Source of the DNA: Actinomycetes bacterium
GTDB taxonomy: Bacteria; Actinomycetota; Acidimicrobiia; Acidimicrobiales; RAAP-2
NCBI GenBank assembly: GCA_021845725.1
Contig: JAJZVL010000011.1
Span: forward strand, 1-57,950
Direction: 5' to 3'
DNA length: 57,950 nt
Under the pieces are notes generated by a model. The model was not told the DNA's origin, ran no database searches, and saw only the letters and a program-made list of their open reading frames with translations. Position numbers and translations under genes: made by a program. Positions within the stretch are counted from its first letter, which is position 1; each line of letters begins with the position of its first letter. Positions 1-57,950 of the stretch are shown here, in pieces.

Positions 1-24
1 TGCTCGAGCGCGGGGGCTCGAGCA
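1..24. terminator. Perfect hairpin at window edge
   Basis: Bases 1-9 (TGCTCGAGC) are exactly complementary to bases 16-24 around a 6-base loop GCGGGG. The stem may continue upstream of the window. It lies 50 bases before yebC and has no T-run after it. It could be the terminator of an upstream gene or a leader structure of yebC. Confidence 0.4.
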
Positions 25-73
25 CCGAGCGGGGCCGCAGGGGATCGACAGTTGCAGGAAGGACGCTCGCACG

Positions 74-823
74 ATGTCGGGTCACTCCAAGTGGGCAACC
101 ACCAAGTACCGCAAGGGCGCGCAGGATGCCGCGCGATCGAAGCGGTTCGTGAAGCACATACGGTCGTTGGAGGTGGCCGCGCGCGAGGGTGGTGGCGACC
201 TGAACAACAACGCGGCGCTGCGCACCGCATTCGAGCGTGCACGCGCCGACTCCATGCCGATGGACACGATCGATCGTGCGATCAAGCGCGGCACCGGTGA
301 GCTGGAGGGCGTCCGCTACGAGGCCGTCTCCTACGAGGGGTACGCGCCAGGCGGGGTGGCCGTCATCGTCGAGACCCTCACGGACAACCGGAACCGCACC
401 GCTGCGGAGCTGCGGAACCTGTTCACGAGGAACGGCGGCTCGCTCGCCGAGCCTGGAGCGGTGAGCTGGCAGTTCGAGCGCAAGGGGGTGGTCGAGCTCG
501 ACCGCTCGCTCGACGAGGACGCGATCACCGAGGCGGCGGCCGACGCGGGGGCCGAGGACGTCGTCGACGTCGGGGAACGCTGGCAGGTGGTGTCGGCTGC
601 GACCGATCTCGGCGCGGTGCGTGCGAGCCTCGAGGCGGCCGGGATGGCGCCACTCAGCGCGGAGCTCACCTTGGTGCCCACGACCACGGTCGACATCACC
701 GAGCCTCAGGAGGCCCAGCGCGTCCTCCGGCTCCTCGACGCCATCGAGGACCATGACGACGTCCAGGCCGTTCATGCCAACTACGACATCCCCGAGGCGG
801 TCCTCGCCGGCTACGCCGGCTGA
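74..823 (+). CDS. yebC: YebC/PmpR (TACO1) family protein
   Basis: 249 residues, the usual length of the family. The N-terminus MSGHSKWATTKYRKG is the family hallmark, followed by the three-domain YebC layout with conserved blocks near TLTDNRNRTAAE (about residue 97) and GSLAEPGAVSW (about 122). Members bind DNA as PmpR-type regulators, and recent work links them to relief of ribosome stalling at proline runs; which role applies here is unknown. AGGAAGG at 56-62 could serve as a distant ribosome binding site. It lies just before ruvC-ruvA-ruvB, the common bacterial order for yebC and the Holliday-junction genes. The start at 74 is fixed by the conserved N-terminus. Confidence 0.95.
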   Translation: MSGHSKWATTKYRKGAQDAARSKRFVKHIRSLEVAAREGGGDLNNNAALRTAFERARADSMPMDTIDRAIKRGTGELEGVRYEAVSYEGYAPGGVAVIVETLTDNRNRTAAELRNLFTRNGGSLAEPGAVSWQFERKGVVELDRSLDEDAITEAAADAGAEDVVDVGERWQVVSAATDLGAVRASLEAAGMAPLSAELTLVPTTTVDITEPQEAQRVLRLLDAIEDHDDVQAVHANYDIPEAVLAGYAG

Positions 824-905
824 GCCGGCGGATCGCCTGGCGCAGGCGCTGAGGCGACCGCGCTCGTGCGTCCATGCAAGCCAGCGCCGGGGGGTTCGGC
901 TGCGA

Positions 906-911
906 TAGCGT
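906..911 (+). promoter_or_regulatory. Leaderless -10 box of ruvC (TAGCGT)
   Basis: TAGCGT ends 7 bases before the ATG at 919. This favours 919 as both first transcribed base and start codon over the upstream in-frame ATG at 874. Confidence 0.55.
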
Positions 912-918
912 CGAACGC

Positions 919-1452
919 ATGTTCGTGATGGGCATCGACCCGGGGCTCTCGCGCTGCGGGTACGGCGTCGTGGTCGCAGCCGACGGTGTGACGGCGCGCC
1001 CGGGCGTCCTCAGCGCCGTGGCTGCCGGTGTCCTCGAGACCGACCCGGAGGCACCGCTGCCAGAGCGGCTCTGGCTGCTCCGAGAGGAGCTGCGAAGCGT
1101 GATGGCCGAGCAGCGGCCTCAGGTCGTCGCGGTCGAGCGTGTCTTCTTCCAGGTGAATGCACGCACCGCGATGTCGGTCGGGCAGGCGAGCGGCCTTGCG
1201 CTCGCCGAGGCCGCGGCCTCGGGCTGCGAGGTCGTCGAGTACACGTCCAACGAGGTGAAGCAGGCACTCGCGGGCTGGGGTGCCGCCGACAAGGGGCAGG
1301 TGCGCGGGATGGTCGCGGCGGTGCTGGGGCTCGCCACCATCCCCGGGCCTCCGGACGTCGCCGACGCGCTCGCGCTCGCTCTGTGCCATCTCTTCGCCGA
1401 ACCGGTGCGACGCGCGGTCGACGCCGCGACGCTCGGCAAGGCGGCACGGTGA
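919..1452 (+). CDS. ruvC: Crossover junction endodeoxyribonuclease RuvC
   Basis: 177 residues. RuvC is the dimeric Holliday-junction resolvase working with RuvAB. The RNase H-like fold is marked by GIDPG (Asp7), VVAVERVFF with the second acid near residue 74, and PPDVADALALAL with the last two aspartates near 147 and 150, so the catalytic acids are complete. The in-frame ATG at 874 would add 15 residues with no family similarity, while 919 puts the first strand right at the N-terminus and has a -10 box just before it. Its stop overlaps the ruvA start as GTGA, so translation is probably coupled. Confidence 0.95.
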   Translation: MFVMGIDPGLSRCGYGVVVAADGVTARPGVLSAVAAGVLETDPEAPLPERLWLLREELRSVMAEQRPQVVAVERVFFQVNARTAMSVGQASGLALAEAAASGCEVVEYTSNEVKQALAGWGAADKGQVRGMVAAVLGLATIPGPPDVADALALALCHLFAEPVRRAVDAATLGKAAR

Positions 1453-2030
1453 TCGGCTCGTTGCGCGGCAAGCTGGCGTGGCGCGGTGCTGACGGCGACC
1501 TGCTCGTCGAGGTCGGCGGCATCGGGTACCGGGTGAGCGTTCCGGGGCGAACCGCGGTCGCGCTCGGCGCGGTGGGCAGCGACGTCTTCCTCCACGTGCA
1601 CACCCATGTCCGCGAGGACGCGATCGTGCTCTACGGGTTCGCTCACGACGAGGAGCGCCGGTGCTTCGAGGCGCTTCTCGGCGCTCACGGCGTCGGCCCG
1701 GCGCTCGCCCTGTCGGTGCTCTCCTCGCTTTCGCCCGCTGCCCTGTCGGCGGCCGTGCTCGAGGACGATGCCGAGACCCTGTGTGCCGTCCCCGGGATCG
1801 GCCGTAAGACGGCGGCTCGCCTGCTCATCGATCTGAAGAGCCGTCTCGACGTGCCCGAGCGCTCCGCTGCGGACGCCGGCGCGGGGTCCGCCCGTGCCGA
1901 GGCGCGGGCGGCGCTCGCCGAGCTCGGCTACGCCCCCGAGGAGATCCGCCGTGCGCTCGAGGGACGGCGCGAGGATGTCGGGGTGGAGGAGCTCTTGAAG
2001 CTCGCCCTGCGGGACCTGGCCGGACGATGA
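1449..2030 (+). CDS. ruvA: Holliday junction branch migration protein RuvA
   Basis: 193 residues, starting GTG inside a GTGA overlap with ruvC. RuvA forms the tetramer that holds the four-way junction and loads RuvB. The N-terminal OB-fold starts [11 protein letters not shown], two helix-hairpin-helix motifs are visible ([11 protein letters not shown] near residue 80 and [15 protein letters not shown] near 115), and the C-terminal RuvB-binding domain ends with the [12 protein letters not shown] helix. No key element is missing. Confidence 0.95.
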
Positions 2031-2037
2031 TCCGCCG

Positions 2038-3156
2038 ATGACCCGAAGGGAGGTCCTCGTCCCTGGACAGGACGGGCCGGCACCGCGCGGTCCGGCCCAC
2101 CAGGACAGCGCTGCACGGCACGGCGCGCACAGGGTCGAGCCTGGCGTACCGCGCGCTGTGGATCCTTCGGAGGGTGCCGACGACGACGCCGAGTACGACG
2201 CGGACCTGCGGCCCCGGCGTCTCGAGGAGTTCGTGGGCCAGCCCGATCTCGTCGAGCATCTCGGGATCGTGCTCCAGGCGGCACGCGGGCGCCGCCAGCC
2301 GGTCGACCACATTCTCTTCGCGGGACCCCCGGGCCTCGGGAAGACCTCTCTTGCGGGCATCGTGGCTGCGGAGATGGGTGTCGGTCTTCGGGTGACCTCG
2401 GGGCCCGTGCTCGCTCGCGCCGGCGACCTCGCCGCGCTGCTCACGGGCCTCCAGGAGGGGGACGTGCTCTTCATCGACGAGATCCACCGGCTCCACCGGT
2501 CGGTCGAAGAGGTCCTCTACCCTGCGATGGAGGACGCCAAGATCGACATCCTCATCGGCAAGGGACCTACCGCGCGTTCCATCCGGCTCGACCTGCCGCA
2601 CTTCACGCTTGTCGGCGCGACGACGCGGACGGGCCTGGTCGCCGGGCCCCTGCGAGACCGGTTCGGGTTCGTCGGGCGGCTGGACCTCTACGAGCCAGAG
2701 GACCTCGAGGCGATCGTGCTGCGTTCGGCGCGGATCCTGGGCACCGAGGTCGAGCACGAGGGCGCGCGGCGGATCGCGACGCGGGCGCGCGGCACGCCGC
2801 GGGTGGCGAACCGCCTCCTGCGCCGGGTGCGCGACTTCGCGGAGGTCCGCGGCGACGGAACGGTGACGGCGCAGACCGCAGAGGAGGGGCTGACGCTGTT
2901 CGGGATCGACGGCCTCGGCCTCGACAAGGTCGACCGGGCGATCCTCGGCGCGCTGTGCGACCTCTTCGGCGGCCGGCCGGTCGGGCTCACGACGCTCGCA
3001 CAGTGCGTGGGGGAGGAGCCCGACACCATCGAGGACGCCTACGAGCCCTACCTGTTGCAGCAGGGGCTCATCCAGCGCACGCCGCGAGGTCGAGTGCCCA
3101 CGGCACGGGCCTGGGCGCACCTTGGTGCCGCTCCTCCCGAAGCCGCCCTCTTCTGA
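2038..3156 (+). CDS. ruvB: Holliday junction DNA helicase RuvB
   Basis: 372 residues, AAA+ motor of the RuvAB branch-migration complex. Walker A GPPGLGKT at 96-103, Walker B LFIDEIHR near 148, sensor region GATTRTG near 200 and the C-terminal winged helix with [14 protein letters not shown]. About 50 residues of proline- and acid-rich sequence precede the conserved [12 protein letters not shown] block, longer than usual, so the true start could be later. The start at 2038 lies in an ATGA overlap with a 4-codon mini-ORF (ATG ATC CGC CGA TGA, 2027-2041) whose own ATG overlaps the ruvA stop. Confidence 0.93.
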
Positions 3157-3242
3157 GGCTCCTCTCGAAGCCCCCGGCCGAGATCTCGAGAAGAACGTCA
3201 GGTGCGGATGCCTCGCGCGCCGCGTCGAGGGTCGCAAGGCTG

Positions 3243-3248
3243 TATCGT
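3243..3248 (+). promoter_or_regulatory. -10 box (TATCGT) of the yajC-secD-secF unit
   Basis: TATCGT ends 9 bases before the GTG at 3258, the start of a 15-codon mini-ORF preceding yajC. It would give a leaderless or nearly leaderless transcript for the export operon. Confidence 0.45.
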
Positions 3249-3257
3249 GACAGGCCT

Positions 3258-3305
3258 GTGCGGGCAGTCCGACATGATGTCCTTTACCCGAGGGGGTGGT
3301 CCTGA
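3258..3305 (+). CDS. Putative 15-residue leaderless leader ORF before yajC
   Basis: GTG-started ORF reading VRAVRHDVLYPRGWS. Its TGA (3303-3305) overlaps the yajC ATG (3305-3307) as TGATG, and the yajC Shine-Dalgarno-like run GAGGGGG (3290-3296) lies inside it. A -10 box sits 9 bases upstream. Ribosomes finishing this ORF would end on the yajC start. No similarity to a known leader peptide is apparent, and chance occurrence is possible. Confidence 0.35.
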   Translation: MRAVRHDVLYPRGWS

Positions 3306-3853
3306 TGACCGGTGCGACCTTCGCACTTCTGGCCGCGACGTCGGGTAAGACGACGAGCAGCGGCGGCACGACCTTCATCATCTTCCTGGTGCTGATCGCG
3401 CTCGTGGGCTACTTCCTGTTGATCCGGCCCCAGAAGCAGAAGCAGCGGCGCCAGCGCGAGCAGCAGCAGACCGTCGGGGTCGGTGAGGAGGTCCTCACCG
3501 TCGGGGGCATCGTCGGCAGGGTCGTAGCGGTCGACGCAGACCGGGTGACCATCGTCTCGGGTGGCGACACGGTGGGCTTCCCGGCCGTGGGGAGCGAGCC
3601 GACGAGGCTCGTTCTCGTGCGCAATGCGATCTCCCGCAGGATCGAGCCTCCGGTCCCGGACGCTGCTGCGGCTGACCTCTCCGGGGACGACGGGGAGGTT
3701 GACGCCGCAATGGGCGCCGACGGCGCAGCGGATGCGTTCGACGGTCACATGAACGGCCACATGAACGGTCAGGTGGACGCTCACGACACGACGTTCGAAG
3801 ACGGAGCCTCGAGCGAGGGCGCCCAGAGCGAAATCGAGGGCACGGGCACGTGA
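3305..3853 (+). CDS. yajC: Preprotein translocase subunit YajC
   Basis: 182 residues. One membrane segment (about residues 22-42, FIIFLVLIALVGYFLLI) is followed by the family signature RPQKQKQRRQREQQQ and the YajC domain (VGVGEEVLTVGGIVGRV). YajC accompanies SecDF at the Sec translocon. The C-terminal 75 residues are an acidic tail with a small repeat (GHMNGHMNGQ), longer than in typical YajC of about 110 residues. The TGATG junction with the leader ORF and a GAGGGGG motif support the start at 3305; GTG at 3296 is an alternative. Its stop overlaps secD as GTGA. Confidence 0.9.
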   Translation: MTGATFALLAATSGKTTSSGGTTFIIFLVLIALVGYFLLIRPQKQKQRRQREQQQTVGVGEEVLTVGGIVGRVVAVDADRVTIVSGGDTVGFPAVGSEPTRLVLVRNAISRRIEPPVPDAAAADLSGDDGEVDAAMGADGAADAFDGHMNGHMNGQVDAHDTTFEDGASSEGAQSEIEGTGT

Positions 3854-5406
3854 GCCCTCCGTCGTCGCGCGCTCGAGCACGACGGCAGCGGTCATTGGTG
3901 GTCAGCCTGGCGATCGTCATCGTGATCGCCGTGGGATCGCTCGCCGGGACGTTGGCCGCGCATTGGTCACCGCGTCTCGGGCTCGACCTCGACGGCGGCT
4001 TGTCCGTGATCTACAAGCCGGCGCGCAAAGTGTCCCAGTCGGACCTGAACCAAACGGTGACGATCCTGACGAACCGCGTCAACGGCCTCGGCGTGTCCGG
4101 GGCGACGGTCGGTACGCAGGGCGGTGACATCCTCGTCCAGGTTCCCGGCATCAAGAACGGCCACCAGGTCCTCAAGACGATCGGGGAGACCGCCCAGCTC
4201 TACTTCCGCCCTGCCCTGTGCGGCGCCCCGGCATACAACCCGAAGGCGGCGAAGTCTGCGAAGCCCCCCTCCGGCCCGCTGCCGGCCTGCACAGCGGCGA
4301 GCCAGCTGACCGAGGCCAACATCGGCGTCCGGCCCTCAGCGGGGACAACATTCGGCGAGAACAGCGTTCCCGTCGACAGGGCGTTGGCCGCCTACCCGAG
4401 CACGAAGCCGACACAGGACGCGAAGACAAAGACCGTCCTCTTGCCTGCGAACCCGGGGGCCGGGCAGTACACGCGCTACCTGCTCGGTCCCGCTGCCCTC
4501 ACCGGGCATGCGGTTGCCTCCGCCGTGGCCCAGCAGACACAGCTGGGCAAGTGGGTCGTGAACTACACGCTCACCTCGAAGGGCTCGCCGGAATGGGACA
4601 GCCTGGCCCAGAAGTACTTCCACCAGATCATCGCGATCGAGCTGGACGGCAGGGTCTACTCAGCTCCGATCATCCAGCCCTCGCAGTCGACGTTCTCGTC
4701 GTTCGGCGGAAGGGGAGAGATCTCGGGCCACCTGAGCGAGACACAGGCCAAGACGCTCGCTCTCGCCATGCAGTACGGCTCGTTGCCCGTGCGGCTGATC
4801 CCCCAGACGACGGAGACCGTCTCGCCGACGCTGGGGCACTCTGCCCTCGTCGCCGGTCTCGGTGCCGGGCTCGCAGGTCTGCTGCTCGTCTTGCTCTACG
4901 CAATCGTCTACTACCGGCTCCTCGGTGTCGTGGTCTTCAGCGGCCTGGCGGTGACCGGGGCTCTGCTATGGGCGATCATCTCGGCGCTCGGCCACACCTC
5001 GGTCGCGCCGAGCTTCGACCTCGCCGGCGTGACGGGCATCATCGTGTCGATCGGCATCACGGTGGACTCCTACATCGTCTACTTCGAGCGTCTGAAGGAC
5101 GAGGCGAGAGCAGGCCGGACCGTTCGGACGAGCGTGGACCGCGGCTTCGCCAGCGCGTGGCGAACGGTCCTCGCCGCGGACACCGTCTCCCTCGGTGCCG
5201 CGGTCGTGCTGTTCTTCGTGGCTGTGGGGGCGGTCAAGGGCTTCGCCTTCTTCCTCGGGCTTTCGACGATCATGGACATCTTCATGACGTACTTCTTCAC
5301 GCGGCCTCTCGTGGTGCTGCTAGGTCGTAGTGACCGGCTCGTCGGCGGTCGCCGGATGGGGATCTCGAAGGGCCTCGCGGTGAGCACCGAAGCCGAGGCG
5401 GCATGA
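3850..5406 (+). CDS. secD: Protein translocase subunit SecD
   Basis: 518 residues. One N-terminal membrane segment (about 18-38), a large extracytoplasmic P1 region, then five membrane segments from about residue 335. GLDLDGGLSVIYK and the transmembrane motif SIGITVDSYIVYFERLKDE identify SecD, which with SecF uses the proton gradient to aid late steps of Sec export. It starts GTG in an overlap with yajC and overlaps secF by ATGA. An actinobacterial-style low-complexity insert (AKSAKPPSGPLPAC) lies in the P1 region. Confidence 0.95.
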   Translation: MSPPSSRARARRQRSLVVSLAIVIVIAVGSLAGTLAAHWSPRLGLDLDGGLSVIYKPARKVSQSDLNQTVTILTNRVNGLGVSGATVGTQGGDILVQVPGIKNGHQVLKTIGETAQLYFRPALCGAPAYNPKAAKSAKPPSGPLPACTAASQLTEANIGVRPSAGTTFGENSVPVDRALAAYPSTKPTQDAKTKTVLLPANPGAGQYTRYLLGPAALTGHAVASAVAQQTQLGKWVVNYTLTSKGSPEWDSLAQKYFHQIIAIELDGRVYSAPIIQPSQSTFSSFGGRGEISGHLSETQAKTLALAMQYGSLPVRLIPQTTETVSPTLGHSALVAGLGAGLAGLLLVLLYAIVYYRLLGVVVFSGLAVTGALLWAIISALGHTSVAPSFDLAGVTGIIVSIGITVDSYIVYFERLKDEARAGRTVRTSVDRGFASAWRTVLAADTVSLGAAVVLFFVAVGAVKGFAFFLGLSTIMDIFMTYFFTRPLVVLLGRSDRLVGGRRMGISKGLAVSTEAEAA

Positions 5407-7004
5407 GCGGACGCGACGACATGATCGGGCGCGACGGCACGGGCCGGCACGCAGGCACAGCGGAGGTCGAGGGGCGCGACGGCGTGGCTGGACGGCTGGA
5501 GGACGAGGCCGCAGGTGGCAGTGACGAGCCCGGCGAGGTCACCGAGGACGAGCTCGTGGCAGACGAGGTCGGGCGAATCGCCGCGCGTGCGCCGCGCCCC
5601 CCGCGTGGGCCCAGGCGCCCGGGGCCGTTCCGACGTCTCTATCGCGGTGAGACCTCCTTCGACTTCGTCGGGCGCCGGCGATGGTGGATCGCCATCTCGT
5701 CGGTCATCATCCTCGCCGGCATCCTCTCCCTGGGGGTGCGGGGGTTGAACCTCGGCATCACATTCAAGGGCGGCCAGGCCTGGACGGTGAAGGCGCCCGG
5801 GGTCACCCAGACCCAGGCGCTCGACGCGGTCCAAGGGGTCGGGCTGAGCCAGCCGACGGTCGAGGTCATCGGCACCGGGGGAAACGAGACGGTGCGGGTC
5901 ACCGCCGACCTGAACGCGCTGAGCGCGTCGGCGCGCACAGCGGAGACAGCCAAGGTGCGCGGAGCGCTGGCGAAGTTGGCGAAGGTGACAAGGACAGCGG
6001 TGTCGGAGACAACCGTCGGGCCGACCTGGGGCGGTCAGGTCACCCAGAAGGCCGTCATCGCGCTGATCGTCTTCCTTGTCCTCGTGGCGGTCTACATCAG
6101 CATTCGCTTCGAGCCGAAGATGGCGGTCGCCGCGTTCGCCGCGTTGCTCCACGACTTGCTCGTGACGGCTGGCGTCTACTCGCTCGCGGGGTTCCAGGTC
6201 ACCCCTGACACGGTGATCGCGGTGCTCACCATCCTCGGGTACTCCCTCTACGACACCGTCGTCGTGTTCGACCGTGTCCGCGACAACGCGAAAGGCCTCG
6301 GCGCGACCGGTCGGATGACCTACTCGGAGATGGTCAACCTGTCGATGAACCAGACGCTGGCGCGCTCGATCAACACCTCGCTCGTGGCGATCCTGCCCGT
6401 GCTCTCGGTGCTGCTCGTCGGTGCCGAGCTGCTCGGGGCGACGACCTTGCAGAACTACGGCCTCGCGCTGTTCATCGGGCTGCTCTCAGGTGCCTACTCG
6501 TCGATCTTCATCGCCTCGCCGATCCTCGCATGGCTGAAGGAGCGTGAGCCGCGCTATGCGGCCATGCGCCAGCGCATCGAGGCGAAGGGCGAGCGTCTTG
6601 GCCTTCTCACGCCGAAGGCCGCAGCTGCGCTCTCGAGCGGCTCCTTTGGTGGGGCGGCCGCGCGTGCCGCCCGCGAGGCGAGGACCGGTGGTGCGCTGCG
6701 CCCCGGTCAGGCGCGCGGCGCGCGCCGACCGGCAGCTCCGGTCGCGGCGGCGGCCACCGCGACGCTCGATCCGCTCGCTGTGGTACCTGCGGCCAACGGG
6801 GGGGCGGCCAACGGGGGAGCGGCCAACGGGGGAGCGGCCACCGACGGGGTGCCAGACGGCACGGGCGGCGGGACGCGGGGGACACTGGCAGGCAAGCAGG
6901 ACGCGGCGGGGCGCTCGGGGCCGCGTGCCCAGCAGCGGCCGTCCCAGCCGCGGCGCCAAGGCTCGCGCTCGCGCAAGGGGAACCGGAACAAGCGCCGTCG
7001 CTGA
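5403..7004 (+). CDS. secF: Protein translocase subunit SecF
   Basis: 533 residues, much longer than the usual 300-400. The core (about 75-375) has six membrane segments with LNLGITFKGG after the first, and LGYSLYDTVVVFDRVRDN, the conserved SecF motif. An acidic N-terminal extension of about 70 residues and a long C-terminal tail flank it. The tail carries a threefold NGGAA repeat and ends in a strongly basic stretch (RSRKGNRNKRRR) that could contact membrane or ribosome. It pairs with SecD, whose stop it overlaps as ATGA. Confidence 0.93.
   Translation: MSGRDDMIGRDGTGRHAGTAEVEGRDGVAGRLEDEAAGGSDEPGEVTEDELVADEVGRIAARAPRPPRGPRRPGPFRRLYRGETSFDFVGRRRWWIAISSVIILAGILSLGVRGLNLGITFKGGQAWTVKAPGVTQTQALDAVQGVGLSQPTVEVIGTGGNETVRVTADLNALSASARTAETAKVRGALAKLAKVTRTAVSETTVGPTWGGQVTQKAVIALIVFLVLVAVYISIRFEPKMAVAAFAALLHDLLVTAGVYSLAGFQVTPDTVIAVLTILGYSLYDTVVVFDRVRDNAKGLGATGRMTYSEMVNLSMNQTLARSINTSLVAILPVLSVLLVGAELLGATTLQNYGLALFIGLLSGAYSSIFIASPILAWLKEREPRYAAMRQRIEAKGERLGLLTPKAAAALSSGSFGGAAARAAREARTGGALRPGQARGARRPAAPVAAAATATLDPLAVVPAANGGAANGGAANGGAATDGVPDGTGGGTRGTLAGKQDAAGRSGPRAQQRPSQPRRQGSRSRKGNRNKRRR
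6795..6839 (+). repeat. 3 x 15-bp tandem repeat in secF tail
   Basis: Three copies of AACGGGGGAGCGGCC (first copy with one G for A change) encode NGGAA three times in the SecF C-terminal tail. The repeat keeps the reading frame, so copy-number change would alter only tail length. Confidence 0.9.
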
Positions 7005-7007
7005 GGC

Positions 7008-7030
7008 CCTTCGCCGGTGGCTTTCGAAGG
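7008..7030 (+). terminator. Weak hairpin after secF
   Basis: CCTTCG (7008-7013) pairs with CGAAGG (7025-7030) across an 11-base loop just after the secF stop and before the relA promoter. There is no T-run. Its position suits a terminator of yajC-secD-secF, but the stem is short. Confidence 0.3.
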
Positions 7031-7072
7031 CGCCGCTCGCGCACGGGGCGCAGCGACCGTCGCTCGTCCGGG

Positions 7073-7078
7073 TAGCGT
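7073..7078 (+). promoter_or_regulatory. Leaderless -10 box of relA (TAGCGT)
   Basis: TAGCGT ends 6 bases before the ATG at 7085, the spacing expected if transcription starts on the A of the start codon. Confidence 0.6.
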
Positions 7079-7084
7079 GATGGG

Positions 7085-9310
7085 ATGGTGACGCTGGCAA
7101 GGGTCGGCGGCGACGATGCTGTCCACGTGGAGTCCGGGTGCCTCGGCGAGGACCTGGACCCGGTGCTCCGGACGTTCGCCGCCCGTCACCCTGACGCGGA
7201 CCTCACCCCGGTCCTCTTGGCCGCCGGCCTGGCGGCCAAGGCCCACGACGGGCAGTTCCGCCGATCCGGGGAGCCCTATGTCACGCATCCCATCGCCGTC
7301 GCCGGGATCGTCGCAGAGCTCGGTCTCGACACCCCTGCGGTGGCGGCTGCCCTCCTCCACGATGCGGTCGAAGACGGTGGGCTCACGCTGGAGGTGCTGG
7401 AAGCGGAGCTCGGGCCCGTCGTCGCTGCGATCGTCGACGGGGTGACGAAGCTCGATCGCCTCCAGTTCGACTCGAAGGAGCAGCAGCAGGCCGCCACGAT
7501 CCGCAAGATGCTGCTCGCGATGGCGAGCGACTGGCGCGTGCTCCTCATCAAGCTGGCCGACCGGCTCCATAACATGCGAACCCTTGCGGTGATGCCGGAC
7601 TGGAAGCAGCGGCGCATCGCGACCGAGACCATCGACGTGTACGCGCCGTTGGCCCACCGCCTCGGTGTCCAGCAGGTCCGCTGGCAGCTCGAGGACCTCG
7701 CCTTCGCGACGCTGCACCCGCGGCGCTACGCCGAGATCGAGCAGATGGTCGCCGTCCGCGCCCCTCAGCGCGAGGAGTACGTCGCACGTGTCCTCGTCTC
7801 GGTGCGTGAACGGCTCGAGGCTGCAGGCATCGAGGCCGAGGTGACCGGGCGTCCGAAGCACCTGTGGAGCATCTACGAGAAGATGGTCGTGCGGGGCAAG
7901 GAGTTCGACGACATCCACGATCTGGTCGGCATGCGTGTGATCGTCGCCAGCGAGAAGGACTGCTGGGCGGCGCTGGGCGCGATCCACGCCATCTGGCCAC
8001 CGGTGCAGGGACGCTTCAAGGACTACATCAACACGCCGAAGTTCAACCTCTACCAGTCGCTGCACACGACGGTGATCGGGCTCGACGGAAAGCCCATCGA
8101 GGTCCAGATCCGGACCCAGGAGATGCACCGCCGCGCGGAGTACGGGATCGCCGCGCACTGGGGCTACAAGGAGAAGGAGGACGTCTCCTCCGAGATCGCC
8201 TGGATGCAGCGGATCTCCGACGTGAACCAGGAGACGACCGATCCGCTCGAGTTCCTCGAGGCCTTGAAGCTCGACCTCGAGCAGGACGAGGTCTACGTGT
8301 TCACCCCGAAGGGGAAGGTCATCGCGCTCCCGGCGCGCTCGACGCCCGTCGACTTCGCGTACGCGATCCACACGGAGGTCGGCCACCGCTGCATCGGCGC
8401 GAGGGTGAATGGACGACTGGTCCCCCTCGACACGAGGCTCGCATCCGCGGACACGGTGGAGATCTTCACCTCGAAGTCTCCGAGCGCCGCACCGTCGCGG
8501 GACTGGCTGGACATCGTGGCCTCCTCCCGTGCGCGTAACAAGATCCGCCAGTGGTTCAGCAAGGAGCGGCGCGACGACGCGATCGAGACCGGTAGAGAGG
8601 AGCTGACGAAGGCGCTCCGGCGAGAGGGGATGCCCCTGCACAAGGTGCTGTCCTCGAGCGCACTGGCCCAGGTCGCCGCGGCGATGAACCTCACCGACAC
8701 CGATGCCCTGTTCGCGGCGATCGGGGAGCACCAGGCGTCCGCTCAGTCGGTGGTGCAGCGGCTGGCCCGCGAGCTGCGTCCCGGCGAGCCCGAACAGCTC
8801 CCCACGACCGCCACGCGCGCCGCCGGTCGGACCCGCCGCAGCGGGGTCGCCGCAGGCCTCTATGTCGAGGGTCTCGACGATGTGATGGTCCACCTCGCCC
8901 GTTGCTGCACGCCGGTCCCCGGCGACCAGATCCTCGGGTTCGTCACCGTGGGTCGTGGCGTGTCGGTGCACCGAGCGGATTGCTCGAACGCGATGGCGCT
9001 TGCCCGGGGATCGGGCGAGCGCCTGATCGACGTGGAGTGGGATCGGGGCGTCGAGGGCGTCTTCCTCGCGACGGTGGAGGTCCTGGCCTTCGATCGCGAG
9101 CGGCTGCTCGCCGACGTCAGCCGTGTGGTGTCCGAGCACCACCTGAACATCGTGGCAGCACGCACGGTGACTGCGCCCGACCGCGTCAGCCGGATGTCGT
9201 TCGAGGTGGAGCTCGCCGACCCGACTCACCTCCAGTCCGTGCTCGCGTCGCTCAAGCATCTCGACGGCGTGTTCGACGCCTTCCGCGTCCTTCCCGGCAA
9301 GAAGGGCTGA
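7085..9310 (+). CDS. relA: Bifunctional (p)ppGpp synthetase/hydrolase RelA/SpoT (Rel)
   Basis: 741 residues, normal for a long RSH enzyme that makes and degrades the stringent-response alarmone. HD hydrolase domain (about 50-170) has an intact HD pair in LLHDAVEDGG. The synthetase domain (about 250-365) has KFNLYQSLHTTV and IEVQIRTQEMHRRAEYGIAA. The TGS domain (about 400-465) has VDFAYAIHTEVGHRCIGARV, a zinc-finger-like region contains VHLARCCTPVPGD, and a C-terminal ACT domain ends the protein. Both catalytic domains look complete, so it is probably the genome's bifunctional Rel. It is followed two bases later by hisS. Confidence 0.95.
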   Translation: MVTLARVGGDDAVHVESGCLGEDLDPVLRTFAARHPDADLTPVLLAAGLAAKAHDGQFRRSGEPYVTHPIAVAGIVAELGLDTPAVAAALLHDAVEDGGLTLEVLEAELGPVVAAIVDGVTKLDRLQFDSKEQQQAATIRKMLLAMASDWRVLLIKLADRLHNMRTLAVMPDWKQRRIATETIDVYAPLAHRLGVQQVRWQLEDLAFATLHPRRYAEIEQMVAVRAPQREEYVARVLVSVRERLEAAGIEAEVTGRPKHLWSIYEKMVVRGKEFDDIHDLVGMRVIVASEKDCWAALGAIHAIWPPVQGRFKDYINTPKFNLYQSLHTTVIGLDGKPIEVQIRTQEMHRRAEYGIAAHWGYKEKEDVSSEIAWMQRISDVNQETTDPLEFLEALKLDLEQDEVYVFTPKGKVIALPARSTPVDFAYAIHTEVGHRCIGARVNGRLVPLDTRLASADTVEIFTSKSPSAAPSRDWLDIVASSRARNKIRQWFSKERRDDAIETGREELTKALRREGMPLHKVLSSSALAQVAAAMNLTDTDALFAAIGEHQASAQSVVQRLARELRPGEPEQLPTTATRAAGRTRRSGVAAGLYVEGLDDVMVHLARCCTPVPGDQILGFVTVGRGVSVHRADCSNAMALARGSGERLIDVEWDRGVEGVFLATVEVLAFDRERLLADVSRVVSEHHLNIVAARTVTAPDRVSRMSFEVELADPTHLQSVLASLKHLDGVFDAFRVLPGKKG

Positions 9311-9312
9311 GC

Positions 9313-10626
9313 GTGCCAGGCGGAACGGACGACCAGGGAGCGCCGCGCGCCCCGACCGGCACGAGGGACCTCTTGTGGCCCGAGTCGTGGAGGTTCGAGA
9401 CGATGGTCGAACGCTTTCGGGCGCACGTCGAGGCCGCGGGGTACGGCCTGGTCCAGAGCCCGGTGTTCGAGTACGCCTCGGTGTTCCGCCGCGGGATCGG
9501 GGAGCACAATGACGTTGTCGGCAAGGAGATGTACGAGTTCGCCGATCGGGACGGTCAGATGCTCGCCCTGCGTCCCGAGGGCACCGCGTCGGTGGTGCGC
9601 GCCTACGTCCAGCATCGCCCGGTCCTGCCGTGGAAGGCGTGGTACGCGGCGCCCTTGCTGCGCCACGAGCGGCCGCAGGCGGCACGCTACCGGCAGCACC
9701 ACCAGCTCGGGATCGAGGTCCTCGGGGTGGGCGATGCTGACCTCGACGTGGAGGTGATCTGGGTCGCGCAGGTCTTCCTCGCGGGGCTCGGCCTCACGGA
9801 CTACTCGCTGCGCATCGGGTCGATGGGCGACCGCAAGTGCCGTCCCGGCTACCTCGAGCAGCTGGTCAGGTACCTGGCCGCGCGCGAAGGGGAGCTCTGC
9901 GACGAGCACCGCGTGCGCTATCGCGCGAACCCGATGCGCGTCCTCGACTGCAAGCGCTCCGAGTGCCGGGCGGTGACGGCTGACGCGCCGAAGCTCGTGG
10001 GCCACCTCTGCGACGACTGCGCCGCGCATCTGTCACGCGTCGAGGAGGGACTGCACGCGCTCGGGATCCCTTTCGACCTCGATCCGGGGCTCGTCCGGGG
10101 GTTCGACTACTACACGCGCACGCTCTTCGAGTTCGCTTCCGGGGCGATCGAAGCTGCCCAGAACGCCCTGTGCGGTGGCGGCCGCTACGACGGGCTGGTG
10201 GAGATGCTCGGAGGCGACCCGACGCCGGGCATTGGCTTCGGCATGGGGATCGAGCGCGCCCTGGTCGCGTGCGACGCCGAGGGCGTCTTCCCCGCTGCAC
10301 CGCCGCCGCTCGACGCCTTCGTCGTGGACACCGCCGGTGGAGCGGTCGCTCGCGTGCTCACGGCGCGCCTTCGAGAGGTGGGGTTGCGGGTGGACCGCGC
10401 GTTCGACGGCCGTTCGATGAAGGCGCAGATGAAGCTCGCCGATCGCTCGGGTGCGATCGTTGCGCTCATCGTCGGTCCGCAGGAGGCCGCGACCGGCGCG
10501 GTCGTCGTGCGGCCGCTGCGAAGCGGCGGCGACCAGGAGGAGGTTCCTGTGTCGTCGGTCGTCGACGCGGTGCGAAAGGCCCTCGAGACGGCGGTGGGGA
10601 CGACGCCAGGACGGTCGTGGCGATGA
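9313..10626 (+). CDS. hisS: Histidine--tRNA ligase
   Basis: 437 residues, class II aminoacyl-tRNA synthetase. Visible are GTRDLLWPE at the N-terminus, motif 2 region RPEGTASVVRAYV with RHERPQAARYRQHHQ, the histidine-A loop GLVRGFDYYTRTLFE, motif 3 PGIGFGMGIERAL, and the C-terminal anticodon-binding domain. A four-cysteine insert (CKRSEC then CDDC, about residues 217-238) is typical of many bacterial HisRS and may bind zinc. The GTG start lies two bases after the relA stop and just before the first conserved block. It is joined to aspS by an ATGA overlap. Confidence 0.95.
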   Translation: MPGGTDDQGAPRAPTGTRDLLWPESWRFETMVERFRAHVEAAGYGLVQSPVFEYASVFRRGIGEHNDVVGKEMYEFADRDGQMLALRPEGTASVVRAYVQHRPVLPWKAWYAAPLLRHERPQAARYRQHHQLGIEVLGVGDADLDVEVIWVAQVFLAGLGLTDYSLRIGSMGDRKCRPGYLEQLVRYLAAREGELCDEHRVRYRANPMRVLDCKRSECRAVTADAPKLVGHLCDDCAAHLSRVEEGLHALGIPFDLDPGLVRGFDYYTRTLFEFASGAIEAAQNALCGGGRYDGLVEMLGGDPTPGIGFGMGIERALVACDAEGVFPAAPPPLDAFVVDTAGGAVARVLTARLREVGLRVDRAFDGRSMKAQMKLADRSGAIVALIVGPQEAATGAVVVRPLRSGGDQEEVPVSSVVDAVRKALETAVGTTPGRSWR

Positions 10627-10676
10627 CCAGGACACAGAACTTCACAGAACGAAACAGTCCGGCGGGAGGTCGGGAG

Positions 10677-12416
10677 ATGACGAGCGCGACGTCGATGCGC
10701 ACTGGGCTCTGCGGCGAGCTGGGCGTCGACGACGTCGGCACGAAGGTGCGGTTGTGCGGGTGGGTGGCACGGCGGCGCGAGCACGGCGAGCACCTCGCGT
10801 TCGTGGACCTGCGGGATCGCAGCGGGATCGTCCAGTGCGTCGTCGACGGATCGGTGGAGCTCCGCAACGAGTACGTCGTGGCGGTGTCGGGGGTCGTGCG
10901 CCTGCGCCCGGCGGGCATGGAGAACCCGTCCCTCTCCACCGGGGCGGTGGAGATCGGCGACTGCACGGTGGAGGTGCTCGCGACCGCCGAGCCCCCGCCG
11001 TTCCACGTGGAGGACAGGACCGAAGTGGACGAGGCCGTGCGGCTTCGCCATCGCTACGTCGACCTGCGACGTCCGAGGATGCAGGCGAACCTCCGGCTGC
11101 GCGCGGCGGTCGTCTCGGCGATCCGGGGAGCGATGGAGCGCCAGGGGTTCTGCGAGGTTGAGACCCCCCTGCTGTGGTCGCCGACCCCCGAGGGGGCCCG
11201 CGAGTTCGCGGTGCCGAGCCGGCTGCACCGCGGGGACTTCTACGTCCTTCCCCAGAGCCCGCAGATCGCCAAGCAGCTGCTGATGGTCGGGGGGTTCGAC
11301 CGCTACTACCAGGTCGCACGGTGCCTGCGCGACGAGGACCTGCGCGCGGACCGCCAATTCGAGTTCACCCAGCTCGACATGGAGGCGTCGTTCGTCACCC
11401 AGGACGATGTCCTCGGCTTCGTCTCGGAGGCCGTCCTCGACGCGGCGCAGTGCGCGACGGGCGAGCGGCCTCCGCCGATCGAGCTGATGACGTGGGCCGA
11501 GGCGATGGACCGCTACGGCACCGACAAGCCGGATCTGCGCATCGAGACCGAGCTCGTCGACCTCGGTGAAGCCTTTGCCTCGACCCAGGTGCGCGCGCTG
11601 TCTGCACCGAGCGTGAAAGGGCTCCGGGTCCCTGGCGGAGCGGCGACGACGCGCTCACGGCTGGACACGCTCACCGAGCGAGCGAGGGCGCTCGGGGCGA
11701 AGGGTCTCGCGTGGTTCCGCGTCGGCGAGAGCGAGGGCGCGGCGACGCTCGACTCTCCGCTCGCCAGGATGCTGTCGGATGCCGAGCGAGACGCTCTGCT
11801 CCGCGTGAGCGCTGCGGTCCCGGGTGATCTCGTCCTCGCGCTGGCCGACGATCAGCGCACCGCCTGCACGGTCCTCGGTCAACTGCGCCTGGAGCTCGGA
11901 GCCAAGCCGGTCGGAGCGGGTCCACACCGCTACGTCTGGGTCGTCGAATTCCCGCTCTTCGAGTCGATGGGCGCCGACGGCCACCCGGTGCCTGCGCACC
12001 ATCCCTTCACCATGCCCCATCCCGAGGACATCGATCGCATGGAGAGCGATCCCTTGTCGGTGCGCTCGCAGGCCTACGACCTCGTGCTCAACGGCTGGGA
12101 GCTGGGCTCGGGGAGCGTTCGGATCCACCGCGCCGACATCCAGGCGCGGGTGTTCAGGGCGCTGGGCATCTCGGACGAGGACGCGCAGTCGCGCTTCGGG
12201 TTCCTCACGGGCGCGTTCCGCTACGGCGCGCCGCCTCACGCGGGATTCGCGTTCGGGATCGACCGGCTGGTCGCGGTGCTGGCCGGAGAGGAGAGCATCC
12301 GCGAGGTGATCGCGTTCCCGAAGACCCAGTCGGGGGCGGACCCGCTCACCGGGGCTCCCAAGCCGCTCACGGCCTCGTCGCTCGCCGAGCTCGGGATCCG
12401 GATCGCCGGGAGGTGA
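10677..12416 (+). CDS. aspS: Aspartate--tRNA ligase
   Basis: 579 residues. N-terminal OB-fold anticodon domain (CGWVARRREHGEHLAFVDLR), class II catalytic core (FCEVETPLL, FYVLPQSPQIAKQLLM, RCLRDEDLRADRQFEF), a GAD insertion domain typical of bacterial AspRS, and motif 3 HAGFAFGIDRLVAVL. The ATG at 10677 has GGGAGG seven bases upstream and fits family length. An earlier in-frame ATG at 10623 overlaps the hisS stop as ATGA and would add 18 unconserved residues; since such overlaps are the rule in this region it cannot be excluded. Whether the enzyme also charges tRNA-Asn cannot be told here. Confidence 0.93.
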   Translation: MTSATSMRTGLCGELGVDDVGTKVRLCGWVARRREHGEHLAFVDLRDRSGIVQCVVDGSVELRNEYVVAVSGVVRLRPAGMENPSLSTGAVEIGDCTVEVLATAEPPPFHVEDRTEVDEAVRLRHRYVDLRRPRMQANLRLRAAVVSAIRGAMERQGFCEVETPLLWSPTPEGAREFAVPSRLHRGDFYVLPQSPQIAKQLLMVGGFDRYYQVARCLRDEDLRADRQFEFTQLDMEASFVTQDDVLGFVSEAVLDAAQCATGERPPPIELMTWAEAMDRYGTDKPDLRIETELVDLGEAFASTQVRALSAPSVKGLRVPGGAATTRSRLDTLTERARALGAKGLAWFRVGESEGAATLDSPLARMLSDAERDALLRVSAAVPGDLVLALADDQRTACTVLGQLRLELGAKPVGAGPHRYVWVVEFPLFESMGADGHPVPAHHPFTMPHPEDIDRMESDPLSVRSQAYDLVLNGWELGSGSVRIHRADIQARVFRALGISDEDAQSRFGFLTGAFRYGAPPHAGFAFGIDRLVAVLAGEESIREVIAFPKTQSGADPLTGAPKPLTASSLAELGIRIAGR

Positions 12417-13744
12417 CCGGGCTGTTCGAGGCGGCGGCCGAGGAGCGGCTGCGGTCCCGTGCGCCGCTCGCCGCACGCCTGCGCCCCCGCACGCTCGACG
12501 AGGTGGTCGGCCAGCGGCACCTCCTCGGTCCGGGTGCGCCGCTGCGGGTGCTCGTCGAGCGGGACCGCATGGGTTCGGTGGTGCTCTGGGGGCCGCCGGG
12601 GAGCGGGAAGACCACCCTCGCGCGGCTCGTGGCGGAGACCACGAAGAAGGAGATGGTGGCCATCTCCGCGGTGGTCGCCGGCGTGAAGGACGTTCGTGAG
12701 GCGATCGAGGGAGCCCGCCGCCGGCTCGGGGAGCAGGGCCGGGGCACGATCCTCTTCGTCGACGAAGTGCACCGGTTCAACAAGGCGCAGCAGGACGTGC
12801 TCCTGCCGGCCGTCGAAGAGGGGGTCGTGGTCTTCGTGGGCGCGACGACCGAGAACCCGTTCTTCGAGGTGAACCCGCCGCTCATGAGCCGGGCGACCCT
12901 GTGGCGGCTCGAGCCCATCGACGACGCCGACATGGAGGAGCTGGTGCGCCGGGGGCTGGCCGCCGAGCGCGCCCGGGCAGCCGACGACGCGATCCGGGCG
13001 GTGGTCGGGGCAGCCGAGGGTGACGCACGCGCGGCGCTCACGACCCTCGAGGTCGCGGTGGCACTGGCTGTTGCGCGCGCCGGGGCGGACGTCGCGGAGC
13101 CCGTCGTCGTCACCGTCGACGATGTCGGGCGAGCCCGGGCAGGGCGGCTCTACCACCAGGGCGTCGACGAGCACTACGACCAGGTGAGCGCGTTCATCAA
13201 GAGCATCCGCGGCTCGGATCCCGATTCGGGGCTCTACTGGCTGGCGAGACTGCTCGACGCAGGCGAGGACGCGCGCTTCGTGGCCCGGCGCCTGGTGATC
13301 CTGGCAAGCGAGGACGTCGGGATGGCCGACCCACAGGGGCTCGTGGTGGCCGACGCGGCGGCGCGCGCGGTGGAGATGGTGGGGCTGCCAGAAGCGGCGC
13401 TGAACCTCGCCCACGCGGTCGTCTACCTCGCCTGTGCACCGAAGTCGAACCGGGTGACCGTCGCGCTCGGGCGAGCCCGCGACGACGTGCGCGGATCGCA
13501 GAGCGCAGAGGTCCCCGCACATCTGCGTGACAGCCACTACCGAGGTGCCGAGACGATGGGGCACGGAACCGGCTACCGCTACCCGCACGACGCGCCGGAA
13601 GGCTGGGTGCCCCAGCAGTACCGGCCGGCGGCGCTCGAAGGCCAGGTGTACTACGAACCGTCGGAGCACGGCGCGGAGCGAGACGTCGCTCGTCGCCTCT
13701 GGCGGCTCCGCCCGCGCGGCGGACAGCCTCCTGGTGCCGCGTAG
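12413..13744 (+). CDS. rarA: Replication-associated recombination ATPase RarA (MgsA)
   Basis: 443 residues, AAA+ ATPase acting at stalled replication forks. The clamp-loader-like N-terminus has Walker A GPPGSGKTTLA near residue 60 and Walker B ILFVDEVHRFNKAQQ near 115, plus GATTENPFFEVNPPLMSR. The C-terminal half has the MgsA tetramerisation domain with DEHYDQVSAFIKSIRGSDPD and GTGYRYPHDAPEGWVPQQY. The GTG start overlaps the aspS stop as GTGA, and its own TAG stop is part of the next unit's -10 box. Confidence 0.95.
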   Translation: MTGLFEAAAEERLRSRAPLAARLRPRTLDEVVGQRHLLGPGAPLRVLVERDRMGSVVLWGPPGSGKTTLARLVAETTKKEMVAISAVVAGVKDVREAIEGARRRLGEQGRGTILFVDEVHRFNKAQQDVLLPAVEEGVVVFVGATTENPFFEVNPPLMSRATLWRLEPIDDADMEELVRRGLAAERARAADDAIRAVVGAAEGDARAALTTLEVAVALAVARAGADVAEPVVVTVDDVGRARAGRLYHQGVDEHYDQVSAFIKSIRGSDPDSGLYWLARLLDAGEDARFVARRLVILASEDVGMADPQGLVVADAAARAVEMVGLPEAALNLAHAVVYLACAPKSNRVTVALGRARDDVRGSQSAEVPAHLRDSHYRGAETMGHGTGYRYPHDAPEGWVPQQYRPAALEGQVYYEPSEHGAERDVARRLWRLRPRGGQPPGAA

Positions 13745-13747
13745 CAT
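13742..13747 (+). promoter_or_regulatory. -10 box (TAGCAT) over the rarA stop codon
   Basis: TAGCAT includes the TAG stop of rarA and ends 9 bases before the ATG at 13757 of an 11-codon leader ORF. It would start a unit carrying the SCO1 fusion and the secreted protein. Confidence 0.45.
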
Positions 13748-13756
13748 CGGCGCCGG

Positions 13757-13792
13757 ATGACCCCGCCGTTACCAGGTGCTCGGAGGGACTGA
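13757..13792 (+). CDS. Putative 11-residue leaderless leader ORF
   Basis: Reads MTPPLPGARRD and stops 3 bases before the ATG of the downstream membrane-SCO1 gene; that gene's Shine-Dalgarno GGAGG (13782-13786) lies inside it. The -10 box placement suggests leaderless translation and then reinitiation. The peptide itself resembles nothing I recognise. Confidence 0.35.
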   Translation: MTPPLPGARRD

Positions 13793-13795
13793 CCA

Positions 13796-15664
13796 ATGGG
13801 AGGGATGTCCCGCCCACTGCAGTTGCACAACCCCTTGGTGGTCGCCGCGTTCCACCGGGCGCTCGTCGACCGGTTCCTGGTCGTGCTCGCGGTCGCGGCG
13901 GCGCTCTCGCTGCTCTGGAGCGCGGTGTCCGCCGCCCGGCACCGCAGCATGTGCCGCGTCGTGGCGAACGACGAGGCAGGGCTCGGCGCAGGCCTCGGTG
14001 CAGGGCCGGGCGCAGCCGCGCTCACGGCCGTCGAGCCGCCTGGACGCCGGTTCGTGCGCCGCGCGTTCGGCCTGCTGTGGATCCTCGACGGCCTGTTGCA
14101 GGCGCAGAGCGCGATGCCGCTCGGGTTGCCCACGGGCGTCGTGCGGCCGGCGGAGGCGGGGTCGCCCGGCTGGGTCGTCCACCTGGTGAGCACCGGCACG
14201 ACGGTCTGGAGCAACCACCCTGTCCAGGTGGCGGCGTCCGTGGTCTGGATCCAGGTCGCCATCGGGGTCGCGCTCCTGGTCGCTCCGCGGGGTCGCTGGT
14301 CACGAACCGCCGGCGTGGTGAGCGTCGGGTGGGGTCTGGTCGTGTGGGCCTTCGGCGAGGCCTTCGGCGGCCTCTTCGCCCCGGTCGCCCCCGGCCAGCA
14401 GTGGGCGTTCGGCTTCCCGGGGGCTGCGCTGGTGTATGTCGCGGCGGGCGTTCTGGTCGCGTTGCCCGAGCGCTGGTGGCGCGGCCCGCGCCTCGGCCGG
14501 GTCGTGACCGGCGCTCTCGGGATGTTCTTCCTCGTGATGGGGCTGCTCCAGGCGTGGCCCGGCCGTGCCACGTGGCGCGGCGGCCGTTCGGGGCCGATCG
14601 CGCAGATGGCTGCGGCGATGGCGAAGACGCCCCAGCCACGCATCCTGTCGCAGTGGGTCGCCGCGTTCGGTTCCTTCGACGCTGCCCACGGATGGGCCGT
14701 GAACCTGTTCCTCGTGGTGGTGCTCGCCCTGATCGGCGTGGCGCTGCTCACCGGCCGGCGGCGGGCCGTGCTCGTGGGAGCCGGGGGCGCGGTGGTGCTC
14801 CTGCTTGCCGACTGGGCGCTCGTGCAGGACTTCGGGTTCTTCGGCGGCCTTGGCACCGACCCGAATTCCATGGTGCCGACGCTCCTCGTGCTCGCCGGAG
14901 GGGTTCTCGCGTTCTTGTGGCCACCGGTCGAGGTGCGAGAGCCCGTGTTCGTCTCCGTGCGCAGTCTCGCCGAGACGCCAGCGTCGCGCCGCTGGGAGCT
15001 CCTGCACCCCGGCGTGCTCGCCCGCACGGCCGGGTTCGTGCTGACCGTCGTGGTGGGGCTCGTCGGCGCGGTCCCGATGGCGGTGGCGGGAGCGAGCCCG
15101 AACGCGTCCCCCATCGTGACCGAGGCGCTGAACGGGCTCCCGAGCCTGGTGGACGCTCCGGCCCCTCCGTTCAGTCTCGTCGATCAAGCCGGGCGTACGG
15201 CCTCGCTCGCGGGCTTGCGGGGCAAGGCCGTCGCCCTCACCTTCCTCGACCCGGTCTGCACGCGGACATGCCCGCTGATCGCGCAGACGTTGCGCCGGGC
15301 GGACGTGCTCCTCGGCGCCCGGGCGGCGAAGGTCGAGCTCGTGGCGATCGTGGCCAACCCCGTCTACCGATCGGTGGCGACCGTCGATGCGTTCGACCGC
15401 CAGGAGGGGCTGAACGGCGTTGGCAACTGGCTGTACCTCACCGGATCCAAGAGGCAGCTCGCGCAGGTGTGGAAGGCCTACGGCATCGAGGTCGAGCTGG
15501 CGCCGGCAGGAGCGATGGTGAACCACAGCGAGATCGTGTTCGTGATCGGTCCGCGAGGACGGATGCGAGCCGTGCTCAACTCGGACCCTGGTGCGACATC
15601 GAGCGCGCGCCTGTCGATGGCGACCTTGGTCTCCGACGAGCTGCGAGCCGTCATGGAGCGGTGA
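13796..15664 (+). CDS. Multi-pass membrane protein fused to a C-terminal SCO1/SenC domain
   Basis: 622 residues. About 450 N-terminal residues carry roughly ten hydrophobic segments with no family I can name; conserved-looking motifs are FGLLWILDGLLQAQSAMPLG and FGEAFGGLFAP. The C-terminal 165 residues are a thioredoxin-fold SCO1/SenC domain: AGLRGKAVALTFLDPVC, the CTRTC copper motif, and MVNHSEIVFVIGP with the third copper ligand histidine. SCO proteins deliver copper to or reduce the CuA site of cytochrome oxidase. The following secreted protein overlaps by GTGA, and heme O synthase lies just beyond, so oxidase assembly is the likely context. The fusion is unusual against the classical single-anchor SCO1. 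Confidence 0.85.
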   Translation: MGGMSRPLQLHNPLVVAAFHRALVDRFLVVLAVAAALSLLWSAVSAARHRSMCRVVANDEAGLGAGLGAGPGAAALTAVEPPGRRFVRRAFGLLWILDGLLQAQSAMPLGLPTGVVRPAEAGSPGWVVHLVSTGTTVWSNHPVQVAASVVWIQVAIGVALLVAPRGRWSRTAGVVSVGWGLVVWAFGEAFGGLFAPVAPGQQWAFGFPGAALVYVAAGVLVALPERWWRGPRLGRVVTGALGMFFLVMGLLQAWPGRATWRGGRSGPIAQMAAAMAKTPQPRILSQWVAAFGSFDAAHGWAVNLFLVVVLALIGVALLTGRRRAVLVGAGGAVVLLLADWALVQDFGFFGGLGTDPNSMVPTLLVLAGGVLAFLWPPVEVREPVFVSVRSLAETPASRRWELLHPGVLARTAGFVLTVVVGLVGAVPMAVAGASPNASPIVTEALNGLPSLVDAPAPPFSLVDQAGRTASLAGLRGKAVALTFLDPVCTRTCPLIAQTLRRADVLLGARAAKVELVAIVANPVYRSVATVDAFDRQEGLNGVGNWLYLTGSKRQLAQVWKAYGIEVELAPAGAMVNHSEIVFVIGPRGRMRAVLNSDPGATSSARLSMATLVSDELRAVMER

Positions 15665-16971
15665 GGCGCGCGCGCACGGCCGCGGTCGACCACGAAGGAC
15701 GTGTGCGTCCCGCCGGCCGCCTGTCGCGTCTTGCGGTCGCGGGCGCCACGCTCGTGTGCGGGATGGGCGCCTGGATGGCCGTTCCGGCAGGCGTGTCGGC
15801 TGGCACCACCGCCCGGTCACCCCGATCGGGGCATGCGGCGTACGCAGGTCCCGCGGACGCGGGGCTCGAGCAGAGCTGGACGAGCGGCGCATCGGCGTGG
15901 GCGGTCGTCGCGCTCGGCGACCTGGGCCGGAAGCTCGACACCTTCTGGGAGATCGTGGTCCGCCCTGCGGGTACGCCGCGATGGAGCGTGGTGACGCCTC
16001 CAGGGGTCGCGTCGAACGGTGGGTTCTCGGCCGCCGGGACGCCAGGAGGAAGCGGCGGGCCGGGCGTGGTGACCGCCGGGTTCCAGCCGAGCCAGTACCT
16101 CACGTACTCGCCGATCGCCTCGAGCAACGATGGCGGAAAGACGTGGACGGCCGGCACCCTGGCTTCCGGCTTGCTCCCGGTCGCCGACGCGGTCGCAGCG
16201 GAGCCCGACGGCGCGGTGCTCGCGCTGGTGCGGGCGAAGGGAGGCGCCCTCTTGCGCTCCGCGGGCTCCCTCACAGCGTGGAAGACCCTGGTCAGCCGGC
16301 GGGCGCTCGATGAGACCCGTGCCGGGCGCGCGTGCGGCGTCCTCGCGCTGAGCGCGGTGGTGGCGTCGGGCTCCTCCTCTCCGGAGCTGGGCGCGGCGTG
16401 CGGCGTGCCCGGCGTCGTGGGCCTGTTCCACCTCTCCTCGAGCGGCTGGGTGGCGACACACGTCCGGGTGCCCGCCGGCGCGCGTTCGACCTTCACGGTC
16501 CTCAGGCTCGCGTCCGGTCCGGTCGGGACATGGGCGCTTGCCGAGGGACGGGGACCACGCTCCGCGTCGCTCGTCGCGCTGTGGCGTGCGGGGCCCGCGG
16601 CGCGCTGGCGAGCGTCGCCGCAGGTACGGCTCCACGGCTCGGTCCTCTCGACGGCCGCGCTCGGGGGCCGCTCGCTGCTGATCGCCACCGGCAGCGGGTT
16701 CCGAACGCAGGATCTCCTTTGGACCGGGGGGCCGGGGACCCACTGGCGGTCCCTCGGCCCGCCTCCCGCCGGGACTCAGGTGGTCGTTCCCGCTCCCGGT
16801 CTCGCTTCGCTCGCGCCTGCGGGTGCGGCGCCGGCTGCGGGTCCTGGCCCCCTCAGCGCGCTCGTCGTGGCGGGCAGCGAGGTGACCGTCTGGCATCGGG
16901 CACCCACGGGTCGCTGGGGACCCAGCGCCCAGAGGCTGCACGTGCCGGTCGAGTACGGGTCTTCGACATGA
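15661..16971 (+). CDS. Secreted protein with Asp-box (BNR-like) repeat
   Basis: 436 residues with a basic N-terminus and a hydrophobic segment near residues 27-50 (LAVAGATLVCGMGAWMA) followed by VSAG, consistent with export. The mature part is rich in beta-strand-like sequence and has one clear Asp-box, SSNDGGKTWTAG, typical of sialidase/BNR propeller folds, which are often non-enzymatic. No catalytic residues are recognised. The GTG start overlaps the SCO1 fusion stop as GTGA, so the two products probably work together outside the membrane. Function unknown. Confidence 0.75.
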   Translation: MRRARTAAVDHEGRVRPAGRLSRLAVAGATLVCGMGAWMAVPAGVSAGTTARSPRSGHAAYAGPADAGLEQSWTSGASAWAVVALGDLGRKLDTFWEIVVRPAGTPRWSVVTPPGVASNGGFSAAGTPGGSGGPGVVTAGFQPSQYLTYSPIASSNDGGKTWTAGTLASGLLPVADAVAAEPDGAVLALVRAKGGALLRSAGSLTAWKTLVSRRALDETRAGRACGVLALSAVVASGSSSPELGAACGVPGVVGLFHLSSSGWVATHVRVPAGARSTFTVLRLASGPVGTWALAEGRGPRSASLVALWRAGPAARWRASPQVRLHGSVLSTAALGGRSLLIATGSGFRTQDLLWTGGPGTHWRSLGPPPAGTQVVVPAPGLASLAPAGAAPAAGPGPLSALVVAGSEVTVWHRAPTGRWGPSAQRLHVPVEYGSST

Positions 16972-17022
16972 TGCCCGGCGAGCACACGGCTGGTCGAGAC
17001 GTCGTAACGACGATCCGGCGGG

Positions 17023-17940
17023 TCAGGGGTGCCGCACGATCGCGATTGCTCCCATGGCCAAGAAGAGTGCCGTGAGGTACGTGATCGAGTAGGCGAACAG
17101 CCTCATCGCCCGTTTCGGGCTCTGGTCGGATCGAAGCGCGAGCGCGTACGAGAAGAGCCCCGCGTCCAGTGCGACGGTGATCCCGACGAACACCCAGCCC
17201 AGATGCGAGACGAAAGCCAGCAGCACCGACAGGGCCGTGACGAGCGCGCTGTACGCGAGGATCTCGCGGACCACACGCGCGGTGTCGACGACGGAAGGCA
17301 GCATCGGAACCGATGCCCTCGAGTAGTCGTCTCGATGGCGAATGGCGAGCGCCCAGAAGTGTGGGGGAGTCCAGGCGAAGACGACGCCGAACATCACCCA
17401 CGCGGGCGCGCCCAGATGTCCGGTGACCGCGCTCCAGCCGACGAGGGCGGGGACGGCGCCGGCGGCACCGCCGATCACGATGTTGCTCCGGTATCGGCGC
17501 TTCATCCACACCGTGTAGACCCCGACGTAGAAGAGCGCGGCTGCCAGTGCGAGGAGCGCCGAGAGCAGGTTCACGGTGAGCCAGAGCAGCAGGAAGGCCG
17601 AGACCTCGAGACCGACGGAGAGCACGAGCGCGTCGGACGGCGAGACCGCTCCCGACACGAGCGGGCGGCGGCGCGTCCGGTCCATGACCGCGTCGATGTC
17701 GCGGTCGTAGAACATGTTGAACGCGTTGGCGCCTCCGGCGGCGAACGTCCCTCCGATCACCGTCATCGCGACGAGCCGGAACGATGGGACGGAACGAGAG
17801 GCGACGAACATCGCCGGGACCGTCGTGATGAGGAGCAGCTCGATGATCCGGGGCTTCGTGAGAGCGACCAGACCACTGAGACGGGCCGGGACCGACGGGA
17901 GGAGATGATGTCGCGTCTCCGCGCTGGAGACTTGCTGCAC
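17023..17940 (-). CDS. ctaB: Protoheme IX farnesyltransferase (heme O synthase)
   Basis: 305 residues. UbiA-type prenyltransferase with about nine membrane segments that adds a farnesyl chain to heme b, the first step to heme O and A. The prenyl-diphosphate site NAFNMFYDRDIDAVMDRT (about 77-94) is intact and a second conserved acidic loop lies near HRDDYSRASVPMLP. The GTG start at 17940 has a TATCGT -10 box 6 bases upstream. It converges on the SCO1-fusion unit, fitting a cytochrome oxidase biogenesis group. Confidence 0.93.
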   Translation of the reverse strand: MQQVSSAETRHHLLPSVPARLSGLVALTKPRIIELLLITTVPAMFVASRSVPSFRLVAMTVIGGTFAAGGANAFNMFYDRDIDAVMDRTRRRPLVSGAVSPSDALVLSVGLEVSAFLLLWLTVNLLSALLALAAALFYVGVYTVWMKRRYRSNIVIGGAAGAVPALVGWSAVTGHLGAPAWVMFGVVFAWTPPHFWALAIRHRDDYSRASVPMLPSVVDTARVVREILAYSALVTALSVLLAFVSHLGWVFVGITVALDAGLFSYALALRSDQSPKRAMRLFAYSITYLTALFLAMGAIAIVRHP

Positions 17941-17946
17941 GTGGCG

Positions 17947-17952
17947 ACGATA
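17947..17952 (-). promoter_or_regulatory. Leaderless -10 box of ctaB (TATCGT)
   Basis: On the minus strand TATCGT ends 6 bases before the GTG at 17940. It forms a divergent pair with the box at 18038-18043. Confidence 0.55.
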
Positions 17953-18037
17953 GTCGCTGCACGGCGACCGATGGCTCGCGCGATCCGCCGTGGCGTTCGG
18001 CGCGCGACCGGTCCTGCACCGCTGGCGGGCTGCCAGC

Positions 18038-18043
18038 TACGCT
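18038..18043 (+). promoter_or_regulatory. Leaderless -10 box (TACGCT) of the DUF948-like gene
   Basis: TACGCT ends 6 bases before the GTG at 18050, which fixes that codon as start over an ATG at 17990. Confidence 0.55.
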
Positions 18044-18049
18044 CGTGGG

Positions 18050-18520
18050 GTGAACGCCGCCGACGTCGTCGTGGTGGTCGCGGCCGGCATCGGCTCCCTC
18101 GGAGCCATCGTCTCGCTTGCAGCCGCATTCGTCCTGGTGAACCAGGTCCGCCGGCTCGAGCGCGGCATCGAGGCTCTGCGTCATGAGGCGCTCCTGCTCG
18201 TGGAGGAGGCGCATGCCGCCGCCGGGCACGCCGCGACGGAGATCGCCCGCGTGGACGCCGTCCTCGCCGATACCGAGGTGGTCACGGCCACCGTCGACCA
18301 CGCGGCGCGCATCGCGAGGCGCGCGTTCGCCAATCCGGTCGTGAAGGTCCTCGCGTGGCGTGCAGGGGCCGTCGGGGGGCTCCGGCGGCTTCGTGGCGCA
18401 CAGGATCCCCAGAGCGCCTCGACCGTCGGCACCCATGGGCGCGGTCGGCACGGCACGAACGTCGCGATCGAGGCCGCGGCACTGCCGGCGTCCCGCCGGA
18501 CGCTCACGGGTCCGCGCTGA
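18050..18520 (+). CDS. DUF948-like membrane-anchored protein
   Basis: 156 residues. One N-terminal membrane helix (about 4-28, VVVVVAAGIGSLGAIVSLAAAF) is followed by a long helix with heptad-like spacing (NQVRRLERGIEALRHEALL) and an Ala-rich region, then a basic disordered tail. This is the architecture of DUF948 proteins found upstream of alaS-ruvX-mltG-aroE in many actinobacteria. The function is unknown. The promoter position sets the start. Its TGA overlaps the next gene's ATG as TGATG. Confidence 0.7.
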   Translation: MNAADVVVVVAAGIGSLGAIVSLAAAFVLVNQVRRLERGIEALRHEALLLVEEAHAAAGHAATEIARVDAVLADTEVVTATVDHAARIARRAFANPVVKVLAWRAGAVGGLRRLRGAQDPQSASTVGTHGRGRHGTNVAIEAAALPASRRTLTGPR

Positions 18521-18891
18521 TGGTGCGGCGCCCGCTGTGGCTCGGTGCGGGGATCGCCCTCGGGGTAGGGGGCACCTTGTGGGCCGAGCGGCGCGTGCGG
18601 CGCCAGGTGCGGCGCGCGGCCTCGCTGCTGTCGCCCGTCGTCGCCGGGAGCGAGGTGGTTCAGGCAGCCCGAGAGATGGGCAGCACGATGCGCGACGCAC
18701 TCGACGTCGCGCGGGCCGAGCGGCGCCGCCGCGAGGCGGAGCTGTGGCGACGGATCGGCGAGCCGAGGGGTGAGCTGGAGGCTGTGCACCTGGTTGGCGC
18801 CGAGTCCGAGCCAGTGCCGCAGAAGGCACGGGCAAGGGACAGACGGGCAGGGGGGGCACAGGCACGCGGGACCACGAGGCGCCGCCGGTAG
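18520..18891 (+). CDS. Small membrane protein, partner of the DUF948-like gene
   Basis: 123 residues, starting in a TGATG overlap with the previous gene. A short hydrophobic N-terminus (PLWLGAGIALGVGGTLWA) is followed by an Arg-rich helical region with charged pairs (VARAERRRREAELWRRI) and a basic tail. In other actinobacteria a small protein like this sits between the DUF948 gene and alaS. Function unknown; it is probably a peripheral or single-pass membrane protein working with its neighbour. Confidence 0.7.
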   Translation: MVRRPLWLGAGIALGVGGTLWAERRVRRQVRRAASLLSPVVAGSEVVQAAREMGSTMRDALDVARAERRRREAELWRRIGEPRGELEAVHLVGAESEPVPQKARARDRRAGGAQARGTTRRRR

Positions 18892-18894
18892 TCT
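18889..18894 (+). promoter_or_regulatory. -10 box (TAGTCT) of the ruvX-mltG-aroE unit
   Basis: TAGTCT ends 8 bases before an ATG at 18903 that opens a 26-codon ORF, suggesting a new leaderless transcript here. The TAG also ends the preceding gene. Confidence 0.45.
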
Positions 18895-18902
18895 GCGGCG
18901 CC

Positions 18903-18983
18903 ATGGACGTCGACGAGCAGCGGGCTGCGTGCAGCGGCGCGCTTACGGCGTCGGAAGAGGGGCTCGTGGGAGAGACGCCATGA
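18903..18983 (+). CDS. Putative 26-residue leaderless leader ORF before ruvX
   Basis: Starts MDVDEQRAACSGALTASEE and ends GLVGETP. Its TGA (18981-18983) overlaps the ruvX ATG (18980) as ATGA. A -10 box lies 8 bases before its ATG, so ribosomes would start here without a leader and pass on to ruvX. It occupies the place where alaS normally lies in actinobacteria, but I see no AlaRS similarity. It could be a short protein, a coupling leader or chance. Confidence 0.4.
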   Translation: MDVDEQRAACSGALTASEEGLVGETP

Positions 18984-19402
18984 CGAGGTCCGTCGGTGTC
19001 GACCTCGGCGCGCGGCGCATCGGCGTCGCGGTCAGCGACGCTACGGGGTCGATGGCCTTCCCTCGTCCCCCGATCGCGCGGCACGCGGAGCGCGGGCTCG
19101 ACCACCGTGCGATCGCCGAGGTGGCGGCAGAGCTGGGAGCAGAGGTGGTCGTGGTGGGGCTTCCCCTGTCCCTCGACGGCAGCCGCGGGCCCGCTGCGCG
19201 CTCGGTCGAGGAGGAGGCTGCTGCCCTCACGACGCTGCTCGGCGCACGCGGGGTGCGGGTCGAGACCTATGACGAGCGGTTCACGACGGTCACCGCAGAG
19301 AGCGCCCTTGCCTCCGCGGGCGTCGGGGGTCGGCAGCGCCGGCCGCGGGTGGACAGCGCGGCGGCGACGGTGCTGTTGCAATCGTGGCTCGACTCGAGAT
19401 GA
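18980..19402 (+). CDS. ruvX: Putative pre-16S rRNA nuclease YqgF/RuvX
   Basis: 140 residues, RNase H-like fold of the YqgF family. SVGVDLGARRIGVAVSD holds the first catalytic Asp, VVVGLPLSLDGSRGPAA the conserved GLP loop, TYDERFTTVTAE the central acid and RVDSAAATVLLQSWL the last Asp. The family processes the 5' end of 16S rRNA in E. coli. The ATG lies in an ATGA overlap with the 26-codon leader, and its stop overlaps mltG as ATGA. Confidence 0.93.
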   Translation: MTRSVGVDLGARRIGVAVSDATGSMAFPRPPIARHAERGLDHRAIAEVAAELGAEVVVVGLPLSLDGSRGPAARSVEEEAAALTTLLGARGVRVETYDERFTTVTAESALASAGVGGRQRRPRVDSAAATVLLQSWLDSR

Positions 19403-20532
19403 GCGCGCACCGAGGCCGCCACGCTCGATCGGAGCCTGCGTCGCGGGGTACCGGGACCGGACGCCGCGGGCGATTCACGCGCCGCGGGAGGATCGTCGTG
19501 GCGGCGATCGTCGGGCTCGTCGTGCTGGCCGGCGCGGTCGGGTGGTACGAGTCGGAGTCGCACCCCTTCGGCCGGCCCGGGCCCCCCGTGCTCGTCGACG
19601 TGCACCGCGGTGAGCCGTTCGAGGCGATCGCGAGCGCGCTCGCGAAGAGCCAGGTGATCGGGACATCCTTCGCCTTCCACGTCTGGTCATTGGTGCACGG
19701 CACGCCGACCGTGCGCCCCGGCACCTACCAGCTGCACCGCAACCTCTCGTTCTCCGCGCTGAGCGCCCTTCTCGGGGCAGGGCCGAACGTGGCGGAGCTG
19801 ACCGTCGTGCCGGGCATGACCATCTCGGAGATCGCCGCCGAGCTGTCGTCGATGCCGGGGACCCTCGCGCACGCGTTCTCCGACGCGGGCCGGGCGGGCC
19901 GGGTCCGTTCACCCTTCCAACCCGCCTCCGGGGGCTCGCTCGAAGGGCTCATCGGCAGCGGCACCTACGAGATCCTGCCCGGAGAGAGCGGTCATGCGCT
20001 CCTGGCCAGCATGGTCGCCCGCTTCGTCGCTCGAGCCCGCTCCGTGGGGCTCACGCCGTCGACGACGTTCGCCGGACTGGATGCCTACCAGCTCGTCACG
20101 CTCGCGTCGATCGTCCAGAAGGAGGGTTACTTCACTCGCTACATGGGAGATGTCGCCCGCGTGGTCTACAACCGCCTCGCCGACGGCATGAACCTGGACA
20201 TGACATCGACGGTCCTCTACTCCCTCGGCAAGGACGGCGGGAAGGTGACGCCGGCGGACGAGCTGGTCACAACGCCGTACAACACGTACCTGCATGCGGG
20301 GCTCACGCCCACCCCGATCTGCACGCCCTCCGTCCAGGCACTGGGTGCGGCGCTGCACCCGCCGGCGGGTCCGTGGCTCTACTTCGACCTGGTGACAGAT
20401 CGAGAGGGGATCATGAAGTTCGCCTCGACCTACACACAGCAGCTGGCACTCGTCCAGGAGGCCGCAGCGAACGCCCAGCGGCATGCCTCGAGCGGCTCGG
20501 CGGGCGCGCATCCACCGGGGTCGGCCACATGA
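19399..20532 (+). CDS. mltG: Endolytic murein transglycosylase MltG
   Basis: 377 residues. A basic N-terminus precedes one membrane segment (about 33-52, IVVAAIVGLVVLAGAVGWYE); the YceG catalytic domain lies outside. The catalytic glutamate is in LASIVQKEG, and the hallmark YNTYLHAGLTPTPICTP plus ALHPPAGPWLYFDLV follow. MltG cuts nascent glycan strands and sets their length, in step with the SEDS/PBP polymerases encoded just downstream. It overlaps ruvX and aroE by ATGA at both ends. Confidence 0.93.
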   Translation: MSAHRGRHARSEPASRGTGTGRRGRFTRRGRIVVAAIVGLVVLAGAVGWYESESHPFGRPGPPVLVDVHRGEPFEAIASALAKSQVIGTSFAFHVWSLVHGTPTVRPGTYQLHRNLSFSALSALLGAGPNVAELTVVPGMTISEIAAELSSMPGTLAHAFSDAGRAGRVRSPFQPASGGSLEGLIGSGTYEILPGESGHALLASMVARFVARARSVGLTPSTTFAGLDAYQLVTLASIVQKEGYFTRYMGDVARVVYNRLADGMNLDMTSTVLYSLGKDGGKVTPADELVTTPYNTYLHAGLTPTPICTPSVQALGAALHPPAGPWLYFDLVTDREGIMKFASTYTQQLALVQEAAANAQRHASSGSAGAHPPGSAT

Positions 20533-21413
20533 GCGGGTCCGTTGCGGCAGGCGAGCCGGGTTGGCCGGCGGGCACGTCCGTCGTTGTCGGCGTGATCGGC
20601 GACCCGGTGCGCCATTCGCTCTCGCCGGTGCTGCACAACGCGGCGTTCGCGGCCCTGGGTCTCGATTGGGTGTCGGTCGCGTTCTCGGTGCCTCCAGCCT
20701 CGCTGGACGCGGCGCTCGCCGGCGCCCGCGCGCTCGGCGTGCGCGGCCTGTCGGTCACGATGCCGCACAAGGAAGCCGTGGCCGCGAAGGTCGACCGCAC
20801 GAGCCCAACCGCTGCGCGGCTGGGCGCGGTCAACTGCGTCGTCATCGAGCCCGACGGCCTGGTTGGCGAGAACACCGACGGCCAGGGCTTCGTTGCCGCG
20901 CTGCACCGAGGGGCGGGGTTCGACCCCTCCGGACGCAGGTGCCTGGTGGCGGGTGCCGGCGGCGCGGCAAGGGCGGTGGTGCTCGCGCTGGCAGAGGCAG
21001 GAGCGTCCGAAGTCGTCGTCGTCGGCCGGTCCCCGGTCCGGGTCGCCGACGCCGCGAGCCTTGCCGGAAGGGTCGGGCGGGCGGGCGTGCCGTCGGAGGC
21101 GGCGGACGCCGAGCTCGTCGTGAACGCGACGCCCCTCGGCATGGCCGGCACGACGGAGGCCGGTGCGCTCCCGCCGATCGATCCTGTCCTTCTCGGCCCT
21201 GGCCAGCTCGTCATGGACCTCGTGTACGCGCCGCGCCCGACCCGCTGGCTCGAGCTCGCCCAGCGACGGGGCGCGGAGGTGCTCGACGGTCTGGGCATGC
21301 TCGTCCACCAGGCGGCGCTCCAGGTCGAGCTGTGGTCGGGGTGCCACGCGCCGGTGGAGGCCATGTGGCATGCCGTCACCGTGCGCCCGTTCCCTCCGAG
21401 TGTTGCCCGGTAG
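20529..21413 (+). CDS. aroE: Shikimate dehydrogenase (NADP+)
   Basis: 294 residues. It reduces 3-dehydroshikimate to shikimate in aromatic amino acid synthesis. Substrate site GDPVRHSLSPVLHN, catalytic Lys in SVTMPHKEAVA, catalytic Asp in GENTDGQGF, the Rossmann loop VAGAGGAARAVVLAL, and C-terminal GLGMLVHQAALQVELW. About 18 extra residues precede the conserved start. It overlaps mltG by ATGA, and the TAG stop is part of the rodA -10 box. Its product feeds chorismate to menF and trpE in this window. Confidence 0.95.
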   Translation: MSGSVAAGEPGWPAGTSVVVGVIGDPVRHSLSPVLHNAAFAALGLDWVSVAFSVPPASLDAALAGARALGVRGLSVTMPHKEAVAAKVDRTSPTAARLGAVNCVVIEPDGLVGENTDGQGFVAALHRGAGFDPSGRRCLVAGAGGAARAVVLALAEAGASEVVVVGRSPVRVADAASLAGRVGRAGVPSEAADAELVVNATPLGMAGTTEAGALPPIDPVLLGPGQLVMDLVYAPRPTRWLELAQRRGAEVLDGLGMLVHQAALQVELWSGCHAPVEAMWHAVTVRPFPPSVAR

Positions 21414-21416
21414 CCT
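21411..21416 (+). promoter_or_regulatory. Leaderless -10 box of rodA (TAGCCT)
   Basis: TAGCCT begins with the aroE stop codon and ends 8 bases before the GTG at 21425, which decides the rodA start. Confidence 0.5.
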
Positions 21417-21424
21417 TGACCCCT

Positions 21425-22618
21425 GTGCAGACGCAGTACCGCATCGGGGCTCAGCCCCCCCGCCCGGCGGCGTCGGCACGACGCCCGCTCATGGCGCGCC
21501 GCCCGACGCTGGTGGTGGACCCGTTCCTCATCATCGGCTCGATCGTCGCGGCGGTGATCGGCGTCGTGATGGTCTACACGGCGACCCGGGGTCCGCTGCT
21601 CCTCGCAGGGACCAGCCCGACCTACTACCTGAAGCGCCAGGCGATCTTCGTCGTCCTCGGGATCGTCGTCATGGGGGTCGTGGGCCTCTTCGACTACCGC
21701 AAGCTGGAAGCGCTCGGCATGGCGATCTACGCCTTGTCGCTGTTCGCGTTGCTCGCGGTGATGGTGCCGCACGTCGGCACTCACTCGCCACTGGGCTCGG
21801 CACGCTGGTTCAACCTGGGGCCGATCCAGATCCAGCCGTCGGAGTTCGCGGTGCTCGGCCTCATCGTGGCGGTCGCCACGTACTGCTCCCGGCGCCCAGA
21901 AGGCCTGACCTGGCGCGACGTCGTGAAAATTCTCGTCCTCGGCGGGGTGCCGATCGGCCTCGTCATGCTCCAGCCCGACCTCGGCACCGGCATCGTGATG
22001 TCGGTCGTCCTGCTCGTGATGCTCGTGGTCGCGGGGCTCCCCACGCGTGTCATGGTGATGCTGCTCATCGGGGCCGTAGGGGTGGTCGCGCTCGTGCTCG
22101 GCGGGGGGCTGCTGCACCACTACCAGGTCCTTCGCATCACGAGCTTCTTGCATCAGTCGACAGCGCACCCCACCGGCACACTCGCGGGGGCCATCTACAA
22201 CCTCCAGCAGGCGAAGGACGCGATCGGCGCAGGGGGCCTGTTCGGCACCGGCATCGGTCACGGCGCGGCGACGAACCTCGGGTACGTGCCCGAGCAGCAG
22301 ACCGACTTCATCTTCACCGCCGTCGGCGAGCAGCTCGGGTTCGTCGGGGCGGTCGGCGTGGTCGGCCTCCTGTTCTTCCTCGCCTGGAGGGTGCTGCGCA
22401 TCGGGCAGATCGCCCGCGACGACTTCGGGCGCCTCATCTGCGCCGGGGTGTTCGCCTTCATCGCGTTCAGCACCTTCCAGAACGCCGGGATGACGGTGGG
22501 CATCATGCCGATCACCGGGATCCCGCTGCCGTTCATCAGCTACGGGGGGACGGCGGTCATCGCGTTCTTCACGGCGATCGGCCTCGGGTTGAGCGTGTAC
22601 GCCCGCCGAGGGGGCTAG
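21425..22618 (+). CDS. rodA: RodA/FtsW-type SEDS peptidoglycan glycosyltransferase
   Basis: 397 residues with about ten membrane segments. SEDS motifs are complete: QPSEFAVLGLI, LQPDLGTGIVMS, QTDFIFTAVGEQLGF with the essential Asp, and the C-terminal PLPFISYGGTAVIAFF. These enzymes polymerise lipid II with a class B PBP; RodA drives elongation and FtsW division. A second SEDS gene lies 700 bases on, and I call this one RodA from its compact RodA-like sequence and MltG neighbourhood. The GTG start is fixed by the -10 box. Confidence 0.9.
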   Translation: MQTQYRIGAQPPRPAASARRPLMARRPTLVVDPFLIIGSIVAAVIGVVMVYTATRGPLLLAGTSPTYYLKRQAIFVVLGIVVMGVVGLFDYRKLEALGMAIYALSLFALLAVMVPHVGTHSPLGSARWFNLGPIQIQPSEFAVLGLIVAVATYCSRRPEGLTWRDVVKILVLGGVPIGLVMLQPDLGTGIVMSVVLLVMLVVAGLPTRVMVMLLIGAVGVVALVLGGGLLHHYQVLRITSFLHQSTAHPTGTLAGAIYNLQQAKDAIGAGGLFGTGIGHGAATNLGYVPEQQTDFIFTAVGEQLGFVGAVGVVGLLFFLAWRVLRIGQIARDDFGRLICAGVFAFIAFSTFQNAGMTVGIMPITGIPLPFISYGGTAVIAFFTAIGLGLSVYARRGG

Positions 22619-22623
22619 CGAAA

Positions 22624-23262
22624 GTGGAGGGCTCGACCGAGGCCGGGGCGCCAGTCGAGGCCGGGGCGCGTGCCGTCCTGCCCCCGCCAACAGCGCGCAC
22701 CTGGCGCATCGTGCGCGTCGTGTCGGTGGACGTCGCCCTGCCCGACCAGTTTCCTGTCGTGACGCTCGAGGACACGGAGGCCAGCCACGATCGGCTGGCA
22801 TTCCGGATCGGTACCTCCGAGGGTGTGGCGCTGGCGCACGCGATGGGCGGCACCGCTGCGCCGCGCCCGCTCACTCACGACCTGTTCGCCGAGACCCTCG
22901 AGCGCAACGGCATCGACGTGGTGGCCGTCCGCCTGACCGGTCGCATCGGCGCGACCTATCTCGCGGAGCTCGTGCTCGTCGGCCCGATCGGGCGTTCGGT
23001 CCTCTCATGCCGCCCGAGTGACGGCATCTGCCTGGCCCTTCGCCAACGGGTGCCGGCGCCGGTGCTCTGCGACGAGCGACTGTTCACCGCCGGGGTCGAC
23101 GTGCCACCCGACGACCCCGTCCCCGACGACCCCGCCGGCAACGACCCCGTCCCCGACGACCCTGCCGGCAACGACCCCGTCCCCGACGACCCTGCCGGCA
23201 ACGACCCCGTCCCCGACGACCCTGCCGGCAACGACCCCGCCGGCAACCTGCTCGCCGGGTAG
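22624..23262 (+). CDS. Bifunctional nuclease family (DUF151) protein with tandem-repeat tail
   Basis: 212 residues. The core (about 35-155) matches DUF151/BFN proteins: FPVVTLEDTEASHDRLAFRI, GTSEGVALAHAMGG, PLTHDLFAETLERNGIDVV and CRPSDGICLALRQRVP, a family near UvrBC-associated proteins and plant nucleases. A repeated Asp-Pro tail of about 55 residues follows (DPVPDDPAGN four times and a half copy). The GTG start at 22624 lies five bases after rodA and is the first plausible start; the N-terminal 25 residues (EAGAPVEAGA) are themselves repetitive. Confidence 0.8.
   Translation: MEGSTEAGAPVEAGARAVLPPPTARTWRIVRVVSVDVALPDQFPVVTLEDTEASHDRLAFRIGTSEGVALAHAMGGTAAPRPLTHDLFAETLERNGIDVVAVRLTGRIGATYLAELVLVGPIGRSVLSCRPSDGICLALRQRVPAPVLCDERLFTAGVDVPPDDPVPDDPAGNDPVPDDPAGNDPVPDDPAGNDPVPDDPAGNDPAGNLLAG
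23113..23247 (+). repeat. 30-bp tandem repeat, 4.5 copies, in the DUF151 gene
   Basis: Four 30-base units starting GACCCCGTCCCCGACGACCC (23113-23232) and a half unit (23233-23247) encode DPVPDDPAGN repeats. Copies differ only by a C/T change in the middle, so the array is recent or kept uniform. It stays in frame. Confidence 0.95.
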
Positions 23263-23267
23263 GCGAG
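23251..23267. terminator. Short hairpin between convergent genes
   Basis: CTCGCC (23251-23256) pairs with GGCGAG (23262-23267) over a 5-base loop that contains the stop codon of the DUF151 gene. It lies in the 16-base gap to the convergent SEDS gene and could end both transcripts. Confidence 0.35.
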
Positions 23268-23278
23268 GTTGCTCGAGA

Positions 23279-24673
23279 TCAGGGGGCGACGAGGAGCTCT
23301 GTCTCGCTGGGCAAGCTGATCCCCTTCGCGCGTTCTGCACGCGTGGTGGAGCCTTCCTCCGAGACGCGCATGAGCAAACCGACGAGGACGTAGTTCGCGA
23401 CCAGCGAGGACCCGCCGTAGGCGACGAACGGCAGGGTGATGCCGGTGAACGGCAGGAGCCGGGTCACACCCGCCATGATGAAGAACGCCTGGAACCCGAG
23501 CACGGCCGTGAGACCGACCGCGACGAGCCGGGAGAAGTCGGAGCGTGCTGCCTGGGCGATCCTGAGACCCGCTCCGACGAGGAGGACGAACGCGATCACG
23601 ACGGCCGCGGCTCCGATGAACCCAAGCTGGTCACCGACCGCGGCGAAGACCATGTCGGTCGTGATGTGCATCCAGGAGTACGCGCCTGCCAATGGATCGG
23701 TGCCGAGGCCGGAGCCGCCGATGCCGCCGTGGGCGAAGTCGAAGAACCCGTAGCCGAGCTGCGTGTTCTGCGCGGCGTGGAGCCACAGGTCGATGCGAAC
23801 GTGCACCTGGCTGAACAACCGCGATGCCGCGAACGCACCGGCCGCGAACAGGATGGCCGAGAGGACGATGTACGCCCACCGGCCCGTCGTGATCCACAGC
23901 AGCACCACGAACACGGTGAAGATGAGCATCGCGAAGCCGATATCGTCCTCCAAGGCGATGACGCCCATCGAGAGCCCCCAGAACAGCAGGATCGGCACGA
24001 GCGGGCGTGGGTCCAAGACGAGGCGGTTCCCGACCCGGGCAGTCGGGATCGACAAGAGCTCCTTGCGCTCGGCGAAGTACGAGGCGAAGAAGACGACGAG
24101 AAGGAGCTTGGCGAATTCGATGGGCTGGAAGGTGATCGGTCCGAGCCCGACCCACAGCCGCGTTGTTGTGATCGGCCTGCCGAGGTGCGGGACGAGCGGA
24201 GAGATGAGCAGGGCGATCGCGACCGCGAGGAGGAGGTACCGGTAGCGGTCCATGTCGCGGGTGTGGCGCACCGCGAGCAGGACCCCGATGTAGCAGGCGA
24301 TCCCCACCACCGCCCAGGTCGCCTGTGCTTTCGCCGCCGGTGGTGTGAAGCGGACGATGATCACGTAGCCGATGCCGTTGAGCAGTGCGACCAGCGGGAG
24401 CACCACGGCGTTCGCATTGGGGACCAGCCACCGGTTCGCGACATGCGCCACCAGCGCCATCCCGAGGATCACGGCGAGGATGGGCCCGATGTGGGGCGGG
24501 ACCTTTCCCTTCGCACCGATCTCGGCGATCACGTACAGGGCGACCGTGATGACAGCGGCGAAGACGAGCAAGCCGAGCTCGGTCCGGCGTCTGGGCTTGG
24601 GGCCCCTTCGCCATGCGGGGATCTGCCTGGCGGGCCGGACGCGAGGCGGGAGCACTGTGGTGGTGGTCGCCAC
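23279..24673 (-). CDS. SEDS family protein, FtsW/RodA-like (second copy)
   Basis: 464 residues, about twelve membrane segments. SEDS motifs: FQPIEFAKLLLVVFFASYF, TTDMVFAAVGDQLGFIG with the essential Asp, and LPFTGITLPFVAYGGSS. The second motif reads LEDDIGFAML instead of the usual QPDLGTA. The long N-terminus and motif style resemble the RodA of mycobacteria, which sits with pbpA and pstP, but here no PBP gene is adjacent. The -10 box at 24681-24686 makes GTG 24673 the start; an ATG at 24715 would overlap ppk. Confidence 0.85.
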   Translation of the reverse strand: MATTTTVLPPRVRPARQIPAWRRGPKPRRRTELGLLVFAAVITVALYVIAEIGAKGKVPPHIGPILAVILGMALVAHVANRWLVPNANAVVLPLVALLNGIGYVIIVRFTPPAAKAQATWAVVGIACYIGVLLAVRHTRDMDRYRYLLLAVAIALLISPLVPHLGRPITTTRLWVGLGPITFQPIEFAKLLLVVFFASYFAERKELLSIPTARVGNRLVLDPRPLVPILLFWGLSMGVIALEDDIGFAMLIFTVFVVLLWITTGRWAYIVLSAILFAAGAFAASRLFSQVHVRIDLWLHAAQNTQLGYGFFDFAHGGIGGSGLGTDPLAGAYSWMHITTDMVFAAVGDQLGFIGAAAVVIAFVLLVGAGLRIAQAARSDFSRLVAVGLTAVLGFQAFFIMAGVTRLLPFTGITLPFVAYGGSSLVANYVLVGLLMRVSEEGSTTRAERAKGISLPSETELLVAP

Positions 24674-24680
24674 GGCCCGA

Positions 24681-24686
24681 AGCGTA
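24681..24686 (-). promoter_or_regulatory. Leaderless -10 box (TACGCT) of the second SEDS gene
   Basis: Reads TACGCT on the minus strand, 7 bases before GTG 24673. It is only 10 bases from the divergent ppk -10 box. Confidence 0.5.
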
Positions 24687-24696
24687 GCGGTGCGTG

Positions 24697-24702
24697 TAGG
24701 CT
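24697..24702 (+). promoter_or_regulatory. -10 box (TAGGCT) of ppk
   Basis: TAGGCT lies 11 bases before the ATG at 24714, with GGAG (24703-24706) between. This promoter would give a very short leader rather than none. Confidence 0.4.
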
Positions 24703-24713
24703 GGAGTGGTTTC

Positions 24714-27038
24714 ATGGCCCTTCAGCGCACGCACCCCGAGCAAGGTGAGGGAACGCCGGTAGCGGTGGGCGTGACGGCGGGTCCGAGCGCTTCGGCGGGT
24801 CCAGCCTCCGGCGGCGGCTCTGTGACAGCGCCGCCATCCGAGGCCGATATGGCGGCTCAGCCGGCGCGCGTCGAGCCGCTTGCGGGTGAGCGTCGCACCG
24901 TCGCCGTCCCCCAGGCGATCGCGGCGTACGGCCACCGGCGCTTCACGAACAAGGAGCTGTCCCGCCTCGACTTCCTCTCGCGGCTGCTCGACCTCGCCGA
25001 GGACACGAGACTGCCGCTGTTGGAGCAGGTGAAGTTCATGGCGATCCATGCCGAAGCGCTCGACGAGTTCTTCCAGGTGCGTGTCGCCGGGCTCCAGGAC
25101 AAGCTTGTCGCGGGCGTGCGCTCCCGGTCGGTCGACGGGCTGCGTCCCGGGGAGGAGCTCGCGGCGATCCGCGCGCGGGTGGAGCAGCTCGTGGCGCGCC
25201 AGGACGCGATCTTCCTCGACGTCCTCGTGCCGGCGCTCGCCGACGCGGGGATCCGCCTGTCGGATTGGACCTCGCTCGACGACGACGACCGCAGCTACCT
25301 CGTGGACGTGTTCCGCCGCCAGATCTATCCGGTGCTGACGCCGCTCGCGGTCGATCCCGGCCACCCCTTCCCCTACATCTCCAACCTCTCCTTGAACCTG
25401 CTGGTCGAGGTCGGCGACCCGGCGACCGGCGAGGAACGCATCGCGCGCGTCAAGGTGCCGTCGGTGCTCCCGCGCTTCGTCGTGATGCCCGACGGCGAGC
25501 GGTTCGTTCCCCTCGAGCAGGTGATCGCCGCGCACCTGCACACGCTGTTCCCGGGGATGGCCATCGGCGAGCACGACACCTTTCGGGTGACGAGGAACGC
25601 CGACCTCGCCCTCGAGGAGGACGAGGCGGACGATCTCCTCGTGGCGGTCGAGATGGAGCTGCGGAGGCGGCGGTTCGCGAGCGCGGTCCGCCTCGAGATC
25701 AGCTCGGCCGCCGACCCCGCCCTGGTCGAGCGGCTCCGGGAAGAGCTGGATGTCCCCCCCGACGGCGTCTACACGCTGGACGCCCCGATCGACCTCTCGG
25801 GTCTGTGGGCCGTCTACGGCCTCGACCGTCCGGACCTGCACGCCGAGACGTGGACCCCGATGACCCCGCCGTTCCTCGCGACCGCAGGGAACGAGCCGAC
25901 GGACCTCTTCGGGGTGCTGCGCGAGCGGGACGTGCTCGTGCACCACCCCTACGACTCGTTCGCGACGTCGGTCGAGGCCTTCGTGACCCAGGCGGCCGAC
26001 GATCCCGCGGTGCTCGGGATCAAGCAGACGTTGTACCGGACCTCCGGAGACAGTCCGATCGTGGCATCGCTGATCAAGGCCGCGGAGTGCGGCAAGCAGG
26101 TGGCGGTGATCGTCGAGCTGAAGGCCCGCTTCGACGAGCAGGCGAACATCGCGTGGGCCAAGGCGCTCGAGGAGGCGGGCGTGCACGTCGTCTACGGGCT
26201 CGTGGGGCTGAAGACCCATTCGAAGACGGTGCTGGTCCTGCGGCGCGAAGACGACGGCATCCGCCGCTACTGCCACGTCGGCACCGGGAACTACAACTCG
26301 AGCACCGCTGCCGTGTACGAAGACTTGGGCCTGCTCACCTCGGATCTGGACATCGGCGCGGACGTGGGCGACCTCTTCAACTACCTGACCGGCTACAGCC
26401 GCCAGTCCGAGTACCGGCAGATCTTCGTGGCGCCGGTGACGCTGCGAGAGCGGGTCCTCGAGCTCATCGCCCGCCAGGCGGAGGCCGGGCCGGCAGGGCG
26501 GATCGTGCTCAAGGTGAACGGGCTCACCGACCCCGAGATGATCGATGCGCTCTACGCCGCGTCACGGGCGGGCGTGCCCATCGACCTCGCGGTGCGAGGG
26601 ATGTGCAGCCTCCGTCCCGGGGTTCCGGGGCTCTCCGAGACGATCACGGTCCGCTCCATCGTCGCCCAGTTCCTCGAGCACTCTCGGATCTACCGCTTCG
26701 GCGGCTCTCGGGACGACGCCCCCCACCGAGAGCCCGGCGGCTGCGCCATGGCGCTGCCCCTGGAGCTCTACATCGGCTCCGCCGATCTCATGGAGCGCAA
26801 CCTCGACCGCCGTATCGAGGTCCTGGTCCCCGTGCACGATGTCGAGCTGCAGGGCCGTCTCCTCGAGATCCTCGACCTCGTCTTCGCCGACGACGTGAAC
26901 GCCTGGGTGCTCCACGCCGACGGGGCATGGGAGCGCCTTGCTCCGGTGAAGGGCATCGACTCCCAGCAGAGGCTGAAGGAGCTCGCCGTCGAGCGTGCAC
27001 GGCGCCGGAGGGACGTGGACCCCCGTCACGACGGATAG
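24714..27038 (+). CDS. ppk: Polyphosphate kinase 1
   Basis: 774 residues. PPK1 reversibly makes polyphosphate from ATP. After about 75 disordered residues come the N domain (FTNKELSRLDFLSRLL), head domain and two phospholipase-D-like catalytic domains. The autophosphorylated histidine is in GLKTHSKTVLVLRR (about 500), the preceding ELKARFDEQANIAWAKALE is intact, and the C-terminal LYIGSADLMERNLDRRIEV closes the site. GGAG seven bases upstream and a TAGGCT box support ATG 24714. Confidence 0.95.
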   Translation: MALQRTHPEQGEGTPVAVGVTAGPSASAGPASGGGSVTAPPSEADMAAQPARVEPLAGERRTVAVPQAIAAYGHRRFTNKELSRLDFLSRLLDLAEDTRLPLLEQVKFMAIHAEALDEFFQVRVAGLQDKLVAGVRSRSVDGLRPGEELAAIRARVEQLVARQDAIFLDVLVPALADAGIRLSDWTSLDDDDRSYLVDVFRRQIYPVLTPLAVDPGHPFPYISNLSLNLLVEVGDPATGEERIARVKVPSVLPRFVVMPDGERFVPLEQVIAAHLHTLFPGMAIGEHDTFRVTRNADLALEEDEADDLLVAVEMELRRRRFASAVRLEISSAADPALVERLREELDVPPDGVYTLDAPIDLSGLWAVYGLDRPDLHAETWTPMTPPFLATAGNEPTDLFGVLRERDVLVHHPYDSFATSVEAFVTQAADDPAVLGIKQTLYRTSGDSPIVASLIKAAECGKQVAVIVELKARFDEQANIAWAKALEEAGVHVVYGLVGLKTHSKTVLVLRREDDGIRRYCHVGTGNYNSSTAAVYEDLGLLTSDLDIGADVGDLFNYLTGYSRQSEYRQIFVAPVTLRERVLELIARQAEAGPAGRIVLKVNGLTDPEMIDALYAASRAGVPIDLAVRGMCSLRPGVPGLSETITVRSIVAQFLEHSRIYRFGGSRDDAPHREPGGCAMALPLELYIGSADLMERNLDRRIEVLVPVHDVELQGRLLEILDLVFADDVNAWVLHADGAWERLAPVKGIDSQQRLKELAVERARRRRDVDPRHDG

Positions 27039-27052
27039 GCCAGCGCCCAGAG

Positions 27053-28261
27053 TCATGAGTTCCGGGTGTGGCGCCGGAGGATCCGGTGCCGGGCTCTCTC
27101 GTCATGGCTCGGGAGCTCGTCGGACGCCTCGCTGCGGGCGTTGTCCTCACGCGCGAACCTGAGAGACAGGTAGGCGATGCCGCCGCCTGGGATGGGCAGC
27201 CAGAAGTTCACCAGGCGCCAGGAGAGGACGCCGAGGATCGCGACGGTCTTGGGCACGTGGAACCCGACGAGCGACGGGATGAGGACCCCCTCGACCACCC
27301 CGAGGCCGCTCGGCGTGATCGGGATGACGGCGAGGATGTTCGCCAGCCCGTACGCCACGAGGAGGTCGATCGGAGAGACGACGTGGCCGAAGGCGAGGAC
27401 GAAGACCCACAGCGACGCCGCATCGAAGAGCCAGTTGGCCGCGGCCCACTCCAATGCGTGGACGAGGAGCGCTCGGTTGCGCAGGAGGATCTGCAGCCGG
27501 TCCGCGATCGTCTGGACGAGGGTGGTCAGCTTGTCGGCGTTGAGGAGCGGCACCTTGTTCGCCCAGCCGTGAAGGCGTTCGAGGGCCGCGCGCTGCCCGC
27601 GGGTGAGGAGCAGGACCATCCCTGCGAACAACCCGATGAGGATCACGCCGAAGATCGCTGCGAAGCCGTAGAGGGGGTTGTACCCGGTGAGCGGGATGGA
27701 GATGAGCAGCGCGAGGAAGAAGATCACGTTGAGGACGACGGCCGATCCGATGCCCTGGGTCGCGAGCCCGAACGCCGCGGTGCCGCTCGGCACGCCCAGC
27801 TCGGTGAGGAGCCGGTAGCCCACGGCGGTGCCCGGCGCGGTGCCGCCCGGCACCACGTGGCTCACCGCCAGGCTCGACATGTTCACGCGGAACAGCACGG
27901 TGCGCCGGGGGGCGCCGGGCGACAGCACCGTGTGGCTGAGCTCGGCATACGCAAGGAGTGCGATGACCTCGAGCCCGGCGCCGACGAGGAGCCCGACGAT
28001 GTTGACCCGTCCGAGCAGGGCAAGCGAGTGGCGTGCATTGGCGAGGTCGGGAAGGAGGACGTACTCGAGGACGAAGAAGAGGACGACGATCGCGACGGCC
28101 CATCGGAACGGTGGTGAGCGCCACCACCGGCGCAGACGCGCACCGCGGCGGGGCTGCTCTGGAGCAGGCGGCTCTGGTGCCGCTGGCTTGGCGGGGTCGG
28201 CGGGCGAGGAGCCGGTCGCGGATGTGGCCGGTTGCTGAAGCGGCTCCTCCACGGGCCACAT
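27053..28261 (-). CDS. YbhN/UPF0104 family membrane protein (LPG-synthase-like flippase domain)
   Basis: 402 residues. A Pro-rich cytoplasmic N-terminus (about 55 residues) precedes seven or eight membrane segments. Family motifs: SHVVPGGTAPGTAVGYRLL, ITPSGLGVVEGVLIPS and SWRLVNFWLPIPGGGIAYL. The domain is shared with the membrane part of lysylphosphatidylglycerol synthases and with uncharacterised YbhN proteins thought to act on lipids. No aminoacyl-transfer domain is present. The divergent glycosyltransferase hints at a role with polyprenyl-linked lipids, which is inference. ATG 28261 has only a weak upstream GGTGG. Confidence 0.8.
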   Translation of the reverse strand: MWPVEEPLQQPATSATGSSPADPAKPAAPEPPAPEQPRRGARLRRWWRSPPFRWAVAIVVLFFVLEYVLLPDLANARHSLALLGRVNIVGLLVGAGLEVIALLAYAELSHTVLSPGAPRRTVLFRVNMSSLAVSHVVPGGTAPGTAVGYRLLTELGVPSGTAAFGLATQGIGSAVVLNVIFFLALLISIPLTGYNPLYGFAAIFGVILIGLFAGMVLLLTRGQRAALERLHGWANKVPLLNADKLTTLVQTIADRLQILLRNRALLVHALEWAAANWLFDAASLWVFVLAFGHVVSPIDLLVAYGLANILAVIPITPSGLGVVEGVLIPSLVGFHVPKTVAILGVLSWRLVNFWLPIPGGGIAYLSLRFAREDNARSEASDELPSHDERARHRILRRHTRNS

Positions 28262-28359
28262 GCTTCCATGCCACCTGGTCTCGACGTGGCATCCCGCTCG
28301 GCGCCGCGTCCAAGACGGCGACCGCGACGCGCGTCGTTCCTGGGCAACGGCCTGGGGCC

Positions 28360-28365
28360 TAAGCT
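28360..28365 (+). promoter_or_regulatory. Leaderless -10 box (TAAGCT) of the glycosyltransferase
   Basis: TAAGCT ends 8 bases before GTG 28374 and rules out the ATG at 28260, which would overlap the divergent gene. Confidence 0.55.
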
Positions 28366-28373
28366 GCGACGCC

Positions 28374-29150
28374 GTGCGGGTCCTGGTCGTGGTGCCGACC
28401 TACAACGAGGCATCGAACATCGAGGCGCTCTTGCGCCGGGTGCACGCGGTGCTCCCCGACGCGGGGATCCTCGTGGTCGACGACGGGAGCCCTGACGGGA
28501 CGGCGGACCTCGTCGAAAAGGTCGCGCTCGAGCTGGGCGACGTGCACGTGCTCCGGCGCACCGAGAAGTCCGGCCTCGGGAGTGCGTACCGAGCGGGCTT
28601 CCGCTGGGGCCTCGAGGCGGGCTACGACGCGTGCGTCGAGATGGACGCCGACTTCTCTCACGACCCTGCCGCGCTCCCGGCGCTCGTGGCTCCTCTGGAA
28701 GACGGCTACGAGCTGGTGGTGGGCTCGCGCTACGTCCCGGGGGGGTCCATCCCGAACTGGTCGTGGCACCGCCACCTGCTGTCGTGGGGCGGCAACCGCT
28801 ATGCCGACGCAGTGCTCGGGCTCGGCGTGAAGGACTCGACGGCAGGCTTCCGGGTCTACGCGGCGTCGGTCCTGCGTCGGCTGGACCTCGACCGGATCAA
28901 GGCCGACGGCTATGGCTTCCAGATCGAGATGACCTATCGCGCCAAGCAGGCCGGCGCGCCGATCACCGAAGTGCCCATCAGCTTCGTCGACCGCGTCTCG
29001 GGCGAGTCGAAGATGTCCTCCGCCATCGTGGTCGAAGCCTTGCTCCTCGTGGCGTGGTGGGGGCTGGCTCGTCTGGCCGGACGTGTGGGTGGAGGACGGG
29101 GCGGTGCCGTCCGCGCGCCCCGCCGGACGTCTACGATGATGGAGCGGTGA
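28374..29150 (+). CDS. Polyprenol monophosphomannose synthase-like GT2 glycosyltransferase
   Basis: 258 residues. DPM1-type family 2 glycosyltransferase: VVVPTYNEASNIEALLRRV, VVDDGSPDGTADLV, RTEKSGLGSAYRAGFRWGL and EMDADFSHDPAALPAL, then KDSTAGFRVY and SFVDRVSGESKMS. In actinobacteria such enzymes (Ppm1) load mannose on polyprenyl phosphate for lipoglycans and glycoproteins. There is no N-terminal acyltransferase domain, and one weak hydrophobic stretch lies near the C-terminus. It shares a GTGA overlap with the response regulator. Confidence 0.9.
   Translation: MRVLVVVPTYNEASNIEALLRRVHAVLPDAGILVVDDGSPDGTADLVEKVALELGDVHVLRRTEKSGLGSAYRAGFRWGLEAGYDACVEMDADFSHDPAALPALVAPLEDGYELVVGSRYVPGGSIPNWSWHRHLLSWGGNRYADAVLGLGVKDSTAGFRVYAASVLRRLDLDRIKADGYGFQIEMTYRAKQAGAPITEVPISFVDRVSGESKMSSAIVVEALLLVAWWGLARLAGRVGGGRGGAVRAPRRTSTMMER
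29132..29137 (+). promoter_or_regulatory. -10 box (TACGAT) of the response regulator
   Basis: TACGAT, inside the glycosyltransferase 3' end, ends 9 bases before GTG 29147. The two-component genes may thus have their own promoter besides read-through. Confidence 0.4.
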
Positions 29151-29839
29151 GCTCGGAGGGCGAGAGGGTCCTCGTCGTCGACGACGAGCCGTTCATCAGG
29201 GACCTCCTGTCCGCAGCGCTGCGCTTCGAGGGATTCGACGTCGAGGTGGCGGGCTCGGGGAGGGAGGCGCTGCAGCTCGCGCAGCCTGGCCGCTACGACC
29301 TCGTCATGCTCGACGTGATGATGCCGGATCTCGAAGGAACCGAGGTCTGCCGTCGGCTGCGCGAGAGCGGCGTAGGGGTTCCGGTGGTCTTTCTCACCGC
29401 GCGCGACAGCACGGAGGACAAGGTGCTCGGCCTCGGGATGGCCGACGACTACGTCACGAAGCCCTTCAGCCTCGAAGAGCTGGTGGCGCGCGTGCGCGCC
29501 GTGCTTCGCCGGGTCGGTCATGACGGTTCCGAGGAATCCGAGATGCGCTATGCGGACCTCGTGATGAACGTCGAGACGCACGAGGTATGGCGCGCCGGCC
29601 GGTCGATCGATCTCACCGCGACGGAGTTCCGATTGCTCCAGTACCTGCTCGAGCACCCTCGGCGCGTCGTGCCCAAGCTCGAGATCTTGGACCACGTCTG
29701 GGACTACTCCTTCGACGGCGACCCGAACATCGTGGAGACCTACATCAGCTACCTCCGCAAGAAGCTGGACGAGAGCGGCCCCTCGCTGATCCACACGGTG
29801 CGCGGCGTCGGCTACAGCCTGCGCCTGCCGAAGAGCTGA
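29147..29839 (+). CDS. OmpR/PhoB-family response regulator
   Basis: 230 residues. Receiver domain: acidic pair in LVVDDEPF, phosphorylated Asp in VMLDVMMPD, Thr in VFLTARD and Lys in DYVTKPFSLEEL, so the switch residues are complete. The loop before beta-5 reads GLGMADDYV, one residue shorter than the common G-A-D-D form. The C-terminal winged helix has TEFRLLQYLLEHPRRVV and IVETYISYLRKKL. It belongs to the actinobacterial MprA/PrrA/TrcR-like group and is paired with the sensor kinase 9 bases downstream. Confidence 0.93.
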   Translation: MSSEGERVLVVDDEPFIRDLLSAALRFEGFDVEVAGSGREALQLAQPGRYDLVMLDVMMPDLEGTEVCRRLRESGVGVPVVFLTARDSTEDKVLGLGMADDYVTKPFSLEELVARVRAVLRRVGHDGSEESEMRYADLVMNVETHEVWRAGRSIDLTATEFRLLQYLLEHPRRVVPKLEILDHVWDYSFDGDPNIVETYISYLRKKLDESGPSLIHTVRGVGYSLRLPKS

Positions 29840-29848
29840 GGCGGCGAG

Positions 29849-31384
29849 GTGCGCCTGCGCCGCCGGCTGATGCTCGCGATGGCGGTGCTGCTGGTGATCG
29901 GCCTCGGCGTCGCCGACCTCGTGACGTACACGTCGCTGCGCTCGTTCCTCTACGGGCGTCTCGACTCACAGCTCGCATTCGCTCAGCGCGCGGCCGTCCG
30001 GTACCTCGTCTTCGTCCACCGGCGTGGCCGCACAGTGCGGTCCGAGGCGATCGGCGACCGGCTGAACCCCGACGTCTACGTCGTGCTCCTCGGCCACAGC
30101 GGTGCGGTGATCGCCTCGCGCCCCTCAGGTCCCACACTGCGGCCGGATCCCCCTCCCGCCGTGCCGAGATCGGTGCGATTGTCGCCCGAGATCGGTACGG
30201 CCCGTGGTCCGTACCGCCCGAACCCATACAACTTCACATTGCCCTCCCGGCACGGGGCCGGCTATCGAGCGGACGCGGCACGAGTTCCTCAGGGCACCGT
30301 CATCGTGGCGGTGTCGCTCGCGCAGACCGACGCAACGATGGCCTCGCTCGTCCGCATCGAAGGTGGCGTCTCCGCGGCGGTGCTGCTGGCCGTGTGCGCA
30401 CTTGCGCTGTGGACGGTTCGGCGCGGCCTGCGCCCGCTCGACGACATGGCGAAGACGGCCGGCGAGATCGCCTCGGGGGAGGACCTCGGACGGCGTGTCG
30501 AGCCGGCCGACGAAGAGACCGAGGTCGGGCGACTGGGCGCGGCGCTCAATACGATGCTCGGACGTATCGAGGACGCGTTCGCGGAGAAGTCCGAGTCCGA
30601 GGCGCGGCTGCGCCAGTTCGTGGCGGATGCGTCGCACGAGCTGAGAACTCCACTCACCTCGATCCGCGGGTACGTCGAGCTGCTGCGTAAGGGGGCCTTC
30701 GTCGACGCGGACGAGCGTGCCAAGGCGCTGCGGCGGGTCGAGCGGGAGGCGGGACGCATGAGCGGGCTCGTCGACGACCTCCTCCTGCTGGCGCGCCTCG
30801 ATCAGGGGCGGCCGCTCGAACGCGTCCCCGTTGAGCTGCATCGGGTCTCGAAGGACGCGGTGGACGACGCTCAGCTGACGGACCCGGGTCGTCCGATCGA
30901 GCACGTCGCCGGGTCCGCGGTGACCGTGGCGGGCGACCGGGACCGGCTCGCGCAGGTCGCGCACAATCTCGTGCAGAATGCGGTCGCGCACACGGCCCCC
31001 GGATCGGCGGTGCGTGTCGAGGTCAGCGCGGAGGGTGGCATGGGCGTCCTTCGGGTGGTGGACGAGGGGCCAGTCCTCACACCGCTCCAGCGCGCGCGGG
31101 TGTTCGACCGCTTCTACCGCGGCGATCGGGCGCGCACGGGCGAAGGCACGGGTCTCGGGCTGTCGATCGTGCGCGCCATCGTCGAGGCGCTGGGCGGGCG
31201 GGCCTGGGTGCAGCCCCGGACCGACAAGGAAGGGAACGTCTTCGTCGTCGAGGTGCCGCTCGTCTCGACGAACCTGGCGCCGCCCGCCCCGCACATGGAG
31301 GCGTCAGGGCAGGAGCCAGAGCTCGCGGTCAGAGGAGCGCCGAGGCACCGGGCCACAGCGCGTCGAGGACCGGACGGAGCTTGA
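29849..31384 (+). CDS. Membrane sensor histidine kinase
   Basis: 511 residues. First membrane segment about 5-28, extracytoplasmic sensor region about 29-170 without a recognised fold, second segment about 170-192, HAMP linker, HisKA with FVADASHELRTPLTSIRGY (phosphorylated His), and HATPase_c with N-box NLVQNAVAHT and G2 box GEGTGLGLSIV. The G1 box reads VVDEGPVLT, lacking the second glycine of the usual D-x-G-x-G. GAGG six bases before GTG 29849 is the likely ribosome site. The last 18 codons overlap the convergent menF gene. Confidence 0.92.
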   Translation: MRLRRRLMLAMAVLLVIGLGVADLVTYTSLRSFLYGRLDSQLAFAQRAAVRYLVFVHRRGRTVRSEAIGDRLNPDVYVVLLGHSGAVIASRPSGPTLRPDPPPAVPRSVRLSPEIGTARGPYRPNPYNFTLPSRHGAGYRADAARVPQGTVIVAVSLAQTDATMASLVRIEGGVSAAVLLAVCALALWTVRRGLRPLDDMAKTAGEIASGEDLGRRVEPADEETEVGRLGAALNTMLGRIEDAFAEKSESEARLRQFVADASHELRTPLTSIRGYVELLRKGAFVDADERAKALRRVEREAGRMSGLVDDLLLLARLDQGRPLERVPVELHRVSKDAVDDAQLTDPGRPIEHVAGSAVTVAGDRDRLAQVAHNLVQNAVAHTAPGSAVRVEVSAEGGMGVLRVVDEGPVLTPLQRARVFDRFYRGDRARTGEGTGLGLSIVRAIVEALGGRAWVQPRTDKEGNVFVVEVPLVSTNLAPPAPHMEASGQEPELAVRGAPRHRATARRGPDGA

Positions 31385-32693
31385 CCGTCGTCTCGGCGAG
31401 CTCGAGGCGAGGGTCCGACCCCTCCACGACTCCGGCGCCGGCCCGGACGAGGGCGCGCCTCCTGTCGAGCTCGACCGAACGTATGGCGAGGACCCACTCG
31501 CCGTCGCCCGTGGCGTCGGCCCAGCCGGCCGCACCGGCCCAGTAGCCGCGTGCGGCCGGCTCGAGCTCGGCGATCCGCTCCAACGCCGCTTGACGAGGTA
31601 CGCCGGCCACTGCGGGCGTGGGATGCAGGAGCGCCAGGAGGGCGAGCGATGTCGTGGCCGGCGCAGCGACGTCGCGCAGGGTCCCTCGCACGAGGGTCCC
31701 GAGTCGGGCGTCGGAACCGAGCCGGACGACCGTCGGCGTCTTCGGCACCGACAGCACGCTGCAGCGTTGCTCGAGGGCGTCGGCGACCGCGTCGACGACC
31801 AGACGGTGCTCTGCCCGATCCTTCGGAGAGTCCAAGAGCCGCTGGACCTGGTCGTCATCTTCGGACCCGGTGAGCGGCACGGTTCCGGCGAGCGGATGGG
31901 ACGTGACAGTCGATCCGCGGCGGCGGACCAGGAGCTCGGGCGACGCGCCCACGAGCCTGCCCGAGGGAATGGGGATCGAGAACGGCGAGAAGAGCCCACC
32001 GGGATCCCACAGCGCCTGCAGGATCAGGGACGCGACAGCGGGGGAGGGGAGTCGCACGTCGAGCATCCGGGCGAGGACGACCTTGGAGAGCTTCCCCGCG
32101 CGGATGTCGGCGACGGCGCGGGCGACGGCGCTGGCGTAGGCGGCGGGAGGCGGGACCTCTAGGAGTGTCGAGGGGTCGAAGGCCGCCGCAGCCGCGTCGC
32201 GCCCCGGCAAACCGTCGCGCCCCGGCAAACCGTCGCGCCCCGGCAAGCCGTCGCGCCTGCGGACGTCCACGCGCCAGGTCTGGCCGTCCGCGTCCCGGCA
32301 CCAGGTGACCGAAGGCACGATGAGCGTGGCGGGCGCGCCCGGGTCGAAGGCGAACGCCCCGAGCGCAGCCAGGCGGGGGACGCCGGTCGTTGCGCCGGCT
32401 CTCCCGCCTGCGTCCGCACCGGCACCGCCGACGGGCTCGACCGCGGCGAGCCATGCGCGCACCGCGAGGAGCGATCCCTCGTCCTCGAGGCCGTGGGGGA
32501 GGAAAAGGGTTGCTGCGATCCCCAGACCCGCGAGGACTCGCTCTCTGCCTCCGACGAGCACCCCGTTGTCCGCTGCCTGAGCGCCGATCGAGCTCGTCCA
32601 TGCCGAAAGAGACGACGGAGCAACGGGCGTCGTGGTTGCGACGAAGGCGCCGGGGTCGGGCGCGTGAGGAAGCGCCGCGCTCGAGGGTCGCAT
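31329..32693 (-). CDS. menF: Isochorismate synthase MenF-type
   Basis: 454 residues. Chorismate-binding enzyme of menaquinone (or siderophore) synthesis. Conserved blocks: AGKLSKVVLARML, SRPLAGT-like SHPLAGTVPL, SEDDDQVQRLLDSPKDRAEH, and the C-terminal GYWAGAAGWADATGDGEWVLA with the catalytic acid region. Adjacency to menG favours the menaquinone role. The N-terminal third holds a threefold RDGLPG insert. The start at 32693 follows menG by 11 bases; upstream in-frame codons only read the other frame of menG. Its end overlaps the kinase gene tail to tail. Confidence 0.85.
   Translation of the reverse strand: MRPSSAALPHAPDPGAFVATTTPVAPSSLSAWTSSIGAQAADNGVLVGGRERVLAGLGIAATLFLPHGLEDEGSLLAVRAWLAAVEPVGGAGADAGGRAGATTGVPRLAALGAFAFDPGAPATLIVPSVTWCRDADGQTWRVDVRRRDGLPGRDGLPGRDGLPGRDAAAAAFDPSTLLEVPPPAAYASAVARAVADIRAGKLSKVVLARMLDVRLPSPAVASLILQALWDPGGLFSPFSIPIPSGRLVGASPELLVRRRGSTVTSHPLAGTVPLTGSEDDDQVQRLLDSPKDRAEHRLVVDAVADALEQRCSVLSVPKTPTVVRLGSDARLGTLVRGTLRDVAAPATTSLALLALLHPTPAVAGVPRQAALERIAELEPAARGYWAGAAGWADATGDGEWVLAIRSVELDRRRALVRAGAGVVEGSDPRLELAETTVKLRPVLDALWPGASALL
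32196..32249 (-). repeat. 3 x 18-bp tandem repeat in menF
   Basis: Three exact or near-exact units of GTCGCGCCCCGGCAAACC (plus strand) encode RDGLPG repeats, giving Gly-X-Y triplets (GLP GRD) in register. The last copy has one A to G change. Confidence 0.95.
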
Positions 32694-32704
32694 GGTGCGG
32701 CCGC

Positions 32705-33412
32705 TCACCGACCGGTGGGGGCGCCAGCGCGCGTCGCCGTGAGGAGCTGGCTCAGCCCGCCCTGGAGGAGCTGGCGGCCGACCGCGGCGAAGCCTGCTTC
32801 GCGGAGCATGACCCGCAGCCCGGGATCCTCGGGCAGGTACGCGACGGAGTCGGGCAGGTACCGGTAGGCGCCGGGATCCGACAGCGCCGCACCGATCGTG
32901 GGGACGACGTGACGGAACCACACCCGGTGCCCGGCGCGTACGAGCGGGTTCGGTGGCGTCGCCACTTCGAGGATCGAGATACGGCCCCCGGGTCGAACGA
33001 CTCGAGCCGCCTCGGCGAACGAGGCCTCGAGGTCCGTGAAGTTCCTGAGCGCGTACGCGCACAGCACGCCGTCGAACGCGCACGTGGTGAAGGGGAGCGA
33101 GGCGGCGTCGGCCTGCACGGCAGGGAAGGGCTCGACACGGCTGGCCAGCATGCCCTCGCTCATGTCCGCTCCGACGACCCGGTACCCATGGCGCCTCGCG
33201 ATCGCGCCGAGCGCGCCCGTCCCACAGGCGAGGTCGAGGACCAGCGAGCCTGGCGCGAGCGCGAGGGCGCGGACGGTGCGCTGGCGCCAGTGCTGGTCGA
33301 GGCCGAGGCTGATGAACCGGTTGACCAGGTCGTAGCGGGGCGCGATCGCGTCGAACATCGCCCGCACTCGCACGGTCTTGTCCTTCCCTGAGGGCAGGTT
33401 CGGGGTCGTCAC
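32705..33412 (-). CDS. menG: Demethylmenaquinone methyltransferase (UbiE/MenG)
   Basis: 235 residues. Class I SAM methyltransferase for the last step of menaquinone synthesis. KTVRVRAMFDAIAPRYDLVN and NRFISLGLDQHWR are UbiE signatures, VLDLACGTGALG is the SAM site and CAYALRNFTD the post-motif region. GTG 33412 overlaps the upstream MaoC-type gene as GTGA, and menF follows after 11 bases, so hydratase-menG-menF form one minus-strand operon. Confidence 0.93.
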   Translation of the reverse strand: MTTPNLPSGKDKTVRVRAMFDAIAPRYDLVNRFISLGLDQHWRQRTVRALALAPGSLVLDLACGTGALGAIARRHGYRVVGADMSEGMLASRVEPFPAVQADAASLPFTTCAFDGVLCAYALRNFTDLEASFAEAARVVRPGGRISILEVATPPNPLVRAGHRVWFRHVVPTIGAALSDPGAYRYLPDSVAYLPEDPGLRVMLREAGFAAVGRQLLQGGLSQLLTATRAGAPTGR

Positions 33413-33867
33413 GGGCGGTAGTAGCGGAGCACGACCTCGGCCGCGCAGGAGGGCTTCGCCGCGTCTTGGACCGCGATCTCGACGTCGAGGATCACCTGGA
33501 CGCCTCCGGCGACCTCGTCGGCGGAGGCGAGAACGGCACCGAGGCGGACCGCGGAGCCGGACGGCACCGGCGCCGGGAACCGGACCCTGTTGCAGCCGTA
33601 GTTCAACCCGAACGCGACTCCCTCGACGCTCAGCACCTGGGGGAGCAGGAGCGGCACGAGCGAGAGCGTCAGGTACCCGTGGGCGATCGTCGTGCCGAAG
33701 GGTCCTTCAGCGGCGCGCTCGGGGTCGACGTGGATCCACTGGTGGTCCCCGGTGGCGTCGGCGAAGCGATCGATCCTCTCTTGGTCCACGACGAGGTAGT
33801 CGCTGTAGCCGAGATGCCGGCCCACCATGCCCCCGAGGTCGTCGATGCCGATGGTGGGCACAGGCAT
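33409..33867 (-). CDS. MaoC-like (R)-specific enoyl-CoA hydratase
   Basis: 152 residues, single hot-dog fold. The hydratase-2 signature is clear: ATGDHQWIHVDPERA with the catalytic Asp-x4-His pair, followed by GPFGTTIAHGYLTLSL and YGCNRVRFPAPV. Such enzymes hydrate (R)-enoyl-CoA in fatty acid or polyketide metabolism; the substrate is unknown. Coupling with menG may just reflect operon packing. No ribosome site is clear at ATG 33867. Confidence 0.88.
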   Translation of the reverse strand: MPVPTIGIDDLGGMVGRHLGYSDYLVVDQERIDRFADATGDHQWIHVDPERAAEGPFGTTIAHGYLTLSLVPLLLPQVLSVEGVAFGLNYGCNRVRFPAPVPSGSAVRLGAVLASADEVAGGVQVILDVEIAVQDAAKPSCAAEVVLRYYRP

Positions 33868-33900
33868 TCGTCGCGCGTCGTCACCCGATGGGGCGAGTGG

Positions 33901-34251
33901 CTACTTGAACCAGATCCGCTCGTAGTGCCGGCTCTCGGGATGGAGCAGCAGCGCGACGAGGATGCCGGCGAACAAAAGGTTCAAGATGCCGCCGAAGCCG
34001 CCTCCGGTGACCATGATGAAGAGGACCCCGAGCACGTAGGCGCAGGCGAGGACAACCGCCGCCCAGTACGCCACGCGCCGCTCGTTGGCGACGCCGAACG
34101 CGGCGACGGCGAGGAGGATGAAGATGAAGAGAAACGGCGACTGACCCAGGATCAGGGTGAAGAGGAGCGCCATCGCCGCGTTCAGGTAGGAGAAGAGGAC
34201 CGCGCCCTGGAGGGTCTGGGGCTGGCTGTGATCGATCCAACGGCCTGGCAC
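33901..34251 (-). CDS. Small multi-pass membrane protein
   Basis: 116 residues with three or four hydrophobic segments (VLFSYLNAAMALLFTLIL, FLFIFILLAVAAFGVA, AAVVLACAYVLGVLFIMV, ILNLLFAGILVALLL), ending HPESRHYERIWFK. I do not recognise a family. GTG 34251 has a weak -10-like CACAAT six bases upstream on the minus strand (34258-34263), consistent with a leaderless start. It sits ahead of the hydratase-menG-menF genes, 33 bases away, and may belong to that unit. Confidence 0.65.
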   Translation of the reverse strand: MPGRWIDHSQPQTLQGAVLFSYLNAAMALLFTLILGQSPFLFIFILLAVAAFGVANERRVAYWAAVVLACAYVLGVLFIMVTGGGFGGILNLLFAGILVALLLHPESRHYERIWFK

Positions 34252-34291
34252 CAGACCATTGTGCCAGCTGCGGCCCCGCTCGTGGCGTCGG

Positions 34292-34297
34292 TACGCT
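34292..34297 (+). promoter_or_regulatory. Leaderless -10 box (TACGCT) of the VIT1-type gene
   Basis: TACGCT ends 7 bases before GTG 34305. Confidence 0.55.
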
Positions 34298-34304
34298 TGC
34301 CCGC

Positions 34305-35048
34305 GTGACGAGCACCCGTCCGCGCCGGCTGAGGCGCACGTCGGCGACCAACGCCCACGGCGAGCGCCAGCACCGCAACGTCAAGTCCGGTGGCGCGAGG
34401 GCCGCCGTCTTCGGGGTCAGCGACGGGCTCGTCACGAACGTCTCGCTCATCCTGGGCGTGGCCGGCGCCCACCCGGCGGGAACGGTCGTGAGGCTGTCGG
34501 GGCTTGCGGGTCTCGTCGCGGGTGCGTTCTCGATGGCGGCGGGTGAGCTCGTGTCGATGCAGGCACAGCGGGACCTCTTCGAGCGCGAGCTCGAGATCGA
34601 GCGGGAGGCGCTCGAGCGCAACCCTGACGCCGAGCGCAGGGAGCTCGTGGCGATCTACCAGCGCAGGGGCCTCACACTGGCGTTCGCGAGCGAGCTCGCA
34701 GAGCTGATGATGCGCGACCCGCAGACGGCCCTCCAGACGCATGCCCGAGAGGAGCTCGGCATCGACCCCACAGCGCTCGGCTCTCCCGTCCTGGCCGCGG
34801 TGAGCTCTTTCGCGGCCTTCGCGCTCGGTGCGCTGCTCCCGCTCATCCCTTGGCTCGTCGGCCGTGGCAACGGTGCGCTCATCGCCTCGGTCTTGGTCGG
34901 CGGGGTCGCAGCGATCGGCGTGGGCGTGGTGCTCGGCGTGCTCACCGGGCGCTCGGTGCTGAAGGCGGCGGCGCGTCAGCTCCTCGTGGCGGCCGTCGCC
35001 GCCGCGGTCACCTACGGGATCGGCCGTGTCGTCGGCGTGTCGACCTGA
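34305..35048 (+). CDS. VIT1/CCC1 family transporter (predicted iron/manganese)
   Basis: 247 residues. FGVSDGLVTNVSLILGVAGA covers the first family helix, GAFSMAAGELVSMQAQRDLFE the second, then a cytoplasmic acidic metal-binding stretch (ELEIEREALERNPDAERREL) and three C-terminal helices. VIT1/CCC1 proteins export ferrous iron or manganese from the cytosol. The leaderless start is set by the -10 box. The 3' end overlaps the convergent mshD gene by 37 bases. Confidence 0.88.
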   Translation: MTSTRPRRLRRTSATNAHGERQHRNVKSGGARAAVFGVSDGLVTNVSLILGVAGAHPAGTVVRLSGLAGLVAGAFSMAAGELVSMQAQRDLFERELEIEREALERNPDAERRELVAIYQRRGLTLAFASELAELMMRDPQTALQTHAREELGIDPTALGSPVLAAVSSFAAFALGALLPLIPWLVGRGNGALIASVLVGGVAAIGVGVVLGVLTGRSVLKAAARQLLVAAVAAAVTYGIGRVVGVST

Positions 35049-35986
35049 GCGCCTGGCTCCACCTCGCCGGTGAACTGCACTTCGCGATGGTGCTCGGTGA
35101 AGCCGAGGGACCGGTAGAGGACGAGCGCGGGGGTGTTGGCGCTCTCCACGTAGAGCATCGCGGTCGGCACCCCTCGGGTGGCGAGGTGGCCGAGCCCGAC
35201 CCTCGTGAGCGCTCGGCCGAGGCCCCGTCCCTGGTAGTCGGGGTCGACACCGATCACGTAGATCTCGCCGAGGACGGGGTTCAGGTGCACCTTGGTCCAG
35301 CAGAACGCCGCGAGGCGGGTGCCCTCCTCGTGGAGCAGGAAGCCGGCGGGGTCGAACCACGGCTCACGTTCGCGGTGCTGGAGGTCGGCGAGCGTCCAGG
35401 AGCCCTGCTCGGGGTGGCCGGCGAACGCACGAGCGTTGACCTCGAGCCACGACTGCTCGTCACGGCCGGTTCGGAACGGGCGCACCGGGACGGGTGGCGA
35501 CGCGGCGTCCCCGAGCGCTGCGCTGGACAGCGGAGCGCGTAGCTGCAGGAGCTCTCGGATCGGGTGCAGCCCGCGTGCGGCCAGGCGGTCCGCACCGTGC
35601 GCGTGGCCGGTCCGCAGCCACACCCTGACGGTGCCGCCGCCCCGGGCAGCCACCTCGCCGAGTGCGGCGTCCACGAGCGCGCCGTGGGCGTCCGAGGGGG
35701 TGTCGCGCAGGCCCGGGTGGACCACGGTCTCGAGGTCCCACGTGCCCTCGCGTCTCGTGAGCGCTCCGTACCCGGCGAGGGCGTCGGTGCCCGAGACGCG
35801 TGCGAGCAGGGAAACCGTCTCACCCGTGGCGCCGTCGCCGAATGCGAGGGAAGCCTGGTCGCTCAGGCCGGGGAACCCGTCGGCCCTCCGCGCCTCGTCC
35901 AGCAGGGTCTGGACCTCGGCGCGCGCCTCATTGCCCAGCTGCGCGCCCGCGGCGACGCGCACGAGGGGATCTGGCGATGCCGGCAT
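35012..35986 (-). CDS. mshD: Mycothiol synthase MshD
   Basis: 324 residues, two GNAT domains in tandem. The C-terminal one has IGVDPDYQGRGLGRALTRVG, the acetyl-CoA binding loop, and ESANTPALVLYRSLGF; the N-terminal one is weaker, as in known MshD. MshD acetylates Cys-GlcN-Ins in the last step of mycothiol synthesis, the thiol found only in actinobacteria. ATG 35986 has a TAGCCT box 7 bases upstream, so longer in-frame extensions are not genuine. It converges on, and overlaps, the VIT1-type gene. Confidence 0.92.
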   Translation of the reverse strand: MPASPDPLVRVAAGAQLGNEARAEVQTLLDEARRADGFPGLSDQASLAFGDGATGETVSLLARVSGTDALAGYGALTRREGTWDLETVVHPGLRDTPSDAHGALVDAALGEVAARGGGTVRVWLRTGHAHGADRLAARGLHPIRELLQLRAPLSSAALGDAASPPVPVRPFRTGRDEQSWLEVNARAFAGHPEQGSWTLADLQHREREPWFDPAGFLLHEEGTRLAAFCWTKVHLNPVLGEIYVIGVDPDYQGRGLGRALTRVGLGHLATRGVPTAMLYVESANTPALVLYRSLGFTEHHREVQFTGEVEPGAQVDTPTTRPIP

Positions 35987-35993
35987 CGTGAGC

Positions 35994-35999
35994 AGGCTA
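35994..35999 (-). promoter_or_regulatory. Leaderless -10 box (TAGCCT) of mshD
   Basis: On the minus strand TAGCCT ends 7 bases before ATG 35986. Confidence 0.6.
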
Positions 36000-36081
36000 C
36001 CGGGGCCGTTGACGGCCCCAGCTCCCCGGTCGCTTGGCGTGCCCGTCGGCGGGCTTCTGCGCCCGAGAGGCGGCGCATCGC

Positions 36082-36087
36082 TATCCT
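36082..36087 (+). promoter_or_regulatory. Leaderless -10 box (TATCCT) of nth
   Basis: TATCCT ends 8 bases before GTG 36096 and selects it from a long open frame that starts 800 bases upstream. Confidence 0.55.
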
Positions 36088-36095
36088 CGCCCCTC

Positions 36096-36764
36096 GTGGC
36101 GGTCTCGCGGAGCCTCAGGACCCGGGCGAAGGTGGTCGTCGAGCGGCTCGCAGCGCAGTACCCCGGCACGCCGAAGCAGCTGTGCGCGCTGCACCACGAC
36201 AACGCGTTCCAGCTGCTCGTGGCGACGATCCTCTCCGCCCAGACCACCGACGAGCGGGTGAACCTGGTGACGCCCGACCTGTTCTCGGCATACCCGGACG
36301 CCGAAGCGCTCGCCCACGCGGACCCGACACGGCTCGAAGGGCTCATCCGCTCGACCGGGTTCTTTCGATCGAAGACGAAGAGCCTGATCGGAGCCTCTCA
36401 GGCGCTCGTCGAACGCTTCGGCGGCGAGGTGCCCTCGTCGATGGAGGACCTGGTGACGCTCCCTGGCGTAGGGAGGAAGACGGCGAACGTCGTGCTCAGC
36501 GTCGCGTTCGGCGAGCCCGGGTTCGCCGTCGACACGCACGTGGGACGGCTGTCGCGCCGGCTCGGCTTCACGGCCTCCTCGGATCCCGAGGTGGTCGAGC
36601 GCGACGTGGAGGCGCTCGTGCCTCCCGAGGAGTGGGGTGCCTTGAGCCTCCGGCTCATCCTGCACGGACGGGCGGTGTGCATGGCGCGCAAGCCGCGCTG
36701 TGGGACATGCGTGCTCGCCGACGTGTGCCCCTCGGCGCACCTGTTCGACCCCGCGCCCCTTTGA
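36096..36764 (+). CDS. nth: Endonuclease III (DNA glycosylase/AP lyase)
   Basis: 222 residues. Base-excision repair enzyme for oxidised pyrimidines. Helix-hairpin-helix LVTLPGVGRKTANVVLSVAF holds the catalytic Lys, VDTHVGRLSRRLG the catalytic Asp, and the iron-sulfur cluster cysteines are spaced C-x6-C-x2-C-x5-C in the last 35 residues (CMARKPRCGTCVLADVC). The divergent mshD promoter lies about 85 bases away. Confidence 0.95.
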   Translation: MAVSRSLRTRAKVVVERLAAQYPGTPKQLCALHHDNAFQLLVATILSAQTTDERVNLVTPDLFSAYPDAEALAHADPTRLEGLIRSTGFFRSKTKSLIGASQALVERFGGEVPSSMEDLVTLPGVGRKTANVVLSVAFGEPGFAVDTHVGRLSRRLGFTASSDPEVVERDVEALVPPEEWGALSLRLILHGRAVCMARKPRCGTCVLADVCPSAHLFDPAPL

Positions 36765-36793
36765 TTCGTTGAGGGAAAGAGTGGCAGGTGCAA

Positions 36794-36821
36794 TTGCGGG
36801 ATGGGGGCGTCGTTATATGAT
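36794..36821 (+). promoter_or_regulatory. Orphan promoter between nth and the toxin-antitoxin pair
   Basis: TTGCGG (36794-36799) and TATGAT (36816-36821), 16 bases apart, are the best -35/-10 pair in the window. Transcription would start near 36828, right on a perfect 12-base palindrome GGAACCGGTTCC (36828-36839). No convincing gene follows within 150 bases. Confidence 0.45.
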
Positions 36822-36827
36822 CGCCAC

Positions 36828-36920
36828 GGAACCGGTTCCCGCCACCTGGTTCCAGAGCGAAGCGCCGGGATCCGCCGCCTGGCCCGCTCGCACGACGGCG
36901 CCCTTCACGGGCGCCGTCGT
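36828..36920 (+). ncRNA. Candidate small RNA or attenuated leader
   Basis: The 93-base stretch runs from the predicted start of the orphan promoter to a perfect 12-bp hairpin. It begins with the palindrome GGAACCGGTTCC, and a second GGTTCC (36849-36854) can pair with its left half, so two alternative folds exist. No resemblance to SRP RNA, tmRNA, RNase P or 6S RNA is evident. It could also be the long leader of the vapB-like gene at 36997. Confidence 0.3.
36892..36920 (+). terminator. 12-bp perfect hairpin
   Basis: ACGACGGCGCCC (36892-36903) is exactly complementary to GGGCGCCGTCGT (36909-36920) over the loop TTCAC. There is no T-run, as is common for high-GC actinobacterial terminators. Confidence 0.6.
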
Positions 36921-36984
36921 CGCGTGGAGTGCCCTGGTCTCCGTCCGGCGGGGTCGCTCGCTCCATCGGTGGTACCTGCGGTGC

Positions 36985-36990
36985 TACCAT
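36985..36990 (+). promoter_or_regulatory. Leaderless -10 box (TACCAT) of the antitoxin-like gene
   Basis: TACCAT ends 6 bases before ATG 36997. Confidence 0.55.
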
Positions 36991-36996
36991 TCGGTG

Positions 36997-37266
36997 ATGG
37001 TCACCAAGCGCTCGGTGTCGATGTCGGAGGACGTGGCGAAGGCGGTGGAGGTGGCGGCCAAGGAGGACGGCGTCTCGTTCAGCGCGTGGCTGTCGGCGGC
37101 CGCCGAGCGCCAGCTCCGGGTCCGTCAAGGGCTGCGGGGGGTGGGGGCGTGGGAGTCGGAGGCCGGCCCGCTCACCGCGGAGGAGATCGCAGCAGGCGAG
37201 GCGCTGCTGAGCCGCCTCCTGTCTGGGGTGTCGGGAATGGCATCGCGAGTCCGTCGGCGGCCATGA
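36997..37266 (+). CDS. VapB-like antitoxin (ribbon-helix-helix type)
   Basis: 89 residues. KRSVSMSEDVAKAVEVAAKE resembles the DNA-binding ribbon-helix-helix of antitoxins, SFSAWLSAAAERQLRVRQ the second helix, and GPLTAEEIAAGEALL the toxin-binding tail seen in actinobacterial VapB-type proteins. ATGA overlap with the next gene and its own leaderless promoter fit an autoregulated toxin-antitoxin operon. Confidence 0.75.
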   Translation: MVTKRSVSMSEDVAKAVEVAAKEDGVSFSAWLSAAAERQLRVRQGLRGVGAWESEAGPLTAEEIAAGEALLSRLLSGVSGMASRVRRRP

Positions 37267-37655
37267 CGGCGCGCGACGGCCTCGCCTACGGCGTGGGGGC
37301 GCTGCGCGCCGCGGCCCATGGAGACCGGATGGTGTGGGCGCTGCACCGCGCGGCGCTCTCCTACGGCGTCGTCCCGGTCGTGGCGGTCGGCGCGGTTGCC
37401 GAGGCATACCGCACCGGGGTGCGCAAGGACCGACTGGACGCGCTGCTCTCCGGCGCCGAGGTGGAGCCCCTCGGGCGAGAGGGGGCCCAGCGCATCGGCG
37501 AGCTCGCCTCGCGAGCCGGCACCGCGGACCTCGTCGCGGTGTCGACGGCGGAGCTCGCGGCACGTCGGAACCTGGCGATCGTGAGCACGAGGCAGGCTGC
37601 CTTGCGCGCCGCCACGTCGTTGCTCGGCCACGACCTGGTCCAGTACGCGGTCTGA
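37263..37655 (+). CDS. Degenerate PIN-domain (VapC-like) protein
   Basis: 130 residues, ATG in an ATGA overlap with the antitoxin-like gene. The layout follows VapC toxins: an N-terminal strand and GALRAAAHGDRMVWALHRAA, AVGAVAEAYRTG with the conserved Glu, then RLDALLSGAEVEPL and GTADLVAVSTAELAARRN. The first catalytic Asp is replaced (LAYGVGAL against the usual L-D-A-G-A-L), the Asp after GTAD is Ala, and the terminal S-D-P-D-D loop reads STRQA. Only the Glu and one Asp remain, so RNase activity is doubtful. Family assignment rests on neighbour, length and partial motifs. Confidence 0.65.
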   Translation: MTARDGLAYGVGALRAAAHGDRMVWALHRAALSYGVVPVVAVGAVAEAYRTGVRKDRLDALLSGAEVEPLGREGAQRIGELASRAGTADLVAVSTAELAARRNLAIVSTRQAALRAATSLLGHDLVQYAV

Positions 37656-37697
37656 CGCGGGCTTGGCGGGCGCGGGCGCGTTCAGGTGGCTCGACGA

Positions 37698-37733
37698 GCG
37701 CCGGTCACCGCGCCGGTCACCGCGCCGGTCACG
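37698..37733. repeat. 3 x 12-bp tandem repeat
   Basis: GCGCCGGTCACC occurs three times in a row (last copy ends G). It lies between the toxin-like gene and the end of the small minus-strand gene, just touching the latter's stop codon. Confidence 0.9.
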
Positions 37734-37932
37734 ACGTCGGGGAGCGCCCTTCGGACGATGCCCGCTGCAAGCGGCGCAGCGCCCCCCTCAGGTCTCGCTC
37801 GACCGCGAACAGCTCTGCCGCGAGATCGGCGTCCGCCCCGTCTCGTGAATGCTCCGCGAGGGACGTCACCCGGCTGGCCAGGTCGGTCAGCGTCGAGGTG
37901 ATGGACGAGAGCTCGGCGCGCGTTGTGGCCAC
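37729..37932 (-). CDS. Small coiled protein, unknown
   Basis: 67 residues from GTG 37932, starting VATTRAELSSITSTLTDLAS. It is predicted to be one or two long amphipathic helices (LAAELFAVERDLRGALRRLQ) with a charged, polar tail. A weak -10-like CATGAT lies six bases upstream (37939-37944 on the minus strand). Longer in-frame extensions run antisense through hisD and are not genuine. I recognise no family. It is divergent from hisD. Confidence 0.5.
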   Translation of the reverse strand: MATTRAELSSITSTLTDLASRVTSLAEHSRDGADADLAAELFAVERDLRGALRRLQRASSEGRSPTS

Positions 37933-37954
37933 GCAGGCATCATGCCCTGGGCGG

Positions 37955-37997
37955 GCTCCACCTGCCGGGCCACCCAGCGGGCGCTCCACCTGCCGGG
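37955..37997. repeat. Direct repeat upstream of hisD, period 28
   Basis: GCTCCACCTGCCGGG occurs at 37955-37969 and again at 37983-37997. The two copies overlap a 10-bp inverted repeat and lie in the divergent region before the his promoter. Confidence 0.85.
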
Positions 37998-38004
37998 TGG
38001 CCCG
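37966..38004. promoter_or_regulatory. 10-bp inverted repeat upstream of the his promoter
   Basis: CGGGCCACCC (37966-37975) is complementary to GGGTGGCCCG (37995-38004), with 19 bases between. It lies about 45 bases before the his -10 box. It could be a regulator site or a hairpin. No known his regulator site is recognised. Confidence 0.35.
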
Positions 38005-38047
38005 TGCGGGTTGCACGCGCCCTTCGGGGCCAGGTTCGGCATCCCGG

Positions 38048-38053
38048 TAGCAT
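38048..38053 (+). promoter_or_regulatory. -10 box (TAGCAT) of the his operon
   Basis: TAGCAT ends 9 bases before GTG 38063, which opens a 6-codon ORF that runs into the hisD start. Confidence 0.5.
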
Positions 38054-38062
38054 CGGGTCCTC

Positions 38063-38083
38063 GTGATGGAGGAGCGGTGCTGA
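38063..38083 (+). CDS. Putative 6-residue leaderless leader ORF before hisD
   Basis: Codons GTG ATG GAG GAG CGG TGC TGA. It contains the hisD Shine-Dalgarno GGAGGAG (38068-38074), and its stop lies 4 bases inside hisD. Ribosomes ending here sit on the hisD GTG at 38077. It has no histidine codons, so it is not a classical his attenuator peptide. Confidence 0.3.
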   Translation: MMEERC

Positions 38084-39384
38084 CCAGGATCGACGTTCGC
38101 GGCCGGAGGGACGCGGAGCTCTCCGCGGCGTTGCCGCGCCCCGAGGAGCCCGGGCGAGCCGAGCGCGAGACGGTCGCGTCGATCATCGATGCGGTGCGCC
38201 AAGGCGGCGACCGCACGCTGCTCGAGCTGACCGAGAAGCTCGACGGGGTCGCGCTCGAGCGGATCAGGGTCGCCGACGCCGAGCTCCACGACGCGCTCGC
38301 CCGTATCCCCGAGGAGCTCCGCCAGGCGCTTCTCGTCGCTCACCGGAACATCGCCGCGTACCACGCCTACGAGATGGCGACGGTTCCGGACTTCGTGGCG
38401 CACGGGCTTCGGATCCGGCACCTCGTGCGCCCGGTCGACCGAGTCGGGTGCTACGCGCCGGGGGGCCGTGCCCGGTACCCATCGACGGTGCTCATGTGCG
38501 CGGTACCCGCAAGGGTGGCAGGCGTCCAAGAGGTGGTGCTCTGCGTGCCGCCGGGCCGCGACGGTACGGTGGACGACGCGACGCTTGCCGCGGCCGCTCT
38601 CGCCGGGGTGGACGAGGTGTACGCGATCGGTGGTGCGCAGGCCATCGCCGCGATGGCCTACGGGACCGAGTCCGTACGCCCGGTCGACGTGGTGGTGGGG
38701 CCGGGCAACCGATACGTGGCAGAGGCGAAACGGCAGGTCGCCGGCGCAGTGGGGGTCGCCTCGGCGTTCGCGGGTCCCTCGGAGGTGGTCGTCGTGGCTG
38801 CGCCCGACACGCCGGCGAGCTTCGCCGCGATCGACCTCGCCGTCCAGGCCGAGCATGGCCCCGACGGGCTTGCGTGGCTGGTCACCTGGTCGGAGGAGAA
38901 GGCGAGCGAGGTGGAGGCCGCGCTCGAGCGCATCGTCGCCGAGTCCCCGCGGCGCGACGACCTCGCGTCGACGCTCGCAAGGGGCGGCTACAGCTGCATC
39001 GTGGACGACGCCGAGCATGCGCTCGCCGTGTCGAACGTGGTGGCGCCCGAGCACCTCGAGCTGCTGTTCGAGGGGGCCGAGACGCTGCTCGGCAGCGTGC
39101 GCGCGGCCGGTGCGGTGTTCTGTGGCCCGTGGTCCCCGGCGAGCCTCGGTGACTACGTGGCAGGGCCGAACCATGTGCTGCCGACCGATCGCACGGCGCG
39201 CTTCGCCTCCGCGCTGCGTGCCGACGACTTCCGGCGACACCTGCACGCGGTGAGCGCGCAGCCGAGCGCGATGGAGACACTCGGCCCTGCGGTGGAGACG
39301 CTGGCCGAGACCGAGGGGCTGCCCGCGCACGCGGCGTCGATCGCGCTCCGCCGAGCCCGGCTGCGCGAGGAGGGCGCCAGGTGA
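38077..39384 (+). CDS. hisD: Histidinol dehydrogenase
   Basis: 435 residues. Zinc enzyme oxidising histidinol to histidine. CYAPGGRARYPSTVLM, GGAQAIAAMAYGTE, VGPGNRYVAEAKR, AGPSEVVVVA, VVAPEHLELLFE with the catalytic Glu-His and GDYVAGPNHVLPT with a zinc-ligand His are all present. AEHGPDG replaces the more common AEHDP. The GTG at 38077 has GGAGGAG in front. It heads hisD-C-B-H-A-F, all overlapping. Confidence 0.95.
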   Translation: MLTRIDVRGRRDAELSAALPRPEEPGRAERETVASIIDAVRQGGDRTLLELTEKLDGVALERIRVADAELHDALARIPEELRQALLVAHRNIAAYHAYEMATVPDFVAHGLRIRHLVRPVDRVGCYAPGGRARYPSTVLMCAVPARVAGVQEVVLCVPPGRDGTVDDATLAAAALAGVDEVYAIGGAQAIAAMAYGTESVRPVDVVVGPGNRYVAEAKRQVAGAVGVASAFAGPSEVVVVAAPDTPASFAAIDLAVQAEHGPDGLAWLVTWSEEKASEVEAALERIVAESPRRDDLASTLARGGYSCIVDDAEHALAVSNVVAPEHLELLFEGAETLLGSVRAAGAVFCGPWSPASLGDYVAGPNHVLPTDRTARFASALRADDFRRHLHAVSAQPSAMETLGPAVETLAETEGLPAHAASIALRRARLREEGAR

Positions 39385-40454
39385 GCGCACGCGTCGCGCT
39401 GCGCGACCAGCTGGCCGCGCTCGGCAGGTACCACTCGCCGCAGGTGGCTGCCGACGTCCGGCTCAACACGAACGAGTCGCCCTACCCGCCGCCGGACGCG
39501 TGGCAGCGCGCGCTCGCAGAGGCGCTGCGCGCTGTGGACTTCCGCCGCTATCCCGACCGGGAGGCGACGGTGCTCAGGGAGGCGATCGGCGAGCTGGACG
39601 GAGTCGGTGCCGAGGAGGTGTTCTGCGCCAACGGCTCCAACGAGGTCCTCCAGTCGCTGCTCCTCGCGTTCGGCGGGCCCGGGCGGCGGGCGCTCGTCTT
39701 CGAGCCGACCTATGCGCTCCACACGCACATCGCAGCGCTGGCGGGCCTCGAGGTGGTCACCGAAGGGCGTGGGCCCGACCTGCGTGTCGGCATCGACACC
39801 GCGCTTGCGGCGCTCGAGCGCATCGGGCCCGACGTGGTGTTCCTCTGCTCGCCGAACAACCCGACGGGCCGGCTCGAGGAGCCCGAGGTGATCTCCGCCG
39901 TCGTCGACGCCGCGCCGGGGCTGGTGGTGGTCGACGAGGCCTACGGCCAGTTCTCGAGCTGGTCGGCGCTGTCGCTGCGCGACGGGGCACGCGGGCGGGA
40001 GGGGCTCGTGGTCGTGCGCACCTTCTCCAAGACCTGGGCGATGGCGGGCGCGCGGCTGGGGTACCTCGTCGCGCACCCCGAGGTGGTGGCCGGCTGTGCC
40101 GCGGCTGCCCTGCCGTACCACCTGTCGACCCAGACCCAGCTCGCCGGCGTGCTCGCGCTGGGCTACAAGGAGGAGATGGCCGAGCGCGTGCGCAAGGTCG
40201 CCAGCGCCCGCGAGCAGCTGGCGAGCGGCCTCGCCGAGCGCCCGGTCGAGACGTGGCCATCGGACGCGAACTTCATCTTGTTCAGACCGCTCGGCAAGGA
40301 TGCAGCCCAGGTGTGGTCGAGCCTCCTGGAGGACGGCGTGCTCGTGCGCGACTTCTCCTCGCGCCCGGGCCTCGAGGGGTGCCTGCGCGTGACGGTCGGG
40401 ACGCCCGAGGAGAACGCGCGGTTCCTCGACGCGCTCGACGGAGCGCTGCGGTGA
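39381..40454 (+). CDS. hisC: Histidinol-phosphate aminotransferase
   Basis: 357 residues, fold-type I PLP enzyme. LNTNESPYPPP at the start, FCANGSNEVLQSLLLAF, CSPNNPTGRLEEPE, DEAYGQFSSW, and RTFSKTWAMAGARLGYLV with the PLP lysine. GTG in a GTGA overlap with hisD, stop overlapping hisB the same way. Confidence 0.95.
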   Translation: MSARVALRDQLAALGRYHSPQVAADVRLNTNESPYPPPDAWQRALAEALRAVDFRRYPDREATVLREAIGELDGVGAEEVFCANGSNEVLQSLLLAFGGPGRRALVFEPTYALHTHIAALAGLEVVTEGRGPDLRVGIDTALAALERIGPDVVFLCSPNNPTGRLEEPEVISAVVDAAPGLVVVDEAYGQFSSWSALSLRDGARGREGLVVVRTFSKTWAMAGARLGYLVAHPEVVAGCAAAALPYHLSTQTQLAGVLALGYKEEMAERVRKVASAREQLASGLAERPVETWPSDANFILFRPLGKDAAQVWSSLLEDGVLVRDFSSRPGLEGCLRVTVGTPEENARFLDALDGALR

Positions 40455-41071
40455 GCGTCCCGGTGAGCGCTGCGCAGCAGTCCCGGCACGCCGAGCGCAG
40501 GCGTGCCACGAAGGAGACCGTGGTCGAGGTCGTGCTCGACGTCGACGGGTCGGGCCGCGCGGAGATCGCCACGGGGCTCCCGTTCTTCGACCACATGATC
40601 TCCCAGCTTGCCGCCCACGGAGGCTTCGACCTCGTGGTGCACGCACAGGGGGACCTCGAGGTCGACGCGCACCACACCGTCGAGGACGTCGGGATCGTGC
40701 TCGGCGGGTGCCTCGCCGAGGCGCTCGGCGACCGGGCGGGAGTGCGGAGGTTCGCCTCGTTCCTCCTGCCGCTCGACGAGGCGCTCGTGGAGGTGGCGCT
40801 CGACCTGTCGGGCCGCCCGTACCTCGCGTACGACGTGCCCTTCGCGCCCGACACTCCCGGCCTGGGGTCGCCGCCGTTCGACCCGCAGCTCGCCGAGGAG
40901 TTCTGGCGCGCGTTCGTGACCGCGGCAGGGATCACCCTCCACGTCCGCCGGCGGGAGGGCCGCAACACGCACCACGTGGTGGAGGCCGTCTTCAAGGGGG
41001 TCGCGCGCTCGCTGCGCGATGCGGTGCGAAGGGAAGGCGGCGGTGTGCCCTCGACCAAGGGGACGCTCTGA
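40451..41071 (+). CDS. hisB: Imidazoleglycerol-phosphate dehydratase
   Basis: 206 residues, monofunctional enzyme without the phosphatase domain seen in enterics. Duplicated metal-binding motifs are complete: LPFFDHMISQLAAHGGFDL, DAHHTVEDVGIVLG, EEFWRAFVTAA and RNTHHVVEAVFKGVARSLR. GTG in an overlap with hisC. Its TGA overlaps a CTG that appears to start hisH. Confidence 0.95.
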   Translation: MSVPVSAAQQSRHAERRRATKETVVEVVLDVDGSGRAEIATGLPFFDHMISQLAAHGGFDLVVHAQGDLEVDAHHTVEDVGIVLGGCLAEALGDRAGVRRFASFLLPLDEALVEVALDLSGRPYLAYDVPFAPDTPGLGSPPFDPQLAEEFWRAFVTAAGITLHVRRREGRNTHHVVEAVFKGVARSLRDAVRREGGGVPSTKGTL

Positions 41072-41712
41072 GAGCGTCCGAGCCGCAGGCCCCCTCCACC
41101 ATCGCCGTCCTCGACTACGGGATCGGCAACCTGCGTTCGGCCGAGCGCGCCCTGCTCCACGTCGGCGCGGCGGCCCGGCTCGTCACCGATCCCGCAGACG
41201 TCGCCGGAGCGGCAGGGGTGGTGCTGCCCGGAGTGGGCGCGTTCGGGCCGTGCGCGGCCGCCCTCAGGCGCTCGGGGCTCCACGAGGCCGCGCTCGGCGC
41301 GATCGAGGCGGGCGTGCCGTTCCTCGGGATCTGCGTGGGCTTCCAGCTGCTCTACGAGGGGTCCGAGGAGGCGCCCGGGGAAGCCGGTCTGGGCGTGCTC
41401 GCGGGCAGGGTGCGCCGGCTGCCCTCGTCGGTCAAGGTCCCCCAGATGCAGTGGAACGCGCTGCGCTCCGTCCGGCCCTCTGGCCTGCTCGCAGGGGTCG
41501 GTGACGCGCCCTGGGTGTACTTCGTCCATTCCTACGCGCCCGACGTCGGACCCGAGACGGTTGCAACCTGCGAGTACGGGGAGACGATCGCGGCTGCAGC
41601 CGAGGCGGGCACCGTGTGGGGCACCCAGTTCCACCCCGAGAAGTCGGGAGTGCCGGGCCTCGCGATCCTGTCGAACTTCGTCGCGCGCTGCGCGCCGAGG
41701 GAGGGACGGTGA
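41068..41712 (+). CDS. hisH: Imidazole glycerol phosphate synthase subunit HisH (CTG start)
   Basis: 214 residues. Glutamine amidotransferase partner of HisF; IAVLDYGIGNLRSAERALL starts the fold, LGICVGFQLLYEG holds the nucleophile Cys, and WGTQFHPEKSG the His and Glu. The frame has no ATG, GTG or TTG near its 5' end. The only codon that repeats the operon's 4-base overlap with the hisB stop is CTG 41068 (CTGA), preceded by AAGGGG (41057-41062). I therefore take CTG as the start; a non-AUG alternative such as ATC at 41101 is less likely. Confidence 0.85.
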   Translation: MRASEPQAPSTIAVLDYGIGNLRSAERALLHVGAAARLVTDPADVAGAAGVVLPGVGAFGPCAAALRRSGLHEAALGAIEAGVPFLGICVGFQLLYEGSEEAPGEAGLGVLAGRVRRLPSSVKVPQMQWNALRSVRPSGLLAGVGDAPWVYFVHSYAPDVGPETVATCEYGETIAAAAEAGTVWGTQFHPEKSGVPGLAILSNFVARCAPREGR

Positions 41713-42473
41713 TGGAGCTGTTCGCCGCGGTCGACGTGATGGGCGGGGGTGCCGTCCGCCTGGTGAAGGGGGAGCTGGACGCGCCCCGGAGCTTCGGAGA
41801 CCCCCTCGACGTCGCTCGCCGGTTCCTCGCCGCGGGCGCGCCCTGGCTCCACGTGGTGGACCTCGACGCCGCGCGCTCCGGAGCCCCGGTGAACCGGGCG
41901 GTCGTGCTGTCGCTCGTGGAAGAGGCGCACCGCGCGGGTGCGCGCGTGGAGGTCGGGGGAGGCGTGCGCGAGAGTCGCGACGTCGACGAGCTTCTCGTGG
42001 CGGGCGTGGACCGTGTGGTGCTGGGCACCGTGGCGATCGAGGAGCCCGGTGCCGCAGCGTGCCACGCGTCGCGCCACCCCGGAAAGGTGGCGGTCGGCCT
42101 GGACTACCGGCGCACGCCGGGGGGAGGGCTCGAGCTCGCGCTGCGCGGCTGGACGCAGCGCGCCGATGCCGATCCCGCGCAGCTGCTGGCCGGTTGGGCG
42201 GGTGTGCCGCTCGCGGCGGTCGTGGTGACGGCGATCGATCGGGACGGCACGCGCCAGGGCCCGGACACCGATGGCCTGTCCTGGATGCTCGACGCGACCG
42301 CCCTGCCGGTGATCGCGTCGGGCGGCGTGGGCAGCGCTGACGATCTCACGGCGCTCACGCGTCTGCGCTCGGGCTCGGGCCGCTCGCTCGCCGGCGCTGT
42401 CGTCGGCAGGGCGCTCGTCGACGGCTCGATCGAGGTGGAGGAGGCGGTCGCCGCGTGCGCAGCGTCCGGGTGA
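41712..42473 (+). CDS. hisA: Phosphoribosylformimino-5-aminoimidazole carboxamide ribotide isomerase
   Basis: 253 residues, TIM barrel. [17 protein letters not shown] holds the first catalytic Asp, [47 protein letters not shown] with the second Asp, and [11 protein letters not shown]. Because a separate trpF follows at 48478, this is probably a dedicated HisA and not the dual PriA of other actinobacteria. Start by TGATG overlap with hisH. Confidence 0.93.
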
Positions 42474-43222
42474 TCCCGTGCCTCGACGTGACGGCGGGCC
42501 GCGTCGTGAAGGGGGTGCGCTTCGTCGACCTGGTGGACGCGGGCGACCCCGTGGAGCTGGCGGCGCGCTACGACGCCGAGGGGGCCGACGAGCTCACCTT
42601 CCTCGACATCACCGCGTCCGTCGAGGGCCGCGAGACGATGCTGTCGGTGGTGGCCCGGACCGCGGAGCAGGTCTTCATCCCCTTCACGGTCGGCGGGGGC
42701 GTCCGCACCATCGGCGACGCCAGCCGGCTGCTCAGGGCCGGCGCGGACAAGGTGGCGCTCAACACGGCGGCGCTCGAGCGCCCCGAGCTGATCGCCGAGA
42801 TCGCCGGCGAGCTCGGGGCGCAGTGCGTGGTGGTCGCCGTCGACGCGCGTCGCCGCACGGACGCCCCGGGGCATGCCTGGGAGGTGTGCACCCACGGAGG
42901 CCGCCGGACGACCGGCATCGACGCCCTGGAGTGGTCGGCACGTGCCGCCGGGCTCGGGGCGGGGGAGATCCTGCTCACCTCCATGGACCGTGACGGAACG
43001 CGTGACGGCTACGACCTCGAGCTCACCCGCCGGGTCGTCGACGCCGTGGGCGTGCCGGTGGTGGCGTCCGGGGGGGTCGGCACGCTCCAGCACCTGGTCG
43101 ACGGGGCGGCAGCGGGCGCGGACGGGGTGCTGGCCGCGTCGATCTTCCACCGCCGAGAGCACACCATCGCCGAGGCGAAGCGGTTCATGGCGGCCAACGG
43201 GGTGACGGTGCGGCCGGTCTGA
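42455..43222 (+). CDS. hisF: Imidazole glycerol phosphate synthase subunit HisF
   Basis: 255 residues, cyclase subunit, TIM barrel. [18 protein letters not shown] contains the first catalytic Asp, [39 protein letters not shown] the second Asp, and [11 protein letters not shown]. It overlaps hisA by 19 bases, with GGAGGAGG (42438-42445) upstream of GTG 42455. Last gene of the his operon; its stop lies in the arm of a symmetric hairpin. Confidence 0.95.
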
Positions 43223-43285
43223 ACCCTCGGTGGGCGCAGGCGCCCCGGTCGGGACCCGTCTCCGGGCGCCTGAGCCGCGGTTCAG
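43219..43285. terminator. Symmetric bidirectional terminator hairpin
   Basis: Nested inverted repeats: CTGAACC (43219-43225) with GGTTCAG (43279-43285), and CAGGCGCCC (43237-43245) with GGGCGCCTG (43264-43272). The stop codons of hisF and of the convergent hydrolase lie in the two outer arms. There is no T-run. Confidence 0.65.
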
Positions 43286-43995
43286 GACCCGGGTCCGGCC
43301 AGGTGCTCGGTGAAGAGCTCCACGATGCGCCGCCGGGCGTCCTCGGCCGGTGCCGGCGCGTACCCGAGGGTGCCGGTGCGCTCCATCATCCGCCACAGGG
43401 CGTTGCCGTGGCGGTTCATGAAGCCGTGCCCGGCGTCGGGGTACTCCTTCACGTCATGGGGGACGCCGGCCTTCTCGAGCGCGTGCTCCAGCCGCGTGGC
43501 GGCCCCGCGCAGCGACCGGTCGCGTCCCCCGTAGCTGGCGACGACCGGGCACGCGCCGTCGACCACCTCGTCGAGGTTGGCCGGGAGGTTCCCGTAGTTG
43601 TCGGACGAGACGGCGAACCCGTGCCCGTGCGCGAGCAGGAGCGCGAACCCGCCAGTCATGCAGAAGCCCACCACTCCGATCTTTCCCGTGCACCTCGGGT
43701 CGGCCTCGAGCCAGGCCCTGGCTGCGTCGGCGTCGTCGAAGGTGTGCCCGTGCTGCGCGCGCAGGTCCTTGAAGACCGACCAGATGCACGCCGCCTTGTT
43801 GGAGCGGGAGAACAGATCGGGCGCGAGGGCGAGGAAGCCTGCGCTCGCGAGCCAGTCGGCCTGGTGCCGCACGTCGTCGGTCATGCCGAAAACGTCGTGC
43901 AGGACGACGACGCCGGGCCACGGGCCCTGCCCGGAAGGCTCGGCGACGTAGGCGGGCACCTCTGCATCGCCCGAGCGGAATTGGACCTCGCTCAT
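43282..43995 (-). CDS. Dienelactone hydrolase family protein
   Basis: 237 residues, alpha/beta-hydrolase. GVVVLHDVFGMTDDVRHQ, the Cys nucleophile in VVGFCMTGGFALLLA, Asp in SYGGRDRSLRG and His in PDAGHGFMNRHG give the Cys-Asp-His triad. Relatives open dienelactones in aromatic catabolism, but many have other substrates. AGGAGGT lies just before ATG 43995 and a -10-like TATCTT at 44038-44043, so this gene, unlike its neighbours, has a normal leader. It converges on hisF. Confidence 0.9.
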   Translation of the reverse strand: MSEVQFRSGDAEVPAYVAEPSGQGPWPGVVVLHDVFGMTDDVRHQADWLASAGFLALAPDLFSRSNKAACIWSVFKDLRAQHGHTFDDADAARAWLEADPRCTGKIGVVGFCMTGGFALLLAHGHGFAVSSDNYGNLPANLDEVVDGACPVVASYGGRDRSLRGAATRLEHALEKAGVPHDVKEYPDAGHGFMNRHGNALWRMMERTGTLGYAPAPAEDARRRIVELFTEHLAGPGS

Positions 43996-44008
43996 CGGGC
44001 ACCTCCTG

Positions 44009-44026
44009 GCGCCGCGCACGCGGCGC
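44009..44026 (-). promoter_or_regulatory. GC hairpin next to the hydrolase ribosome site
   Basis: GCGCCGCG and CGCGGCGC face each other around CA, directly upstream of the AGGAGGT of the hydrolase gene. In the mRNA this stem ends at the ribosome site and could influence initiation. Confidence 0.3.
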
Positions 44027-44037
44027 GCCCGGCGCGC

Positions 44038-44043
44038 AAGATA
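44038..44043 (-). promoter_or_regulatory. -10-like TATCTT of the dienelactone hydrolase gene
   Basis: Minus-strand TATCTT, 42 bases before ATG 43995. It would give a leader of about 36 bases carrying the hairpin and the AGGAGGT site. Confidence 0.35.
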
Positions 44044-44114
44044 GCACCGCGCTGCGAGGAGCCGCCGAGCCCGGAGCTCGCCCGGTGGCCGGTCACGTCC
44101 GTCTGCGCATGCGG

Positions 44115-44120
44115 TACCGT
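44115..44120 (+). promoter_or_regulatory. Leaderless -10 box (TACCGT) of groES-like-hisI-trpE
   Basis: TACCGT ends 6 bases before GTG 44127. Confidence 0.5.
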
Positions 44121-44126
44121 GCGAGT

Positions 44127-44552
44127 GTGCCCACGAGCGGAACGCCCGACACCGAGACCCCCGCCGCAGGACTGCGTGCGGCGGAGCCGTCCGTGCCCGG
44201 GACTGCGGCCAGGCCTTCCGCGCCGACGAAGCCGAGCGACCCGAAGGAGCCCATCACGGTGCTCTTCGACCGGGTGCTGGTGCAGGTCACGCCGATCGAG
44301 GGCGAGCGGCGATCGCGCGCGGGGATCCTCATCCCGGCCACCGCGCAGGTCTCGCGCCGCCTCACCTGGGCCGAGGCGGTCGCGGTGGGGCCGAACGTCC
44401 GGGCGGTCAAGCCCGGCGACAAGGTCCTTTTCAATCCCGAGGACCGCTATGAGGTGGAGGTCCAGGGCGAGGAGTACGTCATCTTGCGCGAGCGCGACGT
44501 GCACGCCGTCGCGTCTGCCCGCCTCGACGGGAGCACCGGGCTCTACCTGTGA
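44127..44552 (+). CDS. GroES-like co-chaperonin family protein
   Basis: 141 residues. After about 45 Pro/Ala-rich residues comes a GroES fold: [21 protein letters not shown] with the mobile loop GILIPATAQ, then [34 protein letters not shown]. The mobile-loop hydrophobic tripeptide is present. The N-terminal extension and the place in front of hisI mark it as a paralogue rather than the groEL partner, which is usually next to groEL. Role unknown. Stop overlaps hisI as GTGA. Confidence 0.85.
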
Positions 44553-44977
44553 CCCCTCTGACTCCCGCCACGGCTCCGGGCGTGCCGCTCGGCAACCTCG
44601 ACGACGAGCTTCTCGGGCTGGTCGAGTTCGACGCCAAGGGGCTGGTGACCGCCGTCGTCGTGGACGCGACGTCCAAGGACGTGCTCATGGTCGCGTACAT
44701 GGACCGGGAGGCGCTCGAGCGCACGATCAGCACCGGGCGCTCGTGGTTCTTCTCGAGAAGCCGCCAGGAGCTGTGGTGCAAGGGCGAGACCTCCGGCGAC
44801 CGCCAGTACGTGCGCGAGGTGCGGGTCGACTGCGACGGCGACGCGCTGCTCCTGCTCGTGGACCAGCACGGCGACGGCGCGTGCCACACGAAGTCGTGGT
44901 CCTGCTTCTTCCGCTCCCTCGCCAGCGGCCCCGGGGTGCCCGCGCCGGGCCGGGAGGCCGAGGGCGCCGGCAGCTGA
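44549..44977 (+). CDS. hisI: Phosphoribosyl-AMP cyclohydrolase
   Basis: 142 residues, HisI without the HisE part. [55 protein letters not shown] and [14 protein letters not shown] contain the zinc and magnesium ligands. It is separated from hisDCBHAF and instead lies in front of trpE, which it overlaps by TGATG. hisE and hisG are not in the window. Confidence 0.93.
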
Positions 44978-46566
44978 TGCCGAGGGCCCAGGTGGGCACG
45001 GCCGACGACGGCGCAGGCGTCACCCTCGCCGTGCGCCCGGATCGCCAGGGCTTCGGCGCCCTCGTGCGCTCCGGCCAGCGGATCGTCCCGGTGTGGGCTG
45101 CGGTCGTCGGCGACCAGCTCACCCCGGTGGGGACGTTCCGCGCGGTCGTCGGGGACGCGCCCGGCTTCCTCCTCGAGTCGGTGGAGGGCGGCGAGCGCTG
45201 GGGCCGGTACTCCTTCGTCGGGCGGCGGCCGCTCGCGACCCTCACCGCGCACGGCACGACGGTGGTCTCGGAGGGTGAGCTATGCGTCCCGGTCGCGGAC
45301 CGCCCGGGCGTCCTCGCGACGCTCGAGCGCGTGCTCGCAGCGTGCAAGGCTCCTGTGCTTCCCGGGCTGCCGCCACTGCAGTCGGGCGTGGTCGGCTACC
45401 TCGGGTACGACGTCGTGCGGGAGATCGAGCGGTTGCCGAGCGTCCCGCACGACGATCTGGGCCACCCCGACGCGGCGCTCGCGGTCATCGGGCAGCTCGC
45501 CGCCTTCGACCACTGGCTCCAGCGCGTGGTGCTGATCGACAACGTGGTGGCCGACGCCGCGTGGTCGCCGGCGGAGCTCGACGAGGCGTACGCGGCCGCC
45601 GGGCGCAGGCTTGCCGAGCTGGCGAGAGACTGCTTCTCGGGCGTCTCGCCCTCCCCGGTCGCCATGCCCGAGGGGCCAGTCCCCGCCGCGGCGCGCCGGA
45701 CGATGACCCCGGACGCGTACCGCGACGCGGTCGGCGCCGCCAAGGCGCACATCGACGCGGGGGACGCCTTCCAGGTCGTGCTGTCCCAACGCTTCGACCT
45801 CGATCTCGAGGTGGACCCCTTCGACGTCTACCGCGCGCTCCGCCTGCTCAATCCGAGCCCGTACCTCTACTTCTTGCGTTTCGATGCGGTCACCGTGGTC
45901 GGTTCGTCGCCCGAACCGATGGTGCGCCTGCGCGACGGGGTGGTCACCTCGCGTCCGATCGCGGGCTCCCGACCCCGGGGCGCGAGCGATGAGGAGGACC
46001 GGCACCTCGGCGCCGAGCTCGTCGAGGACCCCAAGGAGCTCGCCGAGCACGTCATGCTGGTCGACCTCGCGCGCAACGACGTCGGGCGTGTCGTCGAGTA
46101 CGGCACCGAGCACGTCGACGAGCTCATGACGGTCGAGCGCTACAGCCACATCATGCACCTCACCTCGCAGGTGTCGGGACGCCTTCGCCCCGAGCTCGGT
46201 CCGATCGACGTGCTGCGCGCGACGCTGCCGGCGGGAACGTTGTCGGGCGCGCCGAAGGTGCGGGCGATGGAGATCATCGACGACCTCGAGCCGACCAAGC
46301 GCGGCGTCTACGGCGGCGTCGTCGGCTACCTCGACTTCTCGGGGAACCTCGACACCGCGATCGCGATCCGCACGATGGTGGTGGGTCCTGGGGGGCGTGC
46401 GTCGGTGCAGGCGGGCGCCGGGATCGTGGCGGACAGCGACCCGGCCACCGAGGAGGCGGAGTGCCGCCACAAGGCCGCCGCGCTGCTCGCCGCGGTGAGC
46501 GCGGCCGAGCAGCTCCAGGCCTGCGCCGGGCGGGTGCATGCGATCGGGGAGACGGCGAGCCAGTGA
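44977..46566 (+). CDS. trpE: Anthranilate synthase component I
   Basis: 529 residues. First enzyme of tryptophan synthesis, using chorismate with TrpG (not in the window). The N-domain has FLLESVEGGERWGRYSFVG, the tryptophan feedback site region. The catalytic domain has QVVLSQRFDLDLEVDPFDVY, SPEPMVRL, PIAGSRPRGASDEED, LVDLARNDVGRV, and ATLPAGTLSGAPKVRAMEII. All is complete. Start by TGATG overlap with hisI. Confidence 0.95.
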   Translation: MPRAQVGTADDGAGVTLAVRPDRQGFGALVRSGQRIVPVWAAVVGDQLTPVGTFRAVVGDAPGFLLESVEGGERWGRYSFVGRRPLATLTAHGTTVVSEGELCVPVADRPGVLATLERVLAACKAPVLPGLPPLQSGVVGYLGYDVVREIERLPSVPHDDLGHPDAALAVIGQLAAFDHWLQRVVLIDNVVADAAWSPAELDEAYAAAGRRLAELARDCFSGVSPSPVAMPEGPVPAAARRTMTPDAYRDAVGAAKAHIDAGDAFQVVLSQRFDLDLEVDPFDVYRALRLLNPSPYLYFLRFDAVTVVGSSPEPMVRLRDGVVTSRPIAGSRPRGASDEEDRHLGAELVEDPKELAEHVMLVDLARNDVGRVVEYGTEHVDELMTVERYSHIMHLTSQVSGRLRPELGPIDVLRATLPAGTLSGAPKVRAMEIIDDLEPTKRGVYGGVVGYLDFSGNLDTAIAIRTMVVGPGGRASVQAGAGIVADSDPATEEAECRHKAAALLAAVSAAEQLQACAGRVHAIGETASQ

Positions 46567-47522
46567 CCGCCCGGGCGCCGGAGCCCGAGGGCTACGAGGC
46601 GCTGCGCCACGGGGTCGGCGCCTATCGCGTGGCGGTCGACACGGTGTCCGTCGCCGGCCGTGACGCGACGGCCTACCTCCAGGGCCAGCTGAGCCAGGAC
46701 ATCTCGCCGCTCGAGATCGGCGGCTGCGCGCCCGCGCTGCTCTTGGAGCCCGACGGCAAGCTCAGCGCGTTCGTGCGCGTGACGCGCACCTCGGACGACG
46801 CCTACGTCCTCGACACCGACGCGGGCTTCGGCGACGCCGTGGTGGCACGGCTGCAGCGGTTCAAGCTGCGGACCAAGGTCGCCATCGAGGGGCTCGACTG
46901 GCCGTGCATCGCGCTGCGCGGCGAGCGGGTAGGCGGCGGGCCGGCGGGCGGCGCCTCTCATGGGGCAGGCCCGCCCTTCGTGCTCCCGGTCGACTGGAAC
47001 GGCGTGCGCGGCGTCGATCTCCTCGGTCCCGGCGCGGACGCGCTCGTGCCGGCCGACGCATCGTGGTGCGACGCGGCCGCGTGGGAGGCGCTGCGCGTCG
47101 AGGCAGGGATCCCGAAGATGGGAGCCGAGCTCGACTCCCGCACGATCGCCGCCGAGGCGCACCTCGTGGAGCGCACGGTGAGCTTCACGAAGGGCTGCTA
47201 CACGGGACAGGAGCTCGTCGCGCGGCTCGACGCGCGGGGCAGCCGCGTGCCGAGGCGGCTGTGCGGCATCATCGCCGGAGACGCCGGGCCGGGCGAGGCG
47301 GAGGAGCTCGTCGGAGCCGCATTGTGGACCCCGGGCGGAGACAAGGCCGTCGGGCGCTGCACCTCTGCGTCGTGGTGCCCGGGCCTGGGGCACGTTGGCG
47401 CCCTTGCGTACCTGCACCGTTCGGTGGACCTCCCCAGCGTCGTCGTATGGGGACGCACCGAGGACGTCCCGGCGGCACGCCGCCGTCCTGCCAAGGCCCG
47501 ATCGCTGCCCCTCGTCGATTGA
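46563..47522 (+). CDS. ygfZ: YgfZ/GcvT family protein (iron-sulfur cluster repair)
   Basis: 319 residues. Aminomethyltransferase fold with the diagnostic YgfZ motif KGCYTGQELVAR (about residue 212), whose Cys is essential in E. coli. YgfZ uses folate to help assemble or repair Fe-S enzymes. GTG in an overlap with trpE, so it is translated with the tryptophan gene; the functional tie is unclear. Gly-rich loop GGGPAGGASHGAG near 120 is unusual. Confidence 0.9.
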   Translation: MTARAPEPEGYEALRHGVGAYRVAVDTVSVAGRDATAYLQGQLSQDISPLEIGGCAPALLLEPDGKLSAFVRVTRTSDDAYVLDTDAGFGDAVVARLQRFKLRTKVAIEGLDWPCIALRGERVGGGPAGGASHGAGPPFVLPVDWNGVRGVDLLGPGADALVPADASWCDAAAWEALRVEAGIPKMGAELDSRTIAAEAHLVERTVSFTKGCYTGQELVARLDARGSRVPRRLCGIIAGDAGPGEAEELVGAALWTPGGDKAVGRCTSASWCPGLGHVGALAYLHRSVDLPSVVVWGRTEDVPAARRRPAKARSLPLVD

Positions 47523-47543
47523 GGGCGACGGGCGCCGCCGCCC

Positions 47544-47588
47544 GAGCCTCAGGGAGGTCGCTGGGCGCGGGCAGCCAGAGCCTCAGGG
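47544..47588. repeat. Direct repeat upstream of trpC
   Basis: GAGCCTCAGGG at 47544-47554 and 47578-47588, centre distance 34 bases (about three helical turns), in the 97-base gap before trpC. It may be a regulator site. No tryptophan codon run or attenuator is visible. Confidence 0.6.
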
Positions 47589-47605
47589 CAGGGCTGTGCC
47601 GGCAC

Positions 47606-47611
47606 TACGCT
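47606..47611 (+). promoter_or_regulatory. Leaderless -10 box (TACGCT) of trpCFBA
   Basis: TACGCT ends 8 bases before ATG 47620. Confidence 0.5.
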
Positions 47612-47619
47612 TGGGCACG

Positions 47620-48459
47620 ATGCCCGCCTACCTGTCTGAGATCGTCGCCGCGCACCGGCGCATGGCTGCGGCCGACCGGCGCGACCTCGGCGACCTCGTC
47701 GCCCGGGCTCTGGAGGCGCCGGCGACCAGGTCGTTCGCGCGGGCGCTCCGGTCGGACGCTGGCGGGCTCTCGGTGATCGCGGAGGTGAAGCGCCGGTCGC
47801 CGTCGAAAGGAGCGCTCGCCGCGGAGCTCGACCCAGCCGAGGTCGCGGGTGCCTATGCCGCCGGCGGCGCAGCGTGCCTGTCAGTGCTGACCGACGAGGC
47901 GTTCTTCGGCGGGAGCGCCGCCGACCTCGCGGCGGCTCGCTCGGCGAGCGGGCTCCCGGTCCTGAGAAAGGACTTCACCGTTGCTGCGGCTGATGTGTGC
48001 GACGCGCGCCTCATGGGCGCCGACGCGGTGCTGCTCATTGTTGCGGTGCTCTCGGACGACGAGCTCGCCTCCCTCTACGAGCTCGCTGGTCGCCTGGGGC
48101 TCGACGCGCTCGTCGAGGTGCACGACGAACCGGAGCTCGAGCGCGCTCTGGCGTTGGACCCTCGGCTCGTGGGGGTGAACCAGCGGGACCTGGCGACCTT
48201 CGAGCTCGATCCGCTGCGGGCCCTGCGGCTCGTCTCCGCGATCCCGCCCGGCGTGGCCGCGGTGGCCGAGTCCGGCATTCGCGGCCCTGACGACGCGCGA
48301 CGCCTTGCCGGAGCGGGCTACGACGCGATCTTGGTCGGGGAGTCGGTCGTCACCTCCGAGGATCCCTCGGCGGCGGTCCGTGCGCTGCTCGGTCACCCGG
48401 TGGGTCGCCGCGGCACCTCGGCCTCCGCCGCGGCCGATGCGCGCCGTGTCACGGCGTAG
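47620..48459 (+). CDS. trpC: Indole-3-glycerol phosphate synthase
   Basis: 279 residues, TIM barrel. VIAEVKRRSPSKGAL holds the catalytic Lys, LSVLTDEAFFGGSAADL, PVLRKDFTV the second Lys, ALVEVHDEPELERAL, VGVNQRDLATFELD, and AVAESGIRGPDDARRL. Monofunctional. Start by leaderless promoter. Confidence 0.95.
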   Translation: MPAYLSEIVAAHRRMAAADRRDLGDLVARALEAPATRSFARALRSDAGGLSVIAEVKRRSPSKGALAAELDPAEVAGAYAAGGAACLSVLTDEAFFGGSAADLAAARSASGLPVLRKDFTVAAADVCDARLMGADAVLLIVAVLSDDELASLYELAGRLGLDALVEVHDEPELERALALDPRLVGVNQRDLATFELDPLRALRLVSAIPPGVAAVAESGIRGPDDARRLAGAGYDAILVGESVVTSEDPSAAVRALLGHPVGRRGTSASAAADARRVTA

Positions 48460-48477
48460 CGGGTAGCGGGACACCTG

Positions 48478-49293
48478 GTGCACGAGGACTTCCTCGTGAA
48501 GATCTGCGGCGTGACGAACGAGCCCGACGCGCTCCTGGCCGTCGGGCTCGGAGCGGACGCGATCGGCTTCATCCTCGCCCCGTCACCCCGCCAGATCGCC
48601 GTGTCCACGGCGGCCGACATCGTGAAGCGGCTTCCCCACGACGTCCTCACCGTCGGCGTCTTCAGGGATGAGTCCCCCCAGCGCGTCGTCGAGATCGCCA
48701 ACACCGTCGGGTTCGGGGCAGTCCAGCTGCACGGGCACGAGACCGCAGGGCAGTCCCGCTGGATCCGCGAGCGTGTCGCGTGCACGATCAGGGCCTTCGC
48801 GGCGGGGGACCCCTTGATCGCGCGGCTCGCGGACTTCGGCGCCGATTACCTGCTCGTTGACGGCCAGAGCCCGGGCTCCGGGCAGGTGTTCGACTGGAGG
48901 CTCGCCGAAGGGGTGGTCGACGCGGGGCGGATGTTCGTCTCCGGGGGCCTCACGCCGGAGAACGTGGGCGACGCGATCATGGCGCTTCGTCCGCGCGGGG
49001 TCGACGTGTCGAGCGGGGTCGAGGCCGCGCCTGGGAAGAAGGACCCCCAGAAGCTGCGGGCGTTCATCCGCTCGGCGCGTGCCGCCGCTCGGGCTGCCAG
49101 GATGGCGTCCCAGGGCGTGGAGGTCGCGTCGAGCACCGCAGCACAGGACATGGACGCGGGCGACGTCGGCGGTAGTGGCGGGTCGAGGAGCACGTGGCAC
49201 GAGACCACCAGGCGCGGCCGGCGTGACGAGCGTGGTGATCCTGCGCGCAGCGAAGAGCACGGCGACGCTCCGTACGACTGGATGGAGCGGTGA
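48478..49293 (+). CDS. trpF: Phosphoribosylanthranilate isomerase
   Basis: 271 residues. [20 protein letters not shown] with the catalytic Cys, [42 protein letters not shown] with the catalytic Asp, and [31 protein letters not shown]. About 60 polar residues follow the barrel, longer than the usual 205-220, rich in Gly, Ser and charged residues. Most actinobacteria lack trpF because PriA does the job. GTG 48478 is the probable start. Confidence 0.93.
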
Positions 49294-50534
49294 GCGCGCC
49301 CGGCGGGCCGCCTGCCGACGCGGGCTCTCGTTCCGCGGGCCATGGCACGCCTCGTGTGATGGGCACGCCTGGCCCCGACGGGCGGTTCGGCGAGTACGGA
49401 GGGCGCTTCGTCCCCGAGTCGCTGGTCCCGGCGTGCATGGAGCTCGAGGCGGCGTTCGCCGCCGCATGGGCCGACGCCTCGTTCCGCACGGAGCTGTCGT
49501 CCATCCTGCGCGACTACGGCGGGCGTCCCACGCCGGTCACCGAGTGCGCGCGCCTCTCCGAGGAGCTCGGCGTCCGGCTGCTCTTGAAGCGCGAAGATCT
49601 GGTCCACGGGGGCTCGCACAAGCTGAACAACGTGCTCGGACAGGCGCTCCTCACCCTGCGCATGGGGAAGGAGCGCCTCGTGGCCGAGACCGGCGCAGGC
49701 CAGCACGGCGTGGCGACCGCGACCGCAGCAGCGCTCCTCGGGCTCGAGTGCACCGTGTACATGGGCGAGCTCGACACCGAGCGCCAGGAGCTGAACGTGT
49801 TCCGTATGGAGCTCCTCGGCGCGGAGGTGCGGCCGGTGCGCTCGGGCAGCCGCACGCTGAAGGACGCCGTGAACGAGGCCCTGAGGGACTGGGTCGCCAG
49901 CGTCGACCGTACGCACTACTGCCTCGGGTCGGTCATGGGTCCCCACCCGTTCCCCTACATGGTGCGTGAGCTGCAGCGCGTCGTCGGGGAGGAGGCCCGC
50001 GCGCAGTGCCAGGCGCTGCTCGGCGGGGCGGACCCCGACGTCGTGGTGGCCTGTGTGGGCGGGGGGTCCAATGCCGCAGGAACGTTCGCGGGGTTCGCGG
50101 ACGGTGGCGCGCGTCTCGTCGGCGTGGAGGCTGCAGGCGGCGCAGCAGTGAGCGACGGGATCCCCGGCGTGCTGCACGGGATGAAGTCGCTGCTCCTCCA
50201 GGACGAGGAGGGCCAGATCCTGGAGGCCGAGTCCATCTCTGCGGGTCTCGACTACCCCGGCATCGGCCCCGAGCACGCGTGGTTGGCGGCCTCGGGCAGG
50301 GCGCAGTACGCCAAGGCCACCGACGAGGAGGTGCTCGCCGCGTTCCGCCTCCTGGCCCGCACCGAGGGGATCCTTCCCGCGCTCGAGCCGGCACACGCGC
50401 TGGCCTGGGTCGTGCGCGAGGCGGGACGGTCGGTCCCGAGGGGGTCCACCGTGCTCGTCACGCTGTCTGGACGCGGGGACAAGGACGTCGCGCAGGTGCG
50501 CGAGCTGCTCGCCGCGGAGAGGGCCGAGCGGTGA
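49290..50534 (+). CDS. trpB: Tryptophan synthase beta chain
   Basis: 414 residues, PLP enzyme. [16 protein letters not shown] holds the PLP lysine, [32 protein letters not shown] the phosphate loop, and the C-terminal [12 protein letters not shown]. Between GVE and GMK (residues about 276-295) it is roughly 8 residues shorter than the E. coli enzyme, in a loop that normally has G-x-E-T-G-x-H. GTG start overlaps trpF, stop overlaps trpA. Confidence 0.95.
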
Positions 50535-51307
50535 TCGCGCTCGAGCCCTGGTTGCGAGAGCGGCGCAGCGCGGGGCGCAAGCTTCTCGTGCCCTACCTCA
50601 TGGGAGGGCTGGGCGAGGACTGGGTCGAGGCGCTGCAGGCGGTGGCCGACGCAGGGGCCGACGCCGTCGAGGTCGGGATCCCCTTCTCCGACCCGATGAT
50701 GGACGGGCCGGTGATCCAGCAGGCTGGCGTGCACGCGCTCGATCGCGGTGCGACGCCGACGAGGATCGTCGACGCTCTCGCTTCAGAAGAGCTCGGCATC
50801 CCTGTCGCGGTGATGACCTACTACAACATCGTCTTCCGCACCGGGCACCGGCGGATGGCCCAGTCCCTGCGGGCCGCGGGGATCGGCGCCGCGATCGTTC
50901 CGGATCTCCCTCTCGAAGAGCTCGGGCCGTGGGCCGCGGAGGCCGACGCCGCCGAGGTCGCCACGGTGCTCCTGGTGGCGCCGTCGACTCCCGAGCCGCG
51001 GGTCGCGCAGATCTGCGCGCGCTCGCGCGGGTTCGTCTACGCCGTCGCTCGAATGGGCGTCACGGGAGAGCGCGAGTCGCTCGGCAACGAGACCACCGAC
51101 GTCGTGCGTCGGATCCGCGAGGTGACCGACGCTCCGGTGTGCGTCGGCGTCGGCGTGTCGACGCCCGCCCAGGCGCGAGCGGTGTGCGAGGTCGCCGACG
51201 GCGTCGTCGTCGGCTCCGCGCTGGTCCGGCGACTGCTCGAGGGTGGCGGACCGGACGCGGCGGGGGAGTTCGTCGGCCAGCTCCGGGCTGCGCTCGACGC
51301 GGGCTGA
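50531..51307 (+). CDS. trpA: Tryptophan synthase alpha chain
   Basis: 258 residues. Partner of TrpB, releases indole from indole-glycerol phosphate. [18 protein letters not shown] contains the catalytic Glu and Asp, [37 protein letters not shown] and [14 protein letters not shown]. The stop codon lies in the first copy of a 27-bp direct repeat. Confidence 0.95.
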
Positions 51308-51340
51308 CGGCTGGGGCTGCGCTCGACGCGGGCTGACGGC
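51285..51340. repeat. 27-bp direct repeat over the trpA stop codon
   Basis: GGGCTGCGCTCGACGCGGGC plus TGACGGC occurs at 51285-51311 and again, identical, at 51314-51340. The first copy encodes the last trpA residues and its TGA; the second lies in the gap before the peroxiredoxin. Confidence 0.95.
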
Positions 51341-51375
51341 CTCGGGGAGTCCTGGCCGCCGGGCCGGGGGGGCCG

Positions 51376-51381
51376 TAGGAT
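51376..51381 (+). promoter_or_regulatory. Leaderless -10 box (TAGGAT) of the selenoperoxiredoxin
   Basis: TAGGAT ends 7 bases before ATG 51389. Another in-frame ATG (51380) overlaps the box and would not be transcribed. Confidence 0.55.
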
Positions 51382-51388
51382 GGCGGCC

Positions 51389-51853
51389 ATGCTCGCACCT
51401 GGAACGGCCGCTCCAGAGCTCACCCTCCCCGACCAAGACGGCACTGAGGTGTGCCTCGCCGACGAGCGCGGTCACTGGGTCGTGCTGTGGTGGTACCCGA
51501 AGGCAGCGACGCCTGGCTGAACGATCCAGGGCAGGGGCCTGCGTGACAGGTCCGAAGAGCTCCGGGAAGCCGGCGCAGTGGTGCTGGGCGCGTCATTCGA
51601 CACGCCCGAGGAGAACAAGGCCTTCTGCGACGCGGAGGGCTTCCCCTTCCGGCTGCTCTCGGACACCGACCGCGAGGTGGGTCGGCGCTACGAGGTGGTC
51701 CGGGAACCGGGCGAGGAGTACGCCGACTACGCGAAGCGGATCGCCTACCTCATCGACCCTTCGGGGGTGATCCGGCGCTCCTACGACGTGACCGACGTCG
51801 ATGGGTTCGCCGCGATGGTGCTCGCCGACCTCGCCGAGCTGGAGCACGCGTAA
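51389..51853 (+). CDS. bcp: Bcp-type peroxiredoxin, predicted selenoprotein (UGA = Sec44)
   Basis: 154 residues when the in-frame TGA at 51518-51520 is read as selenocysteine. The frame before it (LPDQDGTEVCLAD, VVLWWYPKAATPG) and after it (TIQGRGLRDRSEEL, GAVVLGASFDTPEEN, FPFRLLSDTDREVGRRYEV) is one continuous AhpC/TSA-fold protein. The TGA falls exactly on the peroxidatic Cys of the motif Y-P-x-x-x-T-P-G-C-T. The position of the usual resolving Cys five residues on is Arg49, leaving only Cys22 and Cys80, so it is probably a 1-Sec enzyme reducing peroxides with an external thiol. A SECIS-like hairpin follows at 51535-51553. A nonsense pseudogene is the alternative, less likely given the exact position. 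Confidence 0.85.
51535..51553 (+). promoter_or_regulatory. Bacterial SECIS element (predicted)
   Basis: GGGCCTG (51535-51541) pairs with CAGGTCC (51547-51553), one G-U pair included, over the 5-base loop CGTGA. The loop starts 21 bases after the TGA and has G as its second base, meeting known bacterial SECIS rules. It lies inside the coding sequence, as required for SelB-dependent decoding. Confidence 0.7.
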
Positions 51854-51870
51854 CTCGTGGTGCCGCGTGA

Positions 51871-51902
51871 CGGCATCCGGTGCAGCCCTGCAGCGGATGC
51901 CG
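51871..51902 (+). terminator. Long hairpin after the peroxiredoxin gene
   Basis: CGGCATCCG (51871-51879) pairs with CGGATGCCG (51894-51902); after one G-G mismatch TGCA pairs with TGCA around the loop GCCC. This 13-pair stem begins 17 bases after the stop codon. No T-run. Confidence 0.65.
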
Positions 51903-52012
51903 GAGCGCGTGGTGGGCCCGCGTGGCGGTCGCGCGTGGCAGAAAGGGCGGTGGCATGGCGCGTCTTCAGGCTGACGGCGCGACCGTTCACCCTCGAGCCA
52001 CGAGAAGCCCCG

Positions 52013-52018
52013 TAAGCT
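52013..52018 (+). promoter_or_regulatory. Leaderless -10 box (TAAGCT) of the GntR gene
   Basis: TAAGCT ends 6 bases before GTG 52025. Confidence 0.55.
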
Positions 52019-52024
52019 AGCGCC

Positions 52025-52807
52025 GTGGTGAACGCCGAGTGGATCCGCAGCGAGAGGGTCCCGGCGCGCCTCGAGGTCAACGTGCTGGACCGAGAGAGCC
52101 CGGTACCACTGTGGTTCCAGATCGCCGAGCGCCTCCGGACAGCCATCGAGACCGAGCAGCTCAAGCCCGGCGAGCGCCTGGACAACGAGATCGATCTCTC
52201 CGACCGTTTCGGTGTGAGCCGGCCCACGGTGCGCCAGGCCATCCAGGCCCTCGTGCAGAAGGGCCTCGTCGTGCGCCAGCGCGGCGTCGGGACGATCGTG
52301 GCGAACCGAAGGATCAATCGGCCGGTCGCGCTCACGAGCCTCTACGACGACCTCTGGGCAGCCGAGCGCCAGCCGACGACCAAGGTCCTCGAGATCGAGG
52401 AGCGGATCGCCGACTTCGACATGGCCGAGAAGCTCGGGATCCACGCCGGCGAACCCGTGCTCTGGCTCGAGCGGCTGCGCTTCGCCGAAGGACGGCCGCT
52501 TGCGCTCATGCACAACACCATTCCGCTCGAAGTGCTGGTCGAGCCCCTCACGCGCGAGGCGCTCGAGTCCGACGGGCTCTACCGGCTGCTTCGTGCCCAG
52601 GGAGTTCGTTTCCACACTGCCAACCAGATCGTCGGCGCCCGCACCGCCACGAAGCTGGAGGCGTCGCTTCTCGAGTGCCCGCGCTCGGCGACCATGCTCG
52701 TGATGCTCCGCACGGCCTGGGATCCGTCGGGAAAGACCATCGAATACGGCTCGCACTCATACCTGGCCAGCCGCTACAGCTTCCAGATCAGCCTGTCGCT
52801 CAAGTAG
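52025..52807 (+). CDS. GntR-family regulator (HutC subfamily, UTRA domain)
   Basis: 260 residues. Winged helix-turn-helix about 22-95: VPLWFQIAERLRTAIETEQL, LSDRFGVSRPTVRQAIQALV, GLVVRQRGVGTIVA. The UTRA ligand domain follows (about 105-258): EPVLWLERLRFAEGRPLALM and MLVMLRTAWDPSGKTIEYG. It directly precedes the inositol genes and probably senses an inositol intermediate and controls them, which is inference from position. A weak hairpin follows, and the next promoter carries palindromes of GT-Nx-AC type expected for such regulators. Confidence 0.9.
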   Translation: MVNAEWIRSERVPARLEVNVLDRESPVPLWFQIAERLRTAIETEQLKPGERLDNEIDLSDRFGVSRPTVRQAIQALVQKGLVVRQRGVGTIVANRRINRPVALTSLYDDLWAAERQPTTKVLEIEERIADFDMAEKLGIHAGEPVLWLERLRFAEGRPLALMHNTIPLEVLVEPLTREALESDGLYRLLRAQGVRFHTANQIVGARTATKLEASLLECPRSATMLVMLRTAWDPSGKTIEYGSHSYLASRYSFQISLSLK

Positions 52808-52818
52808 CACGAGCGACC

Positions 52819-52846
52819 TCCCCCAGCAGCGCAGCAGAGAGGGGGG
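52819..52846 (+). terminator. Hairpin after the GntR gene
   Basis: TCCCCC (52819-52824) pairs with GGGGGG (52841-52846), one wobble pair, over a 16-base loop, 12 bases after the GntR stop codon. Confidence 0.35.
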
Positions 52847-52921
52847 CGGCTCGGCAGCACCATGCCGGAGCAGCGCGTGAGAACTCTTGCCCGGCCACCG
52901 CATCCTCGCGGGATTCCTTCC

Positions 52922-52950
52922 TTGCCCTGAGGCGTCGCGTGGCATATTGT
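52922..52950 (+). promoter_or_regulatory. Predicted promoter of the inositol cluster
   Basis: TTGCCC (52922-52927) and TATTGT (52945-52950), 17 bases apart. Transcription would begin near 52957, within the palindromes at 52953-52972, giving a leader of roughly 100 bases before the iolC ATG at 53063. Confidence 0.45.
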
Positions 52951-52952
52951 GG

Positions 52953-52972
52953 TGTCGACAAGAGGTCATGAC
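52953..52972. promoter_or_regulatory. Candidate GntR operator
   Basis: Two perfect 8-base palindromes, TGTCGACA (52953-52960) and GTCATGAC (52965-52972), with centres 12 bases apart, lie just downstream of the -10 box. GntR regulators bind sites of the form GT-Nx-AC, and repression from this position would be direct. Confidence 0.4.
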
Positions 52973-52994
52973 AAACTACCCACGGGGGACGACG

Positions 52995-53066
52995 ATGACG
53001 ATGCCGGGGCCGACTGGCCTGGCCCGGAGGCGACGGGCGCGGCTGCCACGCCCACCTGTCCGATGA
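52995..53066 (+). CDS. Putative 23-residue leader ORF before iolC
   Basis: Reads MTMPGPTGLARRRRARLPRP and ends PVR; its TGA overlaps the ATG of the kinase gene at 53063 as ATGA. It is very basic. A weak GGGGG lies upstream. It may couple translation to the kinase start or be chance in a GC-rich leader. Confidence 0.3.
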   Translation: MTMPGPTGLARRRRARLPRPPVR

Positions 53067-54976
53067 GGACGAAGGGGGAGCCGATCGACCTTCTGTGCGC
53101 TGGCCGGATCTGTGTCGACCTCTATGGCGAGCAGGTTGGTGCGACCTTGGAGGGGACCTCCTCCTTCGCCAAGTACCTGGGCGGCAGCGCAGCCAATATC
53201 TGCGTGGGCACGCAGCGCCTCGGGCTCCGTACCGCCATGCTCACGCGGGTCGGGGACGAGCCGATGGGGCACTTCCTGCGCTCGGAGCTTGCACGCGAAG
53301 GTGTCGACGTGGCGGGCGTGAAGCTGGACCCCGCACGCCTGTCGGGAGCAGTGATGCTCGCAGTGCGCGAGTCGGACGATTTCCCGCGCATCTTCTACTA
53401 CGCCGACAGCGCTGACATGGCGTTGGGGCCAGAGGACGTCGACCCGTCACTGGTCTCGCGTGCCGGAGCCGTGCTGCTCACCGGTTCGTACCTGTCTTCG
53501 GACCGGCTCCGTGCGGCGATGACGCGCGTGGTGGGGTTGGCGAAGGAGAACGGGGCACGCATCGCCCTGGACCTCGACGTTCGCCCGGGACTGTGGGGAC
53601 TGGCACCCTTGGCCGCCGGCAATGCGACGAGCGTCATCAGTCGGAAGGTTGCCGACGCGTTCAAGGGTGTGCTCGGTGACTGCGATCTCGTGGTCGGCAC
53701 GCGCGAGGAGGTCATGGCCGCGGCTGGCATTCCGGACGTCGACGAGGCGCTGGGGGACCTGCGCGACAAGACCGACGCTGTGATCGTGGTGAAGGCGGGC
53801 GTGAAGGGCTGCACGGTCATCGAAGGTGCCCCGGCCGATCACTGGGAAGACGGGACATGGTGTCCAGGGTTCCATGTCGAGGTGCTGAACACCGTCGGGG
53901 CCGGGGACGGCTTCATGGCAGGGTTCATGAGCCGCTGGCTGAAGAAGGAGCCCGCCTCGCGTTGTGCAGAGGCCGGGAACGGCGCCGGTGCCATCGTCGT
54001 CTCCCGTCACGGATGCTCGCCTGCCATGCCGACGGCTGCCGAGCTTGCGTCGTTCCTTGCTCGATCCGAGCAGATCTCCCGTCCCCAGGACGACCGCGAG
54101 CTGGTCCGGCTGCACCGCGTGGGCACGCGTCGTGGCGAGTGGCCACGGCTCCACGTGCTGGCCATCGACCATCGCTGGCAGCTCGAGGAGCTGGCTGCCG
54201 ACGTGGGCGTCGGCACTGATCGGATCAAGGGGCTGAAGCAGCTCGTCCATGCCGGCTACCTCGAGGTCGCCCGTCACCGCAGCGACACCGGGCTCCTGGC
54301 CGACGGCCACTACGCCAGCTCCGTCCTCGAAGCCGAGTCCGGTTCGGGGCGATGGCTGGCGAGGGCGATCGAGATCGCCGGGACGCGGCCAGTGGAGCTG
54401 GAGGGCGAACCCGAGCTGGCGGCCACCCTCGGGCGCTGGCCGGCCGACGAGGTCGTGAAGGTCATCGCCTACTGGCACCGCGAGGATCCCGCGGACCTCG
54501 TGGACAGGCAGTGCCACTCGCTTCTACGACTTCAGCACGCGTGCGAGTCGAGCGGCCACGAGCTCCTCGTCGAGCTGCAGGCACCGCGCGGTATGCGGTT
54601 CGCGCCGGGCGACGTCGCCGCGACGATCGCTCGCCTGTACGGCGCTGGATTGCGTCCCGACTGGTGGAAGCTGCCACCGATGCGGGACGCCGCGACATGG
54701 CAGGAGGTCGGCAGTGTCGTGCGCGCGAGCGATCCCGACTGCCGTGGCCTGCTCGTCCTCGGGCACGAGAGCTCTTCTGACGAGCTGGCCGCCGCGTTCG
54801 AAGCAGGCGCCACCGAGCCGGCCTGCGTGGGCTTCGCCGTCGGTCGGAGGATCTTCGCCGATCCCGCCCGCCGGTGGTTCGCCGGGGAGATCGACGACGC
54901 GGAGGTGGTGGAGCGCGTGCGATCGACGTTCTCTGCGCTGATCGAGCTGTGGAGCAGGGCCAAGGGACCCAGGTGA
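53063..54976 (+). CDS. iolC: 5-dehydro-2-deoxygluconokinase fused to DUF2090 aldolase-like domain (IolC)
   Basis: 637 residues. N-terminal PfkB kinase (about 1-315): CAGRICVDLYGEQVGATLE, FAKYLGGSAANICVGTQRLG, and the anion-hole motif NTVGAGDGFMAGFMSRWL. A C-terminal DUF2090 domain (about 340-635) is TIM-barrel-like: LHVLAIDHRWQLEEL, KVIAYWHREDPADLV, WWKLPPM, GFAVGRRIFADPARRW. IolC phosphorylates DKG in inositol breakdown; DUF2090 is thought to act as the following aldolase (IolJ role), as in other IolC fusions. Start 53063 is family-like; in-frame GTG codons at 52949 and 52952 would add an acidic stretch that lies in the operator. Confidence 0.9.
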   Translation: MRTKGEPIDLLCAGRICVDLYGEQVGATLEGTSSFAKYLGGSAANICVGTQRLGLRTAMLTRVGDEPMGHFLRSELAREGVDVAGVKLDPARLSGAVMLAVRESDDFPRIFYYADSADMALGPEDVDPSLVSRAGAVLLTGSYLSSDRLRAAMTRVVGLAKENGARIALDLDVRPGLWGLAPLAAGNATSVISRKVADAFKGVLGDCDLVVGTREEVMAAAGIPDVDEALGDLRDKTDAVIVVKAGVKGCTVIEGAPADHWEDGTWCPGFHVEVLNTVGAGDGFMAGFMSRWLKKEPASRCAEAGNGAGAIVVSRHGCSPAMPTAAELASFLARSEQISRPQDDRELVRLHRVGTRRGEWPRLHVLAIDHRWQLEELAADVGVGTDRIKGLKQLVHAGYLEVARHRSDTGLLADGHYASSVLEAESGSGRWLARAIEIAGTRPVELEGEPELAATLGRWPADEVVKVIAYWHREDPADLVDRQCHSLLRLQHACESSGHELLVELQAPRGMRFAPGDVAATIARLYGAGLRPDWWKLPPMRDAATWQEVGSVVRASDPDCRGLLVLGHESSSDELAAAFEAGATEPACVGFAVGRRIFADPARRWFAGEIDDAEVVERVRSTFSALIELWSRAKGPR

Positions 54977-55030
54977 CGGCCAGGTGCCGAGCAGGTCGAG
55001 TCCATGAGCCGATGAGGAGGATCGCCGAGG

Positions 55031-56194
55031 ATGCACGCGCGTGCCGCAGTCATGAGGGGCCCAGGAGACATCGCGATCGAGCGCTTCGCGGTGCCTGAGG
55101 CGCAGGAAGGGGCGGTCGTTCTGGAGATGTCGCTCGCGGGCATCTGCGGCACGGACAAGCACAGCTACAGGGGGGAGACCAAGCAGTACGCAGGGACGCC
55201 GCACGAGAGGGACACGGCGTTCCCCGTCATCTGCGGGCACGAGAACGTCGGGATCGTCGCAGACGTGGGCGGCGAGGTGGTCGCCAGCGACGGGACCCCG
55301 CTTCGGGTGGGAGATCGTGTCGTCCCCGCTGCGAACGTCGCGTGCGGGCGCTGCTACTACTGCTTGAACGGGTACCCGTACTACATGTGCAGCCATCTCG
55401 AGAATTACGGCAACAGCCTCAGCTGCGCTCGCGAGCCCCATCTCCTCGGGGGGTGGTCGGAGTACCTCTACCTGCTGCCCCGCACGCCGATCTTCCGGGT
55501 TCCCCCAGAGCTTCCCGACGAGCTCGCCGTGCTCACCGAGGTCATGGCCGTCACGCATGGCATCGATACTGCGCAAGCGCTGCTTTCTCTCTACGGCAGG
55601 CCCTCGTTCGGCTACAGCGCGGCGGTGCTCGGCGTCGGACCTCTCGGGCTGTGCCACGTGGTGAAGGCGCGCCTTCGCGGTGCAGGGAGGATCTTCGCGA
55701 CGGACCGGTTCCCGGGCCGCCTGGCTCTCGCCGAGCAACTGGGCGCGGACACGGTGTGGAACGCGTCGGCGACGTCGGCCGACGAGCGCGTCGACGCCCT
55801 TCTGCGGGCGACGCATGGGCGGGGAGCGGACATGGTCGTCGACTGCAGCGGCGTCCCTGAGACGTTCGAAGAGAGCCTCCGGCTGGTGGCTCCCGGCGGC
55901 GTGGTCGTCGAGGTGGGGGCGTTCGTCGACCTCGGAACCGTCGAGGTCAACCCGAGCGCCGACGTCTGCGCGCCGAACATCTCGATCATCGGCGTCGGCG
56001 GCGAGACCACCGTCTCCTACGAGCCCTCGCTCATCCTCATGGCCGAGCAGATGGGCCGATACCCGCTCGAGAAGATCGTCTCCCACAAGATCCCCCTGGG
56101 CACAGTCGAAGGAGCGATCCGGCTCGCTCAGCGTGACGAGGCGATGCAGGTGGTGCTGGACCCCCATGCACGCGAACCCGAGGAGGTCGTGTGA
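55031..56194 (+). CDS. Zinc-dependent medium-chain dehydrogenase
   Basis: 387 residues. Catalytic zinc site LAGICGTDKHSY and FPVICGHENVGIVADVGG, structural zinc site with four Cys in CGRCYYCLNGYPYYMC, and the NAD(P) Rossmann loop AVLGVGPLGLCHVVKARL followed by FATDRFPGRLALAEQLGAD. It lies between iolC and iolE-like genes, so a cyclitol or polyol dehydrogenase step is likely; the exact substrate cannot be read. AGGAGG (55015-55020) lies 10 bases before ATG 55031. Confidence 0.88.
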   Translation: MHARAAVMRGPGDIAIERFAVPEAQEGAVVLEMSLAGICGTDKHSYRGETKQYAGTPHERDTAFPVICGHENVGIVADVGGEVVASDGTPLRVGDRVVPAANVACGRCYYCLNGYPYYMCSHLENYGNSLSCAREPHLLGGWSEYLYLLPRTPIFRVPPELPDELAVLTEVMAVTHGIDTAQALLSLYGRPSFGYSAAVLGVGPLGLCHVVKARLRGAGRIFATDRFPGRLALAEQLGADTVWNASATSADERVDALLRATHGRGADMVVDCSGVPETFEESLRLVAPGGVVVEVGAFVDLGTVEVNPSADVCAPNISIIGVGGETTVSYEPSLILMAEQMGRYPLEKIVSHKIPLGTVEGAIRLAQRDEAMQVVLDPHAREPEEVV

Positions 56195-56249
56195 GCGCAG
56201 CGAGGAGAGCGCCCGAAATGGTGTGGGGCGCGACAGCGGAAGGAGCGTC

Positions 56250-57173
56250 ATGATCCGATTCGGCAACGCCCCCACCTCGTGGGGCATCGAGAAGCCCGCC
56301 GACCCGGCGTACCCGCTCTGGCAGAGCGTGCTCGACCAGGTCGCCGAAGCAGGATACGACGGGCTGGAGCTGGGCCCTCGGGGCTACTTCCCCGACCGGC
56401 CGGAGGAGCTCTCCGCCGAGCTGTCCAAGCGGCACCTCGCGCTGAGCGCTGCCAACATCATGACGCCGTTGGCGAACCCGGCGACCACCGATCAGCTGGT
56501 GCGCGAAGCGGAGCTGACGTGCGACCTCGCCGGCGCGCTCGGCGCTTCGTACTACGTGATCATCGATGGGATCACGCCTGAGCGCGAGCACACCGCGGGC
56601 CGCAGCTCGGACGCAGTGCGGCTGGACGGCGCCGCGTGGCGCACGCTCACCGACACGGTGGGCCGTCTCGCCGAGATCGCCGCCTCCCACGGGCTGGTCG
56701 CCGCCTTCCATCCGCACGCAGGGACGCGCGTGGAGTTCCGCGACGAGGTCGAGCGCCTCCTCGACGACACCGACCCGTCACTGGTGCACCTGTGCGTGGA
56801 CACCGGGCACTCGACCTACGCGGGGATCGACCCCGTCGAGCTGTGCAGGGCCCACGCGGACCGCCTGTCGTACGTGCACCTGAAGGACGTGAGCGTGCCG
56901 GTCCTGGAGAAGGCCCGGCTCGACAAGGCCGGGTTCTGGGAGGCCTACCGGCGGGGGGTGTTCTGCGTGCTCGGTCGAGGCAGTGTCGACTTCGTGGGGC
57001 TGCGCGAGTGCCTGGAGGACCTCCGCTACGACGGATGGCTGACCGTGGAGCAGGATGCGAGCCCGACCGGCGACTCCGTGCCCCTCGACGACGCGATCGC
57101 GTCCCGCACGTTCCTCGGGGAGATCGGGTTCGGCGCGTCCGGCCCGGCGCCAGCTTCGGGGGGTCCGAGGTGA
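56250..57173 (+). CDS. IolE-like sugar phosphate isomerase/epimerase (inosose dehydratase family)
   Basis: 307 residues, xylose-isomerase-like TIM barrel. FGNAPTSWGI at the start, AGYDGLELGPRGYFP, VAAFHPHAGTRVEFRDEVER with metal-binding His, HLCVDTGHSTYAGIDPVEL, YVHLKDV and LTVEQDASP supply the usual Glu-Asp-His-Glu ligands. The family includes IolE, which dehydrates 2-keto-myo-inositol; iolB following by a GTGA overlap supports that role. GGAAGGAG lies just before ATG 56250. Confidence 0.85.
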   Translation: MIRFGNAPTSWGIEKPADPAYPLWQSVLDQVAEAGYDGLELGPRGYFPDRPEELSAELSKRHLALSAANIMTPLANPATTDQLVREAELTCDLAGALGASYYVIIDGITPEREHTAGRSSDAVRLDGAAWRTLTDTVGRLAEIAASHGLVAAFHPHAGTRVEFRDEVERLLDDTDPSLVHLCVDTGHSTYAGIDPVELCRAHADRLSYVHLKDVSVPVLEKARLDKAGFWEAYRRGVFCVLGRGSVDFVGLRECLEDLRYDGWLTVEQDASPTGDSVPLDDAIASRTFLGEIGFGASGPAPASGGPR

Positions 57174-57950
57174 GCGCCGGAGGCGGCACGACCCGCAGGG
57201 TCCACTGGGCCGCCGGCGAGCTGGCCGCCGGGCCCTGGGCGCTCGAGCTCACGCCGAAGAACGCCGGTTGGCGCTGGACGTCGTTGCGCGTGCTCGCGCT
57301 GGATGCCGGAGCGTCGCAGGGATTCGCGACCGGCCCAGAAGAGATGCTGGTCCTGCCGCTCGAAGGTTCCTGCACGGTCTCGTGCGACGGCGAGGAGCTG
57401 GAGCTCGAAGGCCGCCGCGACGTCTTCTCGTCACCGAGCGATTTCGCCTACGTGCCCCGCGACGCCGAGGTGGTCGTGACGAGCGGTGCCGGCGGACGCT
57501 TCGCGCTCTGCGGGGCAGAGGCCGGCAGGCGGCTGCCGTTCCGTCGCCGCACGGCCTCGGAGGTCGCCGTGGAGCTCCGCGGGGCCGGGGACAGCTCGCG
57601 CAGGGTGGTCAACTACTGCATGTCGGACACGTTCGAGGCCGATCGGCTGCTCGTGTGCGAGGTGATCACCCCCTCGGGCAACTGGTCCTCGTACCCCCCG
57701 CACAAGCACGACGAGGCGCGTCCGGGTGAGACCGAGCTCGAGGAGATCTACTACTTCGAGCTCGATGGCGACGGCCACGACCCCGGAGCGGCGTACCTTC
57801 GCCTCTACGGCACCGACGCGCGTCCCATCGAGTTCCTCGGTGCGCTGCAGAGCGGCCATGTCGTCGCCGTCCCCCACGGCTACCACGGCCCTGCCATGGC
57901 CCCCCCGGGCTACGACCTCTACTACCTGAACGTGATGGCCGGACCGGTGC
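57170..57950 (+). CDS. iolB: 5-deoxy-glucuronate isomerase IolB (cut by window end)
   Basis: The first 260 codons are present and the frame is still open at the last base. Two cupin halves are recognisable; WSSYPPHKHDEARPGETELE is the diagnostic IolB metal-binding block, with EEIYYFEL and AVPHGYHGPAMAPPGYDLYY following. IolB isomerises 5-deoxyglucuronate to DKG, the substrate of the IolC encoded upstream. Expected full length is about 270-300 residues. GTG in an overlap with the iolE-like gene. Confidence 0.93.
   Translation, partial: MSAGGGTTRRVHWAAGELAAGPWALELTPKNAGWRWTSLRVLALDAGASQGFATGPEEMLVLPLEGSCTVSCDGEELELEGRRDVFSSPSDFAYVPRDAEVVVTSGAGGRFALCGAEAGRRLPFRRRTASEVAVELRGAGDSSRRVVNYCMSDTFEADRLLVCEVITPSGNWSSYPPHKHDEARPGETELEEIYYFELDGDGHDPGAAYLRLYGTDARPIEFLGALQSGHVVAVPHGYHGPAMAPPGYDLYYLNVMAGPV

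Follow-up and report, generated by a model that had tools for sequence, protein, structure and literature searches.

A peroxiredoxin gene with one TGA in its reading frame, at the codon of the catalytic cysteine, may encode a selenoprotein, may be a cysteine gene hit by a nonsense mutation or a sequencing error, or may belong to an organism that reads UGA as cysteine or tryptophan. Such a gene lies in the stretch of DNA analysed here (the window: 57,950 nucleotides from a genome of the order Acidimicrobiales), and the original prediction, made from the window sequence, had assigned its TGA to selenocysteine (Sec). Which of these readings is correct?

The gene and its product

Between the ATG at 51389 and the TAA at 51851-51853 the frame is open apart from a single TGA at 51518-51520, just as a lone in-frame TGA in an otherwise intact peroxiredoxin had been proposed. 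The features of the locus are as follows (U+n and U-n count residues from the Sec position):

51377-51380, plus strand: AGGA, which may serve as the ribosome binding site (8 bases 5' of the ATG), suggested by the sequence
51389-51853, plus strand: predicted gene of a Sec-containing Bcp/PrxQ-type peroxiredoxin, 154 residues including U44, starting with MLAPG as in its relatives and ending with TAA
51452-51454, plus strand: TGC codon of Cys22 (U-22), the one cysteine of the protein besides Cys80; Cys is found at U-22 in 3 of 107 Sec orthologues
51518-51520, plus strand: TGA, almost certainly read as selenocysteine U44, at the peroxidatic position of the motif P-x3-T-x2-U (P37, T41, U44) according to the PDB alignment and the orthologues
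51533-51535, plus strand: AGG, encoding Arg49, where PrxQ proteins usually have their resolving cysteine (U+5)
51535-51553, plus strand: hairpin of the bacterial SECIS kind, stem 51535-51541 with 51547-51553, loop CGTGA at 51542-51546
51626-51628, plus strand: TGC codon of Cys80 (U+36), a possible alternative resolving residue, unique to the window protein among the 107 Sec orthologues

The read-through product matches the Pfam family AhpC-TSA with 4.3e-33 and 114.3 bits (cut-off 26), and the AhpC-TSA domain, the P-x3-T-x2-(C/U) motif and the conserved arginine are all present. The TGA lies in the context P37-K-A-A-T41-P-G-U44 and coincides with the cysteine in the TPGCT motif of Bcp proteins of solved structure, the very position that had been claimed for it. 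Across 20 sequences, T41, position 44 and R117 are invariant and P37 is conserved in at least 90%. The best solved relatives, identified by PDB sequence matches, are annotated as bacterioferritin comigratory protein; the top NCBIfam match is NF006960 (thioredoxin-dependent thiol peroxidase, Bcp) with 109.6 bits, under its cut-off of 140, and a search of PHROGs returned one family, of unknown function. Judging from the Pfam and PDB sequence matches, from which the fold is assigned, the window gene is to all appearances that of an intact Bcp/PrxQ-type peroxiredoxin.

The 3' end of the upstream open reading frame is duplicated immediately ahead of the peroxiredoxin gene, in a direct repeat (51285-51340) whose two copies, each 27 bases or longer, start at 51285 and 51314.

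Distribution of the TGA form

Among 298 genomes of the order, the window's own included, 54 have an orthologue (class defined by E ≤ 1e-35) in the TGA form. Ten weaker matches among those listed were flagged for a TGA: eight were fetched, six being a Sec paralogue (L084-L089) and two Cys forms (L082, L083), and the other two (in genomes G158 and G021) were left out. A scan of named genomes found a TGA in 78 and a TGC in two of the best 80 of 199 loci; these 80 are titled Acidimicrobiia, Acidimicrobiales, Acidimicrobiaceae, Ilumatobacteraceae or Microthrix, and the rest of them unspecified Actinobacteria, Actinomycetes or Actinomycetota, with a few plain 'bacterium'. The 54-genome and the 80-locus sets overlap. 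Together they comprise 107 distinct Sec sequences, counted after 25 of 150 proteins with identical cores had been removed; the phylogenetic tree covers 125 proteins. Seven further TGA forms, from outside the order, came from 396 genomes drawn across the phylum. All seven have a stem of at least 6 bp behind the TGA, with the loop codon CGT in six and CGG in one; selA and selB exceed the cut-offs in every one of their genomes, and a tRNA-Sec was found in three and not found in the other four.

This distribution bears on the simplest alternative, a nonsense mutation or sequencing error in the gene of a Cys peroxiredoxin. A single base would suffice for it, and the assembly is a draft of 150 contigs, but the codon concerned is TGA in all 54 genomes and 78 loci (overlapping sets), and the frame is intact on either side of it. 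The conserved TGA, in combination with the SECIS element described below, refutes this explanation for practical purposes, and we regard it as scarcely conceivable.

The neighbourhood with its putative trp genes (the upstream gene being labelled trpA), part of what the original prediction had considered notable, is not shared by the relatives: when flanks of up to 1.5 kb per side were compared for the 54 loci, the window locus was in none of the 25 neighbour groups listed. A conserved operon partner was sought and rejected, as the largest shared neighbour group covers 10 of the 54 loci and does not include the window locus.

A constrained hairpin behind the TGA

The hairpin of the window gene has a 7-bp stem and a 5-nt loop (-10.2 kcal/mol) with a G at loop position 2 that is followed by U; the stem starts 14 bases and the loop 21 bases after the TGA. 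Stem length, loop sequence, position of the G and both distances are exactly those of the original prediction, which had likened the hairpin to bacterial SECIS elements. The rules for such elements in the part of PMC13188914 used here are a loop of 3-9 nt, a stem of 4-16 bp, a G in the first two loop positions, a spacing of 16-37 nt and a minimum free energy of at most -7.5. Coded by hand from that part of the source, they accept the window hairpin, and the likeness holds to this extent. The four-rule test as coded here is passed by 84 of the 107 distinct Sec sequences.

Taken alone, the window hairpin is weak evidence for Sec. The window has a G+C content of 71%, and 67 of its 925 TGAs (both strands) pass a similar test (stem at least 7 bp, energy at most -7.5); the fold of 48 nt differs from shuffled sequences by a z of only -1.08, and 24 of 200 shuffles fold equally well. 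The hairpin as sufficient proof was therefore rejected.

It is the comparative evidence, not the single hairpin, that carries the case. When synonymous codons were redrawn, the window gene alone gave a value of 0.0135, and 35 of the 54 genes were singly below 0.05; a stem of at least 6 bp at the fixed place is found in 52 of the 54, with a mean of 6.9 bp against 2.6 bp with redrawn codons. For the 107 distinct Sec sequences the corresponding count is 102, the stem being shorter in five. The loop begins with CGTG in every one of the 107, and its arginine codon is always CGT, a codon used for 24 of the 329 arginines at other positions of 54 of the genes. Bases in the stem vary while pairing is kept: among the 105 sequences whose stem has at least 4 bp, pair 3 is C-G in 52, T-A in 40 and T-G in 13, and pair 4 is G-C in 56, C-G in 31, A-T in 16 and G-T and T-G in one each. 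Three registers of the stem occur, which differ in loop length (5, 6 or 7 nt), and the tree needs several compensating pair changes within one register. At the same place, the Cys homologues examined have pairing of at most 2 bp (9/9), as do two further Cys forms. Chance is excluded by the conservation across 54 of 298 genomes and by the constraint on codons.

Selenocysteine machinery

The original prediction implied selA, selB, selC and selD in the genome, and all of them were found, with SelB just under one cut-off. The tRNA-Sec, with anticodon TCA, is encoded on contig C106 (67.8 bits; cut-off 47), and selB, selD and selA are consecutive on C117. SelA (378.4 bits) and SelD (320.6 bits) exceed their curated cut-offs (TIGR00474 and TIGR00476, respectively); SelB reaches 236.9, just below the 242.25 of TIGR00475, and its SelB-wing_3 domain is above cut-off. 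Contamination of the bin was considered and set aside: compared by stretches, contigs C145, C117 and C106 are alike in composition, with tetranucleotide correlations (r) of 0.95-0.98, and give no sign of it.

The presence of a tRNA that reads UGA would also suit decoding of this codon as Cys or Trp, whether through an altered code or through a suppressor tRNA. Against this, the tRNA in question is a tRNA-Sec over the Rfam cut-off, accompanied by selA, selB and selD, and the TGA genes have a constrained hairpin that is absent from the Cys homologues examined. Moreover, the upstream open reading frame ends at a TGA (51305-51307), and UGA is thus still a stop there, which counts against a changed code. 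We consider such a reading highly improbable.

Across the order, 52 of the 54 genomes with the TGA form have a tRNA-Sec (E ≤ 1e-9), compared with 124 of the 244 others (Fisher p = 1.4e-11, kinship being ignored). SelA is found in 50 of the 54, both tRNA-Sec and selA in 48, and at least one of the two in all 54. A tRNA-Sec was not found in two (G178, G119), and selA, as well as a SelB over the cut-off, was not found in four (G261, G242, G063, G197), a second search for tRNA-Sec and selA included; these exceptions are draft assemblies. Use of Sec looks common in the order, with selA over the cut-off in 175 of the 298 genomes.

Genomes G261 and G242 (loci L021 and L022) belong to one genus and have the TGA gene and a tRNA-Sec, with neither selA nor SelB over the cut-offs; in the stretches searched near their tRNA-Sec, there was no match to selA, selD or selB. 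Their completeness is given as 94 and 96%, and incompleteness explains the absence poorly; contigs may be missing or another route to Sec may exist.

Among the 12 sampled genomes of the window's own family, only that of the window has a tRNA-Sec at E ≤ 1e-9. The 11 without it have smaller genomes, of 1.5-2.2 Mb, which suggests that the Sec trait was lost in them; one of these, G256, has a weak match to selA (1.5e-17).

Exchange between Sec and Cys

An exchange of U and C among the homologues, which had been named as a check of the Sec reading, is indeed seen: there are Cys forms both within the Sec clade and beside it. In the tree of 125 proteins, L152 (Acidimicrobiales), L162 (Ilumatobacteraceae) and L075 lie inside the Sec clade and none of them has a stem of more than 2 bp, which indicates that the stem was lost in these Cys forms. 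As they are nested in the Sec clade, Sec must, by parsimony, have changed to Cys at least twice. The genome of L075 keeps both tRNA-Sec and selA; in the genomes of the Cys forms beside the clade (L074, L077/L080) neither of the two was found. L076 (genome G071), on a long branch, has serine at the Sec position (EPGS); selA is present in its genome and tRNA-Sec was not found, and L076 may be a decayed or repurposed copy.

Presence of the machinery, the conserved TGA form, the CGT of the loop, the stem with its compensating pairs and the stemless Cys forms together lead us to conclude that the UGA at 51518 is almost certainly decoded as selenocysteine, in a selenoenzyme of the PrxQ/Bcp kind. A sequencing error, a pseudogene and a change of the code are all very unlikely.

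A separate lineage of Sec-Bcp paralogues (L084-L089) occurs in six genomes of the order, all of which have tRNA-Sec and selA. These proteins have the motif TPGU, some with U-x4-C. Their hairpin has the loop CGTGA and an unbroken stem of 3 bp in five and 6 bp in one of the six; the stem seems to continue beyond a bulge. The window's own genome has, on contig C146 (L175), an ordinary Bcp paralogue with Cys-x4-Cys, and the Sec enzyme is therefore an addition, not a replacement.

The same genome has a candidate second selenoprotein on C106 beside the tRNA-Sec (L091:2528-4207, minus strand): a fusion of a YncE/NHL-like beta-propeller and a redoxin domain, the latter with the motif FASWUGPC and the TGA at codon 406. 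A further TGA at codon 560 is probably a real stop.

Proposed mechanism and the resolving residue

During translation, SelB-GTP with Sec-tRNA-Sec would bind the CGUGA hairpin 3' of the UGA and deliver Sec to position 44. The selenolate of U44, aided by T41 and the conserved R117, would then reduce peroxides and be converted to a selenenic acid. How the enzyme is regenerated depends on whether there is a second catalytic residue. Many PrxQ/Bcp members, not all, resolve through a cysteine located five positions C-terminal of the peroxidatic residue. In the window protein that place is taken by residue 49, an arginine, as originally read, and Cys at U+5 is absent from 106 of the 107 Sec orthologues and present in one. 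As translated, 71 of the 107 have no cysteine besides Sec, and 31 have Cys at U+19, where regeneration across subunits may be possible. Since most members of the family lack a second cysteine, they are probably regenerated by an outside thiol, which could be thioredoxin, or mycothiol with mycoredoxin. The route by mycothiol is possible, but the best match to MshC in the window's own genome has 427.6 bits, below the curated cut-off of 485.1, and the original description of the organism as mycothiol-making is plausible only.

The original prediction had also called the window protein a 1-Sec enzyme. This fits most of the family, given the 71 orthologues that have no other cysteine, and less readily the window protein itself, which has Cys80, aligned to a cysteine of related structures. 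A two-residue mechanism, with an internal selenenylsulfide between U44 and Cys80 as in PrxQ proteins that resolve from helix 3, would make it no 1-Sec enzyme: Cys80 aligns without gaps with Cys84 of 5iox and 5iiz, and U44 with their Cys48. We take these two structures to be Xanthomonas PrxQ, with Cys48 and Cys84 as the catalytic pair. However, Cys at U+36 is found in the window protein alone among the 107 orthologues, and its nearest relatives, L092 and L093, have alanine there. We consider the pairing of U44 with Cys80 possible and rather doubtful; that the window protein works as a 1-Sec enzyme is moderately probable, and the same statement for the family as a whole deserves more confidence.

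A tentative extension, which we would not expect to hold in full, is that the Acidimicrobiia clade is a one-selenol PrxQ subfamily in which Sec replaced the two-cysteine chemistry, the resolving cysteine was lost and a small thiol (e.g. mycothiol) resolves the enzyme, with Cys and even Ser forms arising after loss of Sec. If true, the enzyme of this clade would work like a bacterial counterpart of the selenium glutathione peroxidase.

Comparison with known selenoproteins and peroxiredoxins

Taken together, the sequences describe what appears to be a conserved Sec peroxiredoxin branch in little-studied actinobacteria, in which the usual second catalytic cysteine is mostly lost. A full-text search of open-licence papers returned no paper titled on Acidimicrobiia selenoproteins among the matches listed, and the string 'Acidimicrob' is absent from the portions of PMC13188914 and PMC12013277 used here. 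One study noted SelA and SelB in bins of sponge symbionts from various phyla (PMC5649159, in the section used here), and one of its bins, Sva0996 bin134, has the peroxiredoxin gene (L146). A conserved selenoprotein is thereby documented in a class known chiefly from metagenome assemblies, and gene finders that treat TGA as a stop would break the gene in genomes that have it. The natural Sec, Cys and Ser replicates, in a PrxQ that mostly has no resolving cysteine, make it directly testable what Sec buys a peroxidase.

The best PDB matches of the window protein are the Bcp structures 5iox, 5iiz and 3gkk (7.7e-23 to 8.2e-23), all three presumably from Xanthomonas, and their peroxidatic residue is Cys instead of Sec. 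PrxU (NF040737), another peroxiredoxin family, which we take to be that of the selenocysteine enzyme from Eubacterium acidaminophilum, does not include the window protein, whose score of 43.4 bits is below the cut-off of 270. The same applies to the thiol peroxidase Prx-SUH (NF045827; listed in the part of PMC13188914 used here), a selenoprotein peroxiredoxin for which the window protein has 30.4 bits against 298.

A Bcp form as such, the other point that the original prediction had thought notable, is already known. In the passages used here, a review (PMC9312934) lists the prokaryotic selenoprotein family 'Peroxiredoxin (Prx), COG1225 (Bcp), TxxU', for which it cites the Sec enzyme of Eubacterium acidaminophilum, the Sargasso Sea study (PMC1088965) reports 43 sequences under COG1225, and Symbiobacterium, at the time counted among the Actinobacteria, appears in a listing with a Sec peroxiredoxin (PMC1794560). 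As Bcp-type Sec peroxiredoxins are thus in reviews, the gene represents a new broad branch of a known type. It shares with the COG1225 family the peroxidatic Sec, the T-x2-U motif and a bacterial SECIS element behind it; the parts of PMC9312934 and PMC1088965 used here name neither Acidimicrobiia nor a resolving residue, whereas the clade described here lacks the cysteine at U+5 in 106 of 107 members.

PrxQ of Corynebacterium glutamicum also comes from an actinobacterium, a species that makes mycothiol, and has its peroxidatic motif in common with the family described here (PMC5811025, in the sections used here). According to the same sections, it is a thioredoxin-dependent enzyme with the pair Cys49/Cys54, and its C54S variant loses substantially all activity; in contrast, the family described here has Sec and does without that second cysteine.
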